From positions 2,570,101 through 2,634,100 of the forward strand of contig NC_088651.1 of NCBI RefSeq assembly GCF_964019385.1: a stretch of DNA of 64,000 nt, in the 5' to 3' direction. Positions 1 to 64,000 of this stretch are shown here, piece after piece (the stretch's first letter is position 1; every line of letters starts with the position of its first letter). Below the pieces are notes generated by a model. That model worked only from the letters and a program-made list of their open reading frames with translations. It did not search any database and was not told the DNA's origin. The position numbers and the translations under genes were made by a program. This DNA is from Sycon ciliatum. Taxonomy: Eukaryota > Porifera > Calcarea > Leucosolenida > Sycettidae.

Positions 1-797
1 AAGGCGTTAGGGTCTAAGCGTTAGCGCTGTCCAGTACTAGGCTTGAAGCTGCTCCCATCCATACCAATGGCGCATACTCTAGGACTGGCCTCGCAAAACC
101 TCTGTAGACGGTTCGTTTACCAGCACCATCGAGTACGCGAGCAGCTTTGCGCAGGAAGGCGAGGTATTCGCCTTTAGTGCTGTGTTGTGGAGGTGGGTCT
201 TGAAGGAGAGGCCCGAGTCAAATGTGATGCTAAGGAGTTTTACCTCCGATAGCTCAGACACAGTGCGATCTCCAAACATAAGGTCCACCTGTGCCGCTGA
301 TGGGCTATCGTCATGAGCTGGGACTCTGTGGGCTCAAACCTGTCCCGCCACTTCTTTCCCCAGTCATGGAGCGCATGTAGGGTGGCTTGTAAGCTTTTCT
401 TACTGTTTGGGAGCAGTTCCGGTGATACAATACAGGTGTAGACCGTTGTATCATCGGCGAAGGTGGCCAGTGAACATCCAGGAGCTACGCACTGCTCCGC
501 ATCGTTTACATAGATGGGGAACAGAGTTAGCCCCAGTATGCTCCCCTGGGGTACTTCCGACTCTATATGGTAGGGGACTAACTCTGGCCATTCACAACAG
601 CCTGTAGCTTCCTGAGGGACAAATAATCTGTCAGCCAGGTCAGGGCTCTGCCACGGTTGCCGAGTGTCTGCAGCTTGTAGGTGGCCCCGATGTGTGAAAC
701 CTTGTCGAAGGCAACTGCGATATCTACCGAAGCAGCTATCGAGCGTCCTCCACTTCCGGTGGTGAGGGTCCACTCATGATTCAAGTCAGTGACTAGG
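1..797 (-). pseudogene. Decayed non-LTR reverse transcriptase fragment (RTps copy 1)
   Basis: Minus-strand fragment of the RTps family, which has 11 copies here. Palm motifs are visible: VAFDKVSH (motif A), VPQGSILG (motif B) and FADDTTVY (motif C), followed by a thumb-like segment. The reading frame breaks at least twice (near 650 and near 160), so no continuous protein is made. It lacks an endonuclease and the N-terminal half of the RT, as expected of a 5'-truncated LINE copy. The 3' part (towards base 1) carries the same junction as the copy at 11,387-12,345: the thumb region is joined directly to the 3' UTR. It is dead sequence inside the E block. Confidence 0.8.
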
Positions 798-913
798 CTG
801 AGATTGTGTTATCAGTGATGGCGATTATTCAATTTTGCAAATACATATTGCAGCACGGGGCTAACGGGTAGACATTCCAAATACTCAAATAGATATTTCC
901 ACGACAGGAACAT

Positions 914-1003
914 TGCGTTTGATGACTTGCTTCTATGTATCATATGCGTATGGGAGGAGTTCAACCTACGCAGAATGGTGGGTTCGAATCCCACTCATCG
1001 CAT
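914..1003 (+). repeat. tRNA-like sequence (TRL), ATCGCA type
   Basis: This is the reference description of the TRL family. It is about 90 nt. It contains a perfect pol III B-box (GGTTCGAATCC) inside a 5-bp T stem (GTGGG/CCCAC). The end TCATCGCA partly pairs with the start TGCGTTTGATGA. A GCGTA/TACGC stem encloses a 16-nt loop where an anticodon arm would sit. Runs of T follow on the sense strand (TTTT at 1007-1010, seven T at 1021-1027), as at a pol III terminator. The enlarged anticodon-arm loop and poorly paired acceptor mean it is not a normal tRNA. I cannot assign an isotype. It may be a tRNA-derived SINE head or a tRNA relic spread by tandem amplification. Confidence 0.75.
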
Positions 1004-1380
1004 GATTTTGGAATAAGAGATTTTTTTGCAATGAATTGTTCTTCCTAGCAAAAAAAGGTTATTATTATGAATACAGTACAGTATCACCTCTAGCTCGTGT
1101 ATTTTTGTTGTTTGTGTCCATATCCCATGCTCCGCACCTAATGTCGTTTAAGTGCGGAGTAGTGAGCCGATAATGACCACGCAATAACCGAGGGAAAGGT
1201 GTTAACGGGAAAGGTTTGAAGGACAGTTGACTATCACCAACAGCACACCAGCCAGGACGCACACTAGGCTGAGATTTCATCAGATATGGTGATTTTCAAG
1301 TTTGCAGAAACACATTTCAACACTATGCTAATGAGTAGACATTCCAAATACTCAAATAGATAATTCCACGACAGGAACTT

Positions 1381-1471
1381 TGCGTTAGATGACTTGCTAT
1401 AACGGTAAACCTATGCGTATGCAAAGAGTTCAACCTACGCAGTATGGTGGGTTCGAATCCCACTCAACGCA
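1381..1471 (+). repeat. tRNA-like sequence (TRL), AACGCA type
   Basis: Second TRL, 467 bp from the first. The 3' arm ends AACGCA instead of ATCGCA, so it pairs cleanly with the 5' TGCGTT. The B-box GGTTCGAATCC is intact, and a T7 run lies about 20 nt downstream on the sense strand. Confidence 0.75.
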
Positions 1472-1838
1472 TGAGATATATTCAAAGAGATTTTTTTGGA
1501 ATGAATTTTTCTCCATATCCAGCGAAAGTAGGCGTTCTTCGCACACTGTAGGCAAGGGCAAAGAGATAAAAATGGATCTAAATCCGAATAAAATCAGCAC
1601 ACGTTTCCGTAAATTGAAGGGTGAGCACAAGCAAATGAGTCGAAGGAAACTGGTCAACTCAGGGATCACCTGTCATTGAGTATTCCGTAAAAGGAGGCCT
1701 CGGCAGCGGAAAAGCTAAAATTTAGAAAGGAGATCCGGTCAGCTTTTCCATTATTTATTGCATTCCGCCCAAAATCAGCACACTTTTCGTAAATGAAAGA
1801 GTCAACACAAGCAAATGAATCAAAGGGAACTGGTCAAC

Positions 1839-2411
1839 TCACCTGTCATTGAGTAATATTCCGCGAAAGGAGGTCTCAGCAGCGCCGAAACGAAATAAGC
1901 CAGGCCAGGAGACCAAATATCCGAAACAGCTCATGCCTGAAGCAGTTCCAAAGAAGGAAGTTCCTCGTGCATGCACATCCGAAAAGGCAACAACAAAAAG
2001 TCTGCAATGCACACGGCCAGCCGGCCGCGCGATGGTAGGAGCCATGGAGTAACTCCCTGGTCCAGGACCAGGTACCGAGCATCTTACGTAGAATCTTACG
2101 TAGCTACGTAGACAACGTGTTTGAATAGCGGTGTCGTTAGGTAGCGCCATGTGAACACAATAATAGAAAAGCTGACAGGATCGCTTTTCTAAATGGGAGG
2201 CTGTAGGGTTGAGATAGCAGACAGTGGTTGGCGAATGAACAGCCTAGCAAGAACAATACATAATATATGGCGAATGTTCCAGAATGGTCCTTTACTCAAT
2301 AATACCTATACCCTCGGGGTATGCCTTGAAATACGAAATATGCCGAAACAGAAACACAAAAATAAGAATAAGCGGAAGGCTCAAAGAAGGAGGACAGAGG
2401 CATGTCAATAA
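1839..2411. repeat. E-block core: 103-codon ORF (-) and 72-codon ORF (+)
   Basis: Two overlapping repeat-borne ORFs. The minus-strand 103-codon ORF (1,839-2,150) begins MALPNDTAIQTR and runs through nested palindromes (a GTAGCTAC tract, CCTGGTCCTGGACCAGG and GCCGGCTGGC). It ends just at a CAG|GTGAGT that resembles a splice donor. The plus-strand 72-codon ORF (2,193-2,411) begins MGGCRVEIADSG and is Lys/Arg-rich at its end. Between them lies a hairpin (AGAAAAGC/GCTTTTCT). The same pair occurs near 7.0-7.6, 10.0 (first ORF only), 13.2-13.7, 36.5-37.1, 42.0-42.6 and 61.1-61.7 kb. I recognise neither protein. They may be chance ORFs in a repeat. Confidence 0.5.
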
Positions 2412-3280
2412 ACGAGGGAGAGATGTAAGCGGGAAAGGTCTGAAGGACAATTGACTATCACCACCAGAGTAGTAAGTGCGGGGCGGGTTCTGGTGCACTT
2501 TTTGACCTTTGACCTTTGAGCCAAATAAGGCACACTGTGTCGGTCGTGCTTGGTCTGGCCCCGGGACTCCCCAGAGACTCCTTCAGGGTTAAGTACTGAA
2601 GCCTCCAAAGAGATATTTCTGTAGACGATCTTGCTCCCTCGTCGTGACCATCTGTCTAAACATGAGGACAGGTCAGTATCAACCATTGTCAAATTAGTGG
2701 TGTTCTCGACGGCAACACATATCGAGTGGTTTGATCCATGCAACCTGATAACATCAAAATGCGCTACATTCTCACCTCCGACTTTTAATGACTTTTTCAT
2801 GATCTCAAATGTCGTTGAGATTATGTAAGGGCTTACTGCATTGGCTATTTTGTTCTCAGGTTTTTCACCTCCTTTTAAGTCAAATATGTAACAGAACCTT
2901 ACAAGAATATCATGCAGACTTCCAATCGGGCCGGTCATACCAGTTCCAGTTCGCATCGGCCAGTGTTGACGACATCCCGCACACGCCCAAACATAACCGT
3001 CCGAAGAGGCTGTCTTGACTGTTATGTTAACTTGGCGTTGACATCTCTTGCATATCACTTCATTCTCAATCACCCTCCTTCTGGCCAAAAACTGCAGCAC
3101 TGACTCTTTGCCGTGAACGTCTTCTGCTATAACCTTCTTGGACGTTTCTTCCATCTTCAACTGCTCATCGTCAAGTATTGTTTCTGGTTCCACAATCCGA
3201 GGTCCCTGTAGACGATTACTAGAAGCCATTCCTCCAGACGCACAAGATGAAGCAGAGCTAGCCGAGGCGGACGACGACAT
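2405..3280 (-). CDS. Unrecognised protein with a C2C2 zinc ribbon; 3' end runs into repeat
   Basis: I do not recognise this gene by name. The frame stays open above 3,280, but the first ATG is at 3,280. From there the protein has a Ser/Ala-rich start, an acidic stretch, then CKRC and CAGC about 20 residues apart (near residues 77-103). These are followed by W-x-C-x-x-C-R and RTGT, a pattern resembling the zinc ribbon of IS1595/ISXO2-type transposases. No DDE catalytic domain follows. The next ~110 residues (ending near GSKIVYRN) are conserved with the broken copy at 5,968-6,500, which argues for a real former gene. After about residue 225 (near base 2,610) the frame enters the DR1-containing repeat, so the C-terminus is lost or replaced. 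It could be a truncated host gene or a domesticated transposase relative. Confidence 0.5.
   Translation of the reverse strand: MSSSASASSASSCASGGMASSNRLQGPRIVEPETILDDEQLKMEETSKKVIAEDVHGKESVLQFLARRRVIENEVICKRCQRQVNITVKTASSDGYVWACAGCRQHWPMRTGTGMTGPIGSLHDILVRFCYIFDLKGGEKPENKIANAVSPYIISTTFEIMKKSLKVGGENVAHFDVIRLHGSNHSICVAVENTTNLTMVDTDLSSCLDRWSRRGSKIVYRNISLEASVLNPEGVSGESRGQTKHDRHSVPYLAQRSKVKKCTRTRPALTTLVVIVNCPSDLSRLHLSLVY
2440..2600 (-). promoter_or_regulatory. Repeat with a DR1-type nuclear-receptor-like site
   Basis: On the minus strand it reads AAAGGTCAAAGGTCAAAA, a perfect direct repeat of AGGTCA spaced by one base. That is the DR1 architecture bound by HNF4/RXR-type receptors in animals. The same segment recurs at 6,840-7,030 and 34,725-34,900. 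Function is inferred only from motif shape. Confidence 0.35.
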
Positions 3281-3424
3281 GGTGAAATCCGATATATCCA
3301 CTCATCCACTGATCCATCAAGGCGTTGACCAATTAAGCATTTACTCTGCTTTTTATGGCAGCGCTCAGAGGAAATGTACAGTGTGAAACATCTGCCACGT
3401 ACTGGTATAATCATGTTGAACTGG

Positions 3425-4160
3425 TTAATCTAACACATGCAGGGTGTGATGATCAACACCATGTACAGTGCTAACACTGGAAATTGCATTGGGTGGTAAC
3501 AGTTGACGGCGAGGCATGAGCGATTTACAGTCTAGTCAGTTTATTCAGACCCAATGTGAAATTGTCATGTACTGAGGTCCAAAATTTGAACTAGTGATTC
3601 CAACGTGACCAGTGTTTGATGACCCACACCAACAACGCTGTTCACATTGGACTATTCCATAAAGCGATAATTATTTGAGAGCGAATCAAAGGGTACTCGG
3701 AAGTGAGCTTAGGGCTGTAGAGCTGTGCATTCGTTTTGCAACAACTTGAATAAACTATGACTTGTGAAGTAGCACCCACAATAGTTATTGTCCTAAAGCT
3801 TACACAAAGGGCTGTGTTACTGTACAATTGGCACCGGATTGGATTCTGTTCAGAATAAAAAAACTCCAAAAAATATCACTGGTTTCAGTGCGATAGCGAA
3901 CACGTCAGAACTGTTGAGCCTGTCACATACTGCAAACATCTAAGCCCACATAGTCATCACTTCAATGTATGTACAGTTCACACACATAGTCAACTCCGCG
4001 AGGCTGAACACTAATAGGTAAACAATCAGAGCACTTTCACGTGTGTACATAGAAATTTCTGGCAGAATACCAGTTTACTGTCTAAGGCTATTCCCAGTAC
4101 CATGAGGCACTGGGTTTCAGGAACCATTTCACCTTGGATTGTAGCTGACGCGGAGCAGGT
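3425..4160. other. No gene seen
   Basis: AT-rich, apparently single-copy sequence. Only short ORFs without recognisable domains occur, and no tRNA-like sequence or transposon end was noticed. It could hold the promoter of the minus-strand zinc-ribbon gene, but no specific motif supports this. Confidence 0.4.
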
Positions 4161-4164
4161 ATGA

Positions 4165-4521
4165 CTAGTCGGGCTCGAATGTCAATCGCCAGGTCGCACC
4201 CCAGGCAGCAAGGGCAGTGGCGGCGGTCTCGGAGTCATCACAGTCAGCTGCTATATTGCCGTGGCACTGAATACACTTGCACAGCGTTGCATAATCTGCG
4301 TATGCGGCAGGGCTGGTCGATTGGGGAAGGTGATCCTCCCGGTCTCGGAAAACAGTTCCGAAGTGACAACACTTCCCAAAAAGTGCAACGATGATTACAA
4401 TAGCTACTGAAACAATCAGGATAAAAGACGAGATGATCGTAAGCAGTGGAGTGGATCGTAAGCAGTGGAGTTCTAGTGAAAAGATTACGAAAGCCACTCC
4501 GACTCTTTCCGGCACTCTCAC
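4165..4521 (-). CDS. Possible exon with one membrane segment (uncertain)
   Basis: Minus-strand ORF of up to 118 codons outside any repeat I can see. A hydrophobic run of about 22 residues (LTIISSFILIVSVAIVIIVA) looks like a transmembrane helix. It is followed by a Cys/His-containing tail and an Ala/Thr-rich C-terminus. The first codon is not a firm start, and splice sites on either side are plausible but unproven. An 18-base tandem duplication (GATCGTAAGCAGTGGAGT twice, from 4,437) lies within it, which weakens the coding case. It could be one exon of a small membrane protein or a chance ORF. Confidence 0.2.
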   Translation of the reverse strand: MRVPERVGVAFVIFSLELHCLRSTPLLTIISSFILIVSVAIVIIVALFGKCCHFGTVFRDREDHLPQSTSPAAYADYATLCKCIQCHGNIAADCDDSETAATALAAWGATWRLTFEPD

Positions 4522-4579
4522 ACCTACTCTTAGCCAACTGCCTCATCTCCTGACCCATCGCATGAACCATCTTCACTCG

Positions 4580-5555
4580 GTTCCGTCAATGGGTCGCCAC
4601 ATCTCCCGATACTGTCCATATCGCTTTCTGAAGTCGCCTTCTAGTCAGCTCAGGACCTTTGCTCTTAGAAATTCGAAAACTCCACTTCAGTGAGTATCCA
4701 CAGAATCTAGATGAGCTAATCGTACTCAATGGGCACCCTTCTCATTTATTTGTTATTTGTTTAGTATGGGTGTACTTTCAGTCTCGTGACCGGAAGGAAC
4801 AGGTGACGAATATGGATACTGCAAACCGTGTAAAAATGCCCGTTGTGGACAAGACAATGATCGAATTATTGAGAAAGCCTTTCTCCAAGAGTATGCTCTA
4901 ATACAAAAACGTCAAGTAGGAACGGTCGTATTTTAATAGAGGTGGCTTTCTCGCAAGGTATTATGCACGTGATGCAATATTCAGTTGGGACATTTCTGCG
5001 CATATTCGCACAATCCTCTCCGGCAGCATCTGGAGAATAAATCTGTTCTGTTCATAGACGAAATCAAGTTTCAAAATTACTGACGACACGGAAACACAGG
5101 CAACCTAGTTATAGCGTCACTACAGCCGAGCAGGAGACGTGAACATACAAGAACTTGAACGCAATTGATTGTTTCCATACACTGTGTTCATTGGGCGAGT
5201 AACTACTACTGCTTACTAGCAATAGACTGTGCATGTCTTCCGACCCGGCCTGCATAGTGCATCTTGTTCGTGTCCTCTTGCGTGGATTGACCACGCAAAC
5301 CTGCACGGAAGCACGGTTCCTTAGGACATAGTGCTGCCTGTACAACCAACAACTGACCCGCACGAACGAATAAGACTATGCAGTGAAACTATAGGCCTAT
5401 AACAAACGAACATAAAGCAAAGAACAATGTAGTGGATTGGACTACAAACCCACGTGAATGCGTAAGGGATTGACGTGCGATAAGCGAATTCTTTTACTCT
5501 ATTCAATCTTGAGGCTAAGAAAATAAGCCAACGGGTTCTCTATGTGACTGTGTGC
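4580..5555. other. No gene seen
   Basis: Apparently single-copy DNA with short ORFs only. No domain, tRNA-like sequence, inverted repeat or duplicated segment was noticed. Confidence 0.4.
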
Positions 5556-5561
5556 GAAATA

Positions 5562-5965
5562 CCGTAGAATCCCGCGGATAAGCCCATGGGCTTATCTGTT
5601 TCACAAGGACATTTCAGTGGGCTTATACGAGAACATGGGCTTATACGCGGGCATGGGCTTATACGCCGACACCAAGTTGTGCTATTGAAAAGTATCAAGG
5701 AAGTGTGAAGGACATTGCTGAAAACCACCGTGCAAACAAAAACAACCGATGATTGTGCTGAAATGTACGAAAAAAACTATAATGTGCATGTACTACGTAC
5801 ATGTACATGTACATGGTATGGCCAAGAGTCCATAATTTATGGACTCCCGGTATGACCTAGGCCCATGGGCTTGTACGATGAAGCTGTGTGATGTTCGAAC
5901 AAACCCTGGGCTTATGCGCGGGCATGGGCTTATACGCTGGTGGGCTTATCCGCGGGATTCTACGG
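5562..5965. mobile_element. TA-flanked inverted-repeat transposon (MITE-like)
   Basis: A 404-bp element with perfect 25-bp terminal inverted repeats: CCGTAGAATCCCGCGGATAA... at 5,562-5,586 and its complement at 5,941-5,965. It is flanked by TA on both sides (5,560-5,561 and 5,966-5,967), the target duplication of Tc1/mariner-type elements. Just inside both ends lie repeated GGGCTTATACG motifs, possible transposase-binding sites. The centre holds alternating ACATGT tracts and the palindrome GAGTCCATAATTTATGGACTC. No transposase is encoded. It sits at the 3' end of the broken zinc-ribbon gene copy. Confidence 0.8.
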
Positions 5966-5967
5966 TA

Positions 5968-6500
5968 ACGCTTCAGACACAGAGCTTTAGCGCTATCTAC
6001 ATAAGGTATTCGTCTTTTAATTAATGCATTCAATTTGCCATTCATTGTTTTTAAATCCTCCAGGAAACTGGCAATGGCTTTCCTGTGTTCCTCTTTGTAG
6101 TGAGCAGAATCTGATTGTGTCTGATCAGCTACATTTATATAGTGGCATTTACTACACTTCATCGCAGCAGGGATGGCACACAAGTGCGATTGTGTGTGAA
6201 CGATCTTGCTTCCTGGTCGTGACGATTTGTCTAAAACGGTGGACATGTCAGTATCAACCACTGTCAAATTAGTGGTGTTCTCAATGGCAACACATATTGG
6301 TGTAACTGATCCATGCAACTTGATCACATCATAATACACGACTTTCTCACCTCCGAGGCTTAATGACTTGTCCAGGATCTCTTTTGTCATTGCGATTATT
6401 AATTTTAGGAGCTTGCTGCATTGGGAACTTTTTTCTCAAGTGGTGCAGTTTCTTTCAAGTCAAATATCGAAAGGAGCGTTAAGAGAATATCCTGCAGACT
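5968..6500 (-). pseudogene. Broken paralogue of the zinc-ribbon gene
   Basis: On the minus strand, 6,390-6,190 encodes KSLSLGGEKVVYYDVIKLHG and CVAIENTTNLTVVDTD, clearly related to KSLKVGGENVAHFDVIRLHG and CVAVENTTNLTMVDTD of the ORF at 2.4-3.3 kb. Upstream (6,400-6,480) a related SLQDILLTLLSIFDLK segment is separated by stop codons, and the zinc-ribbon part is absent. Downstream it has what the first copy lacks: a possible CSKC element and a helical Lys/Glu-rich C-terminal region, ending where the transposon at 5,562-5,965 is inserted. Together the two copies outline the original gene. This one cannot encode the full protein. Confidence 0.55.
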
Positions 6501-6559
6501 TGCTTGTACGATGTGTGAATAAAACGAATGCAAGGAACGTGAACTTTTTGCTGCACATC

Positions 6560-7030
6560 TACGAAGTGCGAATCAGGGAGTAGTATAATGACACGTGTAC
6601 TAGTACACCTTGTGTTGCACTGCGTCTTTTCCACACGCATAGAACCACTGAAGGTCACACGCTCCGCGTGCGTATGCGCGCATGCGCAATATGTCATTCA
6701 CTGCATACAATGCACATCTACGATGTGCAAATCAGGGAATAGTACGTATTTTACTACTCCACGGTGCGAATGCACCGAACGTGCACAAGTGCACGTTCGC
6801 CACCTATGGCGAAAAGAACCTTAAGGATGACATTTATGGCATGCCAGGGGTCAAAGGTCAAACTCTGGGGAGTCCCGGGGCCAGACCAAGCACGACCGCC
6901 ACAGTGTGCCTTATTTGGCTCAAATGTCAAAGGTCAAAAAGTGCACCAGAACCCGCCCCGCACTTACTACTCTGGTGGTGATAGTCAATTGTCCTTCAGA
7001 CCTTTCCCGCTTACATCTCTCCCTCGTTTA
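6560..7030. promoter_or_regulatory. GC-rich duplicated segment with NRF1-like and DR1-like motifs
   Basis: Contains the palindrome GCGCATGCGC (near 6,676, the NRF1 recognition core), then two direct repeats of RGGTCA type: GGGTCAAAGGTCA at about 6,848, and a one-base-degenerate partner near 6,925 (perfect in the copy at 34.80 kb). It also contains the palindromes CGAACGTGCAC/GTGCACGTTCG, and ATCTACGA-GTGC-AATCAGGGA twice. The segment is repeated almost intact at 34,440-34,900. Regulatory activity is inferred from motifs only. Confidence 0.35.
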
Positions 7031-7860
7031 TTGACATGCCTCTGTCCTCCTTCTTTGAGCCTTGCGCTTATTCTTATTTTTGTGTTTCTGTTTCGGTATA
7101 TTTCGTATTTCAAGGCATACCCCGAGGGTATAGGTATTATTGAGTAAAGGACCATTCTGGAACATTCGCCATATATTATGTATTGTTCTTGCTAGGCTGT
7201 TCATTCGCCAACCACTGTCTGCTATCTCAACCCTACAGCCTCCCATTTAGAAAAGCGCTCCTGTCAGCTTTTCTATTATTTAGAAACGCGATCCTGTCAG
7301 CTTTTCTATTATTGTGTTCACATGGCAGAAAAAACGACATCGCTATGCTACGTAAGTTTCTACGTAAGGTGCTCGGTATTTCACTTAGGCTACGTAAGTC
7401 TCTACGTAAGGTGCTCGGTATTAGATCTACCAACGCGTGGTAGCCGTGTGCTGTGCAGGTGCACGGCAGACATTGTGTTCAGTGCATGCAGTCCGCGGAT
7501 CCGTGTTCGGATGTGCATGCGCGAGGAACTTCCTTCTTTGGAACTGCTTCTTGCATGAGCTGTTTCGGATATTTCGTCTCATGGCCTGGCTTATTTCGTT
7601 TCGGCGCTGCTGAGACCTCCTTTCGCGGAATATTACTCAATGACAGGTGAGTTGACCAGTTGCCTTTGATTCATTTGCTTGTGTTGACTCTTTCATTTAG
7701 GAAAAGTGTGCTGATTTTGGGGCGGAATGCAATAAATAATGGAAAAGTTGCAGGATCTCTTTTATAAATTTTGCTTTTCTGCTGCCGAGCTGCGAGGCCT
7801 CCTTTTACGGAATACTCGATGACAGGTGATCTCTAAGTAACGTTGACCGGTTTCCTTCGA
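7028..7860. repeat. Diverged E-block fragment
   Basis: Carries the 72-codon ORF region on the minus strand (7,028-7,246), a duplicated hairpin (GCTTTTCT units at about 7,250-7,310) and a diverged version of the 103-codon ORF region in which the start and palindromes differ. It then has the two direct ~180-bp units that each contain CAATGACAGGTGA. It ends without a TRL; monomer-like sequence fades near 7,970. Confidence 0.65.
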
Positions 7861-7969
7861 TTCATTTGCTTATGTTCACCTTTTATTTACGGAAACGTGT
7901 GCTGATTTTATTCGGATTTAGATCCATTTTTTATCTCTTTGCTCTTGTCTACAGTGTTCGAAGAACGCG

Positions 7970-9590
7970 AGTTCAACATCTTGACGGTAAGGCTTATGTT
8001 AGATGTGTTGTCGAAATACTCATATTCATTGTACATTGGTACGTTACAAGTAAGGCACTGGTCAGTGGCATACTATCTTTGGCAGTTCCCAATCTGGAGG
8101 GAAAGGTTCAAGTACCAATTGACCGAGTTTGCAAAATATATTCGCATATCAGGGGAAATCTCTATTGTGGAGACGTTCAGTAACTTGTTTGTTTCATACG
8201 AAACAAGCCAATGGGTGCAGTCTCGTCTCGTGAAAATCTCGTACTTTTATGATTGGATTTGTTTACTCAAGTCTGGGCTGTTTGATTTGTGAGTACCGCC
8301 GAGATTGCACTGCCTCAAATAAAGTTTCGTGCCGCCAAAGCAAGAATTACGATCTGCAATCTGTTTGTAGTACCTGTAAGAATGTGGAGTACATGTATCG
8401 TACTTTCTCTGTTGCTGTTTCGGTTGCCGTCATGTTGCTAAAGAAAGGTTCAGTAGAGAGGTTCTGCAAAACGAAAATTCGAACGAAGTTTCGCGACAGT
8501 CCTTGCGAAAGTGTGTGCGAATTTTAGCACGAACTTTGCGTTCTGCACATTTTCGTAGTTTGCGCGGGCCAAGTGCACTTACGCCATGACCCGATCTCAC
8601 GAAATTTCCTACGACAGTTCATTTCGCGTTCCCTGCAAGTTTCGCGTCCAAAGGTGCGAAGTTTCGCATTTCATGATGTAGAGCGAAAGTTTGTACGCAT
8701 TTTCGTTTGGCAGAATCTCTCTAGTGACTCAATTGTTTCATACGAGACGAGTCAATGAGTCGGTGTGGCTTAGAATCTTTCGCTGTAGAAGAAATCTATT
8801 CGTATGTCTATTGGAGATATAATTGTATTCTCTGGTTATAAATAGGTTAAGCTCACAGAATAAATACCATCGGTCCCTTGGTGTTCGTCCTAAAGAGGTT
8901 CGACTGGATATCATTCATACTCACCAAAAGATGTGTAAGATTTTATTATTGTGGAGTGCCTTGTTTATCTCTCAGTACCTCCAACCATAGCCTTGCCCCT
9001 TTTCTCCTCAGGATCAGTGTAGTTGTTGGAACGAGGTTTTGGACTCAGCAATGTATTCGTTTACATTTTAATACATGTTTATTGTTCCTCCTTTGCTGTG
9101 TTGTTTTAGACGATCGTGGACTAACAGTTTGAAGTCATTGAACTACTTCCAAAAGTTGTATCGACATCAACAGGATTACGATTTAAGTTTCAATATGATG
9201 CTGGATGACCTTATCACGATAACCCATGACTATAAACCATTATAAACACAGAATCAACAAAAACATCTGCGACACGCACCTGGCGCATAGCTACATTTCT
9301 CAAATAAATCTGATTGAGGGTGGAGAAATCTGAAATATCTGAAAGGCAAAACAATTTTATGACAGAGTCATGAAATTCTGCAACAGCAACATGCACAGAA
9401 TGACCTCCGTATAAAAAAAGTATCACCGCCACTGCTCACATGTTTCCCCGCAGAAGAACATGCATTATGCTAGTGCCATTTTCTGCAAGAAAAGGCTTGC
9501 ACATCAATGCGTATAATATAGTATTGATATGATGTGAAGGCCATCATTTACATATTGATATAGGGCATTCCATTGATTGGTGACAGAAAA
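7970..9590. other. No gene seen; short hairpins
   Basis: About 1.6 kb with no recognisable protein. It has repeated TTTCGC/GCGAA words between 8,450 and 8,700, and two related hairpin-like tracts (TTGTTTCATACGAAACAA near 8,187 and a diverged partner near 8,733). Possibly an old unidentified transposon. Confidence 0.35.
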
Positions 9591-9600
9591 AACAAAAGAA

Positions 9601-10018
9601 ATTATAGCAATAAAAACTGCTTTATGGCAGTTTTCTAAAAAAAGTTATTGTGTTCTAATCCATGGACCCCGTCTAAAAAGTAAGAAATTAACGAAATGTG
9701 ATAGCCGAAAATTAAAATTTCACACAAACCTCACAATAATCACACACAGAATTAAAAGCTACATGTAGAAGACCTTTTCCCCTCGTGATCCTCTTTCCTA
9801 TGCATATATGACATGCATGTTGCCAATTGTTGGTGCAGTACAAGTTTAGTGTTGAAAGCAGCATTTCAACTGTTGTGATTATTGTGAGGTTTTGTGTGAA
9901 ATTTTAATTTTCGGCTATCACATTTCGTTAATTTCTTACTTTTTAGACGGGGTCCATGGACTAGAACACAATAACTTTTTTTAGAAAACTGCCATAAAGC
10001 AGTTTTTATTGCTATAAT
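9601..10018. mobile_element. Long-inverted-repeat element (MITE-like)
   Basis: Near-perfect 144-bp inverted repeats (9,601-9,744 and 9,875-10,018) surround a ~130-bp spacer. The ends read ATTATAGCAATAAAAACTGC, and the outer arm holds a further small palindrome (AAAACTGC..GCAGTTTT). A TA at each edge fits a TA target duplication but is also part of the repeat, so that is not certain. It lies exactly at the start of the forward E block, replacing the block's 72-codon ORF half. No coding capacity. Confidence 0.75.
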
Positions 10019-10707
10019 TGTGTTCACATGGCGCTACCTAACGACACCGCTATTCAGACACGTTGTCTACGTAGCTACGTAAGATTCTACGTAAGATGCT
10101 CCGTACCTGGTCCTGGACCAGGGAGCTACTCCATGGCTCCTACCATCGCGCGGCCGGCTGGCCGTGTGCATTGCAGACTTTTTCTTTTTGCCTTTTCGGA
10201 TGTGCATGCACGAGGAACTTCCTTCTTTGGAACTGCTTCAGGCATGAACTGTTTCGGATATTTCGTCTATTGGCCTGGCTTATTTCGTTTCGGCGCTGCT
10301 GAGACCTCCTTTCGCGGAATATTACTCAATGACAGGTGAGTTGACCAGTTCCCTTTGATTCATTTGCTTGTGTTGACTCTTTCATTTACAGAAAAGTGTG
10401 CTGATTTTGGGCGGAATGCAATAAATAATGGAAAAGCTGACCGGATCTCCTTTCTAAATTTTAGCTTTTCCGCTGCCGAGGCCTCCTTTTACGGAATACT
10501 CAATGACAGGTGATCCCTGAGTTGACCAGTTTCCTTCGATTCATTTGCTTGTGCTCACCCTTTAATTTACGGAAACGTGTGCTGATTTTATTCGGATTTA
10601 GATCCATTTTTATCTCTTTGCCCTTGCCTACAGTGTGCGAAGAACGCCTACTTTCGCTGGATATGGAGAACAATTCATTCCAAAAAGATCTCTTTGAAAA
10701 TATCTCA

Positions 10708-10798
10708 TGCGTTGAGTGGGATTCGAACCCACCATACTGCGTAGGTTGAACTCTTTGCATACGCATAGGTTTACCGTTATAGCAAGTCATCTAACGCA
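10708..10798 (-). repeat. tRNA-like sequence (TRL), AACGCA type
   Basis: Intact B-box, and TGCGTT/AACGCA acceptor-like pairing. One base change (CATACTGC in place of CATTCTGC) lies between the T stem and the GCGTA stem. Confidence 0.75.
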
Positions 10799-11176
10799 AA
10801 GTTCCTGTCGTGGAATTATCTATTTGAGTATTTGGAATGTCTACTTATTAGCTTAGTGTTGAAATGTGTTTCTGCAAACTTGAAAATCACCATATCTGAT
10901 GAAATCTCAGCCTAGTGTGCGTCCTGGCTGGTGTGCTGTTGGTGATAGTCAACTGTCCTTCAAACCTTTCCCGTTATCACCTTTCCCTCGGTTATTGCGT
11001 GGTCATTATCGGCTCACTACTCCGCACTTAAACGACATTAGGTGCGGAGTATGGGATATGGACACAAACAACAAAAATACACGAGCTAGAGGTGATACTG
11101 TACTGTATTCATAATAACAACCTTTTTTTGCTAGGAAGAACAATTCATTGCAAAAAAATCTCTTATTCCAAAATCA

Positions 11177-11265
11177 TGCGATGAGTGGGATTCGAACCCA
11201 CCATTCTGCGTAGGTTGAACTCCTCCCATACGCATATGATACATTGAAGCAAGTCATCAAACGCA
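11177..11265 (-). repeat. tRNA-like sequence (TRL), ATCGCA type
   Basis: Intact B-box, and a T7 run downstream on the sense strand (near 11,150). It is 469 bp from the previous TRL. Confidence 0.75.
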
Positions 11266-11386
11266 ATGTTCCTGTCGTGGAAATATCTATTTGAGTATTT
11301 GGAATGTCTACCCGTTAGCCCCGTGCTGCAATATGTATTTGCAAAATTGAATAATCACCATCACTGATAACACAATCTCAGCCTAG

Positions 11387-12345
11387 TCACTGACTTGAAT
11401 CATGAGTGGACCCTCACCACCGGAAGTGGAGGACGCTCGATAGCTGCTTCGGTAGATATCGCAGTTGCCTTCGACAAGGTTTCACACATCGGGGCCACCT
11501 ACAAGCTGCAGACACTCGGCAACGTGGCAGAGCCCTGACCTGGCTGACAGATTATTTGTCCCTCAGGAAGCTACAGGCTGTTGTGAATGGCCAGAGTTCG
11601 TCCCCTACCATATAGAGTCGGAAGTACCCCAGGGGAGCATACTGAGGCTAACTCTGTTCCCCATCTATGTAAACGATGCGGAGCAGTGCGTAGCTCCTGG
11701 ATGTTCACTGGCCACCTTCGCCGATGATACAACGGTCTACACCTGTATTGTATCACCGGAACTGCTCCCAAACAGTAAGAAAAGCTTACAAGCCACCCTA
11801 CATGCGCTCCATGACTGGGGAAAGAAGTGGCGGGTCAGGTTTGAGCCCACAGAGTCCCAGCTCATGACGATAGCCCATCAGCGGCACGGGTGGACCTCAT
11901 GTTTGGAGATCGCACTGTGTCTGAGTTATCGGAGGTAAAACTCCTTAGCATCACATTTGACTCGGGCCTCTCCTTCAAGACCCACCTCCACAACACAGCA
12001 CTCAAGGCGAATACCTCGCCTTCCTGCGCAAAGCTGCTCGCGTACTCGATGGTGCTGGTAAACGAACCGTCTACAGAGGTTTTGTGAGGCCAGTCCTAGA
12101 GTATGCGCCATTGGTATGGATGGGAGCAGCTTCAAGCCTAGTACTGGACAGCGCTAACGCTTGGGCCCTAACGCCTTTGCTACTCCCGCCTCACGGGCAC
12201 AGGCTCCCTGAGAGCCCCCACTAGTACATTGTCTGTCTTTCTCCTTTGTTTTCTCGATCATTATTTTCTTTTGTCTTCTTCTTCTCCTCTCTTTGTTATG
12301 GTCTATCAGTAGGAGGTGCATTCTGTAAAAAGAAAAAGAATAAAA
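11387..12345 (+). pseudogene. Decayed non-LTR reverse transcriptase fragment (RTps copy 2)
   Basis: RT palm fragment with VAFDKVSH, VPQGSILR and FADDTTVY. Its frame shifts at about 11,525 (a base missing compared with copies reading GIRGRALTW) and again after the FKTHLHNTALKAN segment. It begins right after CAGCCTAG of the monomer and ends in an A-rich tail (AAAAAGAAAAAGAATAAAAG), showing that it entered the monomer as a retrotransposon. A deletion joins the thumb region (GAASSL) to the 3' UTR, as in copies 1, 5 and 11. Confidence 0.8.
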
Positions 12346-12746
12346 GTCTGCCTTCTACCAGCCTCTTCGGATTCCCACGAAAAGTGATAGAGCCTCGCTG
12401 GCCTTACGACTAAGCGAGAGTCCCGGGCTGGTTTGCTGTTGGTGATAATCAATTGTCCTTCAAACGTTTCCCGTTAACACCTTTCCAACGTCTATTGCAT
12501 AGTGATAATTGGCTCATTTACTGATGTACAATTGTCCACCGGGAGCATAGCGTTATCGAGTTCGACAATAGGGCTCCTTGGTCTTTCTCTTTTGTAAAAA
12601 TATAGTATTGCATAGTAATTATTGGCTCATCTTCTGATGTACAAAATTGTCAAACTGAATAATAATGTACTGTATTCATAATAATGCCTACTTTCGTTGG
12701 ATATGGAGAACAATTCATTCCAAAAAAATCTCTTTAAATCATCTCA

Positions 12747-12837
12747 TGCGATGAGTGGGATTCGAACCCACCATTCTGCGTAGATTGAACTCTTTCCATA
12801 CGCATAGGTTTACCGTTATAGCAAGTCATCTAACGCA
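12747..12837 (-). repeat. tRNA-like sequence (TRL), mixed type
   Basis: ATCGCA at the 3' end combined with a TGCGTTAGA 5' end. The B-box is intact. Confidence 0.7.
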
Positions 12838-13166
12838 AAGTTCCTGTCGTGGAATTATGTATTTGAGTATTTGGAATGTCTACTCATTAGCTTAGTGTTG
12901 AAATGCGTTTCTGCAAACTTGAAAATCACCATATCTGATGAAAATCTCAGCCTAGTGTGCGTCCCACTAGTCTCTTCGGATTCCCACGGAGCGTGAGTTC
13001 GAAGTCAGAAGAAATTGTTGAACGGTCGCTGCTTGTACGACGACTACACCATAGCTTAGCAGTAGAGCATCGCTGGCCTTAGGACTAAGCGAAGGTTCCT
13101 GGCTGGTGTGCTGGTGGTGATAGTCAATTGTCCTTCAGACCTTTCCCGCTTACATCTTTCCCTCGT

Positions 13167-13730
13167 TTATTGACATGCCTCTGTCCTCCTTCTTTGAGCC
13201 TTGCGCTTATTCTTATTTTTGTGTTTCTGTTTCGGTATATTTCGTATTTCAAGGCATACCCCGAGGCTATAGGTATTATTGAGTAAAGGACCATTCTGAA
13301 ACATTCGGCATATATTATGTATTGTTCTTGCTAGGCTGTTCATTCGCCATCCACTGTTTGCTATCTCAACCCTACAGCCTCCCATTTAGAAAAGCGATCC
13401 TGTCAGCTTTTCTATTATTGTGTTCACATGGCGCTACCTAACGACACCGCTATTCAGACACGTTGTCTACGTAGCTACGTAAGATTCTACGTCAGATGCT
13501 CGGTACCTGGTCCTGGACCAGGGAGCTACTCCATGGCTCCTACCATCGCGCGGCCGGCTGGCCGTGTGCATTGCAGACTTTTTTGTGGTTGCCTTTTTGG
13601 ATGTGCATGCACGAGGAACTTCCTTCTTTGGAACTGCTTCAGGCATGAGCTGTTTCGGATATTTCGTCTCCTGGCCTGGCTTATTTCGTTTCGGCGCTGC
13701 TGAGACCTCCTTTCGCGGAATATTACTCAA
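13167..13730. repeat. E-block core in unit B1
   Basis: The 72-codon ORF (minus, 13,167-13,385) and the 103-codon ORF region (plus, from 13,428) with a one-base shift near 13,580 that shortens the latter. The following direct units are partly deleted relative to 10.3 kb. Confidence 0.6.
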
Positions 13731-14068
13731 TGACAGGTGAGTTGACCAGTTCCCTTTGATTCATTTGCTTGTGTTGATTTTGGGCGGAATGCAATAAATA
13801 ATGGAAAAGCTGACCGGATCTCCTTTCTAAATTTAGCTTTTTCGCTGCCGAGGCCTCCTTTTCAATGACAGGTGATCCCTGAGTTGACCAGTTTCCTTCG
13901 ATTCATTTGCTTGTGCTCAACCTTTAACTTACGGAAACATGTGCTGATTTTATTCGGATTTAGATCCATTTTTATCTCTTTGCCCTTGCCTACAGTGTGC
14001 GAAGAACGCCTACTTTCCCTGGATATTGAGAACAATTGATTCCAAAAAATCTCTTTTATTACATCTCA

Positions 14069-14158
14069 TGCGTTGAGTGGGATTCGAACCCACCATTCTG
14101 CGTAGATTGAACTCTTTGCATACGCATAGGTTTACCGTTATAGCAAGTCATCTAACGC
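14069..14158 (-). repeat. tRNA-like sequence (TRL), AACGCA type
   Basis: B-box intact; the 5' end reads GGCGTT instead of TGCGTT. Shared exactly with 37,487 and 42,926. Confidence 0.7.
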
Positions 14159-14267
14159 CAAGTTCCTGTCGTGGAATTATCTATTTGAGTATTTGGAATG
14201 TCTACTCATTAGCTTAGTGTTGAAATGTGTTTCTGCAAACTTGAAAATCACCATATCTGATGAAATC

Positions 14268-16085
14268 ACGATGTGAAGGCGATTGCAGACACACTGAACA
14301 AGCAGTTTGTTTCATCCGGCATTCCGGAAGATCCGAATTGGGTCATTCCATCGCTGTCCCCAGCCCCTGAACTTAGCGCACCACTCACACGCGTCGTTAC
14401 CACGACTGCTACCGTCTGTAAGCACCTCAAACTCCTGAAGAATTGTAAGTCCCCTGGCGAAGATGGCATACCCAATGAGGTTCTCAAATGGCTTGCGCCA
14501 TCTCTGTCCTATCCCTTGTGCCTGCTCTTTAACATGTCATATCGTACAGGAGTATTTCCGTCCGTCTGGAAATCTGCTGTTATCGTCCCGATCTATAAGA
14601 AAGGCCAACGCTCTCAGGCTGGCAACTACAGACCAATCTCTCTCCTTCCCGCTGTGTCCAAGGTCTGTGAACGTATTTTCTTTGAGTCTCTGTACTGCCA
14701 CGTCACCCCAGCGCTTTCACCATCTCAATCCGGTTTCTGCCGTGGAGACTCCACAACTTTCCAACTAACACGTCTAGTACAAGACATCTACACCCAGCGG
14801 AACCTCAGGCGGCATGTTGGCATCGTGTTCTTTGACCTAGCGAAAGCTTTCGACACCGTCTGGCATCGTGGTCTGCTTGCAAAGCTAGAGTCCGTCTTCT
14901 TGGTACACGGTCCAGCCCTGCAATGGCTCTCATCCTATCTTTCCTGCCGCCACCAGACTGTCAGAGTATCTACCTCCCTATCAGACCCATTACTAGTCGT
15001 GTCTGGGGTACCCCAGGGGTCCATACTTGGGCCGCTCCTATTTCTACTGTACGTTAATGACTTGCCAGCCCTTGTACCAAATGTAAGTCTTTTTGCTGAC
15101 GACACTGCTCTGATGTGCTCCGACAGCTCGGCAGACAACCTCACGGCCTCCATGCAGTCCGGGGTCAACGCTACAGTAACATGGATGGAAACCTGGAAAC
15201 TGAAGCCTAACCTCGCCAAAACCGAGGCCATGTTCTTCTCTCCCTCGCCCCCCACTCAACTTCTGTATTTTCCTGGTCTAAATAGTACACCTATTAAAGT
15301 TGTTAACGAGCACAAGCACCTGGGCGTTATTCTCGACCGCCAACTCTCCTGGTCTCCACAAGTCCAGTCTGTGTGCAAGCGTGCGAGTGCGTCCTTAGGT
15401 ATGCTACAACCCCACTGCCAACACTTGAATGATAACTGCAGAGAATTGTTCTTTAAGTCGTACATTTTGCCTATATTTGACTATTGCGATATAGCTTGGT
15501 GCGGGTTGTCTCAGACTTTACTCCACAGACTGGAGGTACATCAACGCTTGCTTCTGAAAATTCTGTTTCGAAAAGACCAAACATTTGCCTCCCTTTGTCT
15601 TTATAAACTTGCTTCCACGCACCCTCTTCTTGCCCGACATCAGCAGCATCTTTGTATCCTTGTGCAAAAAATCTTCCTAGCCCAAGTCCCGAAACATATT
15701 GCCAAGTACAACTGGTTTGTTACCACTAGACCAACACGCAATGCCTTATCACTGCCCCGAGCTAGTTCCTCTCTGTTTTTGAAATCCCCTTTCTTCTCAG
15801 CATACTCCCTTTGGCCTAACCTGCCTACTAGCATTAAGACATGCCAGGATATCAGGAAATTCACAGTCCAGCTTTCCACACTGTCTCATCCGAAGTGATC
15901 CCATGTATTATTAATGTGCCTCCCTTTCTTTTTCTCTCCCTATCTCCTTTCCCTCTCTGACAGCATCTTTCTTTTTTTTTCCCTTTTTAGCTTGCCGTGG
16001 TTGGCTATCACCTGACCTCTCATGTTTATTGGCAGTCTTCGGACGGGCCAGGAGATGTTGAATAAATAAAAATAAATAAAAAATC
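14268..16085 (+). mobile_element. LINE-1A: 5'-truncated non-LTR retrotransposon
   Basis: Inserted in unit B1. The empty site is visible at about 37,675 and 43,120 (GATGAAATCTCAGCC). The AAATC target duplication flanks it at 14,263-14,267 and 16,081-16,085. It begins inside the region before the RT palm, and ends with a short pyrimidine-rich 3' UTR and an AATAAATAAAAATAAATAAA tail. Its 3' UTR (GCCGTGGTTGGCTATCACC) resembles the tails at 22.6, 40.9, 46.4 and 57.6 kb. Confidence 0.9.
14273..15898 (+). CDS. Non-LTR reverse transcriptase, intact C-terminal portion
   Basis: Open frame of 541 codons encoding an RNA-dependent DNA polymerase of the Jockey/CR1/L2 type. Visible RT motifs: SPGEDGIPNEVLK (near 60-72), NYRPISLLP (118-126), FFDLAKAFD (motif A, 186-194), GVPQGSILGP (motif B, 245-254) and FADDTALM (motif C, 274-281). 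After these come the thumb and a C-terminal YSLWPNLPTSIK segment. The apurinic-type endonuclease that should precede it is missing, so this is a 5'-truncated copy. The codon at 14,273 is simply the first available start; the frame opens at the element edge. The uninterrupted frame suggests recent insertion. It would act on its own RNA at a nicked target, but this copy is probably unable to move alone. Confidence 0.9.
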   Translation: MKAIADTLNKQFVSSGIPEDPNWVIPSLSPAPELSAPLTRVVTTTATVCKHLKLLKNCKSPGEDGIPNEVLKWLAPSLSYPLCLLFNMSYRTGVFPSVWKSAVIVPIYKKGQRSQAGNYRPISLLPAVSKVCERIFFESLYCHVTPALSPSQSGFCRGDSTTFQLTRLVQDIYTQRNLRRHVGIVFFDLAKAFDTVWHRGLLAKLESVFLVHGPALQWLSSYLSCRHQTVRVSTSLSDPLLVVSGVPQGSILGPLLFLLYVNDLPALVPNVSLFADDTALMCSDSSADNLTASMQSGVNATVTWMETWKLKPNLAKTEAMFFSPSPPTQLLYFPGLNSTPIKVVNEHKHLGVILDRQLSWSPQVQSVCKRASASLGMLQPHCQHLNDNCRELFFKSYILPIFDYCDIAWCGLSQTLLHRLEVHQRLLLKILFRKDQTFASLCLYKLASTHPLLARHQQHLCILVQKIFLAQVPKHIAKYNWFVTTRPTRNALSLPRASSSLFLKSPFFSAYSLWPNLPTSIKTCQDIRKFTVQLSTLSHPK

Positions 16086-16138
16086 TCAGCCTAGTGTGTG
16101 TCCTGGCTGGTGTGCTGTTGGTGATAGTAACGTTTAGT

Positions 16139-16403
16139 CTCTCACCAGCTACATGTATATATTGCCCAGGTTCATGCAGCATACGTTTTTCTTTTCTCTT
16201 TATGTTCACCACTCATCCCCCTTTTTTTCTAAACATTTGAACATTTACACTGATGTATGAACATTTACACTGATGTATATACATTGTTTATTTATTTATT
16301 TATTTTATTTATTTTTTTTGGTCCCATCGGCCTCTTCATATTTGTGCAGCTGCACTGTTGAGCTTCCGATGTAAAACAAAATAATAATAATAATAATAAT
16401 AGT
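16139..16403 (+). mobile_element. LINE 3'-end fragment with AAT tail
   Basis: A 265-bp insertion in unit B1 (empty site in B2 and B3). The target duplication ATAGT lies at 16,134-16,138 and 16,399-16,403. It contains a duplicated ACACTGATGTATGAACATTT / ACACTGATGTATATACATTG, a TTTATTTA tract and an (AAT)n tail. No coding sequence; a strongly 5'-truncated LINE. Confidence 0.85.
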
Positions 16404-16630
16404 CAACTGTCCTTCAAACCTTTCCCGTTAACACCTTTCCCTCAACTATCGCGTGGTCATTATCGGCTCACTACTCCGCACCTAAACAACAATAAGTGCG
16501 GAGTATGGGATATGGACACAAAAGACAAAAACACACGAGCTAGAGGCGATACTGTACTGTATTCATGATAATAACCTTTTTTTGCTAGGAAGAACAATTC
16601 ATTGCAAAAAAATCTCTTATTCCAAACGCA

Positions 16631-16722
16631 TGCGATGAGTGGGATTCGAACCCACCATTCTGCGTAGGTTGAACTCCTCCCATACGCATAATATGATACA
16701 TTGAAGCAAGTCATCAAACGCA
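16631..16722 (-). repeat. tRNA-like sequence (TRL), ATCGCA type
   Basis: B-box intact, with a 3-nt expansion (ATAATATG) next to the GCGTA stem, shared with 43,395. T-run terminator on the sense side. Confidence 0.7.
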
Positions 16723-17612
16723 ATGTTCCTGTCGTGGAAATATCTATTTGAGTATTTGGAATGTCTGCCCGTAAGCCCCGTGCTGCAATATGTATTTGCA
16801 AAATTAAATATTCACAATCACTGATAACACAATCTCAGCCTAGTCACTGCCTTGAATCATGAGTGGACTCTCACCACCGGAAGTGGAGGACGCTCGATAG
16901 CTGCTTCGGTAGATATCGCAGTCGCCTTCGACAAGGTTTCACACATCGGGGCCACCTACAAGCTGCAGACACTCGGCATCCGTGGCAGAGCCCTGACCTG
17001 GCTGACAGATTATTTGTCCCTCAGGAAGCTACAGGCTGTTGTGAATGGCCAGAGTTCGTCCCCCTACCCTATACCCCCTACCCTGAGCTATCGCAGGTAA
17101 AACTCCTTAGCATCACATTTGACTCGGGCCTCTCCTTCAAGACCCACCTCCACAACACAGCACTCAAGGCGAATTCTCGCCTTCCTGCGCAAAGCTGCTC
17201 GCGTACTCGATGGTGCTGGTAAACAAACCGTCTACAGAGGTTTTGTGAAGCCAGTCCTAGAGTATGCGCTATTGGTATGGATGGGAGCAGCTTCAAGCCA
17301 TCTGCGCCTTCTCGATCGAGTGGAGAGACGCGCCCTCCACATTCTTGGCCCTGATGTCCTCCTCCAGAGTTTGGCAGCAAGGAGATTGGTCGCCGCCCTC
17401 ACCTATATGTATAAACTTATGTGTCCGGCAGGGCCACCGCAACTAACGTCAATGGTCACCCCACAGCTTCCTCCACCAACATATCCTCAAACTCGGTCCG
17501 ACCACTCGGTGCGCCACGAGTCTCAGCTACATAACGTCGACCCAGTGTCCTCTCCTGATTACGTGCGATGCTGCTTCCCCTACAGCATCATTGACGAGTG
17601 GAACAACTTGCC

Positions 17613-20339
17613 CCCCCCCCCCCAGCCATCCGCACGCGTCAGTACGACATCTTGGGTCTATCAGAGACATGGCTAGATCCCGAAATCACAGACGGAGAGC
17701 TCAGTATTGACGGGTACAATCTGATTCGAAAAGACCGCACTCAACGCTTGGGTGGCGGAGTCTGCTTCTACTACCGTCAAGATCTCCCAGTTCGATCCCG
17801 CCCAGATCTGCATTCTGAATCTACAGAAACAGTCTGGGTAGAAATAAACGGAAAACCAGGTCGGCACCTGGTTGGTTGCGTGTACCGGCCACCGGGGGAG
17901 CCAGTGTCTTACTGGGCAGATTTGGAAGCAGATATTGTACGAGCAGCTGTGCAGTCTTCTTCCGTGACCCTAGTTGGAGACTTTAATGTAAATATGGACC
18001 CAGCCCATCCGGCACCCCAGCACAAACACCTCACCGACCTCTGTGCTGCGTTTGGCCTCCAGAACATCGTCATGCAGCCGACCCGTGAAACTCCACAGTG
18101 CCCTGAAGGCACGATGATCGATCTCATATTGACCAACCCGGCGCTAGTGTCCCTAGCAACGGTTGTGCCCACTGATATTAGTGACCACAGCGCTGTGGAA
18201 GCCTTTATTCAGCTTGCCGTTGACGTTCCACCCGCGTCATCCACGACGTCGCGGCTGACCAGGAATATACGTGGTGTTGACATTAACTCTTTTCGGCAAG
18301 ATATCCTTGAGGCTTCTCTACATGATTTTTCGGATCACAATGATGTAAATCACATGTGGAAAGAGTGGCACACTAAGTTCCTGTACGTTTTGGACAAGCA
18401 TGCCCCGCTGCACAACTCTAAGCCTTCTCGGAGGGCGATACCTCCCTGGTCTGACAGAGAGCTGCACCAGCTCGAACAGCGTAAACGGCGGCTGCACAGT
18501 CGTTGGCGGAAGGATAGGACAAACGGCACACTGTATGCAGAGTTTAAACAAGCACGTAGCACTGCTCGGAACGCGTATCGGCGCAAGCGAAACGAGTACT
18601 TCTCCCGTCAGTGCGAAGAAAATGTGGCCAACCCTAGGAAGTCTTGGGCCATTCTAAATGCAGTCACTGGGCGTTCACGTCGCCGCCAAGATCCTAGTTG
18701 TAGCATCAGCGAGGTGGCCGACACGTTCCACTCCATTGTCACCGATCCCAACCGTCCTGAACAACTCTGTACCCCGCACGGTCCCGCTGGACTCGTCTCC
18801 TTAACCGAACTTGATCCTGTGACTCCTGCTGACGTCCGACGTCTCCTTGAGAAGTTGGATGCGCGGAAAGCCACAGGTAGTGACGGCATACCGGGCTCTC
18901 TGCTACAGCAGTGTGCTGACTTGCTTTCATATTCTCTTGCTGTGCTGTTCTGCACCTCGCTGAGGACTGGAACCATTCCATCCGCATTTAAATTGGCGTC
19001 TGTCGTGCCACTGTACAAGGCCGGTGACCCATCAGTCCCCACCAACTATAGACCTGTATCCCTTCTCCCAATAGTGTCCAAGTTGCTGGAGAGGGTAGTG
19101 CAACACCAGTTAGTTCGTCATTTGGACTTGACCCAGGCATTACCCGAAACACAATTTGCCTTCCGCAAGAAATGTTCCACGGAAGACGCCCTCTGTGTGC
19201 TGACTGATAATCTGCAGAAGGCGAGAGACAGTGGCAAGACCACAGGGCTGTGCCTATTAGACATGTCGAAGGCTTTTGATAAAGTGCAGCACGACAAGTT
19301 AATTCAAGACCTCCTTGCGGTTGGAATTTCTGGAAAAGCCCTTAGTTGGTTCGTCGACTACTTGTCCGGCCGCAAGCAGCAGATCCTCATCTCGCCTTCA
19401 ACCAGCCCTGCTCTGGCTTGCACCTGCGGAGTGCCCCAAGGCTCTGTTCTCGGCCCTGTCCTCTTCAGTATATACACACGCGATGTCCCTTTGGTTTCCT
19501 GGCCTGTGCCAAGTGTACAATTTGCAGATGACATAGCCCTGTACGACTCCCAGGCCTCAGCGGCGGAAGCGTCCAGAACCCTCACCACAGCGGCAACTGC
19601 TCTGGCCGGTTGGCTGAAGTCCCGAGGCCTCATCTTGAACGCCACCAAGAGCCAGGTTCTGACTATCTCTCCCCAGCAGCATGTACAGGAAGTAACAGTC
19701 AAAAGCGGCGACTGTCTCCTCCCCTCAGCGTCTTCTGCGCGCTACCTCGGCGTTCACCTTGACAATCGCCTAGATTGGGACACCCATGTAAACTATGTGG
19801 TCACCAAGGTTGCCAAGAAAATTGGCGCCTTGTGGCGGGCACGCCGAAGCCTATCAAGACGCTCTCGTCAGGTGTATGTGAAGGCGGTCATAATGCCCGA
19901 CCTGCTTTATGGCTCCTGCTGTTTCTCAGCCGCAATGCGAGAGGGTCAACTGAAACGACTGCAAACCACGCAAAACAGAGCCATCCGCTGTATAGATGGC
20001 AACCCGCCCCGGACAGCCATGCAGCCGCTGCTCACTGCTCACTCCCTGTACCGTGTCAGCGAGCTCTACAGGCAGAAAATATTGATCACCATCTGGCGGT
20101 GCATCCACGCCCGCACCAGCCCTGTGCTCGCCCAGCTTCTGACCCCAGCACAAGGCACCCCTACCCGCCATCAGCAGTCAAATGGCCTACTAAGCCAGGC
20201 AAACCGTAGCCGCCGCGGTCAGCGTAGATTTTCTGTTGCTGGTGCTCTGCTGTGGAACGCTCTCCCTGGTGAGGTCCGCACAATTACCCGGCTACCTGAG
20301 TTTAAGCATGCATGTGTACCATACGCCTGTAGGGAGTAG
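17613..20339 (+). CDS. Endonuclease-reverse transcriptase of a Jockey-superfamily LINE (N-terminally truncated)
   Basis: About 908 codons. An apurinic-type endonuclease (SETW, GGGV, YRPPG, GDFN and SDHS at roughly residues 22, 52, 96, 127 and 195 of the open frame) is followed by a basic linker and an RT: TNYRPVSLLPIVSK (482-495), LLDMSKAFD (motif A, 553-561), GVPQGSVLGP (motif B, 611-620) and FADDIALY (motif C, 642-649). It ends in a thumb and an LWNALP...FKHA C-terminal signature. The first methionine in frame (17,598) belongs to the host repeat, not the element. The endonuclease lacks its first strand and catalytic Asn/Glu region, so the enzyme is incomplete. No stop or frameshift interrupts the rest. 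The family is CR1/L2/Jockey-like; I cannot choose between these. Confidence 0.9.
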   Translation, partial: PPPPAIRTRQYDILGLSETWLDPEITDGELSIDGYNLIRKDRTQRLGGGVCFYYRQDLPVRSRPDLHSESTETVWVEINGKPGRHLVGCVYRPPGEPVSYWADLEADIVRAAVQSSSVTLVGDFNVNMDPAHPAPQHKHLTDLCAAFGLQNIVMQPTRETPQCPEGTMIDLILTNPALVSLATVVPTDISDHSAVEAFIQLAVDVPPASSTTSRLTRNIRGVDINSFRQDILEASLHDFSDHNDVNHMWKEWHTKFLYVLDKHAPLHNSKPSRRAIPPWSDRELHQLEQRKRRLHSRWRKDRTNGTLYAEFKQARSTARNAYRRKRNEYFSRQCEENVANPRKSWAILNAVTGRSRRRQDPSCSISEVADTFHSIVTDPNRPEQLCTPHGPAGLVSLTELDPVTPADVRRLLEKLDARKATGSDGIPGSLLQQCADLLSYSLAVLFCTSLRTGTIPSAFKLASVVPLYKAGDPSVPTNYRPVSLLPIVSKLLERVVQHQLVRHLDLTQALPETQFAFRKKCSTEDALCVLTDNLQKARDSGKTTGLCLLDMSKAFDKVQHDKLIQDLLAVGISGKALSWFVDYLSGRKQQILISPSTSPALACTCGVPQGSVLGPVLFSIYTRDVPLVSWPVPSVQFADDIALYDSQASAAEASRTLTTAATALAGWLKSRGLILNATKSQVLTISPQQHVQEVTVKSGDCLLPSASSARYLGVHLDNRLDWDTHVNYVVTKVAKKIGALWRARRSLSRRSRQVYVKAVIMPDLLYGSCCFSAAMREGQLKRLQTTQNRAIRCIDGNPPRTAMQPLLTAHSLYRVSELYRQKILITIWRCIHARTSPVLAQLLTPAQGTPTRHQQSNGLLSQANRSRRGQRRFSVAGALLWNALPGEVRTITRLPEFKHACVPYACRE

Positions 20340-20605
20340 TTGGAGTTGCTGCTGATCGCTCTGCTCTTCCTCCCCGTGCAGTTCAGTAACCCGCACGTAG
20401 TATCACAGATACATCGTATTCTCTCTCTCCCCCCGTTTACCCGCAGTTATTAGTATCCTATTCTCTTACTATGTGCTTCCATAGCTTTTACTATGTTCTT
20501 CCATAGCCACTTCTAGGCTAAGCCTTCGCCGTCATTTTATTGGGTCGTCATCCCGTTTGAATGTGCGAAGTGAAATAAAAACCAACCAACAACCAACCAA
20601 CCCCC
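17616..20605 (+). mobile_element. LINE-2A: 5'-truncated LINE with (AACC)n tail
   Basis: Inserted in RTps copy 3. The CCCCC target duplication is at 17,611-17,615 and 20,601-20,605; the empty site at 38,930 reads TTGCCCCCAACTG. The left junction is a run of 13 C. The 3' UTR holds a 22-base tandem repeat (TTACTATG-TTCCATAGC, near 20,465-20,510), and the element ends with AACCAACCAACAACCAACCAAC. Confidence 0.9.
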
Positions 20606-21319
20606 AACTGTGCTGCAGTTTCCGTCACGCCTGACGTCCCTCCAGTCGTTCAAGGGCAAGGTGCATCAGCACCTTCGCCAAAGCCGCTGGTATTGGGCTC
20701 CAGACTCGCTGTAACACCCCATATATCCACAATCAGCTCCCTCCCCTCACTTATCTACTTACATGTGTTTCGTAATCCCGTCCATGGTGCGCTGGATAGC
20801 GCTAACGCCAAGACCCTTGGTCGGCGTTGCTAGTGCCGCCCCACCGGCACGGGCTCCCTGAGAGCCCCTACTAGTACATTGTCTGTCTTTCTCCTTTGTT
20901 GTCTCGATCATTATTTTCTTTTGTCTTCTTCTTCTCCTCTCTTTGTAAGAGGTGCATTCTGTAAAATGAAAAAGAAAAAAGTCTGCCTTCTACCAGCCTC
21001 TTCGGATTCCCACGAAAAGTGATAGAGCCTCGCTGGCCTTACGACTAAGCGAGAGTCCCTGGCTGGTTTGCTGTTGGTGATAATCAATTGTCCTTCAAAC
21101 GTTTCCCGTTAACACCTTTCCAACGTCTATTGCATAGTCATTACTGGCTCATTTACTGATGTACAATTGTCCACCGGGAGCATAGCGTTATCGAGTTCGA
21201 CAATAGGGCTCAAAGCGGACAGAAATGTGCGTCAAAACTCGTAACATTACATTTTAGCTCTGCCTGGTTTTTATCCATGATTACACTGGTTCAAAAACCT
21301 AGTTCACTTTGCCCCTACG

Positions 21320-22200
21320 ATGAGTCGTCATCAGCTAGACGACGAGACTTGTCGTCGTGAGAAACTACTTGTCATAGCGAGTGCCGAATCCGTAGCGCCG
21401 GTGACGCATACAGACATTGATGAGACGAATACTGAACCACGGACAAGAAAAAGAAGACATAGACAAACGGAATACAGAAAAACGAAATCAACATGCAGAG
21501 AATTGCAAGAGGCCTACACTGTACAAGATCAACCGCAAATTATGCTATGAATTATTACAACACTGGGAATCAATTACCGAAGACGACAACTTACCGTCAG
21601 CATCAAAGGAGCAGTCAATTACAATGAACAAAACGACAGTAACCCGCTGTGTTGTGTGTCAGGGGTGCTCGGTCGGCCCGTCACCGTCCAGTTCACATGC
21701 TTCGTGAGTTGGCGATGGTGGAGGGTCGGGTTCCCCTGCCATGATTGGTGCTGCACCGAGCTTGTTTTTGTGTGAAAGTTTAACTTTTATTATTATTCTT
21801 ATATCTATACTTCAAGTATTACAAAATAATTGAGAGGCTTTGAATCGTTTTTATCAAAATCTAAATATTTGCCGGCTTGGAAGATGGGAATCAAAAAACC
21901 AAAAACATTAACCCTCGAGGGCCTCGCGCAATGGCAGTGATCGACCTGGTTGAGGAGAAGGACACGCATCATAGCGAGTGCCGAATCCGTCGTGTCCATG
22001 GTGCATACAGACATGGACGAGACAAATACTGGACCGCGGACAGGAAAAATAAGACTTAGACAAACAGAAAACAAAAAAAGCGAAATTAACTTCCATAGAA
22101 TTGCAAGAGGCCTATACTGTAGAAGATCGAAGGCCAATTATGCTTTGAAATATTACAACACTGGGAATCAAGTACCGGGGAAGGCAACGTACCGGCAGGA
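21320..22200 (+). repeat. Monomer-borne 76-codon ORF and its diverged tandem copy
   Basis: 21,320-21,550 encodes a small basic ORF (MSRHQLDDETCRREKLLV..., with a Lys/Arg cluster). A diverged second copy (IASAESVVSMVHTDMDETN) starts near 21,950, and a degenerate third is at 23,940. Identical or near-identical copies occur at 39,666 and 45,108. I recognise no domain. Frames in the related copies disagree, so a functional protein is doubtful. Confidence 0.4.
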
Positions 22201-22252
22201 CCAAAGGAGCAGTCAAATACAAAAGATCAAAAAATCTCTTTTTGAATACTCA

Positions 22253-22341
22253 TGCGATGAGTGGGATTCGAACCCACCATTCTGCGTAGGTTGAACTCTT
22301 TCCATACGCAAAGAATACATTGCAGCAAGTCATCAAACGCA
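22253..22341 (-). repeat. tRNA-like sequence (TRL), ATCGCA type
   Basis: B-box intact; T-run nearby (AAAAAATCTCTTTTTG on the plus strand). Confidence 0.7.
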
Positions 22342-22569
22342 ATGTTCCTGTCGTGGAAATATCTATTTGAGTATTTGGAAAGTCTACTCATTAGCTCAGT
22401 GCTGTATTTTGTTGGCAAACTGGAATAAATCACCATCACTGATGAAAATGTCAGCCTAGTCTGTTCTACCAGCCTCTTTGGATTCCCACGAAACGTTATA
22501 GAGCCTCGCTGGCTTTACGATTAACCAAAAGTCCCTGGTTGGTGTGCTGTTGGTGATAGTCAATTGTCC

Positions 22570-23027
22570 TTTATTATTATTATTATTATTATTATTATTG
22601 CATCATCATCTCGCGGCAAGCAATGCCAATATTGAATGAGAGAGGGGTGATAGGCAACCACGGCCAAATCAACAAAAGTAAACTGGTAGACATGCATGTA
22701 GAAGAAAGAAGAAAGAAAGAAAATAACTAAAAAGAAAGACGATAACTCAAAAGAAAGAAAATAACTCAAAAGAAAGAAGATAACTCAAAAGAAAGAAAAT
22801 AACTCAAAAGAAAGAAGATAACTCAAAAGAAAGAAGATAGCTCCATCGGATACGAATTGCACAGTGGCCCAGAACAAGAGAATACTTAGCGAAATGAAGT
22901 AGAAAAAGTGCAAAGTCTTCGGCAAGTCTTGGGACCCTGTGACAGCAACGCCCAATGTGCTTGTTCCAAAAATAGAAGGAACTTCAGAAGAGTGGCTGTG
23001 CTAGAGATAGGGAAGCAGAGAGAGAGT
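22570..23027 (-). mobile_element. LINE 3'-end fragment (minus), with 19-bp minisatellite
   Basis: On the minus strand it reads from a coding-like tail through a purine/pyrimidine minisatellite to GGCCGTGGTTGCCTATCACC, and ends in (AAT)n. It interrupts the monomer between GTCCTT and CAAACGTTTA. The same insertion is shared by units B2 (40,851) and B3 (46,357), so it predates the duplication. Confidence 0.8.
22733..22845. repeat. Minisatellite, ~19-bp unit
   Basis: About six copies of a unit like AAAGAAAGAAGATAACTCA, alternating GATAAC and AATAAC variants. Copy number differs in the duplicates at 40,985 and 46,500, and is about two at 57,750. Confidence 0.8.
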
Positions 23028-23275
23028 TTCGGCAAACGTTTACCGTCAACACTTTTTCTACTTTTCCAACGTCTATTAAAAAAAAGTAAATTATCGTGTC
23101 CGTTCCCGAAGGAAACTGACTATTGCATAGTCAATACTGGCATAGTACTTAATGGCGTCCAAGCAGCGACCGTTCAACAATTTTTTCCGACATCGAAGTA
23201 ACGCTTCGTGGGAACCCGAAGAGGCTGGTAGGACGCAGACTAGGCTAGACGTCGACACTGGTGGTCGTGAGAAAC

Positions 23276-23402
23276 TACTGTAAATCAACTAATTTTCGCT
23301 GGCGTCGCTGGAGATTTAATTTCACCCATTTCGCCATTGGGTACCAACCGGCCAAAGCTCTTCCCATACGCATAGGATACATTGAAGCAAGTCATCAAAC
23401 GC
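23276..23402. mobile_element. DNA-transposon remnant abutting a truncated TRL
   Basis: TACTGTAAATCAACTAATTT followed by TTCGC-rich sequence and GGTACCAACCGGCCAAAG. It replaces the B-box half of a TRL, of which only 23,360-23,402 remains. The same composite occurs at 41,565, 47,058 and 58,224. A free copy of the transposon piece lies at 26,553-26,660 on the minus strand. Confidence 0.6.
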
Positions 23403-24186
23403 AATGTTCCTGTCGTGGAAATTTCTATTATTTTGACTATTTGGAATGTCTACCCGTTAGCCCTGTGCTGCAATGTGTTTTTGCAAAATTGAAAAATCAC
23501 CATCACTGATGGAAATGTCAGCCTAGTCTGCGTCCTACCAGCCTGTTCGGATTCTACGAAGGGTGAGTTCGATGTCGGAAGAAATTGTTGAACGGTCACT
23601 GCTTGGACGACGACTACACCAAAGCTTAGTAGTAGAGCCTCGCTGGCCTTACGACTAAGTGAAGGTCCCTGGCTGGGGGTGCTGATGGTGATGGTCGATG
23701 GTCCTTCAAACGTTTCCTGTTAACATCATTCTGTCGTTTACTGCATAGTCATTATTGGCTCATTTATAGATGTACAATTGTCCAACTCTAGCATAACAGT
23801 TATCGAGTTCGACAATAGGGCTCAAACCTGACAGAAATATGGGTCAAAACTCGTTACATTACATTTTGGTTCTGCCTGGTTTTTATCCGTGATCACACTG
23901 GTTCAAAAACCTAGTTCACTTTGCCCCTATGATGAGCCGTCATCAGCTAGACGGCGAGACTGGTGGTCGTGAGAAACTGCATGTCATAGCGAGTGCAGAA
24001 TCCGTAGCGGGGAGCGTCCGTGGCGCATACAGAAATAGACGAGACGAATACTGAACCAGGGACAAGAAAAAGAAGACATTGAACACAAAAAAGCAAGAGG
24101 CATAAACTGTAGAAGATCGACTGCAATCAACTACAAGGATTAAAACGACATTAAGTGCGGAATATGGGATATGGACAAAAAATGGC

Positions 24187-24918
24187 AGACTTCTTACGAT
24201 CACAATCACCATCCGATTCCTCGTCTCCACCAACCGCAACCTCGTCCTCTGTCTCATCTTCCAACTCGTCCTCAGTGTCGTCCCCCGTGTCTATGACACG
24301 GGGGACGAGTTGGAAGATGAGACAGAGGACGAGGTTGCGGTTGGTGGAGACAAGGAATCGGATGGTGATTGTGATCGTAAGAAGTCTGCCGTTTTTCTTC
24401 ATCTGTTGTCTCGCCCTAAGTGTCTGCAGGTGTATGATGATTTTAGTTTTTCTGTTCTTTGTCGTGCACGGTACGCTAGTCAGTTGAAAGTACTTGAGGC
24501 TGTTTGTATTCGTTTGCATAAGCCTGATCTTTGTAAGCAGAAGAAACATGTAGTTGCGTTAAGATTGTTTTCGTAGGTGCACAGCATGATTGTTTGTCTC
24601 AATACACAGTTCTAGCGTTGTAATTAGTTCCTCACCCCTGTTGCACTTAGCTCTCACTTCACTTCTATTGTCTCACCTTCCCTCATTCTATTTTAGCACT
24701 TTGTTTTGTTCTCGTAACACATTATTGAATGTATATTAATCATTGATTCAGCATGGTTACTCTTCAGTCACGGCTTTCCACTGATGATTGTGACAAGAAA
24801 ATCGATTTTGGTAAACCTTCATGACTTTGTTGTAGTGTGGCGATGACAGCAGAATTTGTTCTCTTTATAGCTATTATAAAATTGTTGTCTCCACGTCGAT
24901 TATTTACGTATTCATAAT
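24187..24918 (+). mobile_element. Penelope-like element copy with a truncated inverted arm (PLE-1)
   Basis: A ~110-bp inverted left arm (24,187-24,292) and a full right arm (from 24,296) meet at CCCCCGTGTC/GACACGGGGG. The right arm encodes (24,301-24,576) an acidic stretch and then SVLCRARYASQLKVLEAVCI and KPDLCKQKKHVVALRLF. This matches the C-terminal part of GIY-YIG endonucleases of Penelope-like elements. No RT is present. A hammerhead motif lies downstream at 24,775. The right end (GTCTCCACGTCGATTATTTAC) equals that of the palindrome at 50.3-51.5 kb. Confidence 0.7.
24775..24815 (+). ncRNA. Hammerhead ribozyme motif, type 1
   Basis: Core CTGATGA (24,781-24,787), then stem II TTG-TGA-CAA, then GAA. 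A two-base stem III (AA/TT closing a TCGA loop) follows, and then T as the cleavage nucleotide (24,808). Stem I is formed by TTTCCA upstream and TGG(T)AAA downstream. Hammerheads with a very short stem III are known from Penelope-like elements, which fits the context. Activity not tested. Confidence 0.75.
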
Positions 24919-25170
24919 AACGAGAGAGCTTGGAAGCTCAGGGCTCTACGCTATGCTTTGTTAATTAGCTCATCGTGCATGTTGTGGGAACTGATGGAAA
25001 TGTTTCCTGGAACGGCGCTGACTCTGCCGAGCACGCGCGTTCTGGAGTCGACGGGATCTCTCTGCCGACGTTTCCTGTGACCGGCGCTGACTCGCCCGTT
25101 CACTCCTATTTTGGAGACGACGGGATGTCTCTTCCAAAGTATGTTTTTACTGACGCATCCTGTCACCTAA
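24919..25170. repeat. Diverged minisatellite (unit ~69 bp), short array
   Basis: A GAGAGAGCTTGGAAGCTCAG segment (also at 26,208), then about two units with CCTG(G/T)GACCGGCGCTGACTC, related to the larger array at 27.0-27.3 kb. Confidence 0.6.
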
Positions 25171-25249
25171 TCGGCAACTAACATCCATTCTAATTACATT
25201 TCCTCCTCGTCTCCCTATTTCTTTCCAGAAAGTCTCTCTATACATCAGG

Positions 25250-25955
25250 GAGTCGTACTGTATTGGCAGCTACCCTAACGGGTCACGCCGCCCACCACCC
25301 AAGCATGGGTATGATGAGGGACAGTGGCAACAGAAACAAAAAAAAACAGCAAGCAGGGAGAGAAAGCAAGAGAAAGACGGCGATAGTAGTACATCTGGTG
25401 TGCGACGTATAGAAAAGAGAGATGACAAGAGATGCGCACAAAATAGGAAACAATAATTATTTTTGCAGTTCCGAAACAATCAACCAGGTGATGGAGTGTG
25501 GGCACCCGAAGTCCCACCTGGACTCCACTGGAAGAACATCCCACGCAGGGATATCAGCGATAGGCCAAGCGTTGAAAAACAGCCATGAGGACACATCGTC
25601 TAGAAGTCCACCGCGCTCGAACTGAAATTGCAGGTTCAAACAATTTCCCACGCGGCGTCAGGCAGCGTAACTCTTCTCCCTGCATCACCATCCATCTCCA
25701 GCAACCGTCTCCACTCACAGCTCATGCCTCTGCCACCACTGTACTCCTCCGAGCTTCGCAGTTTGAAACCATTCGGGGGTCAGCTACACCACCGCGAATG
25801 GAGAGACGAGGACGACAACGGTCGTGACTGAAAAGACACTGCCTTGGCGACCGCGTCGCGGAACCCTCGCCCCAGCAAATTCAGAAATACACCAGGGGCA
25901 ACTCTGGTGGACCCAGAGCCACCCCCTTGGCAAGACTAGTAAGAGGAACGACTGA
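25250..25955. other. No gene recognised
   Basis: GC-richer sequence with small ORFs on both strands. Parts look coding-like (an aromatic-rich minus-strand ORF at 25,457-25,651), but I see no domain. It may be a LINE fragment. Confidence 0.3.
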
Positions 25956-26064
25956 AAACTCAGATTAAACGGAGTTTACGAAAAGTGCAACCGTCCCCTT
26001 CAAGCACAGTTGCAACACAAAGGGAGTCGTATACATGTACATGTACATAATATTGTGGCCAGCG

Positions 26065-26210
26065 GTTTGTAGCCAGCTGTGTTTGATGGTACGGTACGGT
26101 ACGGGACAGATACGGGAGCCAGCAAATGGCCAGCTGTGTTTGATGGTGCGGTACGGGACAGATACGGGATAGCGCCAGGCGTGACACAAACAAACAAACA
26201 AACACCAAAC
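26065..26210. repeat. Tandem duplication with GGTACGGGACAGATACGGGA
   Basis: Two ~50-bp units, each starting AGCCAGCTGTGTTTGATGGT, followed by a CAAA microsatellite. Related sequence flanks the RLE LINE on both sides (27,455-27,490 and 30,905-31,000), so this marks that element's target region. Confidence 0.65.
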
Positions 26211-26548
26211 GAGAGAGCTTGGAAGCTCAGGGCCCTACGCTATGCTTTTATGCTTTTTTGCCTAGCTCATCGTACATGTTATAAGAACTGAGGCAAAAGT
26301 ATTTGCAGAATTTATTGCGGATTGTTATTTCTCTAATAATTATCTTCTTTTGGTTTGCTCCTTTTTTTCTTTTTATCTCCTTATACTGTAAATCAACAAA
26401 TTTTGGCTGATGAGAAATAGAAACCTCTCTATCAGAGAGGTTAAGATGCACGTTATTTCCGACGTGACGCGCAATTTCACGTCAAATTTGAAATCGATAG
26501 GTATTTTTGCTCTCACATGCATCCATTGCTCAATAATGCATCAATTTC
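26210..26548. other. No gene seen
   Basis: AT-rich, with a second GAGAGAGCTTGGAAGCTCAG segment and a fragment resembling TACTGTAAATCAACAAATTT at about 26,383. No ORF of interest. Confidence 0.4.
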
Positions 26549-26552
26549 CTAT

Positions 26553-26660
26553 ATGACAAACTTTGGCCTGTGATTTACTTTGGCCGGTTGGTACCAAGCG
26601 GCGAAATCTGCGAAATTAAATCGCCAGCGAAAATTAGTTGATTTTAATACAGTAATCGGA
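26553..26660 (-). mobile_element. DNA-transposon remnant
   Basis: Minus-strand copy of the ACTAATTTTCGCTGGCGATT ... TTGGTACCAACCGGCCAAAG sequence found inside several monomers. No transposase. Confidence 0.5.
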
Positions 26661-26748
26661 TTTTCTGGCCTTTTTTGTAGTAATACATGTACATGTACAT
26701 TGACCTGTTGAGCCAATGACGACGCCGAATGCATGGTTGCCTGTGGAG

Positions 26749-27022
26749 CACATTACATAACTTAGCAGTCTCCTAAAATAAGTATCCTGTCCGACGGCAA
26801 AAGAGCCTGCAGATTTAGTTTTCCTGCGCGTCGACGGGATGTCTGCGACGCGAAAGTTCAGCTCGCGTTATTTGGCTCGCACGTCGAAAAATCAACGCGA
26901 GTGACCTGCTGCTCACGTGGAAATTTGGACATTACATAACTTTACAGTCTCCTATAATACGTATCCTGTCCGACAGCAAAAGAGGCTGCAGATTTAGTTT
27001 TTCTGCGCGTCGACGGGATGTC
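26749..27022. repeat. Direct ~90-bp repeats
   Basis: Two copies (26,749-26,841 and 26,930-27,022) of a segment with ACATTACATAACTT, TATCCTGTCCGAC and TGCGCGTCGACGGGATGTCTG, separated by GC-rich DNA. They lead into the 69-bp minisatellite. Confidence 0.7.
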
Positions 27023-27320
27023 TGTCCTGACGTTCAATGGGACCGGCGCTGACTCTGCCGATCACGGGCGTTCTGGACTCGACAGGATGTCTGTCCTGAC
27101 GTTTCCTGGGACCGGCTTAGACTCTGCCGATCACGGGCGTTCTGGACTCAACGGGATGTCTGTCCTGACGTTGCCTGGGACCGGCGGACTCTGCCGATTA
27201 CGGGCGTTCTGGAGTCGACGGGATCTCTCTTCCGACGTTTCCTGTGACCGGCGCTGAATCGCTCGTTCACGCTTATTTTGGAGATGACGCGATCTCTCTT
27301 CCAAAGTACATGTATGTTTA
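27014..27320 (+). repeat. Minisatellite with 66-69-bp (23-codon) unit
   Basis: About four to five units of the form GATGTCTGTCCTGACGTT...GGACCGGC...GACTCTGCCGATCACGGGCG. Most units keep one frame, giving a repeating MSVLTF.GTG.DSADHGRSG peptide until a 3-unit point. The codon-sized period may be chance; no start or splice context supports a protein. Confidence 0.7.
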
Positions 27321-27654
27321 TGCTGACGCTGTTTATGCTGACGCATCCTATCACCTATTCGGCGTCTATTCTAATTTAATTTCCTCCTCGTCTCCCTATT
27401 TCATTCCAAATCTCCCTCTACATCAGGGAGTCGTATACATAATATGACGAATATTGGTACGGTACGGGACAGATACAGGAGCCCGCAAATATTGTTTTTT
27501 TTTTTTTTTGAAGTAGTAAAAGCCTCTTTTACGGGCGAACAAAACACAATTTGCCATGGCGGAAGGATTGGAAACAAATCACATAATGATGACGTCGCAT
27601 GTGATCAGACAGCAAGAGAAGCATAGCATAGTCCGCACAATCACGGGGCAAGGC

Positions 27655-30066
27655 TCAACGGGACACCCTAGCCTCCACGACAGCCAGGGAGGCACAGCCA
27701 TCCATTGGAGGCTGCCAAACTCGGCGAGCCCCACGCAGACACATGACACTCGAACGCAGCAGGGCGAAAGACAGCCTGCAGCGGAGGTGGGCAATTAGCA
27801 CAGAATACGCCTCCCTCCCACGTAGCGACTGGAGATGTGCAATCCGGCTCACCAGTGCAGCGGCACCCTTGCCGCATCCTCCGGTGGAAGAGAGCACAAA
27901 GGGGAGAAAAGTGGATCGCTCCACTTCTCGGACTCTCCGATCATATCGACGCCGTTTCTCTTGCTCATGGTGCCGGTAGCAGCCAGAGAGAGAGGAGGTG
28001 CGGTTCGAAGACGCATAAGGGTTGAACACCCGTACATCAATAAAAGTGCGTTCGAACCGACCCCCCCAAACTCCACTGGCCACCACATCCAAACGAGCTT
28101 GATCCTCGGTTGATGCTGACCGGAGCTGAAACTGCTCCCCAGTCAGGGGTTGGAGATGTGGCTCCACTGCGACGTTGTGGGCGACACCCTTCAATGAGCT
28201 TGCCAGTATGTCGCGCACCTCGTTGTGGCGGATCGAGGGGAACCCACCGAAAGGACAGGACAAGGCGTGAGCAGTGGTGAATGCCTTCTCGCAAACACAG
28301 GTGGTGGGCAGGCGAGAAGGCGTCCAACCGTAACGGAGGCAGAGGCCATCCCGGAATTCCCCCTTCGACAAAGCGAAGCCATGGCGAGCGATGGGTCGGC
28401 AGGTAAGCCAGCTTGATGCTCCCTTCTCCTCTGCCAGACTGATAGCGAGATCGAGTTCGCTGTGTTCGGTGCGGAACGTATCGGCAGCTATCTTCATTGC
28501 CTTTCTGGCCTCAGAGCGAGCCTGACTCTTGGCCCTGCGGACACAGGCAAGAGCATCATCGAGGTGCTCTTCTTGCGCCATGATCTTGTCGTACAGTGCA
28601 GTGGTGATTAGCCTGGAGGTGCCGTACTGTGAGCCAAAAGTGGCAGGGTTGGCCACGCCGAGGCCTCCATGCCGGCAGGGGAAAGTGAGCAAAATGCGTT
28701 CAGCTTCACTGGGCGCCGTCCGTCCACTAATGGCAGGGATTAGGCGGCGGTGGATGATGTCCTCCAGGGGTGCCAGCTGTTCTGCAGCACCATCGAGAAC
28801 CCGACACAGGAAGGACCACCGGTGTTGGAGGCTGTTCACCAGTGCAGAGTAAGCTGCTTGAGGCTGTGACCGGGCGAAATCTGTCAGCTTGCACAGCTCC
28901 TGCGACCAGGTGGCCACCTTGGAAGCCACAAACTCCTGCACAAACTGATCAGTTCCGATGGCTGATCCAAGGTGACGGCACCCGTCAGTGGTGATAGACA
29001 CACCCGTGCCGGCGAAGATGGTCTCGGCTGCCTCTAGCTTGTCCCGCTTGACGACGAGGACGGATTTGCTGGGGTTAATGAAATACCCGAACGCCGGCCC
29101 ATCCCCGACGAGTCGGTCCCACCACTGGCGGAGAGGGTTGAGCCCGCCACCCGCGGACGAGTCATCCGCATACCAGCTCTGGCGTGTTCCTGGGGTTGCC
29201 ACTCTGCGCACCAGGGGGAGTACCCCCAAAGCGTACATCGGCATAGCAAGAGGGTCTCCCTGCGTTGTGCCTTCTCGCGATAGGAGGCACTCCCCGTCCA
29301 CGAATAGGCGGGCCGGCTGACGGTAGCAGTTTACGATAGCGGGTGTGATGGCTGGACAGAGGTGCGCTACGTTGCGCATACATGCTTCTCTGTTAAGGCG
29401 ATTGAACGCATTGGATGCATCCGCCATAAGCACAGCGTCAACGTCTTCTTCATGGAACGTGTCGTGCATGGCGTGAATGGCCGCCTCAATGCCACATTCC
29501 TGGCCTCCGCACATCTGCAGTGACCCTGTCGCCTCACGAACAGAGTCCCCCGCCACGCTCAGAATAGCCTTGCCGATGATACGAAGGACGGTTTCGCCGA
29601 TGCCTATTGGGCGCACACCCGGTTTCTTATCTAGAGGGATAAGCCGGCATGCCGTGTAGGCTTCCATCGATGCTGGGTTGACGTACTGAGTGGCGATTCG
29701 CCGGGCACAGCTGGCGAGAGCATCACATAGGTCGTCTGAAATGTCCCCAAACGCTGTGCACATACGCCTCCAGCCATCTTCGTCCATCCCAGACGGCCCT
29801 GCAGAACCGGTGGTATGCAGTGCAGCTTGGCGCACAGCGGTCCTGTCCAGCTTGGTGAAGAGCACTGGGTGGGGCTGTGCTGGGGGTTGCCCTGGGAGGA
29901 GAGCCGCTGCTGTGACTGCTTCGCCCTGTGGGTGCTTACTGCGCAGCACATCAAAGCACGGTCGTTTCTCCAATGGTGTCGTCAGGATCAAGAACTCCAC
30001 CACCCATGTCGGGGGAGAGTTGACGAGTGGCTGCCGAGAGCCTGCCACGCTCAATGTCAGACGCAA
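27655..30066 (-). CDS. Reverse transcriptase plus restriction-like endonuclease (RLE-type LINE)
   Basis: 803-codon frame. RT motifs: DKKPGVRPIGIGE (near 146-158), MADASNAFNR (motif A, ~214-223), GTTQGDPLAMPMYA (motif B, ~266-279) and WYADDSSAGG (motif C, ~298-307). A Cys/His motif (CVC...HALSC, ~590-604, then RHN) and a PD-(D/E)XK-like nuclease region (RLDVVAS...FIDVRVF, ~658-681, then HEQEK...YDRRVREVE) follow. This order is that of site-selective LINEs of the R2/NeSL/CRE/Hero group; I cannot pick the clade. Its true beginning is in the upstream frame: the first ~32 residues here are an out-of-frame shadow of the 29,951-30,905 ORF. A single-base shift near 29,960-29,980 separates the two parts. 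Confidence 0.8.
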   Translation of the reverse strand: MRLTLSVAGSRQPLVNSPPTWVVEFLILTTPLEKRPCFDVLRSKHPQGEAVTAAALLPGQPPAQPHPVLFTKLDRTAVRQAALHTTGSAGPSGMDEDGWRRMCTAFGDISDDLCDALASCARRIATQYVNPASMEAYTACRLIPLDKKPGVRPIGIGETVLRIIGKAILSVAGDSVREATGSLQMCGGQECGIEAAIHAMHDTFHEEDVDAVLMADASNAFNRLNREACMRNVAHLCPAITPAIVNCYRQPARLFVDGECLLSREGTTQGDPLAMPMYALGVLPLVRRVATPGTRQSWYADDSSAGGGLNPLRQWWDRLVGDGPAFGYFINPSKSVLVVKRDKLEAAETIFAGTGVSITTDGCRHLGSAIGTDQFVQEFVASKVATWSQELCKLTDFARSQPQAAYSALVNSLQHRWSFLCRVLDGAAEQLAPLEDIIHRRLIPAISGRTAPSEAERILLTFPCRHGGLGVANPATFGSQYGTSRLITTALYDKIMAQEEHLDDALACVRRAKSQARSEARKAMKIAADTFRTEHSELDLAISLAEEKGASSWLTCRPIARHGFALSKGEFRDGLCLRYGWTPSRLPTTCVCEKAFTTAHALSCPFGGFPSIRHNEVRDILASSLKGVAHNVAVEPHLQPLTGEQFQLRSASTEDQARLDVVASGVWGGRFERTFIDVRVFNPYASSNRTSSLSGCYRHHEQEKRRRYDRRVREVERSTFLPFVLSSTGGCGKGAAALVSRIAHLQSLRGREAYSVLIAHLRCRLSFALLRSSVMCLRGARRVWQPPMDGCASLAVVEARVSR

Positions 30067-30905
30067 ATCTGCGTGCCGGGTCGACCGTGTGTCCCTCGTG
30101 CCTTGCGTTTCGCCTGCGGGCCTTGACGATCTGGTCTTGGATAGTCACGGATTCTTGGAGTAGCACCTGTACGTCTCCGGAATCCCACGAGGCAATGCGG
30201 CGCTCGATGCAAACCTTGTGAGCTGCTGCCGCTACGGTCCCGCCAGGTTTCTGAAGGAGCAACTGCTGCATTACCATCGCCGTTTTCAGGGCGTAGTCAG
30301 CTGCACCTGAGGAGTTGTTACCAAAGGCGTGGAAGTGTGAACTCAGCATACGGATAAAGGTTCGGCCCGTGCTGCCCATTGGTACGTCCAACAGGTTTGG
30401 GGCAAAATGAACTACCTTCTCGTACGCCTCGGATATCCGGTTGGAAAACGTGGGACCGTCCAGATCTCCCATTCCGAGTGTGGGGTCCCGCAGGGGAGGA
30501 TGGGGTGGCAGGTCCGGGATAACAGGATCAGCGACGTCCATTGTTGCTTGGGACATGTTGAGTGTGGCTAGCAGTCGGACATCGTGTGGATCTACGTCCC
30601 CACTCGCTGGTAGGTCAACTAGGTCCACTACGGTCACGGTGGCACGCTCCGCGTCCGCTGGCTCAGGCGCTTGGCTGGCAGGTTCGACATCAGCACTGCC
30701 ATTGGTGTCAGGCGAGTTCGGCACCTGTACGGGTACTACAGTGCTACTGCTAGTACTGGCACCGGGAGGCGAGCTCGACCGGGCTGTGCGAGGTGGTCCG
30801 TGACGACCGTCTCTGCACTCTGCAAGTAGGGTGGTGGTGAGTACTGCGGCTGCACTCTCAGTATATTGTGGACAGCTGTTTTGTACAATCCTGTAGAGCC
30901 TTTGT
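29951..30905 (-). CDS. N-terminal part of the RLE-LINE protein
   Basis: Open frame upstream of the RT frame, overlapping it by 116 bp. It is Pro/Ala/Asp-rich at the start, then has a helical region (FSNRISEAYEKVVHFAPNLL) and a basic segment before the frameshift. No ATG opens it: the frame is free of stops back to about 30,905, so it starts at a non-ATG codon, upstream of a lost start, or is 5'-truncated. In related elements this region and the RT form one polypeptide, so a single-base indel is the simplest explanation; programmed frameshifting is possible. No nucleic-acid-binding zinc finger is visible. Confidence 0.6.
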
Positions 30906-31002
30906 AGTCACAGATACGGGACAGATACGGGACAGATACGGGATAGCGCCAGGCGTGACACAAGCAAACAAACAAACAAACACACAAACAAACAAATACC
31001 AA

Positions 31003-31141
31003 ATTAAAGCTGTGTGGACCCTGGCTAGCGCCAGACGTTACTGAAGTAACGTCTTCTGCATAGCTACGGGAATTAAAGCTGTGTGGACCCTGGCTAGCGC
31101 CAGACGTTACTGAAGTAACGTCTTCTGCATAGCTACGGGAA
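31003..31141. repeat. Two 69-bp tandem units, each with a perfect hairpin
   Basis: The unit begins ATTAAAGCTGTGTGGACCCT. Inside, AGACGTTACT-GA-AGTAACGTCT forms a 10-bp perfect stem. It directly abuts the left edge of unit A1. Confidence 0.85.
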
Positions 31142-31199
31142 TAAACTATTTTTGCTAGGAAAACAAATTCATTCCAAAAAATCTCTTACTGAAAAATCA

Positions 31200-31288
31200 T
31201 GCGATGATTGGGATTCGAACCCACCATTCTGCGTATGTTGAACTCCTCCCATACGCATATGATACATTGAAGCAAGTCATCAAACGCA
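31200..31288 (-). repeat. tRNA-like sequence (TRL), ATCGCA type
   Basis: B-box intact; T stem mismatch (ATGATTGGG). Same variant at 48,092, 51,584 and 59,251. Confidence 0.7.
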
Positions 31289-31386
31289 ATGTTCCTGTCG
31301 TGGAAATTTCTATTTGACTATTTGGAATGTCTACCCATTAGCCCCGTGCTGCAATAGGTATTTGCAAAATTGAAAAATCACCATCA

Positions 31387-31565
31387 CTGAAGCCGCAGAC
31401 ACTCGGCATCCGTGGCAGAGCCCTGACCTGGCTGACAGATTATTTGTCCCTCAGGAAGCTACAAGCTGTTGTGAATGGCCAGAGTTCGTCCCCCTACCTT
31501 ATAAAGTCGGGAGTACCCCAGGGGAGCATGCTGGGGCTAACTCTGTTCCTCATCTATGTAAACGA
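31387..31565 (+). pseudogene. RT fragment (RTps copy 4) joined to a Penelope-like fragment
   Basis: Keeps LGIRGRALTWLTDYLSLRKL through LIYVND, then switches within a few bases to SVICRARFF of the GIY-YIG family. The same junction is in 48,287-48,463 and 51,777-51,948. Confidence 0.75.
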
Positions 31566-31566
31566 T

Positions 31567-32020
31567 TATAACGAGTGTTATTTGTCGCGCGCGTTTCTTT
31601 AAGCAGTTGCAGGTGTTGGAAGCTGTATATATTCGCACACGTGACCCTGTTCTATGCAAGCAAAAAGAAAAATGTTGTAGCACTCACACTTTTTAAATAA
31701 TACGCACTCACCAGTTTTTGTTCACACGCACTCACAGCTGCCACATTCATCTACTGCTACCATTCTCAGATACACTGCAAAGGTTCACACTACACGCGTT
31801 ATGCATAACCGCTAGCTGTGCTGCATTCTCACGCTTCTTTTCATATTACTCTAGCTATATAACTGGTTGTTTTAGTGATTCTTACTATGTGACGATGTTC
31901 CACTGATGATGGTCACACGAAAACGTTCTGGAATTGTTTCATTTTAATTGTTTATACATGGTGATGAGTGCACAATTGATATTTTTCATTGCTAATAATA
32001 ATAATAATAATAATAATAAA
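31567..32020 (+). mobile_element. Penelope-like element 3' fragment (PLE-2, copy 1)
   Basis: Starts SVICRARFFKQLQVLEAVYI and continues PVLCKQKE; an extra A near 31,665 breaks the frame in this copy only. The other copies continue to NVVALTLFK and a stop. It is the GIY-YIG C-terminal segment of a Penelope-like element. It is followed by ~200 bp, a hammerhead motif and (TAA)n. Confidence 0.7.
31898..31933 (+). ncRNA. Hammerhead ribozyme motif, type 2
   Basis: TTCCA, CTGATGA (31,903-31,909), a weak stem II in TGGTCACAC, GAA, then AACGTT as a minimal stem III, C as cleavage nucleotide (31,928) and TGGAA pairing perfectly with TTCCA (stem I). Stem II has only about two base pairs by my reading. 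Confidence 0.7.
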
Positions 32021-32475
32021 CAAACATCGTTTAGATCCACCATTCAACCATCGATCTACAACAATCAAAATAATTGCAGGGTCCCTTTCCCGCCAGCTGG
32101 ACATGCATGCTCTCGCCAGGCCGGCAGTAGTCCAATGCCGCTACTTGGCGACTCCCTGGCTCTCACTTTTGTCAGCCAGCTCACACGTCTTGTCGTGCAC
32201 GCGCACTCGCGCAGACGCCCAGCACACAAGCGTGTAGAAATGTGTTTTTTTGCCGGGAAAGTCGGTAAAAATTAAGTGAGGGTCTCTTTAGTCCTTCGGT
32301 CAATTGAATGCCATAATTTAGGACCAGGCTGCTACCTTAAGTGCGGAGTATGGGATATGGACACAAAAGACAAAAACACAGGAGCTAGAGGTGATACTGT
32401 ACTGTATTCATAATAATAACCTTTTTTTGCTTGGAAGAACTATTCACTCCAAAAAAATCTCTTCTATAACCTTCA

Positions 32476-32564
32476 TGCGATGAGTGGGATTCAAAGCCAC
32501 CATTCTGCGTAGGTTGAACTCCTCTCATACGCATATGATAGATCGTAGCAAGTCATCAAACGCA
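32476..32564 (-). repeat. tRNA-like sequence (TRL), B-box damaged
   Basis: The T-loop reads GATTCAAAGCC instead of GATTCGAACCC, so the B-box is mutated. Same in 49,356 and 53,706. Confidence 0.7.
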
Positions 32565-32991
32565 ATGTTCCTGTCGTGGAAATATCTATTTGAGTATTTG
32601 GAATGTCTATTCGTTAGCCCCGTGCTGCAATATGTATTTGCAAAATTGAAAAATCACCATCACTGATGAAAATGTCAGCCCAGTCTGCGTCCTTCCAGCC
32701 TCTTCGAATTCCCACGAAGCGTGGCTTCGATGTGGGAAGAAAATTTTGCACGGTCGCTGCTTGGACGGCGACCACACCATAGCTTAGTAGTACTAGTAGG
32801 GCATCGCTGGCCTTACGACTAAGCGAAGGTCCCTGGTTGAGGTGCTGACGGTGATAGTCAATGGTCCTTCAAACGTTTCCTGCTCACACCTTTCCGTCGT
32901 TTACTGCATAGTCATTATTGGCTCATTTATTGATGTACAATTGTCTAACTCTAGCATAACAGTTTTCGAGTTCGACAATAGGGCAATGCAC

Positions 32992-33297
32992 ATACTCTCG
33001 CAAAACCGGACATACTGAAGTAGTACACCCGATACCCATGTAGTCTTGCATGCAGCCTAGGGGAGGGAATAGTCTGAACTACTGTCTTTAGCTGGTAAGT
33101 AGGGAAAAGCAATAATTTCGCGCTTGCATGGGCCATCAGTACCGGTCAGTGTAACAGAAATGCTTGATGTACATGCACACAGTACACTGTACATAGAATA
33201 CTTCAAAGTAATTCGCGAAACGAGTATTCGCTCGTTTCAAATTTTCAAGCGAGCGCTCGAGTATTCGAGATACTCGTTTCACCCCTAGCCTAAACTG
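32992..33297. repeat. Hairpin-rich insert ending in a hAT-like terminus
   Basis: Replaces the central part of the monomer. Its right end read on the minus strand is TAGGGGTGAAACGAGTATC, resembling hAT-type transposon ends, and GAAACGAGTATTCGCTCG is followed by its near inverted copy. A matching opposite terminus was not found. Also at about 49,865-50,158 and 54,220-54,512. Confidence 0.4.
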
Positions 33298-33476
33298 TAG
33301 AAGATCGATTGCAGTCAACTACAAGGATCAAAACGACATTAAGTGCAGAGTATGGGATATGGACACAAAAGACAAAAACACACGAGCTAAAGGTGATACT
33401 GTACTGTATTCATAATAATCACCTTTTTTGCTAGGAAGACCAATTCATTCCAAAAAAATCTCTTTTTGAAACGTCA

Positions 33477-33565
33477 TGCGATGAGTGGGATTCGAACCCA
33501 CCATTCTGCGGAGGTTGAACTCTTCCCATACGCAGAGGATACATTGTAGCAAGTCATCAAACGCA
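33477..33565 (-). repeat. tRNA-like sequence (TRL), ATCGCA type
   Basis: B-box intact; GCGGAGG instead of GCGTAGG weakens the inner stem. Confidence 0.7.
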
Positions 33566-33795
33566 ATGTTCCTGTCGTGGAACTATCTATTTGAGTATTT
33601 GGAAAGTCTACTCATTAGCTCAGTGCTGTATTTTGTTGGCAAACTGGAAAAAATCACCATCAGTGATGGAAATGTCAGCCTAGTCTGTTCTACCAGCCTC
33701 TTCGGATTCCCACGAAAAGTAATAGAGCCTCGCTGGCCTTACGACTTAGCGAGAGTCCCTGGTTGGTGTGCTGTTGGTGATAGTGAGTTGCCCTT

Positions 33796-33801
33796 TATTA
33801 G

Positions 33802-33835
<34 letters not shown>

Positions 33836-34227
33836 ATTCAAAGGTTCAGTCGGGGAAGTGAACTGCCTGAAAAGGGAAAAAAACGCCAGACCCACCAGGA
33901 CTCGAACCTGGGACCCTGCTTGTGACGAGCAATGCTCTAACCACTGAGCTATGGGACCAGGCTGAACCTAGAAGGCGTTGACAAGTTTTTCATTCCAAAG
34001 GCAGCTCACAACACGTGCCTCACATTGAATTTGAAGTTCTCACAATCCTTTCCAAATTTAATCAATTTCTTTCACCTTTGGTAGTTTCCAGAAACTGACC
34101 GCGGTTGGTCCCCTGGGGGGAGGGAAAAAGACCCAAGTGCCATCAGTATGTGTGGCACGTGTTGTGAGCTGCCTTAGGAGTAAAACACCTGTCAGCGCCT
34201 TCTAGGTTCAGCCTGGTCCCATAGCTC
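33796..34227. mobile_element. Foldback element with tRNA(Thr)-like arm
   Basis: Starts with an (ATT)n run, then CAAAGGTTCAGTCGGGGAAG and a minus-strand tRNA(Thr)-like sequence, an internal spacer, and the inverted arm (GGCACGTGTTGTGAGCTGCC to GGTCCCATAGCTC). The right arm is truncated within its tRNA-like part at 34,227. The complete form is at 56.74-57.25 kb. Confidence 0.7.
33888..33958 (-). repeat. tRNA(Thr)-like SINE head
   Basis: Cloverleaf-compatible: GGTCCCA acceptor, U8-A9, GCTCAGTGGTTAGAGC D arm, a 5-bp anticodon stem (TTGCT/AGCAG) and CCAGGTTCGAGTCCTGG T arm, followed by TTTTTTT. The D arm and acceptor resemble animal tRNA-Thr. Position 33 is G, not U, so it is not a working tRNA. 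Confidence 0.75.
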
Positions 34228-34235
34228 ACCTTTCC

Positions 34236-34400
34236 CACCTCCGAGACTTAATGACTTGTCCAGGATCTCTTTTGTCATTGCGATTATTTAGGAGCTTGCT
34301 GCATTGGGAACTTTTTTCTCAAGTGGTGCAGTTTCTTTCAAGTCAAATATCGAAAGGAGCGTTAAGAGAATATCCTGCAGACTTGCTTGTACGATGTGTG
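34236..34400 (-). pseudogene. Fragment of the zinc-ribbon gene family (third copy)
   Basis: Nearly identical to 6,350-6,510: SLQDILLTLLSIFDLK followed by the KKVPNAASS segment, lacking both ends. It is joined on its left to the truncated foldback element and continues right into the duplicated regulatory-like segment. Confidence 0.55.
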
Positions 34401-34439
34401 AATAAAACGAATGCAAGGAACGTGAACTTGTTTGCTGCA

Positions 34440-34996
34440 CATCTACGAAGTGCGAATCAGGGAGTAGTATAATGACACGTGTACTAGTACACCTTGTGTT
34501 GCACTGGTCTTTTCCACACGCATAGGACCACTGAAGGTCACACGCTCCGCGTGCGTATGCGCGCATGCGCAATATGTCATTCACTGCATACAATGCACAT
34601 CTACGATGTGCAAATCAGGGAATAGTACGTATTTTACTACTCCACGGTGCGAATGCACCGAACGTGCACAAGTGCACGCTCGCCACCTATGGCGAAAAGA
34701 AGCTTAAGGATGACATTTATGGCATGCCAGGGGTAAAAGGTCAAACTCTGGGGAGTCCCGGGGCCAGACCAAGCACGACCGACACAGTGTGCCTTATTAG
34801 GCTCAAAGGTCAAAGGTCAAAAAGTGCACCAGAACCCGCCCCGCACTTACTACTCTGGTGGTGATAGTCAATTGTCCTTCAGACCTTTCCCGCTTACATC
34901 TCTCCCTCGTTTATTGACATGCCTCTGTCCTCCTTATTTGAGCCTTGCGCTTATTCTTATTTTTGTGTTTCTGTTTCGGTATATTTCGTATTTCAA
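34440..34996. repeat. Duplicate of 6,550-7,110, ending in a chimeric junction
   Basis: NRF1-like GCGCATGCGC near 34,560 and a perfect DR1 (AAAGGTCAAAGGTCAAAA) near 34,803; the other DR1 is mutated (GGGTAAAAGGTC). It is cut at TATTTCGTATTTCAAG and joined at 34,997 to RTps copy 5. Confidence 0.8.
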
Positions 34997-35728
34997 GAGT
35001 CGGAAGTACCCCAGGGGACCATACTGGGGCTAACTCTGTTCCCCATCTATGTAAACGATGCGGAGCAGTGCGTAGCTCCTGGATGTTCACTGGCCACCTT
35101 CGCCGATGATACAACGGTCTACACCTGTATTGTATCACCGGAACTGCTCCCAAACAGTAAGAAAAGCTTACAAGCCACCCTACATGCGCTCCATGACTGG
35201 GGAAAGAAGTGGCGGGTCAGGTTTGAGCCCACAGAGTCCCAGCTCATGACGATAGCCCATCAGCGGCACAGGTGGACCTCATGTTTGGAGATCGCACTGT
35301 GTCTGAGCTATCGGAGGTAAAACTCCTTAGCATCACATTTGACTCGGGCCTCTCCTTCAAGACCCACCTCCACAACATAGCACTTAAGGTGAATACCTCG
35401 CCTTCCTGCGCAAAGCTGCTCGCGTACTCGATGGTGCTGGTAAACGAACCGTCTACAGAGGTTTTGTGAGGCCAGTCCTAGAGTATGCGCCATTGGTATG
35501 GATGGGAGCAGCTTCAAGCCTAGTACTGGACAGCGCTAACGCTTAGACCCTAACGCCTTTGCTACTCCCGCCTCACGGGCACAGGCTCCCTGAGAGCCCC
35601 CACTAGTACATTGTCTGTCTTTCTCCTTTGTTTTCTCGATCATTATTATCTTTTGTCTTCTTCTTCTCCTCTCTTTGTTATGGTCCATCAGTAGGAGGTG
35701 CATTCTGTAAAAAGAAAAAGAAAAAAAG
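34997..35728 (+). pseudogene. Decayed RT fragment (RTps copy 5)
   Basis: Begins abruptly at SEVPQGTILGL (motif B) and keeps FADDTTVY (motif C) and part of the thumb. It shares the GAASSL-to-3'UTR deletion with copies 1, 2 and 11, and ends in AAAAAGAAAAAGAAAAAAAG. Confidence 0.8.
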
Positions 35729-36128
35729 TCTGCCTTCTACCAGCCTCTTCGGATTCCCACGAAAAGTGATAGAGCCTCGCTGGCCTTACGACTAAGCGAG
35801 AGTCCCTGGCTGGTTTGCTATTGGTGATAATCAATTGTACTTCAAACGTTTCCCGTTAACACCTTTCCAACGTCTTTTGCATAGTGATAATTGGCTCATT
35901 TACTGATGTACAATTGTCCACCGGGAGCATAGCGTTATCAAGTTCGACAATAGGGCTCCTTGGTCTTTCTCTTTTGTAAAAATATAGTATTGCATAGTAA
36001 TTATTGGCTCATCGTCTGATGTACAAAATTGTCAAACTGAATAATAATGTACTGTATTCATAATAATGCCTACTTTCGTTGGATATGGAGAACAATTCAT
36101 TCCAAAAAAATCTCTTTAAATCATCTCA

Positions 36129-36219
36129 TGCGATGAGTGGGATTCGAACCCACCATTCTGCGTAGATTGAACTCTTTCCATACGCATAGGTTTACCGTTA
36201 TAGCAAGTCATCTAACGCA
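36129..36219 (-). repeat. tRNA-like sequence (TRL), mixed type
   Basis: Identical in form to the copy at 12,747. Confidence 0.7.
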
Positions 36220-36548
36220 AAGTTCCTGTCGTGGAATTATGTATTTGAGTATTTGGAATGTCTACTCATTAGCTTAGTGTTGAAATGCGTTTCTGCAAAC
36301 TTGAAAATCACCATATCTGATGAAAATCTCAGCCTAGTGTGCGTCCCACTAGTCTCTTCGGATTCCCACGGAGCGTGAGTTCGAAGTCAGGAGAAATTGT
36401 TGAACGGTCGCTGCTTGTACGACGACTACACCATAGCTTAGCAGTAGAGCATCGCTGGCCTTACGACTAAGCGAAGGTTTCTGGCTGGTGTGCTGGTGGT
36501 GATAGTCAATTTTCCTTCAGACCTTTCCCGCTTACATCTTTCCCTCGT

Positions 36549-37121
36549 TTATTGACATGCCTCTGTCCTCCTTCTTTGAGCCTTGCGCTTTTTCTTATCT
36601 TTGTGTTTCTGTTTCGGTATATTTCGTATTTCAAGGTATACCCCGAGGCTATAGGTATTATTGAGTAAAGGACCATTCTGGAACATTCGCCATATATTAT
36701 GTATTGTTCTTGCTAGGCTGTTCATACGCCAACCACTGTTTGCTATCTCAACCATACAGCCTCCCATTTAGAAAAGCGATCCTGTCAGCTTTTCTATTAT
36801 TGTGTTCACATGGCGCTACCTAACGACACCGCTATTCAGACACGTTGTCTACGTAGCTACGTAAGATTCTACGTAAGATGCTCGGTACCTGGTCCTGGAC
36901 CAGGGAGCTACTCCATGGCTCCTACCATCGCGCGGCCGGCTGGCCGTGTGCATTGCAGACTTTTTGTTGTTGCCTTTTCGGATGTGCATGCACGAGGAAC
37001 TTCCTTCTTTGGAACTGCTTCAGGCATGAGCTGTTTCGGATATTTGGTCTCCTGGCCTGGCTTATTTCGTTTCGGCGCTGCTGAGACCTCCTTTCGCGGA
37101 ATATTACTCAATGACAGGTGA
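36549..37121. repeat. E-block core in unit B2
   Basis: 72-codon ORF (minus, 36,549-36,767) and intact 103-codon ORF (plus, 36,810-37,121) ending at a CAG|GTGAGT. Confidence 0.6.
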
Positions 37122-37486
37122 GTTGACCAGTTCCCTTTGATTCATTTGCTTGTGTTGACTCTTTCGTTTGCGAAAAGTGTGCTGATTTTGGGCGGAATGC
37201 AATAAATAATAGAAAAGCTGACCGGATCTCCTTTCTAAATTTTAGCTTTTCCGCTGCCGAGGCCTCCTTTTACGGAATACTCAATGACAGGTGATCCCTG
37301 AGTTGACCAGTTTCCTTCGATTCATTTACTTGTGCTCACCTTTAACTTACGGAAACGTGTGCTGATTTTATTCGGATTTAGATCCATTTTTATCTCTTTG
37401 CCCTTGCCTACAGTGTGCGAAGAACGCCTACTTTCCCTGGATATTGAGAACAATTGATTCCAAAAAATCTCTTTTATTACATCTCA

Positions 37487-37576
37487 TGCGTTGAGTGGGA
37501 TTCGAACCCACCATTCTGCGTAGATTGAACTCTTTGCATACGCATAGGTTTACCGTTATAGCAAGTCATCTAACGC
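37487..37576 (-). repeat. tRNA-like sequence (TRL), AACGCA type
   Basis: Same as 14,069, with GGCGTT start. B-box intact. Confidence 0.7.
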
Positions 37577-37955
37577 CAAGTTCCTGTCGTGGAATTATCT
37601 ATTTGAGTATTTGGAATGTCTACTCATTAGCTTAGTGTTGAAATGTGTTTCTGCAAACTTGAAAATCACCATATCTGATGAAATCTCAGCCTAGTGTGTG
37701 TCCTGGCTGGTGTGCTGTTGGTGATAGTCAACTGTCCTTCAAACCTTTCCCGTTAACACCTTTCCCTTAACTATCGCGTGGTCATTATCGGCTCACTACT
37801 CCGCACCTAAACAACATTAAGTGCGGAGTATGGGATATGGACACAAAAGACAAAAACACACGAGCTAGAGGCGATACTGTACTGTATTCATGATAATAAC
37901 CTTTTTTTGCTAGGAAGAACAATTCATTGCAAAAAAATCTCTTATTCCAAACGCA

Positions 37956-38044
37956 TGCGATGAGTGGGATTCGAACCCACCATTCTGTGTAGGTTGAACT
38001 CCTCCCATACGCATATGATACATTGAAGCAAGTCATCAAACGCA
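37956..38044 (-). repeat. tRNA-like sequence (TRL), ATCGCA type
   Basis: 469 bp after the previous one; one change in the inner stem (TGTGTAGG). Confidence 0.7.
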
Positions 38045-38165
38045 ATGTTCCTGTCGTGGAAATATCTATTTGAGTATTTGGAATGTCTGCCCGTAAGCCC
38101 TGTGCTGCAATATGTATTTGCAAAATTAAATATTCACAATCACTGATAACACAATCTCAGCCTAG

Positions 38166-39327
38166 TCACTGCCTTGAATCATGAGTGGACTCTCACCACC
38201 GGAAGTGGAGGACGCTCGATAGCTGCTTCGGTAGATATCGCGGTCGCCTTCGACAAGGTTTCACACATCGGGGCCACCTACAAGATGCAGACACTCGGCA
38301 TCCGTGGCAGAGCCCTGACCTGGCTGACAGATTATTTGTCCCTCAGGAAGCTACAGGCTGTTGTGAATGGCCAGAGTTCGTCCCCCTACCCTATACCCCC
38401 TACCCTGAGCTATCGGAGGTAAAACTCCTTAGCATCACATTTGACTCGGGCCTCTCCTTCAAGACCCACCTCCACAACACAGCACTCAAGGCGAATTCTC
38501 GCCTTCCTGCGCAAAGCTGCTCGCGTACTCGATGGTGCTGGTAAACAAACCGTCTACAGAGGTGTTGTGAAGCCAGTCCTAGAGTATGCGCTATTGGTAT
38601 GGATGGGAGCAGCTTCAAGCCATCTGCGCCTTCTCGATCGAGTGGAGAGACGCGCCCTCCACATTATTTGCCCTGATGTTCTCCTCCAGAGTTTGGCAGC
38701 AAGGAGATTGGTCGCCGCCCACACCTATATGTATAAACTGATGTGTCTGGCAGGGCCACCGCAACTAACGTCAATGGTCACCCCACAGCTTCCTCCACCA
38801 ACATATCCTCAAACTCGGTCCGACCACTCGGTGCGCCACGAGTCGCAGCTACATAACGTCGACCCAGTGTCCTCTCCTGATTACGTGCGATGCTGCTTCC
38901 CCTACAGCATCATTGACGAGTGGAACAACTTGCCCCCAACTGTGCTGCAGTTTCCGTCACGCCTGACGTCCCTCCAGTCGTTCAAGGGCAAGGTGCATCA
39001 GCACCTTCGCCAAAGCCGCTGGTATTGGGCTCCAGACTCGCTGTAACACCCCATATATCCACAATCAGCTCCCTCCCCTCACTTATCTACTTACATGTGT
39101 TTCGTAATCCCGTCCATGGTGCGCTGGATAGCGCTAACGCCAAGACCCTTGGTCGGCGTTGCTAGTGCCGCCCCACCGGCACGGGCTCCCTGAGAGCCCC
39201 TACTAGTACATTGTCTGTCTTTCTCCTTTCTTGTCTCGATCATTATTTTCTTTTGTCTTCTTTTTCTCCTCTCTTTGTTATGGTCTATCAGTAAGAGGTG
39301 CATTCTGTAAAAAGAAAAAGAAAAAAG
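38166..39327 (+). pseudogene. Decayed RT fragment (RTps copy 6)
   Basis: Uninterrupted version of copy 3. It has motif A, then the ~330-bp internal deletion, then thumb and C-terminus (to RQSRWYWAPDSL) and an A-rich tail. The empty site for LINE-2A is at 38,930-38,940. Confidence 0.85.
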
Positions 39328-39665
39328 TCTGCCTTCTACCAGCCTCTTCGGATTCCCACGAAAAGTGATAGAGCCTCGCTGGCCTTACGACTAAGCGAGA
39401 GTCCCTGGCTGGTTTGCTGTTGGTGATAATCAATTGTCCTTCAATCGTTTCCCGTTAACACCTTTCCAACGTCTATTGCATAGTCATTACTGGCTCATTT
39501 ACTGATGTACAATTGTCCACCGGGAGCATAGCGTTATCGAGTTCGACAATAGGGCTCAAAGCGGACAGAAATTTGCGTCAAAACTCGTAACATTACATTT
39601 TAGCTCTGCCTGGTTTTTATCCATGATGACACTGGTTCAAAAACCTAGTTCACTTTGCCCCTACG

Positions 39666-40576
39666 ATGAGTCGTCATCAGCTAGACGACGAGACTTGTCG
39701 TCGTGAGAAACTACTTGTCATAGCGAGTGCCGAATCCGTAGCGCCGGTGACGCATACAGACATTGATGAGACGAATACTAAACCACGGACAAGAAAAAGA
39801 AGACATAGACAAACGGAATACAGAAAAACGAAATCAACATGCAGAGAATTGCAAGAGGCCTACACTGTACAAGATCAACCGCAAATTATGCTATGAATTA
39901 TTACAACACTGGGAATCAATTACCGAAGACGACAACTTACCGTCAGCATCAAAGGAGCAGTCAATTACAATGAACAAAACGACAGTAACCCGCTGTGTTG
40001 TGTGTCAGGGGTGCTCGGTCGGCCCGTCACCGTCCAGTTCACATGCTTCGTGAGTTGGCGATGGTGGAGGGTCGGGTTCCCCTGCCATGATTGGTGCTGC
40101 ACCGAGCTTGTTTTTGTGTGAAAGTTTAACTTTTATTATTATTCTTATATCTATACTTCAAGTATTACAAAATAATGGAGAGGCTTTGAATCGTTTTTAT
40201 CAAAATCTAAATATTTGCCGGCTTGGAAGATGGGAATCAAAAAACCAAAAACATTAACCCTCGAGGGCCTCGCGCAATGGCAGTGATCGACCTGGTTGAG
40301 GAGAAGGACACGCATCATAGCGAGTGCCGGATCCGTCGTGTCCATGGTGCATACAGACATGGCGAAATTAACTTCCATAGAATTGCAAGAGGCCTATACT
40401 GTAGAAGATCGAAGGCCAATTATGCTTTGAAATATTACAACACTGGGAATAAAGTACCGGGGAAGGCAACGTACCGGCAGAACCAAAGGAGCAGTCAAAT
40501 ACAAAAGATCAAAAAATCTCTTTTTGAATACTCATGCGATGAGTGGGATTCGAACCCACCATTCTGCGTAGGTTGA
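39666..40576 (+). repeat. 76-codon ORF pair in unit B2
   Basis: Copy of 21,320-22,240 with a ~70-bp deletion in the second ORF copy (after GCATACAGACATGG, near 40,360). Confidence 0.4.
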
Positions 40577-40623
40577 ACTCTTTCCATACGCAAAGAATAC
40601 ATTGCAGCAAGTCATCAAACGCA
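40535..40623 (-). repeat. tRNA-like sequence (TRL), ATCGCA type
   Basis: As at 22,253; B-box intact. Confidence 0.7.
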
Positions 40624-40850
40624 ATGTTCCTGTCGTGGAAATATCTATTTGAGTATTTGGAAAGTCTACTCATTAGCTCAGTGCTGTATTTTGTTGGCAG
40701 ACTGGAATAAATCACCATCACTGATGAAAATGTCAGCCTAGTCTGTTCTACCAGCCTCTTTGGATTCCCACGAAACGTTATAGAGCCTCGCTGGCTTTAC
40801 GATTAACCGAAAGTCCCTGGTTGGTGTGCTGTTGGTGATAGTCAATTGTC

Positions 40851-41320
40851 CTTTATTATTATTATTATTATTGCATCATCATCTCGCGGCAAGCAATGCC
40901 AATATTGAATGAGAGAGGGGTTATGGGCAACCACGGCCAAATCAACAAAAGCAAACTGGTAGACATACATGTAGAAGAAAGAAGAAAGAAAGAAAATAAC
41001 TAAAAAGAAAGACGATAACTCAAAAGAAAGAAAATAACTCAAAAGAAAGAAGATAACTCAAAAGAAAGAAAATAACTCAAAAGAAAGAAGATAACTCAAA
41101 AGAAAGAAGTCAAAAGAAAGAAGATAGCTCCATCCGATACGAATTGCACAGTGGCCCAGAACAAGAGAATACCTAGCGAAATGAAGTAGAAAAAGTGCAA
41201 AGTCTTCGGCAAGTCTTGGGACCCTGTGACAGCAACGCCCAATGTGCTTGTTCCAAAAATAGAGGGAACTTCAGAAGAGTGGCTGTGCTAGAGATAGGGA
41301 AGCAGAGAGAGAGTTTCGGC
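40851..41320 (-). mobile_element. LINE 3'-end fragment with minisatellite
   Basis: Duplicate of the insertion at 22,570. The AAT tail is shorter and a partial minisatellite unit has been lost (AAAGAAAGAAGTCAAAAG). Confidence 0.8.
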
Positions 41321-41564
41321 AAACGCTTACCGTCAACACTTTTTCTACTTTTCCAACGTCTATTAAAAAAAAGTAAATTATCGTGTCCGTTCCCGAAGGA
41401 AACTGACTATTGCATAGTCAATACTGGCATAGTACTTAATGGCGTCCAAGCAGCGACCGTTCAACAATTTCTTCCGACATCGAAGTAACGCTTCGTGGGA
41501 ACCCGAAGAGGCTGGTAGGACGCAGACTAGGCTAGACGTCGAGACTGGTGGTCGTGAGAAACTA

Positions 41565-41690
41565 CTGTAAATCGACTTATTTTCGCTGGCGTCGCTGGCG
41601 ATTTAATTTCACCCATTTCGCCATTGGGTACCATCCGGCCAAAGCTCTTCCCATACGCATAGGATACATTGAAGCAAGTCATCAAATGCA
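41565..41690. mobile_element. DNA-transposon remnant plus truncated TRL
   Basis: Same composite as 23,276-23,402. Confidence 0.55.
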
Positions 41691-42023
41691 ATGTTCCTGT
41701 CGTGGAAATTTCTATTATTTTGACTATTTGGAATGTCTACCCGTTAGCCCTGTGCTGCAATGTGTTTTTGCAAAATTGAAAAATCACCATCACTGATGAA
41801 AATGTCAGCCTAGTCTGCGTCCTACCAGCCTGTTCGGATTCTACGAAGCGTGAGTTCGATGTCGGAAGAAATTGTTGAACGGTCACTGCTTGGACGACGA
41901 CTACACCAAAGCTTAGTAGTAGAGCCTCGCTGGCCTTACGACTAAGTGAAGGTCCCTGGCTGGTGTGCTGGTGGTGATAGTCAATTGTCCTTCAGACCTT
42001 TCCCGCTTACATCTTTCCCTCGT

Positions 42024-42587
42024 TTATTGACATGCCTCTGTCCTCCTTCTTTGAGCCTTGCGCTTATTCTTATTTTTGTGTTTCTGTTTCGGTATATTTC
42101 GTATTTCAAGGCATACCCCGAGGCTATAGGTATTATTGAGTAAAGGACCATTCTGAAACATTCGGCATATATTATGTATTGTTCTTGCTAGGCTGTTCAT
42201 TCGCCATCCACTGTTTGCTATCTCAACCCTACAGCCTCCCATTTAGAAAAGCGATCCTGTCAGCTTTTCTATTATTGTGTTCACATGGCGCTACCTAACG
42301 ACACCGCTATTCAGACACGTTGTCTACGTACCTACGTAAGATTCTACATAAGATGCTCGGTACCTGGTCCTGGACCAGGGAGCTACTCCATGGCTCCTAC
42401 CATCGCGCGGCCGGCTGGCCGTGTGTATTGCAGACTTTTTTGTGGTTGCCTTTTTGGATGTGCATGCACGAGGAACTTCCTTCTTTGGAACTGCTTCAGG
42501 CATGAGCTGTTTCGGATATTTCGTCTCCTGGCCTGGCTTATTTCGTTTCGGCGCTGCTGAGACCTCCTTTCGCGGAATATTACTCAA
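42024..42587. repeat. E-block core in unit B3
   Basis: 72-codon ORF (minus) and a frame-shifted 103-codon ORF region (plus, from 42,285), matching B1 more than B2. Confidence 0.6.
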
Positions 42588-42925
42588 TGACAGGTGAGTT
42601 GACCAGTTCCCTTTGATTCATTTGCTTGTGTTGATTTTGGGCGGAATGCAATAAATAATGGAAAAGCTGACCGGATCTCCTTTCTAAATTTAGCTTTTTC
42701 GCTGCCGAGGCCTCCTTTTCAATGACAGGTGATCCCTGAGTTGACCAGTTTCCTTCGATTCATTTGCTTGTGCTCAACCTTTAACTTACGGAAACGTGTG
42801 CTGATTTTATTCGGATTTAGATCCATTTTTATCTCTTTGCCCTTGCCTACAGTGTGCGAAGAACGCCTACTTTCCCTGGATATTGAGAACAATTGATTCC
42901 AAAAAATCTCTTTTATTACATCTCA

Positions 42926-43015
42926 TGCGTTGAGTGGGATTCGAACCCACCATTCTGCGTAGATTGAACTCTTTGCATACGCATAGGTTTACCGTTATAG
43001 CAAGTCATCTAACGC
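42926..43015 (-). repeat. tRNA-like sequence (TRL), AACGCA type
   Basis: As at 14,069 and 37,487. Confidence 0.7.
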
Positions 43016-43394
43016 CAAGTTCCTGTCGTGGAATTATCTATTTGAGTATTTGGAATGTCTACTCATTAGCTTAGTGTTGAAATGTGTTTCTGCAAACTTG
43101 AAAATCACCATATCTGATGAAATCTCAGCCTAGTGTGTGTCCTGGCTGGTGTGCTGTTGGTGATAGTCAACTGTCCTTCAAACCTTTCCCGTTAACACCT
43201 TTCCCTCAACTATCGCGTGGTCATTATAGGATCACTCCTCCGCACCTAAACAACAATAAGTGCGGAGTATGGGATATGGACACAAAAGACAAAAACACAC
43301 GAGCTAGAGGCGATACTGTACTGTATTCATGATAATAACCTTTTTTTGCTAGGAAGAACAATTCATTGCAAAAAAATCTCTTATTCCAAACGCA

Positions 43395-43486
43395 TGCGAT
43401 GAGTGGGATTCGAACCCACCATTCTGCGTAGGTTGAACTCCTCCCATACGCATAATATGATACATTGAAGCAAGTCATCAAACGCA
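43395..43486 (-). repeat. tRNA-like sequence (TRL), ATCGCA type
   Basis: Shares the ATAATATG expansion with 16,631. Confidence 0.7.
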
Positions 43487-43607
43487 ATGTTCCTGTCGTG
43501 GAAATATCTATTTGAGTATTTGGAATGTCTTCCCGTAAGCCCCGTGCTGCAATATGTATTTGCAAAATTAAATATTCACAATCACTGATAACACAATCTC
43601 AGCCTAG

Positions 43608-44768
43608 TCACTGCCTTGAATCATGAGTGGACTCTCACCACCGGAAGTGGAGGACGCTCGATAGCTGCTTCGGTAGATATCGCAGTCGCCTTCGACAAGG
43701 TTTCACACATCGGGGCCACCTACAAGCTGCAGACACTCGGCATCCGTGGCAGAGCCCTGACCTGGCTGACAGATTTTTTGTCCCTCAGGAAGCTACAGGC
43801 TGTTGTGAATGGCCAGAGTTCGTCCCCCTACCCTATACCCCCTGCCCTGAGCTATCGCATGTAAAACTCCTTAGCATCACATTTGACTCGGGCCTCTCCT
43901 TCAAGACCCACCTCCACAACACAGCACTCAAGGCGAATTCTCGCCTTCCTGCGCAAAGCTGCTCGCGTACTCGATGGTGCTGGTAAACAAACCGTCTACA
44001 GAGGTTTTGTGAAGCCAGTCCTAGAGTATGCGCTATTGGTATGGATGGGAGCAGCTTCAAGCCATCTGCGCCTTCTCGATCGAGTGGAGAGACGCGCCCT
44101 CCACATTCTTGGCCCTGATGTCCTCCTCCAGAGTTTGGCAGCAAGGAGATTGGTCGCCGCCCTCACCTATATGTATAAACTGATGTGTCTGGCAGGGCCA
44201 CCGCAACTAACGTCAATGGTCACCCCACAGCTTCCTCCACCAACATATCCTCAAACTCGGTCCGACCACTCGGTGCGCCACGAGTCTCAGCTACATAACG
44301 TCGACCCAGTGTCCTCTCCTGATTACGTGCGATGCTGCTTCCCCTACAGCATCATTGACGAGTGGAACAACTTGCCCCCAACTGTGCTGCAGTTTCCATC
44401 ACGGCTGACGTCCCTCCAGTCGTTCAAGGGCAAGGTGTATCAGCACCTTCGCCAAAGCCGCTGGTATTGGGCTTCAGACTCGCTCTAACACCCCATATAT
44501 CCACAATCAGCTCCCTCCCCTCACTTATCTACTTACATGTGTTTCGTAATCCCGTCCATGGTGCGCTGGATAGCGCTAACGCCAAGACCCTTGGTCGGCG
44601 TTGCTAGTGCCGCCCCACCGGCACGGGCTCCCTGAGAGCCCCTACTAGTACATTGTCTGTCTTTCTCCTTTGTTGTCTCGATCATTATTTTCTTTTATCT
44701 TCTTCTTCTCCTCTCTTTGTTATGGTCTATCAGTAAGAGGTGCATTCTGTAAAAAGAAAAAGAAAAAA
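43608..44768 (+). pseudogene. Decayed RT fragment (RTps copy 7)
   Basis: As copies 3 and 6, with the shared deletion. The thumb/C-terminal part reads through to RQSRWYWASDSL. Confidence 0.85.
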
Positions 44769-45107
44769 GTCTGCCTTCTACCAGCCTATTCGGATTCCCA
44801 CGAAAAGTGATAGAGCCTCGCTGGCCTTACGACTAAGCGAGAGTCCCTGGCTGGTTTGCTGTTGGTGATAATCAATTGTCCTTCAAACGTTTCCCGTTAA
44901 CACCTTTCCAACGTCTATTGCATAGTCATTACTGGCTCATTTACTGATGTACAATTGTCCACCGGGAGCATAGCGTTATCGAGTTCGACAATAGGGCTCA
45001 AAGCGGACAGAAATTTGCGTCAAAACTCGTAACATTACATTTTAGCTCTGCCTGGTTTTTATCCATGATTACACTGGTTCAAAAACCTAGTTCACTTTGC
45101 CCCTACG

Positions 45108-46082
45108 ATGAGTCGTCATCAGCTAGACGACGAGACTTGTCGTCGTGAGAAACTACTTGTCATAGCGAGTGCCGAATCCGTAGCGCCGGTGACGCATACA
45201 GACATTGATGAGACGAATACTGAACCACGGACAAGAAAAAGAAGACATAGACAAACGGAATACAGAAAAACGAAATCAACATGCAGAGAATTGCAAGAGG
45301 CCTACACTGTACAAGATCAACCGCAAATTATGCTATGAATTATTACAACACTGGGAATCAATTACCGAAGACGACAACATACCGTCAGCATCAAAGGAGC
45401 AGTCAATTACAATGAACAAAACGACAGTGACCCGCTGTGTTGTGTGTCAGGGGTGCTCGGTCGGCCCGTCACCGTCCACTTCACATGCTTCGTGAGTTGG
45501 CGATGGTGGAGGGTCGGGTTCCCCTGCCATGATTGGTGCTGCACCGAGCTTGTTTTTGTGTGAAAGTTTAACTTTTATTATTATTCTTATATCTATACTT
45601 CAAGTATTACAAAATAATTGAGAGGCTTTGAATCGTTTTTATCAAAATCTAAATATTTGCCGGGTTGGAAGATGGGAATCAAAAAACCAAAAACATTAAC
45701 CCTCGAGGGCCTCGCGCAATGACAGTGATCGACCTGGTTGAGGAGAAGGACACGCATCATAGCGAGTGCCGAATCCGTCGTGTCCATGGTGCATACAGAC
45801 ATGGACGAGACAAATACTGGACCGCGGACAGGAAAAATAAGACTTAGACAAACAGAAAACAAAAAAAGCGAAATTAACTTCCAAAAAATTGCAAGAGGCC
45901 TATACTGTAGAAGATCGAAGGCCAATTATGCTTTGAAATATTACAACACTGGGAATCAAGTACTGGGGAAGGCAACGTACCGGCAGGACCAAAGGAGCAG
46001 TCAAATACAAAAGATCAAAAAATCTCTTTTTGAATACTCATGCGATGAGTGGGATTCGAACCCACCATTCTGCGCAGGTTGA
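45108..46082 (+). repeat. 76-codon ORF pair in unit B3
   Basis: Near-identical to 21,320-22,294. Confidence 0.4.
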
Positions 46083-46129
46083 ACTCTTTCCATACGCAAA
46101 GAATACATTGCAGCAAGTCATCAAACGCA
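46041..46129 (-). repeat. tRNA-like sequence (TRL), ATCGCA type
   Basis: B-box intact; GCGCAGG instead of GCGTAGG. Confidence 0.7.
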
Positions 46130-46356
46130 ATGTTCCTGTCGTGGAAATATCTATTTGAGTATTTGGAAAGTCTAGTCATTAGCTCAGTGCTGTATTTTGT
46201 TGGCAAACTGGAATAAATCACCATCACTGATGAAAATGTCAGCCTAGTCTGTTCTACCAGCCTCTTTGGATTCCCACGAAACGTTATAGAGCCTCGCTGG
46301 CTTTACGATTACCCGAGAGTCCCTGGTTGGTGTGCTGTTGGTGATAGTCAATTGTC

Positions 46357-46815
46357 CTTTATTATTATTATTATTATTATTGCATCATCATCTCGCGGCA
46401 AGCAATGCCAATATTGAATGAGAGAGGGGTGATAGCCAACCACGGCCAAATCAACAAAAGTAAAGTGGTAGACATACATGTAGAAGAAAGAAGAAAGAAA
46501 GAAAATAACTAAAACGAAAAACGATAACTCAAAAGAAAGAAAATAACTCAAAAGAAAGAAGATAACTCAAAAGAAAGAAAATAACTCAAAAGAAAGAAGA
46601 TAACTCAAACGAAAGAAGATAGCTCCATCCGATACGAATTGCACAGTGGCCCAGAACAAGAGAATACCTAGCGAAATGAAGTAGAAAAAGTGCAAAGTCT
46701 TCGGCAAGTCTTCGGACCCTGTGACAGCAACGCCCAATGTGCTTGTTCCAAAAATAGAAGGAACTTCAGAAGAGTGGCTGTGCTAGAGATAGGGAAGCAG
46801 AGAGAGAGTTTCGGC
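46357..46815 (-). mobile_element. LINE 3'-end fragment with minisatellite
   Basis: Third shared copy of the 22,570 insertion. Confidence 0.8.
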
Positions 46816-47057
46816 AAACGTTTACCGTCAACACTTTTTCTACTTTTCCAACGTCTATTAAAAAAAAGTAAATTATCGTGTCCGTTCCCGAAGGAAACTG
46901 ACTATTGCATAGTCAATACTGGCATAGTACTTAATGGCGTCCAAGCAGCGACCGTTCAACAATTTCTTCCGACATCGAAGTAACGCTTCGTGGGAATCCG
47001 AAGAGGCTGGTAGGACGCAGACTAGGCTAGACGTCGACACTGGTGGGCGTGAGAAAC

Positions 47058-47189
47058 TACTGTAAATCGACTAATTTTCGCTGACGTCGCTGGCGATTTA
47101 ATTTCACCCATTTCGCCATTGGGTACCAACCGGCCAAAGCTCTTCCCATACGCATAGGATACATTGAAGCAAGTCATCAAACGCAATGT
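47058..47189. mobile_element. DNA-transposon remnant plus truncated TRL
   Basis: Same composite as 23,276-23,402. Confidence 0.55.
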
Positions 47190-48091
47190 TCCTGTCGTGG
47201 AAATTTCTATTATTTTGACTATTTGGAATGTCTACCCGTTAGCCCTGTGCTGCAATGTGTTTTTGCAAAAATTGAAAAATCACCATCACTGATGAAAATG
47301 TCAGCCTAGTCTGCGTCCTACCAGCCTGTTCGGATTCTACGAAGCGTGAGTTCGATGTCGGAAGAAATTGTTGAACGGTCACTGCTTGGACGACGACTAC
47401 ACCAAAGCTTAGTAGTAGAGCCTCGCTGGCCTTACGACTAAGTGAAGGTCCCTGGCTGGGGTGCTGATGGTGATGGTCAATGGTCTTTCAAACGTTTCCT
47501 GTTAACATCATTCCGTCGTTTACTGCATAGTCATTATTGGCTCATTTATTGATGTACAATTGCCTAACTCTAGCATAACAGTTATCGAGTTCGACAATAG
47601 GGCTCAAACCTGACAGAAATATGGGTCAAAACTCGTTACATTACATTTTGGTTCTGCCTGGTTTTTATCCGTGATCACACTGGTTCAAAAACCTAGTTCA
47701 CTTTGCCCCTATGATGAGTCGTCATCAGCTAGACGGCGAGACTGGTGGTCGTGAGAAACTGCATGTCATAGCGAGTGCAGAATCCGTAGCGGGGTAGCGT
47801 CCGTGGCGCATACAGAAATAGACGAGACGAATACTGAACCAGGGACAAGAAAAAGAAGACATTGAACACAAAAAAGCAAAATCATACCGAGTTTTGCAAG
47901 AGGCATAAACTGTAGAAGATCGACTGCAATCAACTACAAGGATTAAAACGACATTAAGTGCGGAATATGGAATATGAACACAAAAGACAAAAACACACGA
48001 GCTAGAGGTGATACTGTACTGTATTCATAATAATAAACTTTTTTTGCTAGGAAAGCAAATTCATTCCAAAAAATCTCTTACTGAAAAATCA
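47190..48091 (+). repeat. Monomer between units B3 and A2
   Basis: Carries the GACAGAAATATGGGTCAAAA, CTGCCTGGTTTTTATCC and CAGCTAGACGGCGAGACTGG tracts of the full monomer, and a degenerate third version of the 76-codon ORF. Confidence 0.7.
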
Positions 48092-48180
48092 TGCGATGAT
48101 TGGGATTCGAACCCACCATTCTGCGTATGTTGAACTCCTCCCATACGCATATGATACATTGAAGCAAGTCATCAAACGCA
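48092..48180 (-). repeat. tRNA-like sequence (TRL), ATCGCA type
   Basis: As at 31,200. Confidence 0.7.
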
Positions 48181-48286
48181 ATGTTCCTGTCGTGGAAATT
48201 TCTATTTGACTATTTGGAGTGTCTACCCATTAGCCCCGTGCTGCAATATGTATTTGCAAAATTGAAAAATCACCATCACTGAAGCC

Positions 48287-48900
48287 GCAGACACTCGGCA
48301 TCCGTGGCAGAGCCCTGACCTGGCTGACAGATTATTTGTCCCTCAGGAAGCTACAAGCTATTGTGAATGGCCAGAGTTCGTCCCCCTACCCTATAAAGTC
48401 GGGAGTACCCCAGGGGAGCATGCTGGGGCTAATTCTGTTCCTCATCTATGTAAACGATTATAACGAGTGTTATTTGTCGCGCGCGTTTCTTTAAGCAGTT
48501 GCAGGTGTTGGAAGCTGTATATATTCGCACACGTGACCCTGTTCTATGCAAGCAAAAAGAAAATGTTGTAGCACTCACACTTTTTAAATAATACGCACTC
48601 ACCAGTTTTTGTTCACACGCACTCACAGCTGCCACATTCATCTACTGCTACCATTCTCAGATACACTGCAAAGGTTCACACTACACGCGTTATGCATAAC
48701 CGCTAGCTGTGCTGCATTCTCACGCTTCTTTTCATATTACTCTAGCTATATAACTGGTTGTTTTAGTGATTCTTACTATGTGACGATGTTCCACTGATGA
48801 TGGTCACACGAAAACGTTCTGGAATTGTTTCATTTTAATTGTTTATACATGGTGATGAGTATTGATATTTTTCATTGCTAATAATAATAATAATAATAAA
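48287..48900 (+). pseudogene. RT/Penelope-like chimera (RTps copy 8 plus PLE-2 copy 2)
   Basis: RT fragment to about 48,463, then SVICRARFFKQLQVLEAVYI, PVLCKQKENVVALTLFK and stop, in one frame. The AAT tail ends near 48,898. Confidence 0.75.
48789..48824 (+). ncRNA. Hammerhead ribozyme motif, type 2
   Basis: Identical to 31,898-31,933; predicted cleavage after 48,819. Confidence 0.7.
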
Positions 48901-49355
48901 CAAACATCGTTTAGATCCACCATTCAACCATCGATCTACAACAATCAAAATAATTGCAGGTTCCCTTTCCCGCCAGCTGGGCATGCATGCTCTCGCCAGG
49001 TCGGCAGTAGTCCAATGCCGCTACTTGGCGACTCCCTGGCTCTCACATTTGTCAGCCAGCTCACACGTCTTGTCGTGCACGCGCACTCGCGCAGACGTCC
49101 AGCACACAAGCGTGTAGAAATGTGTTTTTTTGCCGGGAAAGTCGGTAAAAATTATGTGAGGGTCCCTTTAGTCCTTCGGTCAATTGAATGCCATAATTTA
49201 GGACCAGGCTGCTACCTTAAGTGCAGAGTATGGGATATGGACACAAAAGACAAAAACACAGGAGCTAGAGGTGATACTATACTGTATTCATAATATCAAC
49301 CTTTTTTTGCTTGGAAGAACTATTCACTCCAAAAAAATCTCTTCTATAACCTTCA

Positions 49356-49444
49356 TGCGATGAGTGGGATTCAAAGCCACCATTCTGCTTAGGTTGAACT
49401 CCTCTCATACGCATATGATAGATCGTAGCAAGTCATCAAACGCA
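49356..49444 (-). repeat. tRNA-like sequence (TRL), B-box damaged
   Basis: As at 32,476, plus GCTTAGG in the inner stem. Confidence 0.65.
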
Positions 49445-50352
49445 ATGTTCCTGTCGTGGAAATATCTATTTGAGTATTTGGAATGTCTATTCGTTAGCCC
49501 CGTGCTGCAATATGTATTTGCAAAATTGAAAAATCACCATCACTGATGAAAATGTCAGCCCAGTCTGCGTCCTTCCAGCCTCTTCGAATTCCCACGAAGC
49601 GTGGCTTCGATGTGGGAAGAAAATTTTGCACGGTCACTGCTTGGACGGCGACCACACCATAGCTTAGTAGTACTAGTGGGGCATCGCTGGCCTTACGACT
49701 AAGCGAAGGTCCCTGGTTGAGGTGCTGACGGTGATAGTCAATGGTCCTTCAAACGTTTCCTGTTAACATCATTCCGTCGTTTACTGCATAGTCATTATTG
49801 GCTCATTTATTGATGTGCAATTGTCTAACCCTAGCATAACAGTTATCGAGTTCGACAATAGGGCAATGCACACACTCTCGCAAAACCGAACATAGTACAC
49901 CCGATACCCATGTAGTCTTGCATACAGCCTAGTGGAGGAAATAGTCTGAACTACTGTCTTTAGCCGGTAAGTAGAGAAAAGCAATAATTTCGCGCTTGCA
50001 GGGGCCATCAGTTCCGGTCAGAGTAACATAAATGCTTGATGTACATGCACACAGTACACTGTACATAGAATACTTAGAGTATTTCGCGAAACAGTATTCG
50101 CTCGTTTCAAAATTTCCAGCGAGCGCTCGAGTATTCGATATACTCGTTTCACCCCTAGCCTAAACTGTAAAAGATCGACTACAGTCAACTACAAGGAAAG
50201 ATCAAAACGACATTAAGTGTGGAGTATGGGATATGGACACAAAAGACAAAAACACACGAGCTAGAGGTGATACTGTACTGTATTCATAATATAATAGCTA
50301 TAAAGAGAACAAATTCTGCTGTCATCGCCACACTACAACAAAGTCATGAAGG

Positions 50353-50393
50353 TTTACCAAAATCGATTTTCTTGTCACAATCATCAGTGGAAA
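50353..50393 (-). ncRNA. Hammerhead ribozyme motif, type 1 (left arm)
   Basis: Minus-strand copy with intact CTGATGA core (50,381-50,387) and GAA, identical in layout to 24,775-24,815. Confidence 0.75.
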
Positions 50394-50591
50394 GCCGTGA
50401 CTGAAGAGTAACCATGCTGAATCAATGATTAATATACATTCAATAATGTGTTACGAGAACAAAACAAAGTGCTAAAATAGAATGAGGGAAGGTGAGACAA
50501 TAGAAGTGAAGTGAGAGCTAAGTGCAACAGGGGTGAGGAACTAATTACAACGCTAGAACTGTGTATTGAGACAAACAATCATGCTGTGCAC

Positions 50592-50880
50592 CTACGAAAA
50601 CAATCTTAACGCAACTACATGTTTCTTCTGCTTACAAAGATCAGGCTTATGCAAACGAATACAAACAGCCTCAAGTACTTTCAACTGACTAGCGTACCGT
50701 GCACGACAAAGAACAGAAAAACTAAAATCATCATACACCTGCAGACACTTAGGGCGAGACAACAGATGAAGAAAAACGGCAGACTTCTTACGATCACAAT
50801 CACCATCCGATTCCTCGTCTCCACCAACCGCAACCTCGTCCTCTGTCTCATCTTCCAACTCGTCCTCAGTGTCGTCCCCC
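50592..50880 (-). CDS. Penelope-like GIY-YIG C-terminal fragment (left arm)
   Basis: Acidic run (DTEDELEDETEDEVAVGGDE) then KKSAVFLHLLSRPKCLQVYD, SVLCRARYASQLKVLEAVCI and KPDLCKQKKHVVALRLF to the stop. The conserved LEA-x2-IR-x3-P-x-LC-x-QK pattern is that of the last part of GIY-YIG nucleases in Penelope-like elements. The catalytic GIY and YIG strands are absent, so it is not an active nuclease. The start lies in or beyond the palindrome centre. Confidence 0.65.
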
Positions 50881-50891
50881 GTGTCATTCAC

Positions 50892-51180
50892 GGGGGACGA
50901 CACTGAGGACGAGTTGGAAGATGAGACAGAGGACGAGGTTGCGGTTGGTGGAGACGAGGAATCGGATGGTAATTGTGATCGTAAGAAGTCTGCCGTTTTT
51001 CTTCATCTGTTGTCTCGCCCTAAGTGTCTGCAGGTGTATGATGATTTTAGTTTTTCTGTTCTTTGTCGTGCACGGTACGCTAGTCAGTTGAAAGTACTTG
51101 AGGCTGTTTGTATTCGTTTGCATAAGCCTGATCTTTGTAAGCAGAAGAAACATGTAGTTGCGTTAAGATTGTTTTCGTAG
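50892..51180 (+). CDS. Penelope-like GIY-YIG C-terminal fragment (right arm)
   Basis: Mirror copy of the left-arm ORF, differing by about one residue (DGNCDRKK for DGDCDRKK). The high identity between the arms suggests recent formation or gene conversion. Confidence 0.65.
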
Positions 51181-51378
51181 GTGCACAGCATGATTGTTTG
51201 TCTCAATACACAGTTCTAGCGTTGTAATTAGTTCCTCACCCCTGTTGCACTTAGCTCTCACTTCACTTCTATTGTCTCACCTTCCCTCATTCTATTTTAG
51301 CACTTTGTTTTGTTCTCGTAACACATTATTGACTGTATATTAATCATTGATTCAGCATGGTTACTCTTCAGTCACGGC

Positions 51379-51420
51379 TTTCCACGGATGATTGTGACAA
51401 GAAAATCGATTTTGGTAAAC
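51379..51420 (+). ncRNA. Hammerhead motif with core mutation (right arm)
   Basis: The core reads CGGATGA instead of CTGATGA. The changed U4 is an invariant catalytic position, so this arm's ribozyme is probably inactive while the left arm's is intact. Confidence 0.65.
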
Positions 51421-51583
51421 CTTCATGACTTTGTTGTAGTGTGGCGATGACAGCAGAATTTGTTCTCTTTATAGCTATTATAAAATTGTTGTCTCCACGT
51501 CGATTATTTACGTATTCATAATAATAAACTTTTTTTGCTAGGAAAACAAATTCATTCCAAAAAATCTCTTTACTGAAAAATCA

Positions 51584-51672
51584 TGCGATGATTGGGATTC
51601 GAACCCACCATTCTGCGTATGTTGAACTCCTCCTATACGCATATGATACATTGAAGCAAGTCATCAAACGCA
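51584..51672 (-). repeat. tRNA-like sequence (TRL), ATCGCA type
   Basis: As at 31,200; one change in the loop (CTCCTATACG). Confidence 0.7.
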
Positions 51673-51776
51673 ATGTTCCTGTCGTGGAAATTTCTATTTG
51701 ACTATTTGGAATGTCTACCCATTAGCCCCGTGCTGCAATAGGTATTTGCAAAATTGAAAAATCACCATCACTGAAG

Positions 51777-52400
51777 CCGCAGACACTCGCCATACGTGGC
51801 AGAGCCCTGACCTGGCTGACAGATTATTTGTCCCTCAGGAAGCTACAAGCTGTTGTGAATGGCCAGAGTTCGTCCCCCTACCCTATAAAGTCGGGAGTAC
51901 CCCAGGGGAGCATGCTGGGGCTAACTCTGTTCCACATCTATGTAAACGATTATAACGAGTGTTATTTGTCGCGCGCGTTTCTTTAAGCAGTTGCAGGTGT
52001 TGGAAGCTGCATATATTCGCACACGTGACCCTGTTCTATGCAAGCAAAAAGAAAATGTTGTAGCACTCACACTTTTTAAATAATACGCACTCACCAGTTT
52101 TTGTTCACACGCACTCACAGCTGCCACATTCATCTACTGCTACCATTCTCAGATACACTGCAAAGGTTCACACTACACGCGTTATGCATAACCGCTAGCT
52201 GTGCTGCATTCTCACGCTTCTTTTCATATTACTCTAGCTAGATAACTGGTTGTTTTAGTGATTCTTACTATGTGACGATGTTCCACTGATGATGGTCACA
52301 CGAAAACGTTCTGGAATTGTTTCATTTTAATTGTTTATACATGGTGATGAGTGCACAATTGATATTTTTCATTGCTAATAATAATAATAATAATAATAAA
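51777..52400 (+). pseudogene. RT/Penelope-like chimera (RTps copy 9 plus PLE-2 copy 3)
   Basis: Same junction as 31.56 and 48.46 kb; the PLE part is open to its stop near 52,083. Confidence 0.75.
52281..52316 (+). ncRNA. Hammerhead ribozyme motif, type 2
   Basis: Identical to 31,898-31,933; predicted cleavage after 52,311. Confidence 0.7.
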
Positions 52401-52846
52401 CAAACATCGTTTAGATCCACCATTCAACCATCGATCTACAACAATCAAAATAATTGCAGGTTCCCTTTCCCGCCAGCTGGACATGCATGCTCTCGCCAGG
52501 CCGGCAGTAGTCCAATGCCGCTACTTGGCGACTCCCTGGCTCTCACTTTTGTCAGCCAGCTCACACGTCTTGTCGTGCACGCGCACTCGCGCAGACGTCC
52601 AGCACACAAGCGTGTAGAAATGTGTTTTTTTGCCGGGAAAGTCGGTAAAAATTAAGTGAGGGTCCCTTTAGTCCTTCGGTCAATTGAATGCCATAATTTA
52701 GGACCAGGCTGCTACCTTAAGTGCGGAGTATGGGATATGGACACAAAAGACAAAAACACAGGAGCTAGAGGTGATACTGTACTGTATTCATAATAATAAC
52801 CTTTTTTTGCTTGGAAGAACTATTCACTCCAAAAAAATCTCTTCTA

Positions 52847-53694
52847 CTACCTCCGACAAGCGAAACTTGGCGCGTTTTTTGCTTCAAATCACTCGAAGTA
52901 ACTCACACTTTACAATCGAAAATAATGATTGACTCACCAAATTAAAACTTTGTATTGCTCAACAAGGACATTAGAGACATCAGTTATTCTGAATCACTCT
53001 CCTCTGATTCAGCGATCGCAGCTTCTTGTGAAGAGGAATTGTCCCTGTAGTGAGACGAAAATGCGATTGCAGCGGATTCAGTTGCAGCAAGTACCTCTAT
53101 TGTGATCGCTCTGGAAATATCGATGCCGCTCCTATATTCTGTGCTCGATCCATGATGTCGAGGGTAATCATTTCCCTCGCCTTTCTCCAGGATTTCGTCG
53201 TAAGAATTGTGCAACACCTCCACACGCGCTGGGACTCCAACTTTGTGCCCGGTATTCTCACCAACAGCCCAAAATTGCCGGCTGCAATTCGTGGCGATTT
53301 TCCTAAGCCACCAGAGACACATCGCTGTGGAGGCTATTGAAAGAAGCCAGAAGAAGCCATTGATGTCTGAACTCTGTGCGGACTGAGTGACCACGTGGAG
53401 AGAGAGCGAAGTCCTTTGTTTTGGGTTGAAACGCGAAAGCACGACGATTCTCCTTCGCAAAATGGAAGCGCGCACCATTGTGCTGGTTCACGAGAGACTG
53501 GCCTGCCTCAGCAACCCGTCTACCTCTGACGAGGTCTGAGCCATGTCCTACTGACCAGCTCGTCGCTTGGGGTCCTGCACCAGGTTGTGTCGAGCTACAA
53601 GTAGGTCATACCTCGCAGCCTAAGTTGTGAAGTTGTGGAATGAACGCAAAAAAACAACAACAAAAACGCGCCAAGTTTCGCTTGTCGGAGGTAG
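52847..53694. mobile_element. TA-flanked DNA transposon with Stowaway-like ends
   Basis: 848 bp. Terminal inverted repeats of 33 bp (CTACCTCCGACAAGCGAAAC...) are perfect, flanked by TA (52,845-52,846 and 53,695-53,696). The empty site is at 32,466 and 49,346 (CTTCTATAAC). The CTACCTCCG end and TA target resemble Stowaway/Tc1-mariner MITEs. It contains one 164-codon ORF that is not a recognisable transposase. Confidence 0.9.
52984..53478 (-). CDS. Unrecognised 164-codon ORF within the TA transposon
   Basis: Minus-strand frame filling most of the element. It has a basic N-terminus, a central WLLSIASTAMCLWWLRKIAT segment, VGVPARVEVLHNSYDEILEK, and a Ser/Glu-rich acidic C-terminus (SQEAAIAESEESDSE). 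The first codon is ATG or a near alternative at 53,478. No DDE/D signature or helix-turn-helix is visible, and it is too short for a mariner transposase. It could be a captured host exon, a spliced remnant or a chance ORF. Confidence 0.35.
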   Translation of the reverse strand: MVRASILRRRIVVLSRFNPKQRTSLSLHVVTQSAQSSDINGFFWLLSIASTAMCLWWLRKIATNCSRQFWAVGENTGHKVGVPARVEVLHNSYDEILEKGEGNDYPRHHGSSTEYRSGIDISRAITIEVLAATESAAIAFSSHYRDNSSSQEAAIAESEESDSE

Positions 53695-53705
53695 TATAAT
53701 CTTCA

Positions 53706-53798
53706 TGCGATGAGTGGGATTCAAAGCCACCATTCTGCGTAGGTTGAACTCCTCTCATACGCATATGATACTGAGATCGTAGCAAGTCATCAAACGCA
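53706..53798 (-). repeat. tRNA-like sequence (TRL), B-box damaged
   Basis: As at 32,476, with a 4-base insertion (ATACTGAGATCG). Confidence 0.65.
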
Positions 53799-54696
53799 AT
53801 GTTCCTGTCGTGGAAATATCTATTTGAGTATTTGGAATGTCTATTCGTTAGCCCCGTGCTGCAATATGTATTTGCAAAATTGAAAAATCACCATCACTGA
53901 TGAAAATGTCAGCCCAGTCTGCGTCCTTCCAGCCTCTTCGAATTCCCACGAAGCGTGGCTTCGATGTGGGAAGAAAATTTTGCACGGTCACTGCTTGGAC
54001 GGCGACCACACCATAGCTTAGTAGTACTAGTAGGGCATCGCTGGCCTTACGACTAAGCGAAGGTCCCTGGTTGAGGTGCTGACGGTGATAGTCAATGGTC
54101 CTTCAAACGTTTCCTGTTAACATCATTCCGTCGTTTACTGCATAGTCATTATTGGCTCATTTATTGATGTGCAATTGTCTAACTCTAGCATAACAGTTAT
54201 CGAGTTCGACAATAGGGCAATGCACACACTCTCGCAAAACCGAACATAGTACACCCGATACCCATGTAGTCTTGCATACAGCCTAGTGGAGGAAATAGTC
54301 TGAACTACTGTCTTTAGCCGGTAAGTAGAGACAAGCAATAATTTCGCGCTTGCAGGGGCCATCAGTTCCGGTCAGAGTAACAGAAATGCTTGATGTACAT
54401 GCATACAGTACACTGTACATAGAATACTTAGAGTATTTCGCGAAACAGTATTCGCTCGTTTCAAAATTTCCAGCGAGCGCTCGAGTATTCGATATACTCG
54501 TTTCACCCCTAGCCTAAACTGTAAAAGATCGACTACAGTCAACTACAAGGAAAGATCAAACCGACATTAAGTGTGGAGTATGGGATATGGACAAAAACAC
54601 ACGAGCTAGAGGTGATATACTGTACTGTATTCATAATAATAACCTTTTTTGCTAGGAAGAACAATTCATTCCAAAAAATCTCTTATTGAAACGTCA
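53706..54696 (+). repeat. Monomer (991 bp)
   Basis: TRL-to-TRL monomer collinear with 32,476-33,476, including the hAT-like hairpin insert. Confidence 0.75.
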
Positions 54697-54785
54697 TGCG
54701 ATGAGTGGGATTTGAACCCACCATTCTGCGTAGGTTGAACTCTTTCCATACGCAAAGAATACATTGCAGCAAGTCATCAAACGCA
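54697..54785 (-). repeat. tRNA-like sequence (TRL), ATCGCA type
   Basis: B-box has one change (GATTTGAACCC). Confidence 0.7.
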
Positions 54786-55215
54786 ATGTTCCTGTCGTGG
54801 AAATATCTATTTGAGTATTTGGAAATTCTACTCATTAGCTCAGTGCTGTATTTTGTTGGCAAACTGGAAAAAATCACCATCACTGATGGAAATGTCAGCC
54901 TAGTCTGTTCTACCAGCCTCTTCGGATTCCCACGAAAAGGAATAGAGCCTCGCTGGCCTAACGACTAAGCGAGAGTCCCTGGTTGGTGTGCTGTTGGCGA
55001 TAGTCAATTGCCCTTTATTAGTATTATTATTATTATTATTATTATTTAAATAGGCGTCGAGGCGACAATAGTTTTAGAATTGCGATCAACAGAACGAGCT
55101 GAACCGACATTTTCACAAAGGCTTTTATTGTATTCAAAAAACGAGTGTATACGAAGGCAGTGAAGAACATGGAAGAAAGAAAAAATGTGATGTGGAAGAA
55201 ATGATGAACAAAAAT

Positions 55216-55259
55216 TGTACTTCGAACTAGTTTTCGCACAACACTCCTCAGGAAGCTAC
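55216..55259 (-). ncRNA. Hammerhead ribozyme motif, type 3
   Basis: On the minus strand: GTAGCTTC, CTGAGGA (core, N7 = G allowed), stem II GTG-TTG-TGC, GAA, stem III AACTAGTT, C as cleavage nucleotide, then GAAGTAC. Stem I pairs CTTC/GAAG and, with one bulged G, GTA/TAC. Confidence 0.75.
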
Positions 55260-55471
55260 GTTGTACTAATGAAAAACAATCCAGAAAGATACTAATAAAG
55301 AGAAATGGAGTGAGAAGAAACAACACCTATGAAAATGATAATCCTAGCACTAAGGTAATAACAGGAAAAACTGCGAAAGCACTTAACGAACTTGTAAGGA
55401 CTACTAGTATACTGTGACACAAGATATGACACCATGGCCAACCAGAGCCAAACCGACAGAACAAGTTGCTA

Positions 55472-56160
55472 CTAAAACAATTTCAAACGAATAATGCCGT
55501 CCTTCTGGACACACAGATTAGGCTTATGAATACGTTGACAAACGGCTTCTAACACACTCAACTGCAACTTATAACCATGACGAGCACGGCACAAAACAGA
55601 AAAAGAAGAATCAGAATAAACCTTACAACAATCAGGACGAGATGCAAGATGCTTATACACTGATGACTTCCTACTAGAAAACACACGCTCGCACCCACTC
55701 TTACTCACACAATCATTCTCGCTCTCACACTCACCGGAATCACTGGACTCACTGGCCGAATCCTCCTCAACGACTTCCTGCCTCGGAGCAATCAGGTCCC
55801 GTCTCCTCCCATCAGTCGTCTCACGTTCCTGTTGTGTATTGCGTTGGTTCGGTACTTCCGTACTGAAATAGGTCATGGTGTAATTAGCAGTTGTTCTTCT
55901 GGGTCTCGTTGATATTGAGGTAGGTATTGTTGTCGTCTCTGCCGGTGATGCAGCAAGCGATGCTGATGCAAACGTGTCTGCATGCAACACACGTGGCGTC
56001 GCCAAAGCCACATCCACCTCCGCTGGTGGAGGGAGTGACTTGGTCATGGCCACGGGAGCCAATGGTGGACTTGTCGAGTGAGACGCTAGGTCCTGTGTTG
56101 GCGGAGGTAGTGGTTGTTTACGGGGTCTTCCCCGCGTGGGACGCTCCAGTTGTGCGCTAC
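55472..56160 (-). CDS. Penelope-like protein: AT-hook-like segment plus GIY-YIG C-terminus
   Basis: Reading minus strand from about 56,160: RGRPRKQ (AT-hook-like), a long Pro/Ser/Thr-rich disordered region, an acidic Ser/Glu-rich run, then SSVYKHLASRPDCCKVYSDS, SVLCRARHGYKLQLSVLEAV and NLCVQKDGIIRLKLF to the stop. The last ~65 residues match the other two PLE families here, diverged. The open frame extends upstream to 56,380, but that part only translates the inverted end, an AAT repeat and a TTTGG repeat, so I exclude it. No RT and no GIY/YIG catalytic strands. Confidence 0.6.
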
Positions 56161-56311
56161 GTGGCCTTCGTATACACTCGTTTTTTGAATACAATAAAAG
56201 CCTTTGTGAAAATGTCGGTTCAGCTCGTTCTGTTGATCGCAATTCTAAAATTATTATTATTATTATTATTATTATTACGAAGTAGTGGTTGCGACTTCGG
56301 CGATGATTTGT

Positions 56312-56352
56312 AAGAAAGGGTTTGGTTTGGTTTGGTTTGGTTTGGTTTGGTC
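56312..56352. repeat. (TTTGG)n microsatellite
   Basis: About seven TTTGG units, beside the right edge of PLE-3. Confidence 0.9.
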
Positions 56353-56359
56353 TCACCGT

Positions 56360-56700
56360 CCAGGAGCGACACTGACTCACCTTGCTATCTGGTGTTCACG
56401 AGGTGTTTGTCGCGCTGGAAATGGAGCGTCTCTGTAAGTTTGTATCCCTGGTGATGTTTGTGCCTGGAGAGCACTATATAAGTGGTGCTCTTCAGGCACA
56501 ATCTTCCTCAGCCTACTCAAGCTCAACTGATGAGGGGTGAATTCCCCGAAACACTGTGTATTGAGCAGGGAGTGGTGCTTTCTTGCAGGTTTGCCGAGTC
56601 GAAGGTTCGATGGACTTCTCGTGTGCTCTGGATGGCAGTCGTGAGTCAGTCAAGTGTCAAGTAAAGTCGGCGGAATAGCGCGAGCTCCGGTGTGGGGAGC
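56360..56700. other. No gene seen
   Basis: Short ORFs only. It contains AGTGGTGCTCTTCAGGCACA-type sequence without a recognisable domain. Confidence 0.35.
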
Positions 56701-56786
56701 AAACCCTTTATTATTATTATTATTATGATTAATATTCAAAGGTTCAGTCGGGGAAGTGAACTGCCTGAAAAGGGAAAAAAAACGCC

Positions 56787-56857
56787 AGACCCACCAGGAC
56801 TCGAACCTGGGACCCTGCTTGTGACGAGCAATGCTCTAACCACTGAGCTATGGGACC
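56787..56857 (-). repeat. tRNA(Thr)-like SINE head
   Basis: Identical in sequence to 33,888-33,958, again with a non-U at position 33. Confidence 0.75.
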
Positions 56858-57131
56858 AGGCTGAACCTAGAAGGCGTTGAGAAGTTTTTCACTCCAAAGG
56901 CAGCTCACAACAATTGCCTCACATTGAATTTGAAGTTCTCACAATCCTTTCCAAATTTAATCAATTTCTTTCACCTCAGGTAGTTTCCAGAAACTGACCG
57001 TGGTTGGTCCCCTGGGGGACGGAAAATGACCCAAGTGTGGAAAAATGACCCAAGTGCCTTCAGTATGTGTGGCACGTGTTGTGAGCTGCCTTAGGAGTAA
57101 AAAACCTGTCAGCGCCTTCTAGGTTAAGCCT

Positions 57132-57201
57132 GGTCCCATAACTCAGTGGTTAGAGCATTGCGCATGACAAGCGGGTTCCAGGTTCGAGTCCTTGTGGGTC
57201 T
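57132..57201 (+). repeat. tRNA(Thr)-like SINE head
   Basis: Diverged (CATGACA anticodon loop with A at 33, and a T-stem mismatch), followed by TTTTTTT. Confidence 0.7.
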
Positions 57202-57204
57202 GGC

Positions 57205-57613
57205 GTTTTTTTCTCTTTTCAGGCAGTTCACTTCCCCGATTGATCCTTTGAATTTGAAGTTCTCCCAATCCTTTCCAAATTATTATTATTATTATTTATG
57301 GAAGGATTGGGAGAACTTCAAATTCAGAGGAACAGTAGGGGAAGTGAACTGCCTGAAAAGAGATAAAATCGCCAGACCCACCAGGACTCGAACCCGTGAC
57401 CTTGCTTGTCATGAGCAATGCTCTAACCACTGAGCTATGGTACCGGGCTGAACCTAGAAGGCGCTGACAAGATTTTCACTCGGGGGAGGGAGAAAGACCC
57501 AAGTGCCATCAGTATGTGTGGCACGTGTTGTGAGCTGCCTTTGGAGTGAAAACCTTGTCAGCGCCTTCTAGATTCAGCCCGGTCCCATAGCTCAGTGGTT
57601 AGAGCATTGCTCA
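57205..57613. mobile_element. Second, inverted foldback unit around an AAT repeat
   Basis: GAAGTTCTCCCAATCCTTTC and its inverted copy surround (ATT)n at 57,278-57,297, so the plus tRNA-like at 57,132 faces a minus one at 57,374-57,444. A further truncated plus arm starts GGTCCCATAGCTCAGTGG at 57,581 and is cut at 57,613. Confidence 0.65.
57374..57444 (-). repeat. tRNA(Thr)-like SINE head
   Basis: GGTACCA start; anticodon stem TTGCT/AGCAA perfect; loop CATGACA lacks U33. Confidence 0.7.
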
Positions 57614-57985
57614 TTATTATTATTATTATTCCATCATCATCTCGTGGCAAGCAATGCCAATATTGAATGAGAGAGGGGTGATAGCCAACCACGGCCAAAT
57701 CAACAAAAGTAAAGTACTAGACATACATAGCTCAGAAAGAAGAAAGAAGAAGGAAAATAACTCAAAAGAAAGAAGATAACTCAAAAGAAAGAAGATAGCT
57801 CCATCCGATACGAATTACACAGTGGCCCAGAACAAGAGAATACCTAGCGAAATGAAGTAGAAAAAGTGCAAAGTCTTCGGCAAGTCTTGAGATCCTGTGA
57901 CAGCAACGCCCTATGTGTATGTTCCAAAAATGGAGGGAACTTCAGAAGAGTGGCTGTGCGAGAGATAGGGAGGCAGAGAGAGAGA
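57605..57985 (-). mobile_element. LINE 3'-end fragment, diverged copy
   Basis: Related to 22,570-23,027 but with only about two minisatellite units, so a separate lineage from the B-unit copies. Confidence 0.7.
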
Positions 57986-58223
57986 GTTTCGGCAAACGTT
58001 TACCGTCAACACTTTTCCTACTTTTCCAACGTCTATTTAAAAAAAAGTAAATTATCGTGTCCGTTCTCGAAGGAAACTGACTATTGCATAGTCATTACTG
58101 GCGTCCAAGCATCGACTGTTCAACAATTTTTTCCGACATCGAAGTCACGTTTCGTGGGAATCCGAAGAGGCTGGTAGGACGCAGACTAGGCTAGACGTCG
58201 ACACTGGTGGTCGTGAGAAACTA

Positions 58224-58352
58224 CTGTAAATCGACTAATTTTCGCTGACGTCGCTGGAGATTTAATTTCACCCATTTCGCCATTGGGTACCAACCGGCCA
58301 AAGGTTTTCCCATACGCATAGGACACATTGTAGCAAGTCATCAAAGGCAATG
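58224..58352. mobile_element. DNA-transposon remnant plus truncated TRL
   Basis: Same composite as 23,276, more diverged. Confidence 0.5.
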
Positions 58353-59250
58353 TTTCTGTTGTGGAAATGCCTATTTGACTATTTCGAATATCTACCCGTT
58401 AGCCCCGTGCTGCAAAGTGTTTTTTTGCAAAATTGAAAAATCACCATCACTGATGAAAATGTAAGCTTAGTCTGCGTCCTACCGGCCTGTTCGGATTCCA
58501 CAAAGCGTGAGTTCGATGTCGAAAGAAATTGTTGAACGGTCGCTGCTTGAAAGACGACTTCACCATACTTAGTAGTAGAGCCTCGCTGACCTTACGACTA
58601 AGCGAAGGTCCCTGGCTGAGGTGCTGATGGTGATGGTCAATGGTCCTTCAAACGTTTCCTGTTAACATCATTCCGTCGTTTACTGCATAGTCATTATTGG
58701 CTCATTTATTGGTGTACAATTGTCTAACTCTAGCATAACAGTTATCGAGTTCGACAAAAGGGCTCAAACTGACAGAAATATGGGTCAAAACTCGTTACAT
58801 TACATTTTGGCTCTGACTGGTTTTTATCCGTGATCACACTGGTTCAAAAACCTAATTCACTTTGCCCCTATGATGAGTCATCATCAGCTAGACGGCGAGA
58901 CTGGTGGTCGTGAGAAACTGCATGTCATAGCGAGTGCAGAATCCGTAGCGGGGTAGCGTCCGTGGCGCATACAGACATAGACGAGACGAATACTGAACCG
59001 GGGACAAGAAAAAGAAGACATTGAACACAAAAATGCAAAATCATACCGAGATTTGCAAGAGGCATAAACTGTAGAAGATCGACTGCAATCAACTACGAGG
59101 ATCAAGACGACATTAAGTGCGGAGTATGGGATATGGACACAAAAAACAAAAACACACGAGCTAGAGGTGATACTGTACTGTATTCATAATAATAACCTTT
59201 TTTACTGTGAAGAAAAATTCACTTCAAAAAAATCTCTTCATGAATAACCA
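58353..59250 (+). repeat. Monomer
   Basis: Monomer without the hAT-like insert, including the CAGCTAGACGGCGAGACTGG region. Confidence 0.7.
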
Positions 59251-59339
59251 TGCGATGATTGGGATTCGAACCCACCATTCTGCGTATGTTGAACTCCTCC
59301 CATACGCATATGATACATTGAAGCAAGTCATCAAACGCA
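59251..59339 (-). repeat. tRNA-like sequence (TRL), ATCGCA type
   Basis: B-box intact; T-stem mismatch as at 31,200. Confidence 0.7.
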
Positions 59340-59432
59340 ATGTTCCTGTCGTTGAAATAACTATTTGAGTATTTGGAATGTCTACCCGTTAGTCCCGTGC
59401 TGCAATGTGTTTTTTGCGAAAATGTCAGCCTA

Positions 59433-60127
59433 GTCACTGTCTTGAATCATGAGTGGACTCTCACCACCGGAAGTGGAGGATGCTCGATAGCTCCTTCAGT
59501 AGAGATCGCAGTCGCCTTCGACAAGTTTTCACACATCGGGGGCACCTACAAGCTGCAGACACTCGGCATCCGTGGCAGAGCCCTGACCTGGCTGACAGAT
59601 TATTTGTCCCTCAGGAAGCTACAGGCTGTTGTGAATGGCCAGAGTTCGTCCCCCTACCCTGTAGAGTCGGGAGTACCCCAGGGGAGCAAACTGGGGCTAA
59701 CTCTGTTCCTCATCTATGTAAACGATGCGGAGCAGTGCCTAGCTCCTGGATGTTCACTCGCCACCTTCGCCGATGATACAACGGTCTACACCTGTATTGG
59801 ATCACCGGAACTGCTCCTAAACAGTAAGAAAAGCTTACAAGCCACCCTACAGGCGCTCCATGACTGGGGCAGAAAGTGGGGGGTCAGGTTTGAGCCCACA
59901 AAGTCACAGCTCATGACGATAGCCCATCAGCGGCACAGGTGGCCTATCATGGACCTCACGTTTGGAGATCGCACAGTGTCTGAGCTATCGGAGGTAAAAC
60001 TCCTTAGCTTCACATTTGACTCGGGCCTCTCCTTCAAGACCCACCTCCACAACACAGCACTCAAGGCGAATTCTCGCCTTCCTGCGCAAAGCTGCTCGCG
60101 TACTCGATGGTGCTGGTAAACGAACCG
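59433..60127 (+). pseudogene. Decayed RT fragment (RTps copy 10), best-preserved palm
   Basis: One open frame (to 60,119) covers VAFDKFSH (motif A), VPQGSKLGL (motif B), FADDTTVY (motif C) and on to FKTHLHNTALKANS, then hits the family-wide one-base shift. It has neither the ~330-bp deletion nor the GAASSL junction, so it is closest to the ancestor. Its 3' end is cut at GAACCGTCTATAG. Confidence 0.85.
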
Positions 60128-60400
60128 TCTATAGTACAGGATCCGAAGCTGAAAAATAAAATTGGGTCTGCCACTTCACTCCGAGTATTTGCCGCTTTCA
60201 GGGCTGATAGGTGATGGTTATAGAAGGTCAATTTTGTTTGTTGGCCCTTCTGAATCGGCCAGGAGGTCATTTCTCTTCAGCACCGCTACTGTATGGAATG
60301 TCTTGCCGCAGACCTGAGAGCCACAGCCTCGCAGTCCCTGTTTCACAGTCACATTTGCACGCACTTCTTTGACACCAAACACAATGCCACTCCTCACTGA
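60128..60400 (+). mobile_element. 3' fragment of another LINE
   Basis: Encodes, with frame breaks, a tail like STATVWNVLPQ...SLFHSHICTHFF, the C-terminal signature of a LINE RT. It joins an E-block fragment at about 60,400. Confidence 0.5.
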
Positions 60401-60660
60401 CATGCCTCTGTCCTCCTTCTTTGAGCGTTGCGCTTATTCTTATTTTTGTGTTTCCGTTTCGGTTTATTTCGTATTTCAAGGCATACCCCGAGGCTATAGG
60501 TATTATTGAGTAAAGGATCGTTCTGGAACATTCAGCATAATTGTATTTCTCTTCCTAGGCTGTTCATTACGGATCATTAGCCCTCCACTGTCTGCTATCT
60601 CAACCCTACAGCCTCCCATTATAATGGAACTCTTGTAAATTTAGACTTCGTCTTTGGGAA
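60400..60660 (+). repeat. Short diverged E-block fragment
   Basis: Begins ACATGCCTCTGTCCTCCTTC and includes the GGCATACCCCGAGGCTATAG tract, ending before the hairpin. Confidence 0.6.
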
Positions 60661-60688
60661 ATCCTCAAATAAATAAAAATAGTAATAA

Positions 60689-60762
60689 AACCCACCATTC
60701 TGCGTAGTTTGAACTTTTGCCATACGAATAGGATACATTGAGGCAAGTCATCAAACTCAATG
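60689..60762 (-). repeat. Truncated TRL (B-box lost)
   Basis: Retains the inner stem and 5' part, diverged; the T arm is missing. Confidence 0.55.
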
Positions 60763-62033
60763 TTCCTGTCATGGTAATATCTATTCGAGTATTTGGAATG
60801 TCTACGCGTTCGGTCAGGGTTGCAATGTATAGGCAAAAGTTTAAAAAAATCACCATATTTGATGAATATATCAGCCTAGGCTGCGTTCTACCAGCCTCTT
60901 CGGATTCCCACGAAGCGTGAGTTCGATGTCGGAAGAAATTGTTTAACGGTCGCTGCCTGGACGACGACCACACCATAGCTTAGCAGTAGAGCATCGCTGG
61001 CTTTACGACTAAGCGAAGGTACCTGGCTGGGGTGCTGGTGGTGATAGTCAATTATCCTTCAGACCTTTCCTGCTTACATCTTTCCCTCGTTTATTGACAT
61101 GCCTCTGTCCTCCTTCTTTGAGCCTTGCGCTTATTCTTATTTTTGTGTTTCTGTTTCGGTATATTTCGTATTTCAAGGCATACCCCGAGGCTATAGGTAT
61201 TATTGAGTAAAGGACCATTCTGGAACATTCGCCATATATTATGTATTGTTCTTGCTAGGCTGTTCATTTGCCAACCACTGTTTGCTATCTCAACCCTACA
61301 GCCTCCCATTTAGAAAAGCGATCCTGTCAGCTTTTCTATTATTGTGTTCAAATGGCGCTACCTAACGACACCGCTATTCAGACACGTTGTCTACGTAGCT
61401 ACGTAAGATTCTACGTCAGATGCTCGGTACCTGGTCCTGGACCAGGGAGCTACTCCATCGCTCCTACCATCGCGCGGCCGGCTGGCGGTGTGCATTGCAG
61501 ACTGACTTTTTGTTGTTCCCTTTTCGGATGTGCATGCACGTGGAACTTCCTTCTTTGGAACTGCTTCAGGCATGAGCTGTTTCGGATATTTCGTCTCCTG
61601 GCCTGGCTTATTTCGTTTCGGCGCTGCTTAGACCTCCTTTCGCGGAATATTACTCAATGACAGGTGAGTTGACCAGTTCCCTTTGATTCATTTGCTTGTG
61701 TTGACTCTTTCATTTACGAAAAGTGTGCTGATTTTGGGCGGGATGCAATAAATGATGGAAAAGCTGACCGGATCTCCTTTCTAAATTTAGCTTTTCCGCT
61801 GCCGAGGCCTCGTTTTACGGAATACTCAATGACAGGTGATCCCTGAGTTGACCAGTTTCCTTCGATTCATTTGCTTGTGCTCACCCTTTAATTTACGGAA
61901 ACGTGTCCTGATTTTATTCGGTATTACATCCATTTTTATCTCTTTGCCCTTGCCTACAGTGTGCGAAGAACGCCTACTTTCGCTGGATATGGAGAACAAT
62001 TCATTCCAAAAAAATCTCTTTGAATAGATCTCA

Positions 62034-62124
62034 TGCGTTGAGTGGGATTCGAACCCACCATTCTGCGTAGATTGAACTCTTTGCATACGCATAGGTTTAC
62101 CGTTATAGCAAGTCATCTAACGCA
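62034..62124 (-). repeat. tRNA-like sequence (TRL), AACGCA type
   Basis: B-box intact; good TGCGTT/AACGCA pairing. Confidence 0.75.
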
Positions 62125-62503
62125 AAGTTCCTGTCGTGGAATTATCTATTTGAGTATTTGGAATGTCTACTCATTAGCTTAGTGTTGAAATGTGTTTCTG
62201 CAAACTTGAAAATCACCATATCTGATTAAAATCTCAGCCTAGTGTGCGTTCTGGCTGGTGTGCTGTTGGTGATAGTCAACTGTCCTTCAAACCTTTCCCG
62301 TTCACACCTTTCCCTCGACTATTGCGTGGTCATTATCGGCTCACTACTCCGCACTTAAACGACATCAAGTGCGGAGTATGGGATATGGACACAAAAGACA
62401 AAAACACACGAGCTAGAGGCGATACTGTACTGTATTCATGATAATAACCTTTTTTTGCTAGGAAGAACAATTCATTGCAAAAAAATCTCTTATTCCAAAC
62501 GCA

Positions 62504-62592
62504 TGCGATGAGTGGGATTCGAACCCACCATTCTGCGTAGGTTGAACTCCTCCCATACGCATATGATACATTGAAGCAAGTCATGAAACACA
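62504..62592 (-). repeat. tRNA-like sequence (TRL), ATCGCA type
   Basis: B-box intact; 5' part mutated (CATGAAACACA). Confidence 0.7.
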
Positions 62593-62711
62593 ATGTTCCT
62601 GTCGTGGAAATATCTATTTGAGTATTTGAAATGTCTACCCGTTAGCCCCGTGCTGCAATATGTATTTGCAAAATTGAATAATCACCATCACTGATAACAC
62701 AATCTCAGCCT

Positions 62712-63680
62712 AGTCACTGCCTTGAATCATGAGTGGACTCTCACCACCGGAAGTGGAGGACGCTCGATAGCTGCTTCGGTAGATATCGCAGTCGCCTTCG
62801 ACAAGGTTTCACACATTGGGGCCACCTACAAGCTGCAGACACTCGGCATCCGTGGCAGAGCCCTGACCTGGCTGACAGATTATTTGTTCCTCATGAAGCT
62901 ACAGGCTGTTGTGAATAGCCAGAGTTCGTCCCCCTACCCTATAGAGTCGGAAGTACCCCAGGGGAGCATACTGGGGCTAACTCTGTTCCCCATCTATGTA
63001 AACGAAGCGGAGCAGTGCGTAGCTCCTGGATGTTCACTGGCCACCTTCGCCGATGATACAACGGTCTACACCTGTATTGTATCACCGGAACTGCTCCCAA
63101 ACAGTAAGAAAAGCTTACAAGCCACCCTACATGCGCTCCATGACTGGGGAAAGAAGTGGCGGGTCAGGTTTGAGCCCACAAAATCCCAGCTCATGACGAT
63201 AGCCCATCAGCGGCACAGGTGGACCTCACGTTGGGAGATCGCACTGTGTCTGAGCTATCGGAGGTAAAACTCCTTAGCATCACATTTGACTCGGGCCTCT
63301 GCTTCAAGACCCACCTCCACAACAAAGCACTGAAAGCGAATACCTCGCCTTCCTGCGCTAAGCTGCTCGCGTACTCGATGGTGCTGGTAAACGAACCGTC
63401 TACAGAGGTTTTGTGAGGCCAGTCCTAGAGTATGCGCCATTGGTATGGATGGGAGCAGCTTCAACCCTAGGGCTGGGTAGCGCTAACGCTTAGACCCTAG
63501 GTCGGCGTTGCTACTCCCGCCTCACGGGCACAGGCTCCCTGAGAGCCCCCACTAGTACATTGTCTGTCTTTCTCCTTTGTTTTCTCGATCATTATTTTCT
63601 TTTGTCTCCTTTTTTCTCCTCTCTTTGTTATGGTCTATCAGTAGGAGGTGCATTCTGTAAAAAGAAAAAGAAAAAAAGTC
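62712..63680 (+). pseudogene. Decayed RT fragment (RTps copy 11)
   Basis: Open through motifs A, B and C (62,722-63,267), then frame breaks and the thumb-to-3'UTR deletion. A-rich tail AAAAAGAAAAAGAAAAAAAG. Confidence 0.85.
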
Positions 63681-64000
63681 TGCCTTCTACCAGCGTCTTC
63701 GGATTCCCACGAAAAGTGATAGAGCCTCGCTGGCCTTACGACTAAGCGAGAGTCCCTGGCTGGTTTGCTGTTGGTGATAATCAATTGTCCTTCAAACGTT
63801 TCCCGTTAACACCTTTCCAACGTCTATTGCATAGTGATAATTGGCTCATTTACTGATGTACAATTGTCCACCGGGAGCATAGCGTTATCGAGTTCGACAA
63901 TAGGGCTCCTTGGTCTTCCTCTTTTGTAAAAATAGAGTATTGCATAGTAATTATTGGCTCATCTTCTGATGTACATAATTGTCAAACTGAATAATAATGT

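Follow-up and report, generated by a model that had tools for sequence, protein, structure and literature searches.

An integration scar shared by hammerhead-bearing Penelope-like elements and a small protein-free element in Sycon ciliatum

Hammerhead ribozyme motifs of the types T1 to T4 occur within insertions in a 64-kb stretch of Sycon ciliatum DNA, the whole of which is called the window here. The hammerheads are of a known kind; the new part is the integration scar that their carriers share, in which two arms lie head to head, one outer 3′ end running to a tail stop and the other finishing at a no-tail stop further upstream. The same architecture, the same two stops, target duplications and variants common to both arms recur in insertions elsewhere in the genome. 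On balance we consider it probable that T1, T2 and T3 are young families of Penelope-like elements (PLEs) with 3′ minimal type I hammerheads, and that T4 is a non-autonomous, retrozyme-like element moved in trans by PLE machinery.

Hammerheads and insertions in the window

The window is rich in repeats. All seven hammerhead sites listed in the initial annotation, under three sequence types, are present in its sequence, and a further motif (T4) that was absent from that list lies at 56,521-56,566. The features, numbered by position in the window, are as follows.

24,106-24,576 (+): open frame ending in the T1 GIY-YIG C-terminal motif
24,178-24,907 (+): T1 insertion A, whole insertion, tail end at 24,907
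24,776-24,813 (+): T1 hammerhead, predicted cut after 24,808
31,898-31,933 (+): T2 degenerate hammerhead, stem II not closed, within the T2 PLE 3′ remnant at 31,566-31,994
48,789-48,824 (+): T2 degenerate hammerhead, second copy, same insertion duplicated
50,290-50,865 (−): left arm of T1 insertion B, with the no-tail stop as its outer end
50,392-50,355 (−): T1 hammerhead in the left arm of insertion B
50,907-51,511 (+): right arm of T1 insertion B, with the tail stop as its outer end
51,380-51,417 (+): T1 hammerhead in the right arm of insertion B, mutated core CGGATGA for CTGATGA
52,281-52,316 (+): T2 degenerate hammerhead, third copy, same insertion duplicated
55,047-56,163 (−): T3 left arm with GIY-YIG end and hammerhead, outer end at the tail stop, into (TAA)n
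55,256-55,219 (−): T3 hammerhead in the T3 left arm
56,164-56,255 (+): T3 right stub, with the no-tail stop (about 56,250) as its outer end, into (TTA)n
56,276-56,324 (−): T4 left stub, with the tail stop as its outer end and a hairpin CGAAGT-loop-ACTTCG
56,346-56,713 (+): T4 right arm, comprising part of a 479-bp unit, with the no-tail stop as its outer end, into (ATT)n
56,472-56,482 (+): TATA-like box (putative role), preceding the T4 hammerhead by about 40-50 nt
56,521-56,566 (+): T4 hammerhead, stems I, II and III of 6, 4 and 4 bp

The seven listed sites are not independent copies and reduce to four insertions. The T1 sites at 50,392 (−) and 51,380 (+) belong to one event, since they occupy the two arms of a single head-to-head insertion (50,290-50,865 / 50,907-51,511), and type 2 is one insertion triplicated, as its three copies match over 600 nt, shared flanks included, at 97.7-98.7%. 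T1 insertion A consists of a short inverted fragment (24,178-24,271, −), with its outer end off the standard stops, and a plus arm that begins near 24,303 and reaches the tail end. Insertion B, T3 and T4 each have one tail and one no-tail end, while insertion A is without two standard ends and T2 is one-armed. A TATA-like box similar to that of T4 precedes T2 at 31,853-31,866.

Weak Rfam matches to microRNAs at 24,241-24,333 and 50,841-50,932, below the gathering score, were rejected as palindromes at the T1 head-to-head junctions. The window also contains an RVT_1 frame (14,264-15,898), an RVT_1 plus endonuclease (17,595-20,339) and a weak RVT_1 match (27,655-30,144, −). Four tRNA-like matches (33,887-33,958, 56,786-56,857, 57,132-57,202 and 57,373-57,444) lie inside dispersed-repeat copies and are possibly tRNA-derived SINEs.

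Hammerhead structure and the Penelope-like families

The CUGANGA...GAA core with H17, attributed to every listed site, is found in T1 (two of its three sites), T2, T3 and T4, and is lost at 51,380. Stem II had likewise been ascribed to all sites, wrongly for three of the seven (all type 2), where TGG/CAC gives two mismatches adjoining the core and then one pair. T1, T3 (with wobbles) and T4 have three paired stems. Judged from their sequence, both type 1 and type 3 are minimal type I hammerheads in intact form, situated next to PLE GIY-YIG ends, and the best-formed hammerhead is the T4 motif, located in a separate, protein-free element.

A strict scan, requiring the exact core, paired stems I, II and III and an H17 other than G, returned four motifs in the window, whereas 300 dinucleotide shuffles gave 0.023 on average and never more than 1. 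These were T1 at two sites, T3 at one and T4 at one, making three independent motifs because two are copies of one family (T1); neither type 2 nor the mutated type 1 passed. Across the six families compared, including T6 and T7 from elsewhere in the genome, stem III is paired in every case (6/6). Stem I is paired in T2, T4 and T7, contains a wobble in T3 and one mismatch among five in T1 and T6, and stem II pairs in T1, in T4 and, with wobbles, in T3, and is mismatched in T2, T6 and T7. The stems vary in sequence yet mostly stay paired, a pattern that lends the predicted structures support from family comparison, short of a formal covariation test. The optimal monomer fold predicted by RNAfold is hammerhead-like for T4 only, the T1, T2 and T3 stretches folding otherwise and no better than shuffles.

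Rfam models matched none of the window's sites, at the gathering score or at E≤10. The RF00163 model gave at least 21 matches elsewhere in the 538-Mb genome, four of them above the cut-off, with 74 of 76,236 candidates scored. Eight of these 21 matches (L001-L008) form a family, T5, with canonical type I hammerheads and, in L002, 226-bp tandem units. T5 copies end about 6-15 nt past the cut at the 8 loci, unlike T4, and no opposite arm was found within 3 kb at any of them. Loci L128 and L129 represent T6 and T7, whose hammerhead-bearing ends have tails, TATA-like boxes and an imperfect stem II.

Minimal type I hammerheads have reportedly been described from PLEs. The Sycon motifs resemble them in the core, the very short self-complementary stem III, the position at a PLE end and the weak monomer fold, whereas T2 and T6 depart from them in a mismatched stem II, although their copies look young.

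The earlier placement of PLE-type hammerheads beside GIY-YIG ends was right for T1, T2 and T3, each with a GIY-YIG C-terminal motif just upstream (read by eye as DPVLCKQK in T2). The T1 copy L072 carries a 956-aa open frame with matches to RVT_1 (E 1.3e-5) and GIY-YIG (E 0.0024), both below the Pfam curated cut-offs, and with reverse transcriptase motifs that we take to be of PLE type. Through L072, T1 combines a PLE-type reverse transcriptase and GIY-YIG in one frame, with both matches under the Pfam cut-offs; the assignment of T2 and T3 to PLEs rests on the C-terminal GIY-YIG motif. Pfam gave no match for the short GIY-YIG remnants inside the window.

A first look at the genome yielded 1,785 candidates for T1, 1,364 for T3, 1,093 for T2, 799 for T6 and 467 for T4, and the best 40 of each family were 98-100% identical in T1-T4 and 94-100% in T6; as only the best 40 per family were scored, these counts are rough and the identities selected. 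The best 40 of the 1,093 T2 candidates are 99-100% identical, so that T2 looks recent, though it is without a proper stem II.

Paired insertions with one tail and one no-tail end

Insertions of these families are head-to-head inverted pairs, the minus arm on the left and the plus arm on the right. In each pair one outer 3′ end lies at the upstream (no-tail) stop and the other at the tail stop, about 21-37 nt further on. Where both ends of a two-ended insertion lie at standard stops, this one-each rule holds in 58/58 cases (T1 15/15, T2 10/10, T3 10/10, T4 16/16 and T6 7/7). The two stops are separated by about 25-29 nt in T1-T3, by about 35 nt in T4 and by about 21 nt in T6. By eye, T1, T2 and T3 have similar tails (TTGTCTCC.CGTCG..TATTTA and variants), to which the T4 tail shows no clear similarity.

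The counts are defined as follows. For T1, L009, L017 and L032 were left out (one end off the standard stops), as were L015, L019, L021, L026, L027, L034/L071, L036, L037 and L070, with one arm in the stretch examined, and three more pairs recorded by coordinates only. Two of the 12 T2 coordinate pairs were omitted, and so were two of 12 for T3, the latter being neighbours on C2 that resemble duplicates of a counted pair. T4 has 24 distinct insertions, from which L041, L052 and L065 (non-standard or nested), L043, L053, L055 and L056 (single arm) and L068 (mixed) were set aside; 11 of the 16 rule-following T4 insertions also pass an exact-letter rule, and the left arm of L054 is a 13-nt stub read by eye. 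The seven T6 insertions were judged by coordinates and two were read as sequence; two tail-to-tail neighbour pairs and one complex place were left out. Another 13 T4 no-tail ends, listed with no partner, added four pairs; these 13 extra stretches comprise the four T4/T4 pairs, one mixed insertion (L106), three single arms (L098, L103 and L104) and five uncounted.

Three candidate observations were discarded. L016, initially taken as a T1 pair, has ends that face each other and represents two neighbouring insertions, and is out of all counts. The derivation of the L010 and L016 T1 arms from two template RNAs was dropped, the two variants not being linked. A bias in strand, with the T4 tail favouring (TAA)n, was also dropped, the search pattern being blind to the other form, which is present in L066.

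Target duplications were scored as the longest string common to both end regions, so that repeats of 7-8 bp may be due to chance. Among the ten T2 pairs, direct repeats of 12-14 bp flank six, two lie in tandem-repeat sites and two have weak repeats of 7-8 bp. Two-armed T4 insertions gave 13 bp at L064, 13 bp at L062/63 and a weak 7 bp at L060, and the single-armed L056 has a 13 bp duplication. In the clear cases one target duplication surrounds the whole pair, and the pair is therefore one event. T2 sites are AT-rich and mostly not microsatellites, whereas the insertions of T3 and most of those of T4 lie within microsatellites of ATT type, which makes their target duplications hard to read. 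Of the 39 T4 end calls, which include a few internal miscalls, 27 fall in such microsatellites, compared with 1.15% of random 30-mers from the window.

Two insertions join arms of different families, and both keep the one-each rule. In L068 the T4 no-tail arm measures 1,092 nt and meets, head to head, a T3 piece of about 60 nt that extends to the T3 tail, all in one (AAT)n tract; in L106 a T4 no-tail arm is followed by about 27 nt of T4 in the opposite direction and then about 125 nt of T6 to the T6 tail, within one (TAA)n tract. Each could also have arisen by deletion between neighbouring insertions in one microsatellite, given that insertions pile up in the same tracts (T3/T4 in the window; L030, L074, L128 and L131). 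No further T3/T4 head-to-head neighbour was present among the first 100 listed T3 tail ends and T4 no-tail ends.

The T4 element and its probable mode of copying

The T4 unit is 479 nt long (53.4% GC), is tandemly repeated and holds a TATA-like box, the hammerhead and two PLE-type stops. It contains no PLE-type reverse transcriptase/GIY-YIG frame, its longest open run being 90 aa (in a trimer); T4 behaves like a PLE end and is not classed as a PLE. Exact end patterns occur genome-wide at least 360 times for T4 tail ends followed by TAA-type letters, at least 161 times for T4 no-tail ends and at least 249 times for T3 tails, all lower bounds since mutated ends and some end forms are missed, and reversed control patterns gave 0 each. 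T4 arms range from short stubs to 1,930 nt. Of the long arms, 18/32 exceed one unit and hence pass the predicted ribozyme cut site at least once, running through it for up to about four units; a statement that all T4 arms cross the cut would be biased, as the search query spanned it. In one T4 array (L066, 929-1849) a unit is without exactly the 37 nt between the two stops.

The available portions of Cervera and de la Peña (2020; PMC7229834) describe metazoan retrozymes as protein-free tandem units of about 150-450 bp, with GC <50% and a type I hammerhead. T4 resembles these non-LTR retrozymes in its protein-free tandem units, type I hammerhead and target duplications of >4 bp, but differs in unit length (479 bp), GC content (53%) and its short, PLE-like hammerhead; head-to-head arms with two fixed 3′ stops do not appear in those portions of the text. 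The accessible text on rotifer Penelope reports inverted pseudo-LTRs, one of which bears a 31-bp tail (Arkhipova et al., 2013; PMC3846280). A purified lizard PLE cuts both strands at 5′-ATT-3′ and initiates from two internal sites on the RNA, explaining the tail (Frangieh et al., 2024; PMC11167929). As far as these sources extend, the Sycon insertions are like known PLEs in their head-to-head pairs, tail length, ATT or AT-rich target and hammerhead upstream of the reverse transcription starts (PMC3846280, PMC11167929). What goes beyond these accounts is the one-each rule, counted over five families including a protein-free element, together with the two mixed insertions.

The shared scar and the two mixed insertions suggest that a PLE enzyme also moves T4; most likely T4 is a retrozyme-like element with a circular RNA that PLE machinery copies. 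The enzyme, probably acting as a dimer, would make a staggered double-strand cut in AT-rich DNA, each DNA 3′ end would prime copying from one of two RNA start sites, and the two cDNAs would meet head to head. The two fixed stops resemble the two internal reverse-transcription starts known for PLEs, which account for the tail. If so, the starts lie about 65 nt downstream of the predicted ribozyme cut in T2, 70 and 99 nt in T1, 152 and 177 nt in T3, and 149-153 and 184-188 nt in T4, so that a cut, still linear RNA could provide only a short arm. Long arms would need a template that is uncut, or cut and ligated into a circle.

A T4 RNA circle would be the simplest source of identical tandem units. 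Private variants recur across the units of one insertion, for which a circle seems the best explanation, and both arms share variants in 8/8 pairs (permutation mean 3.1/8, P 0.0003 for the total). Identical units would also be obtained from the transcript of an identical-unit array, and gene conversion between arms could make them alike. We put forward tentatively, as plausible rather than probable, the complete scheme of two-ended copying by a PLE (one dimer, two starts and one cDNA per side of the break), rolling in trans round ribozyme-made T4 circles and sometimes joining arms of mixed families. Several observations count against the main reading of T4: its tail is not clearly similar to those of T1-T3, T2 has young-looking copies without a proper stem II, T5, a canonical-hammerhead family in the same genome, shows no scar at the 8 loci inspected, and the lizard PLE did not need its ribozyme for insertion in vitro (PMC11167929). 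In that in vitro work the DNA strands did not differ in the start site used (PMC11167929).

Arms alike in their private variants (T4 8/8; T1 4/11 true pairs) would also result if one cDNA folded back and copied itself, and fold-back self-priming has been proposed for rotifer Penelope elements in the available part of that study (PMC3846280). However, self-priming alone does not give each arm a different standard 3′ stop, as in the 58/58 insertions, nor arms of two families, as in L068 and L106, and we regard it as an unlikely origin of the inverted pairs.

Less probable still is that T4 is moved by a LINE or by a different PLE branch and acquired its PLE-like ends by convergence. LINE-type elements do occur in the same window, the T4 tail is without sequence similarity to those of T1-T3 and no helper PLE was found for T4, but T4 and the PLEs have in common the head-to-head architecture with its one-tail/one-no-tail rule, AT-rich or ATT targets, and the order of hammerhead and then two stops. 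That the arrays are ordinary satellite DNA produced by unequal crossing-over, with hammerheads as roleless relics, would fit the tandem 479-bp units and the continued spread of T2 without a proper stem II, but is very improbable in view of the dispersed copies, fixed 3′ stops, 5′ truncation, inverted arms and target duplications, which are marks of retrotransposition.

On the basis of shared ribozymes and co-occurrence, PLEs have been named as the likely agents of retrozyme movement, according to the available portions of two papers (PMC7229834, PMC7761336). Integration evidence for retrozymes moved by PLEs, or the one-each rule, was not found in the literature searched, a body of partly available texts with subscription papers mostly outside it. 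The shared scar turns the proposal that PLEs move retrozymes into something that can be checked in any genome. Furthermore, the one-each rule constrains the mode of PLE insertion and yields a prediction that can be measured with purified PLE protein.
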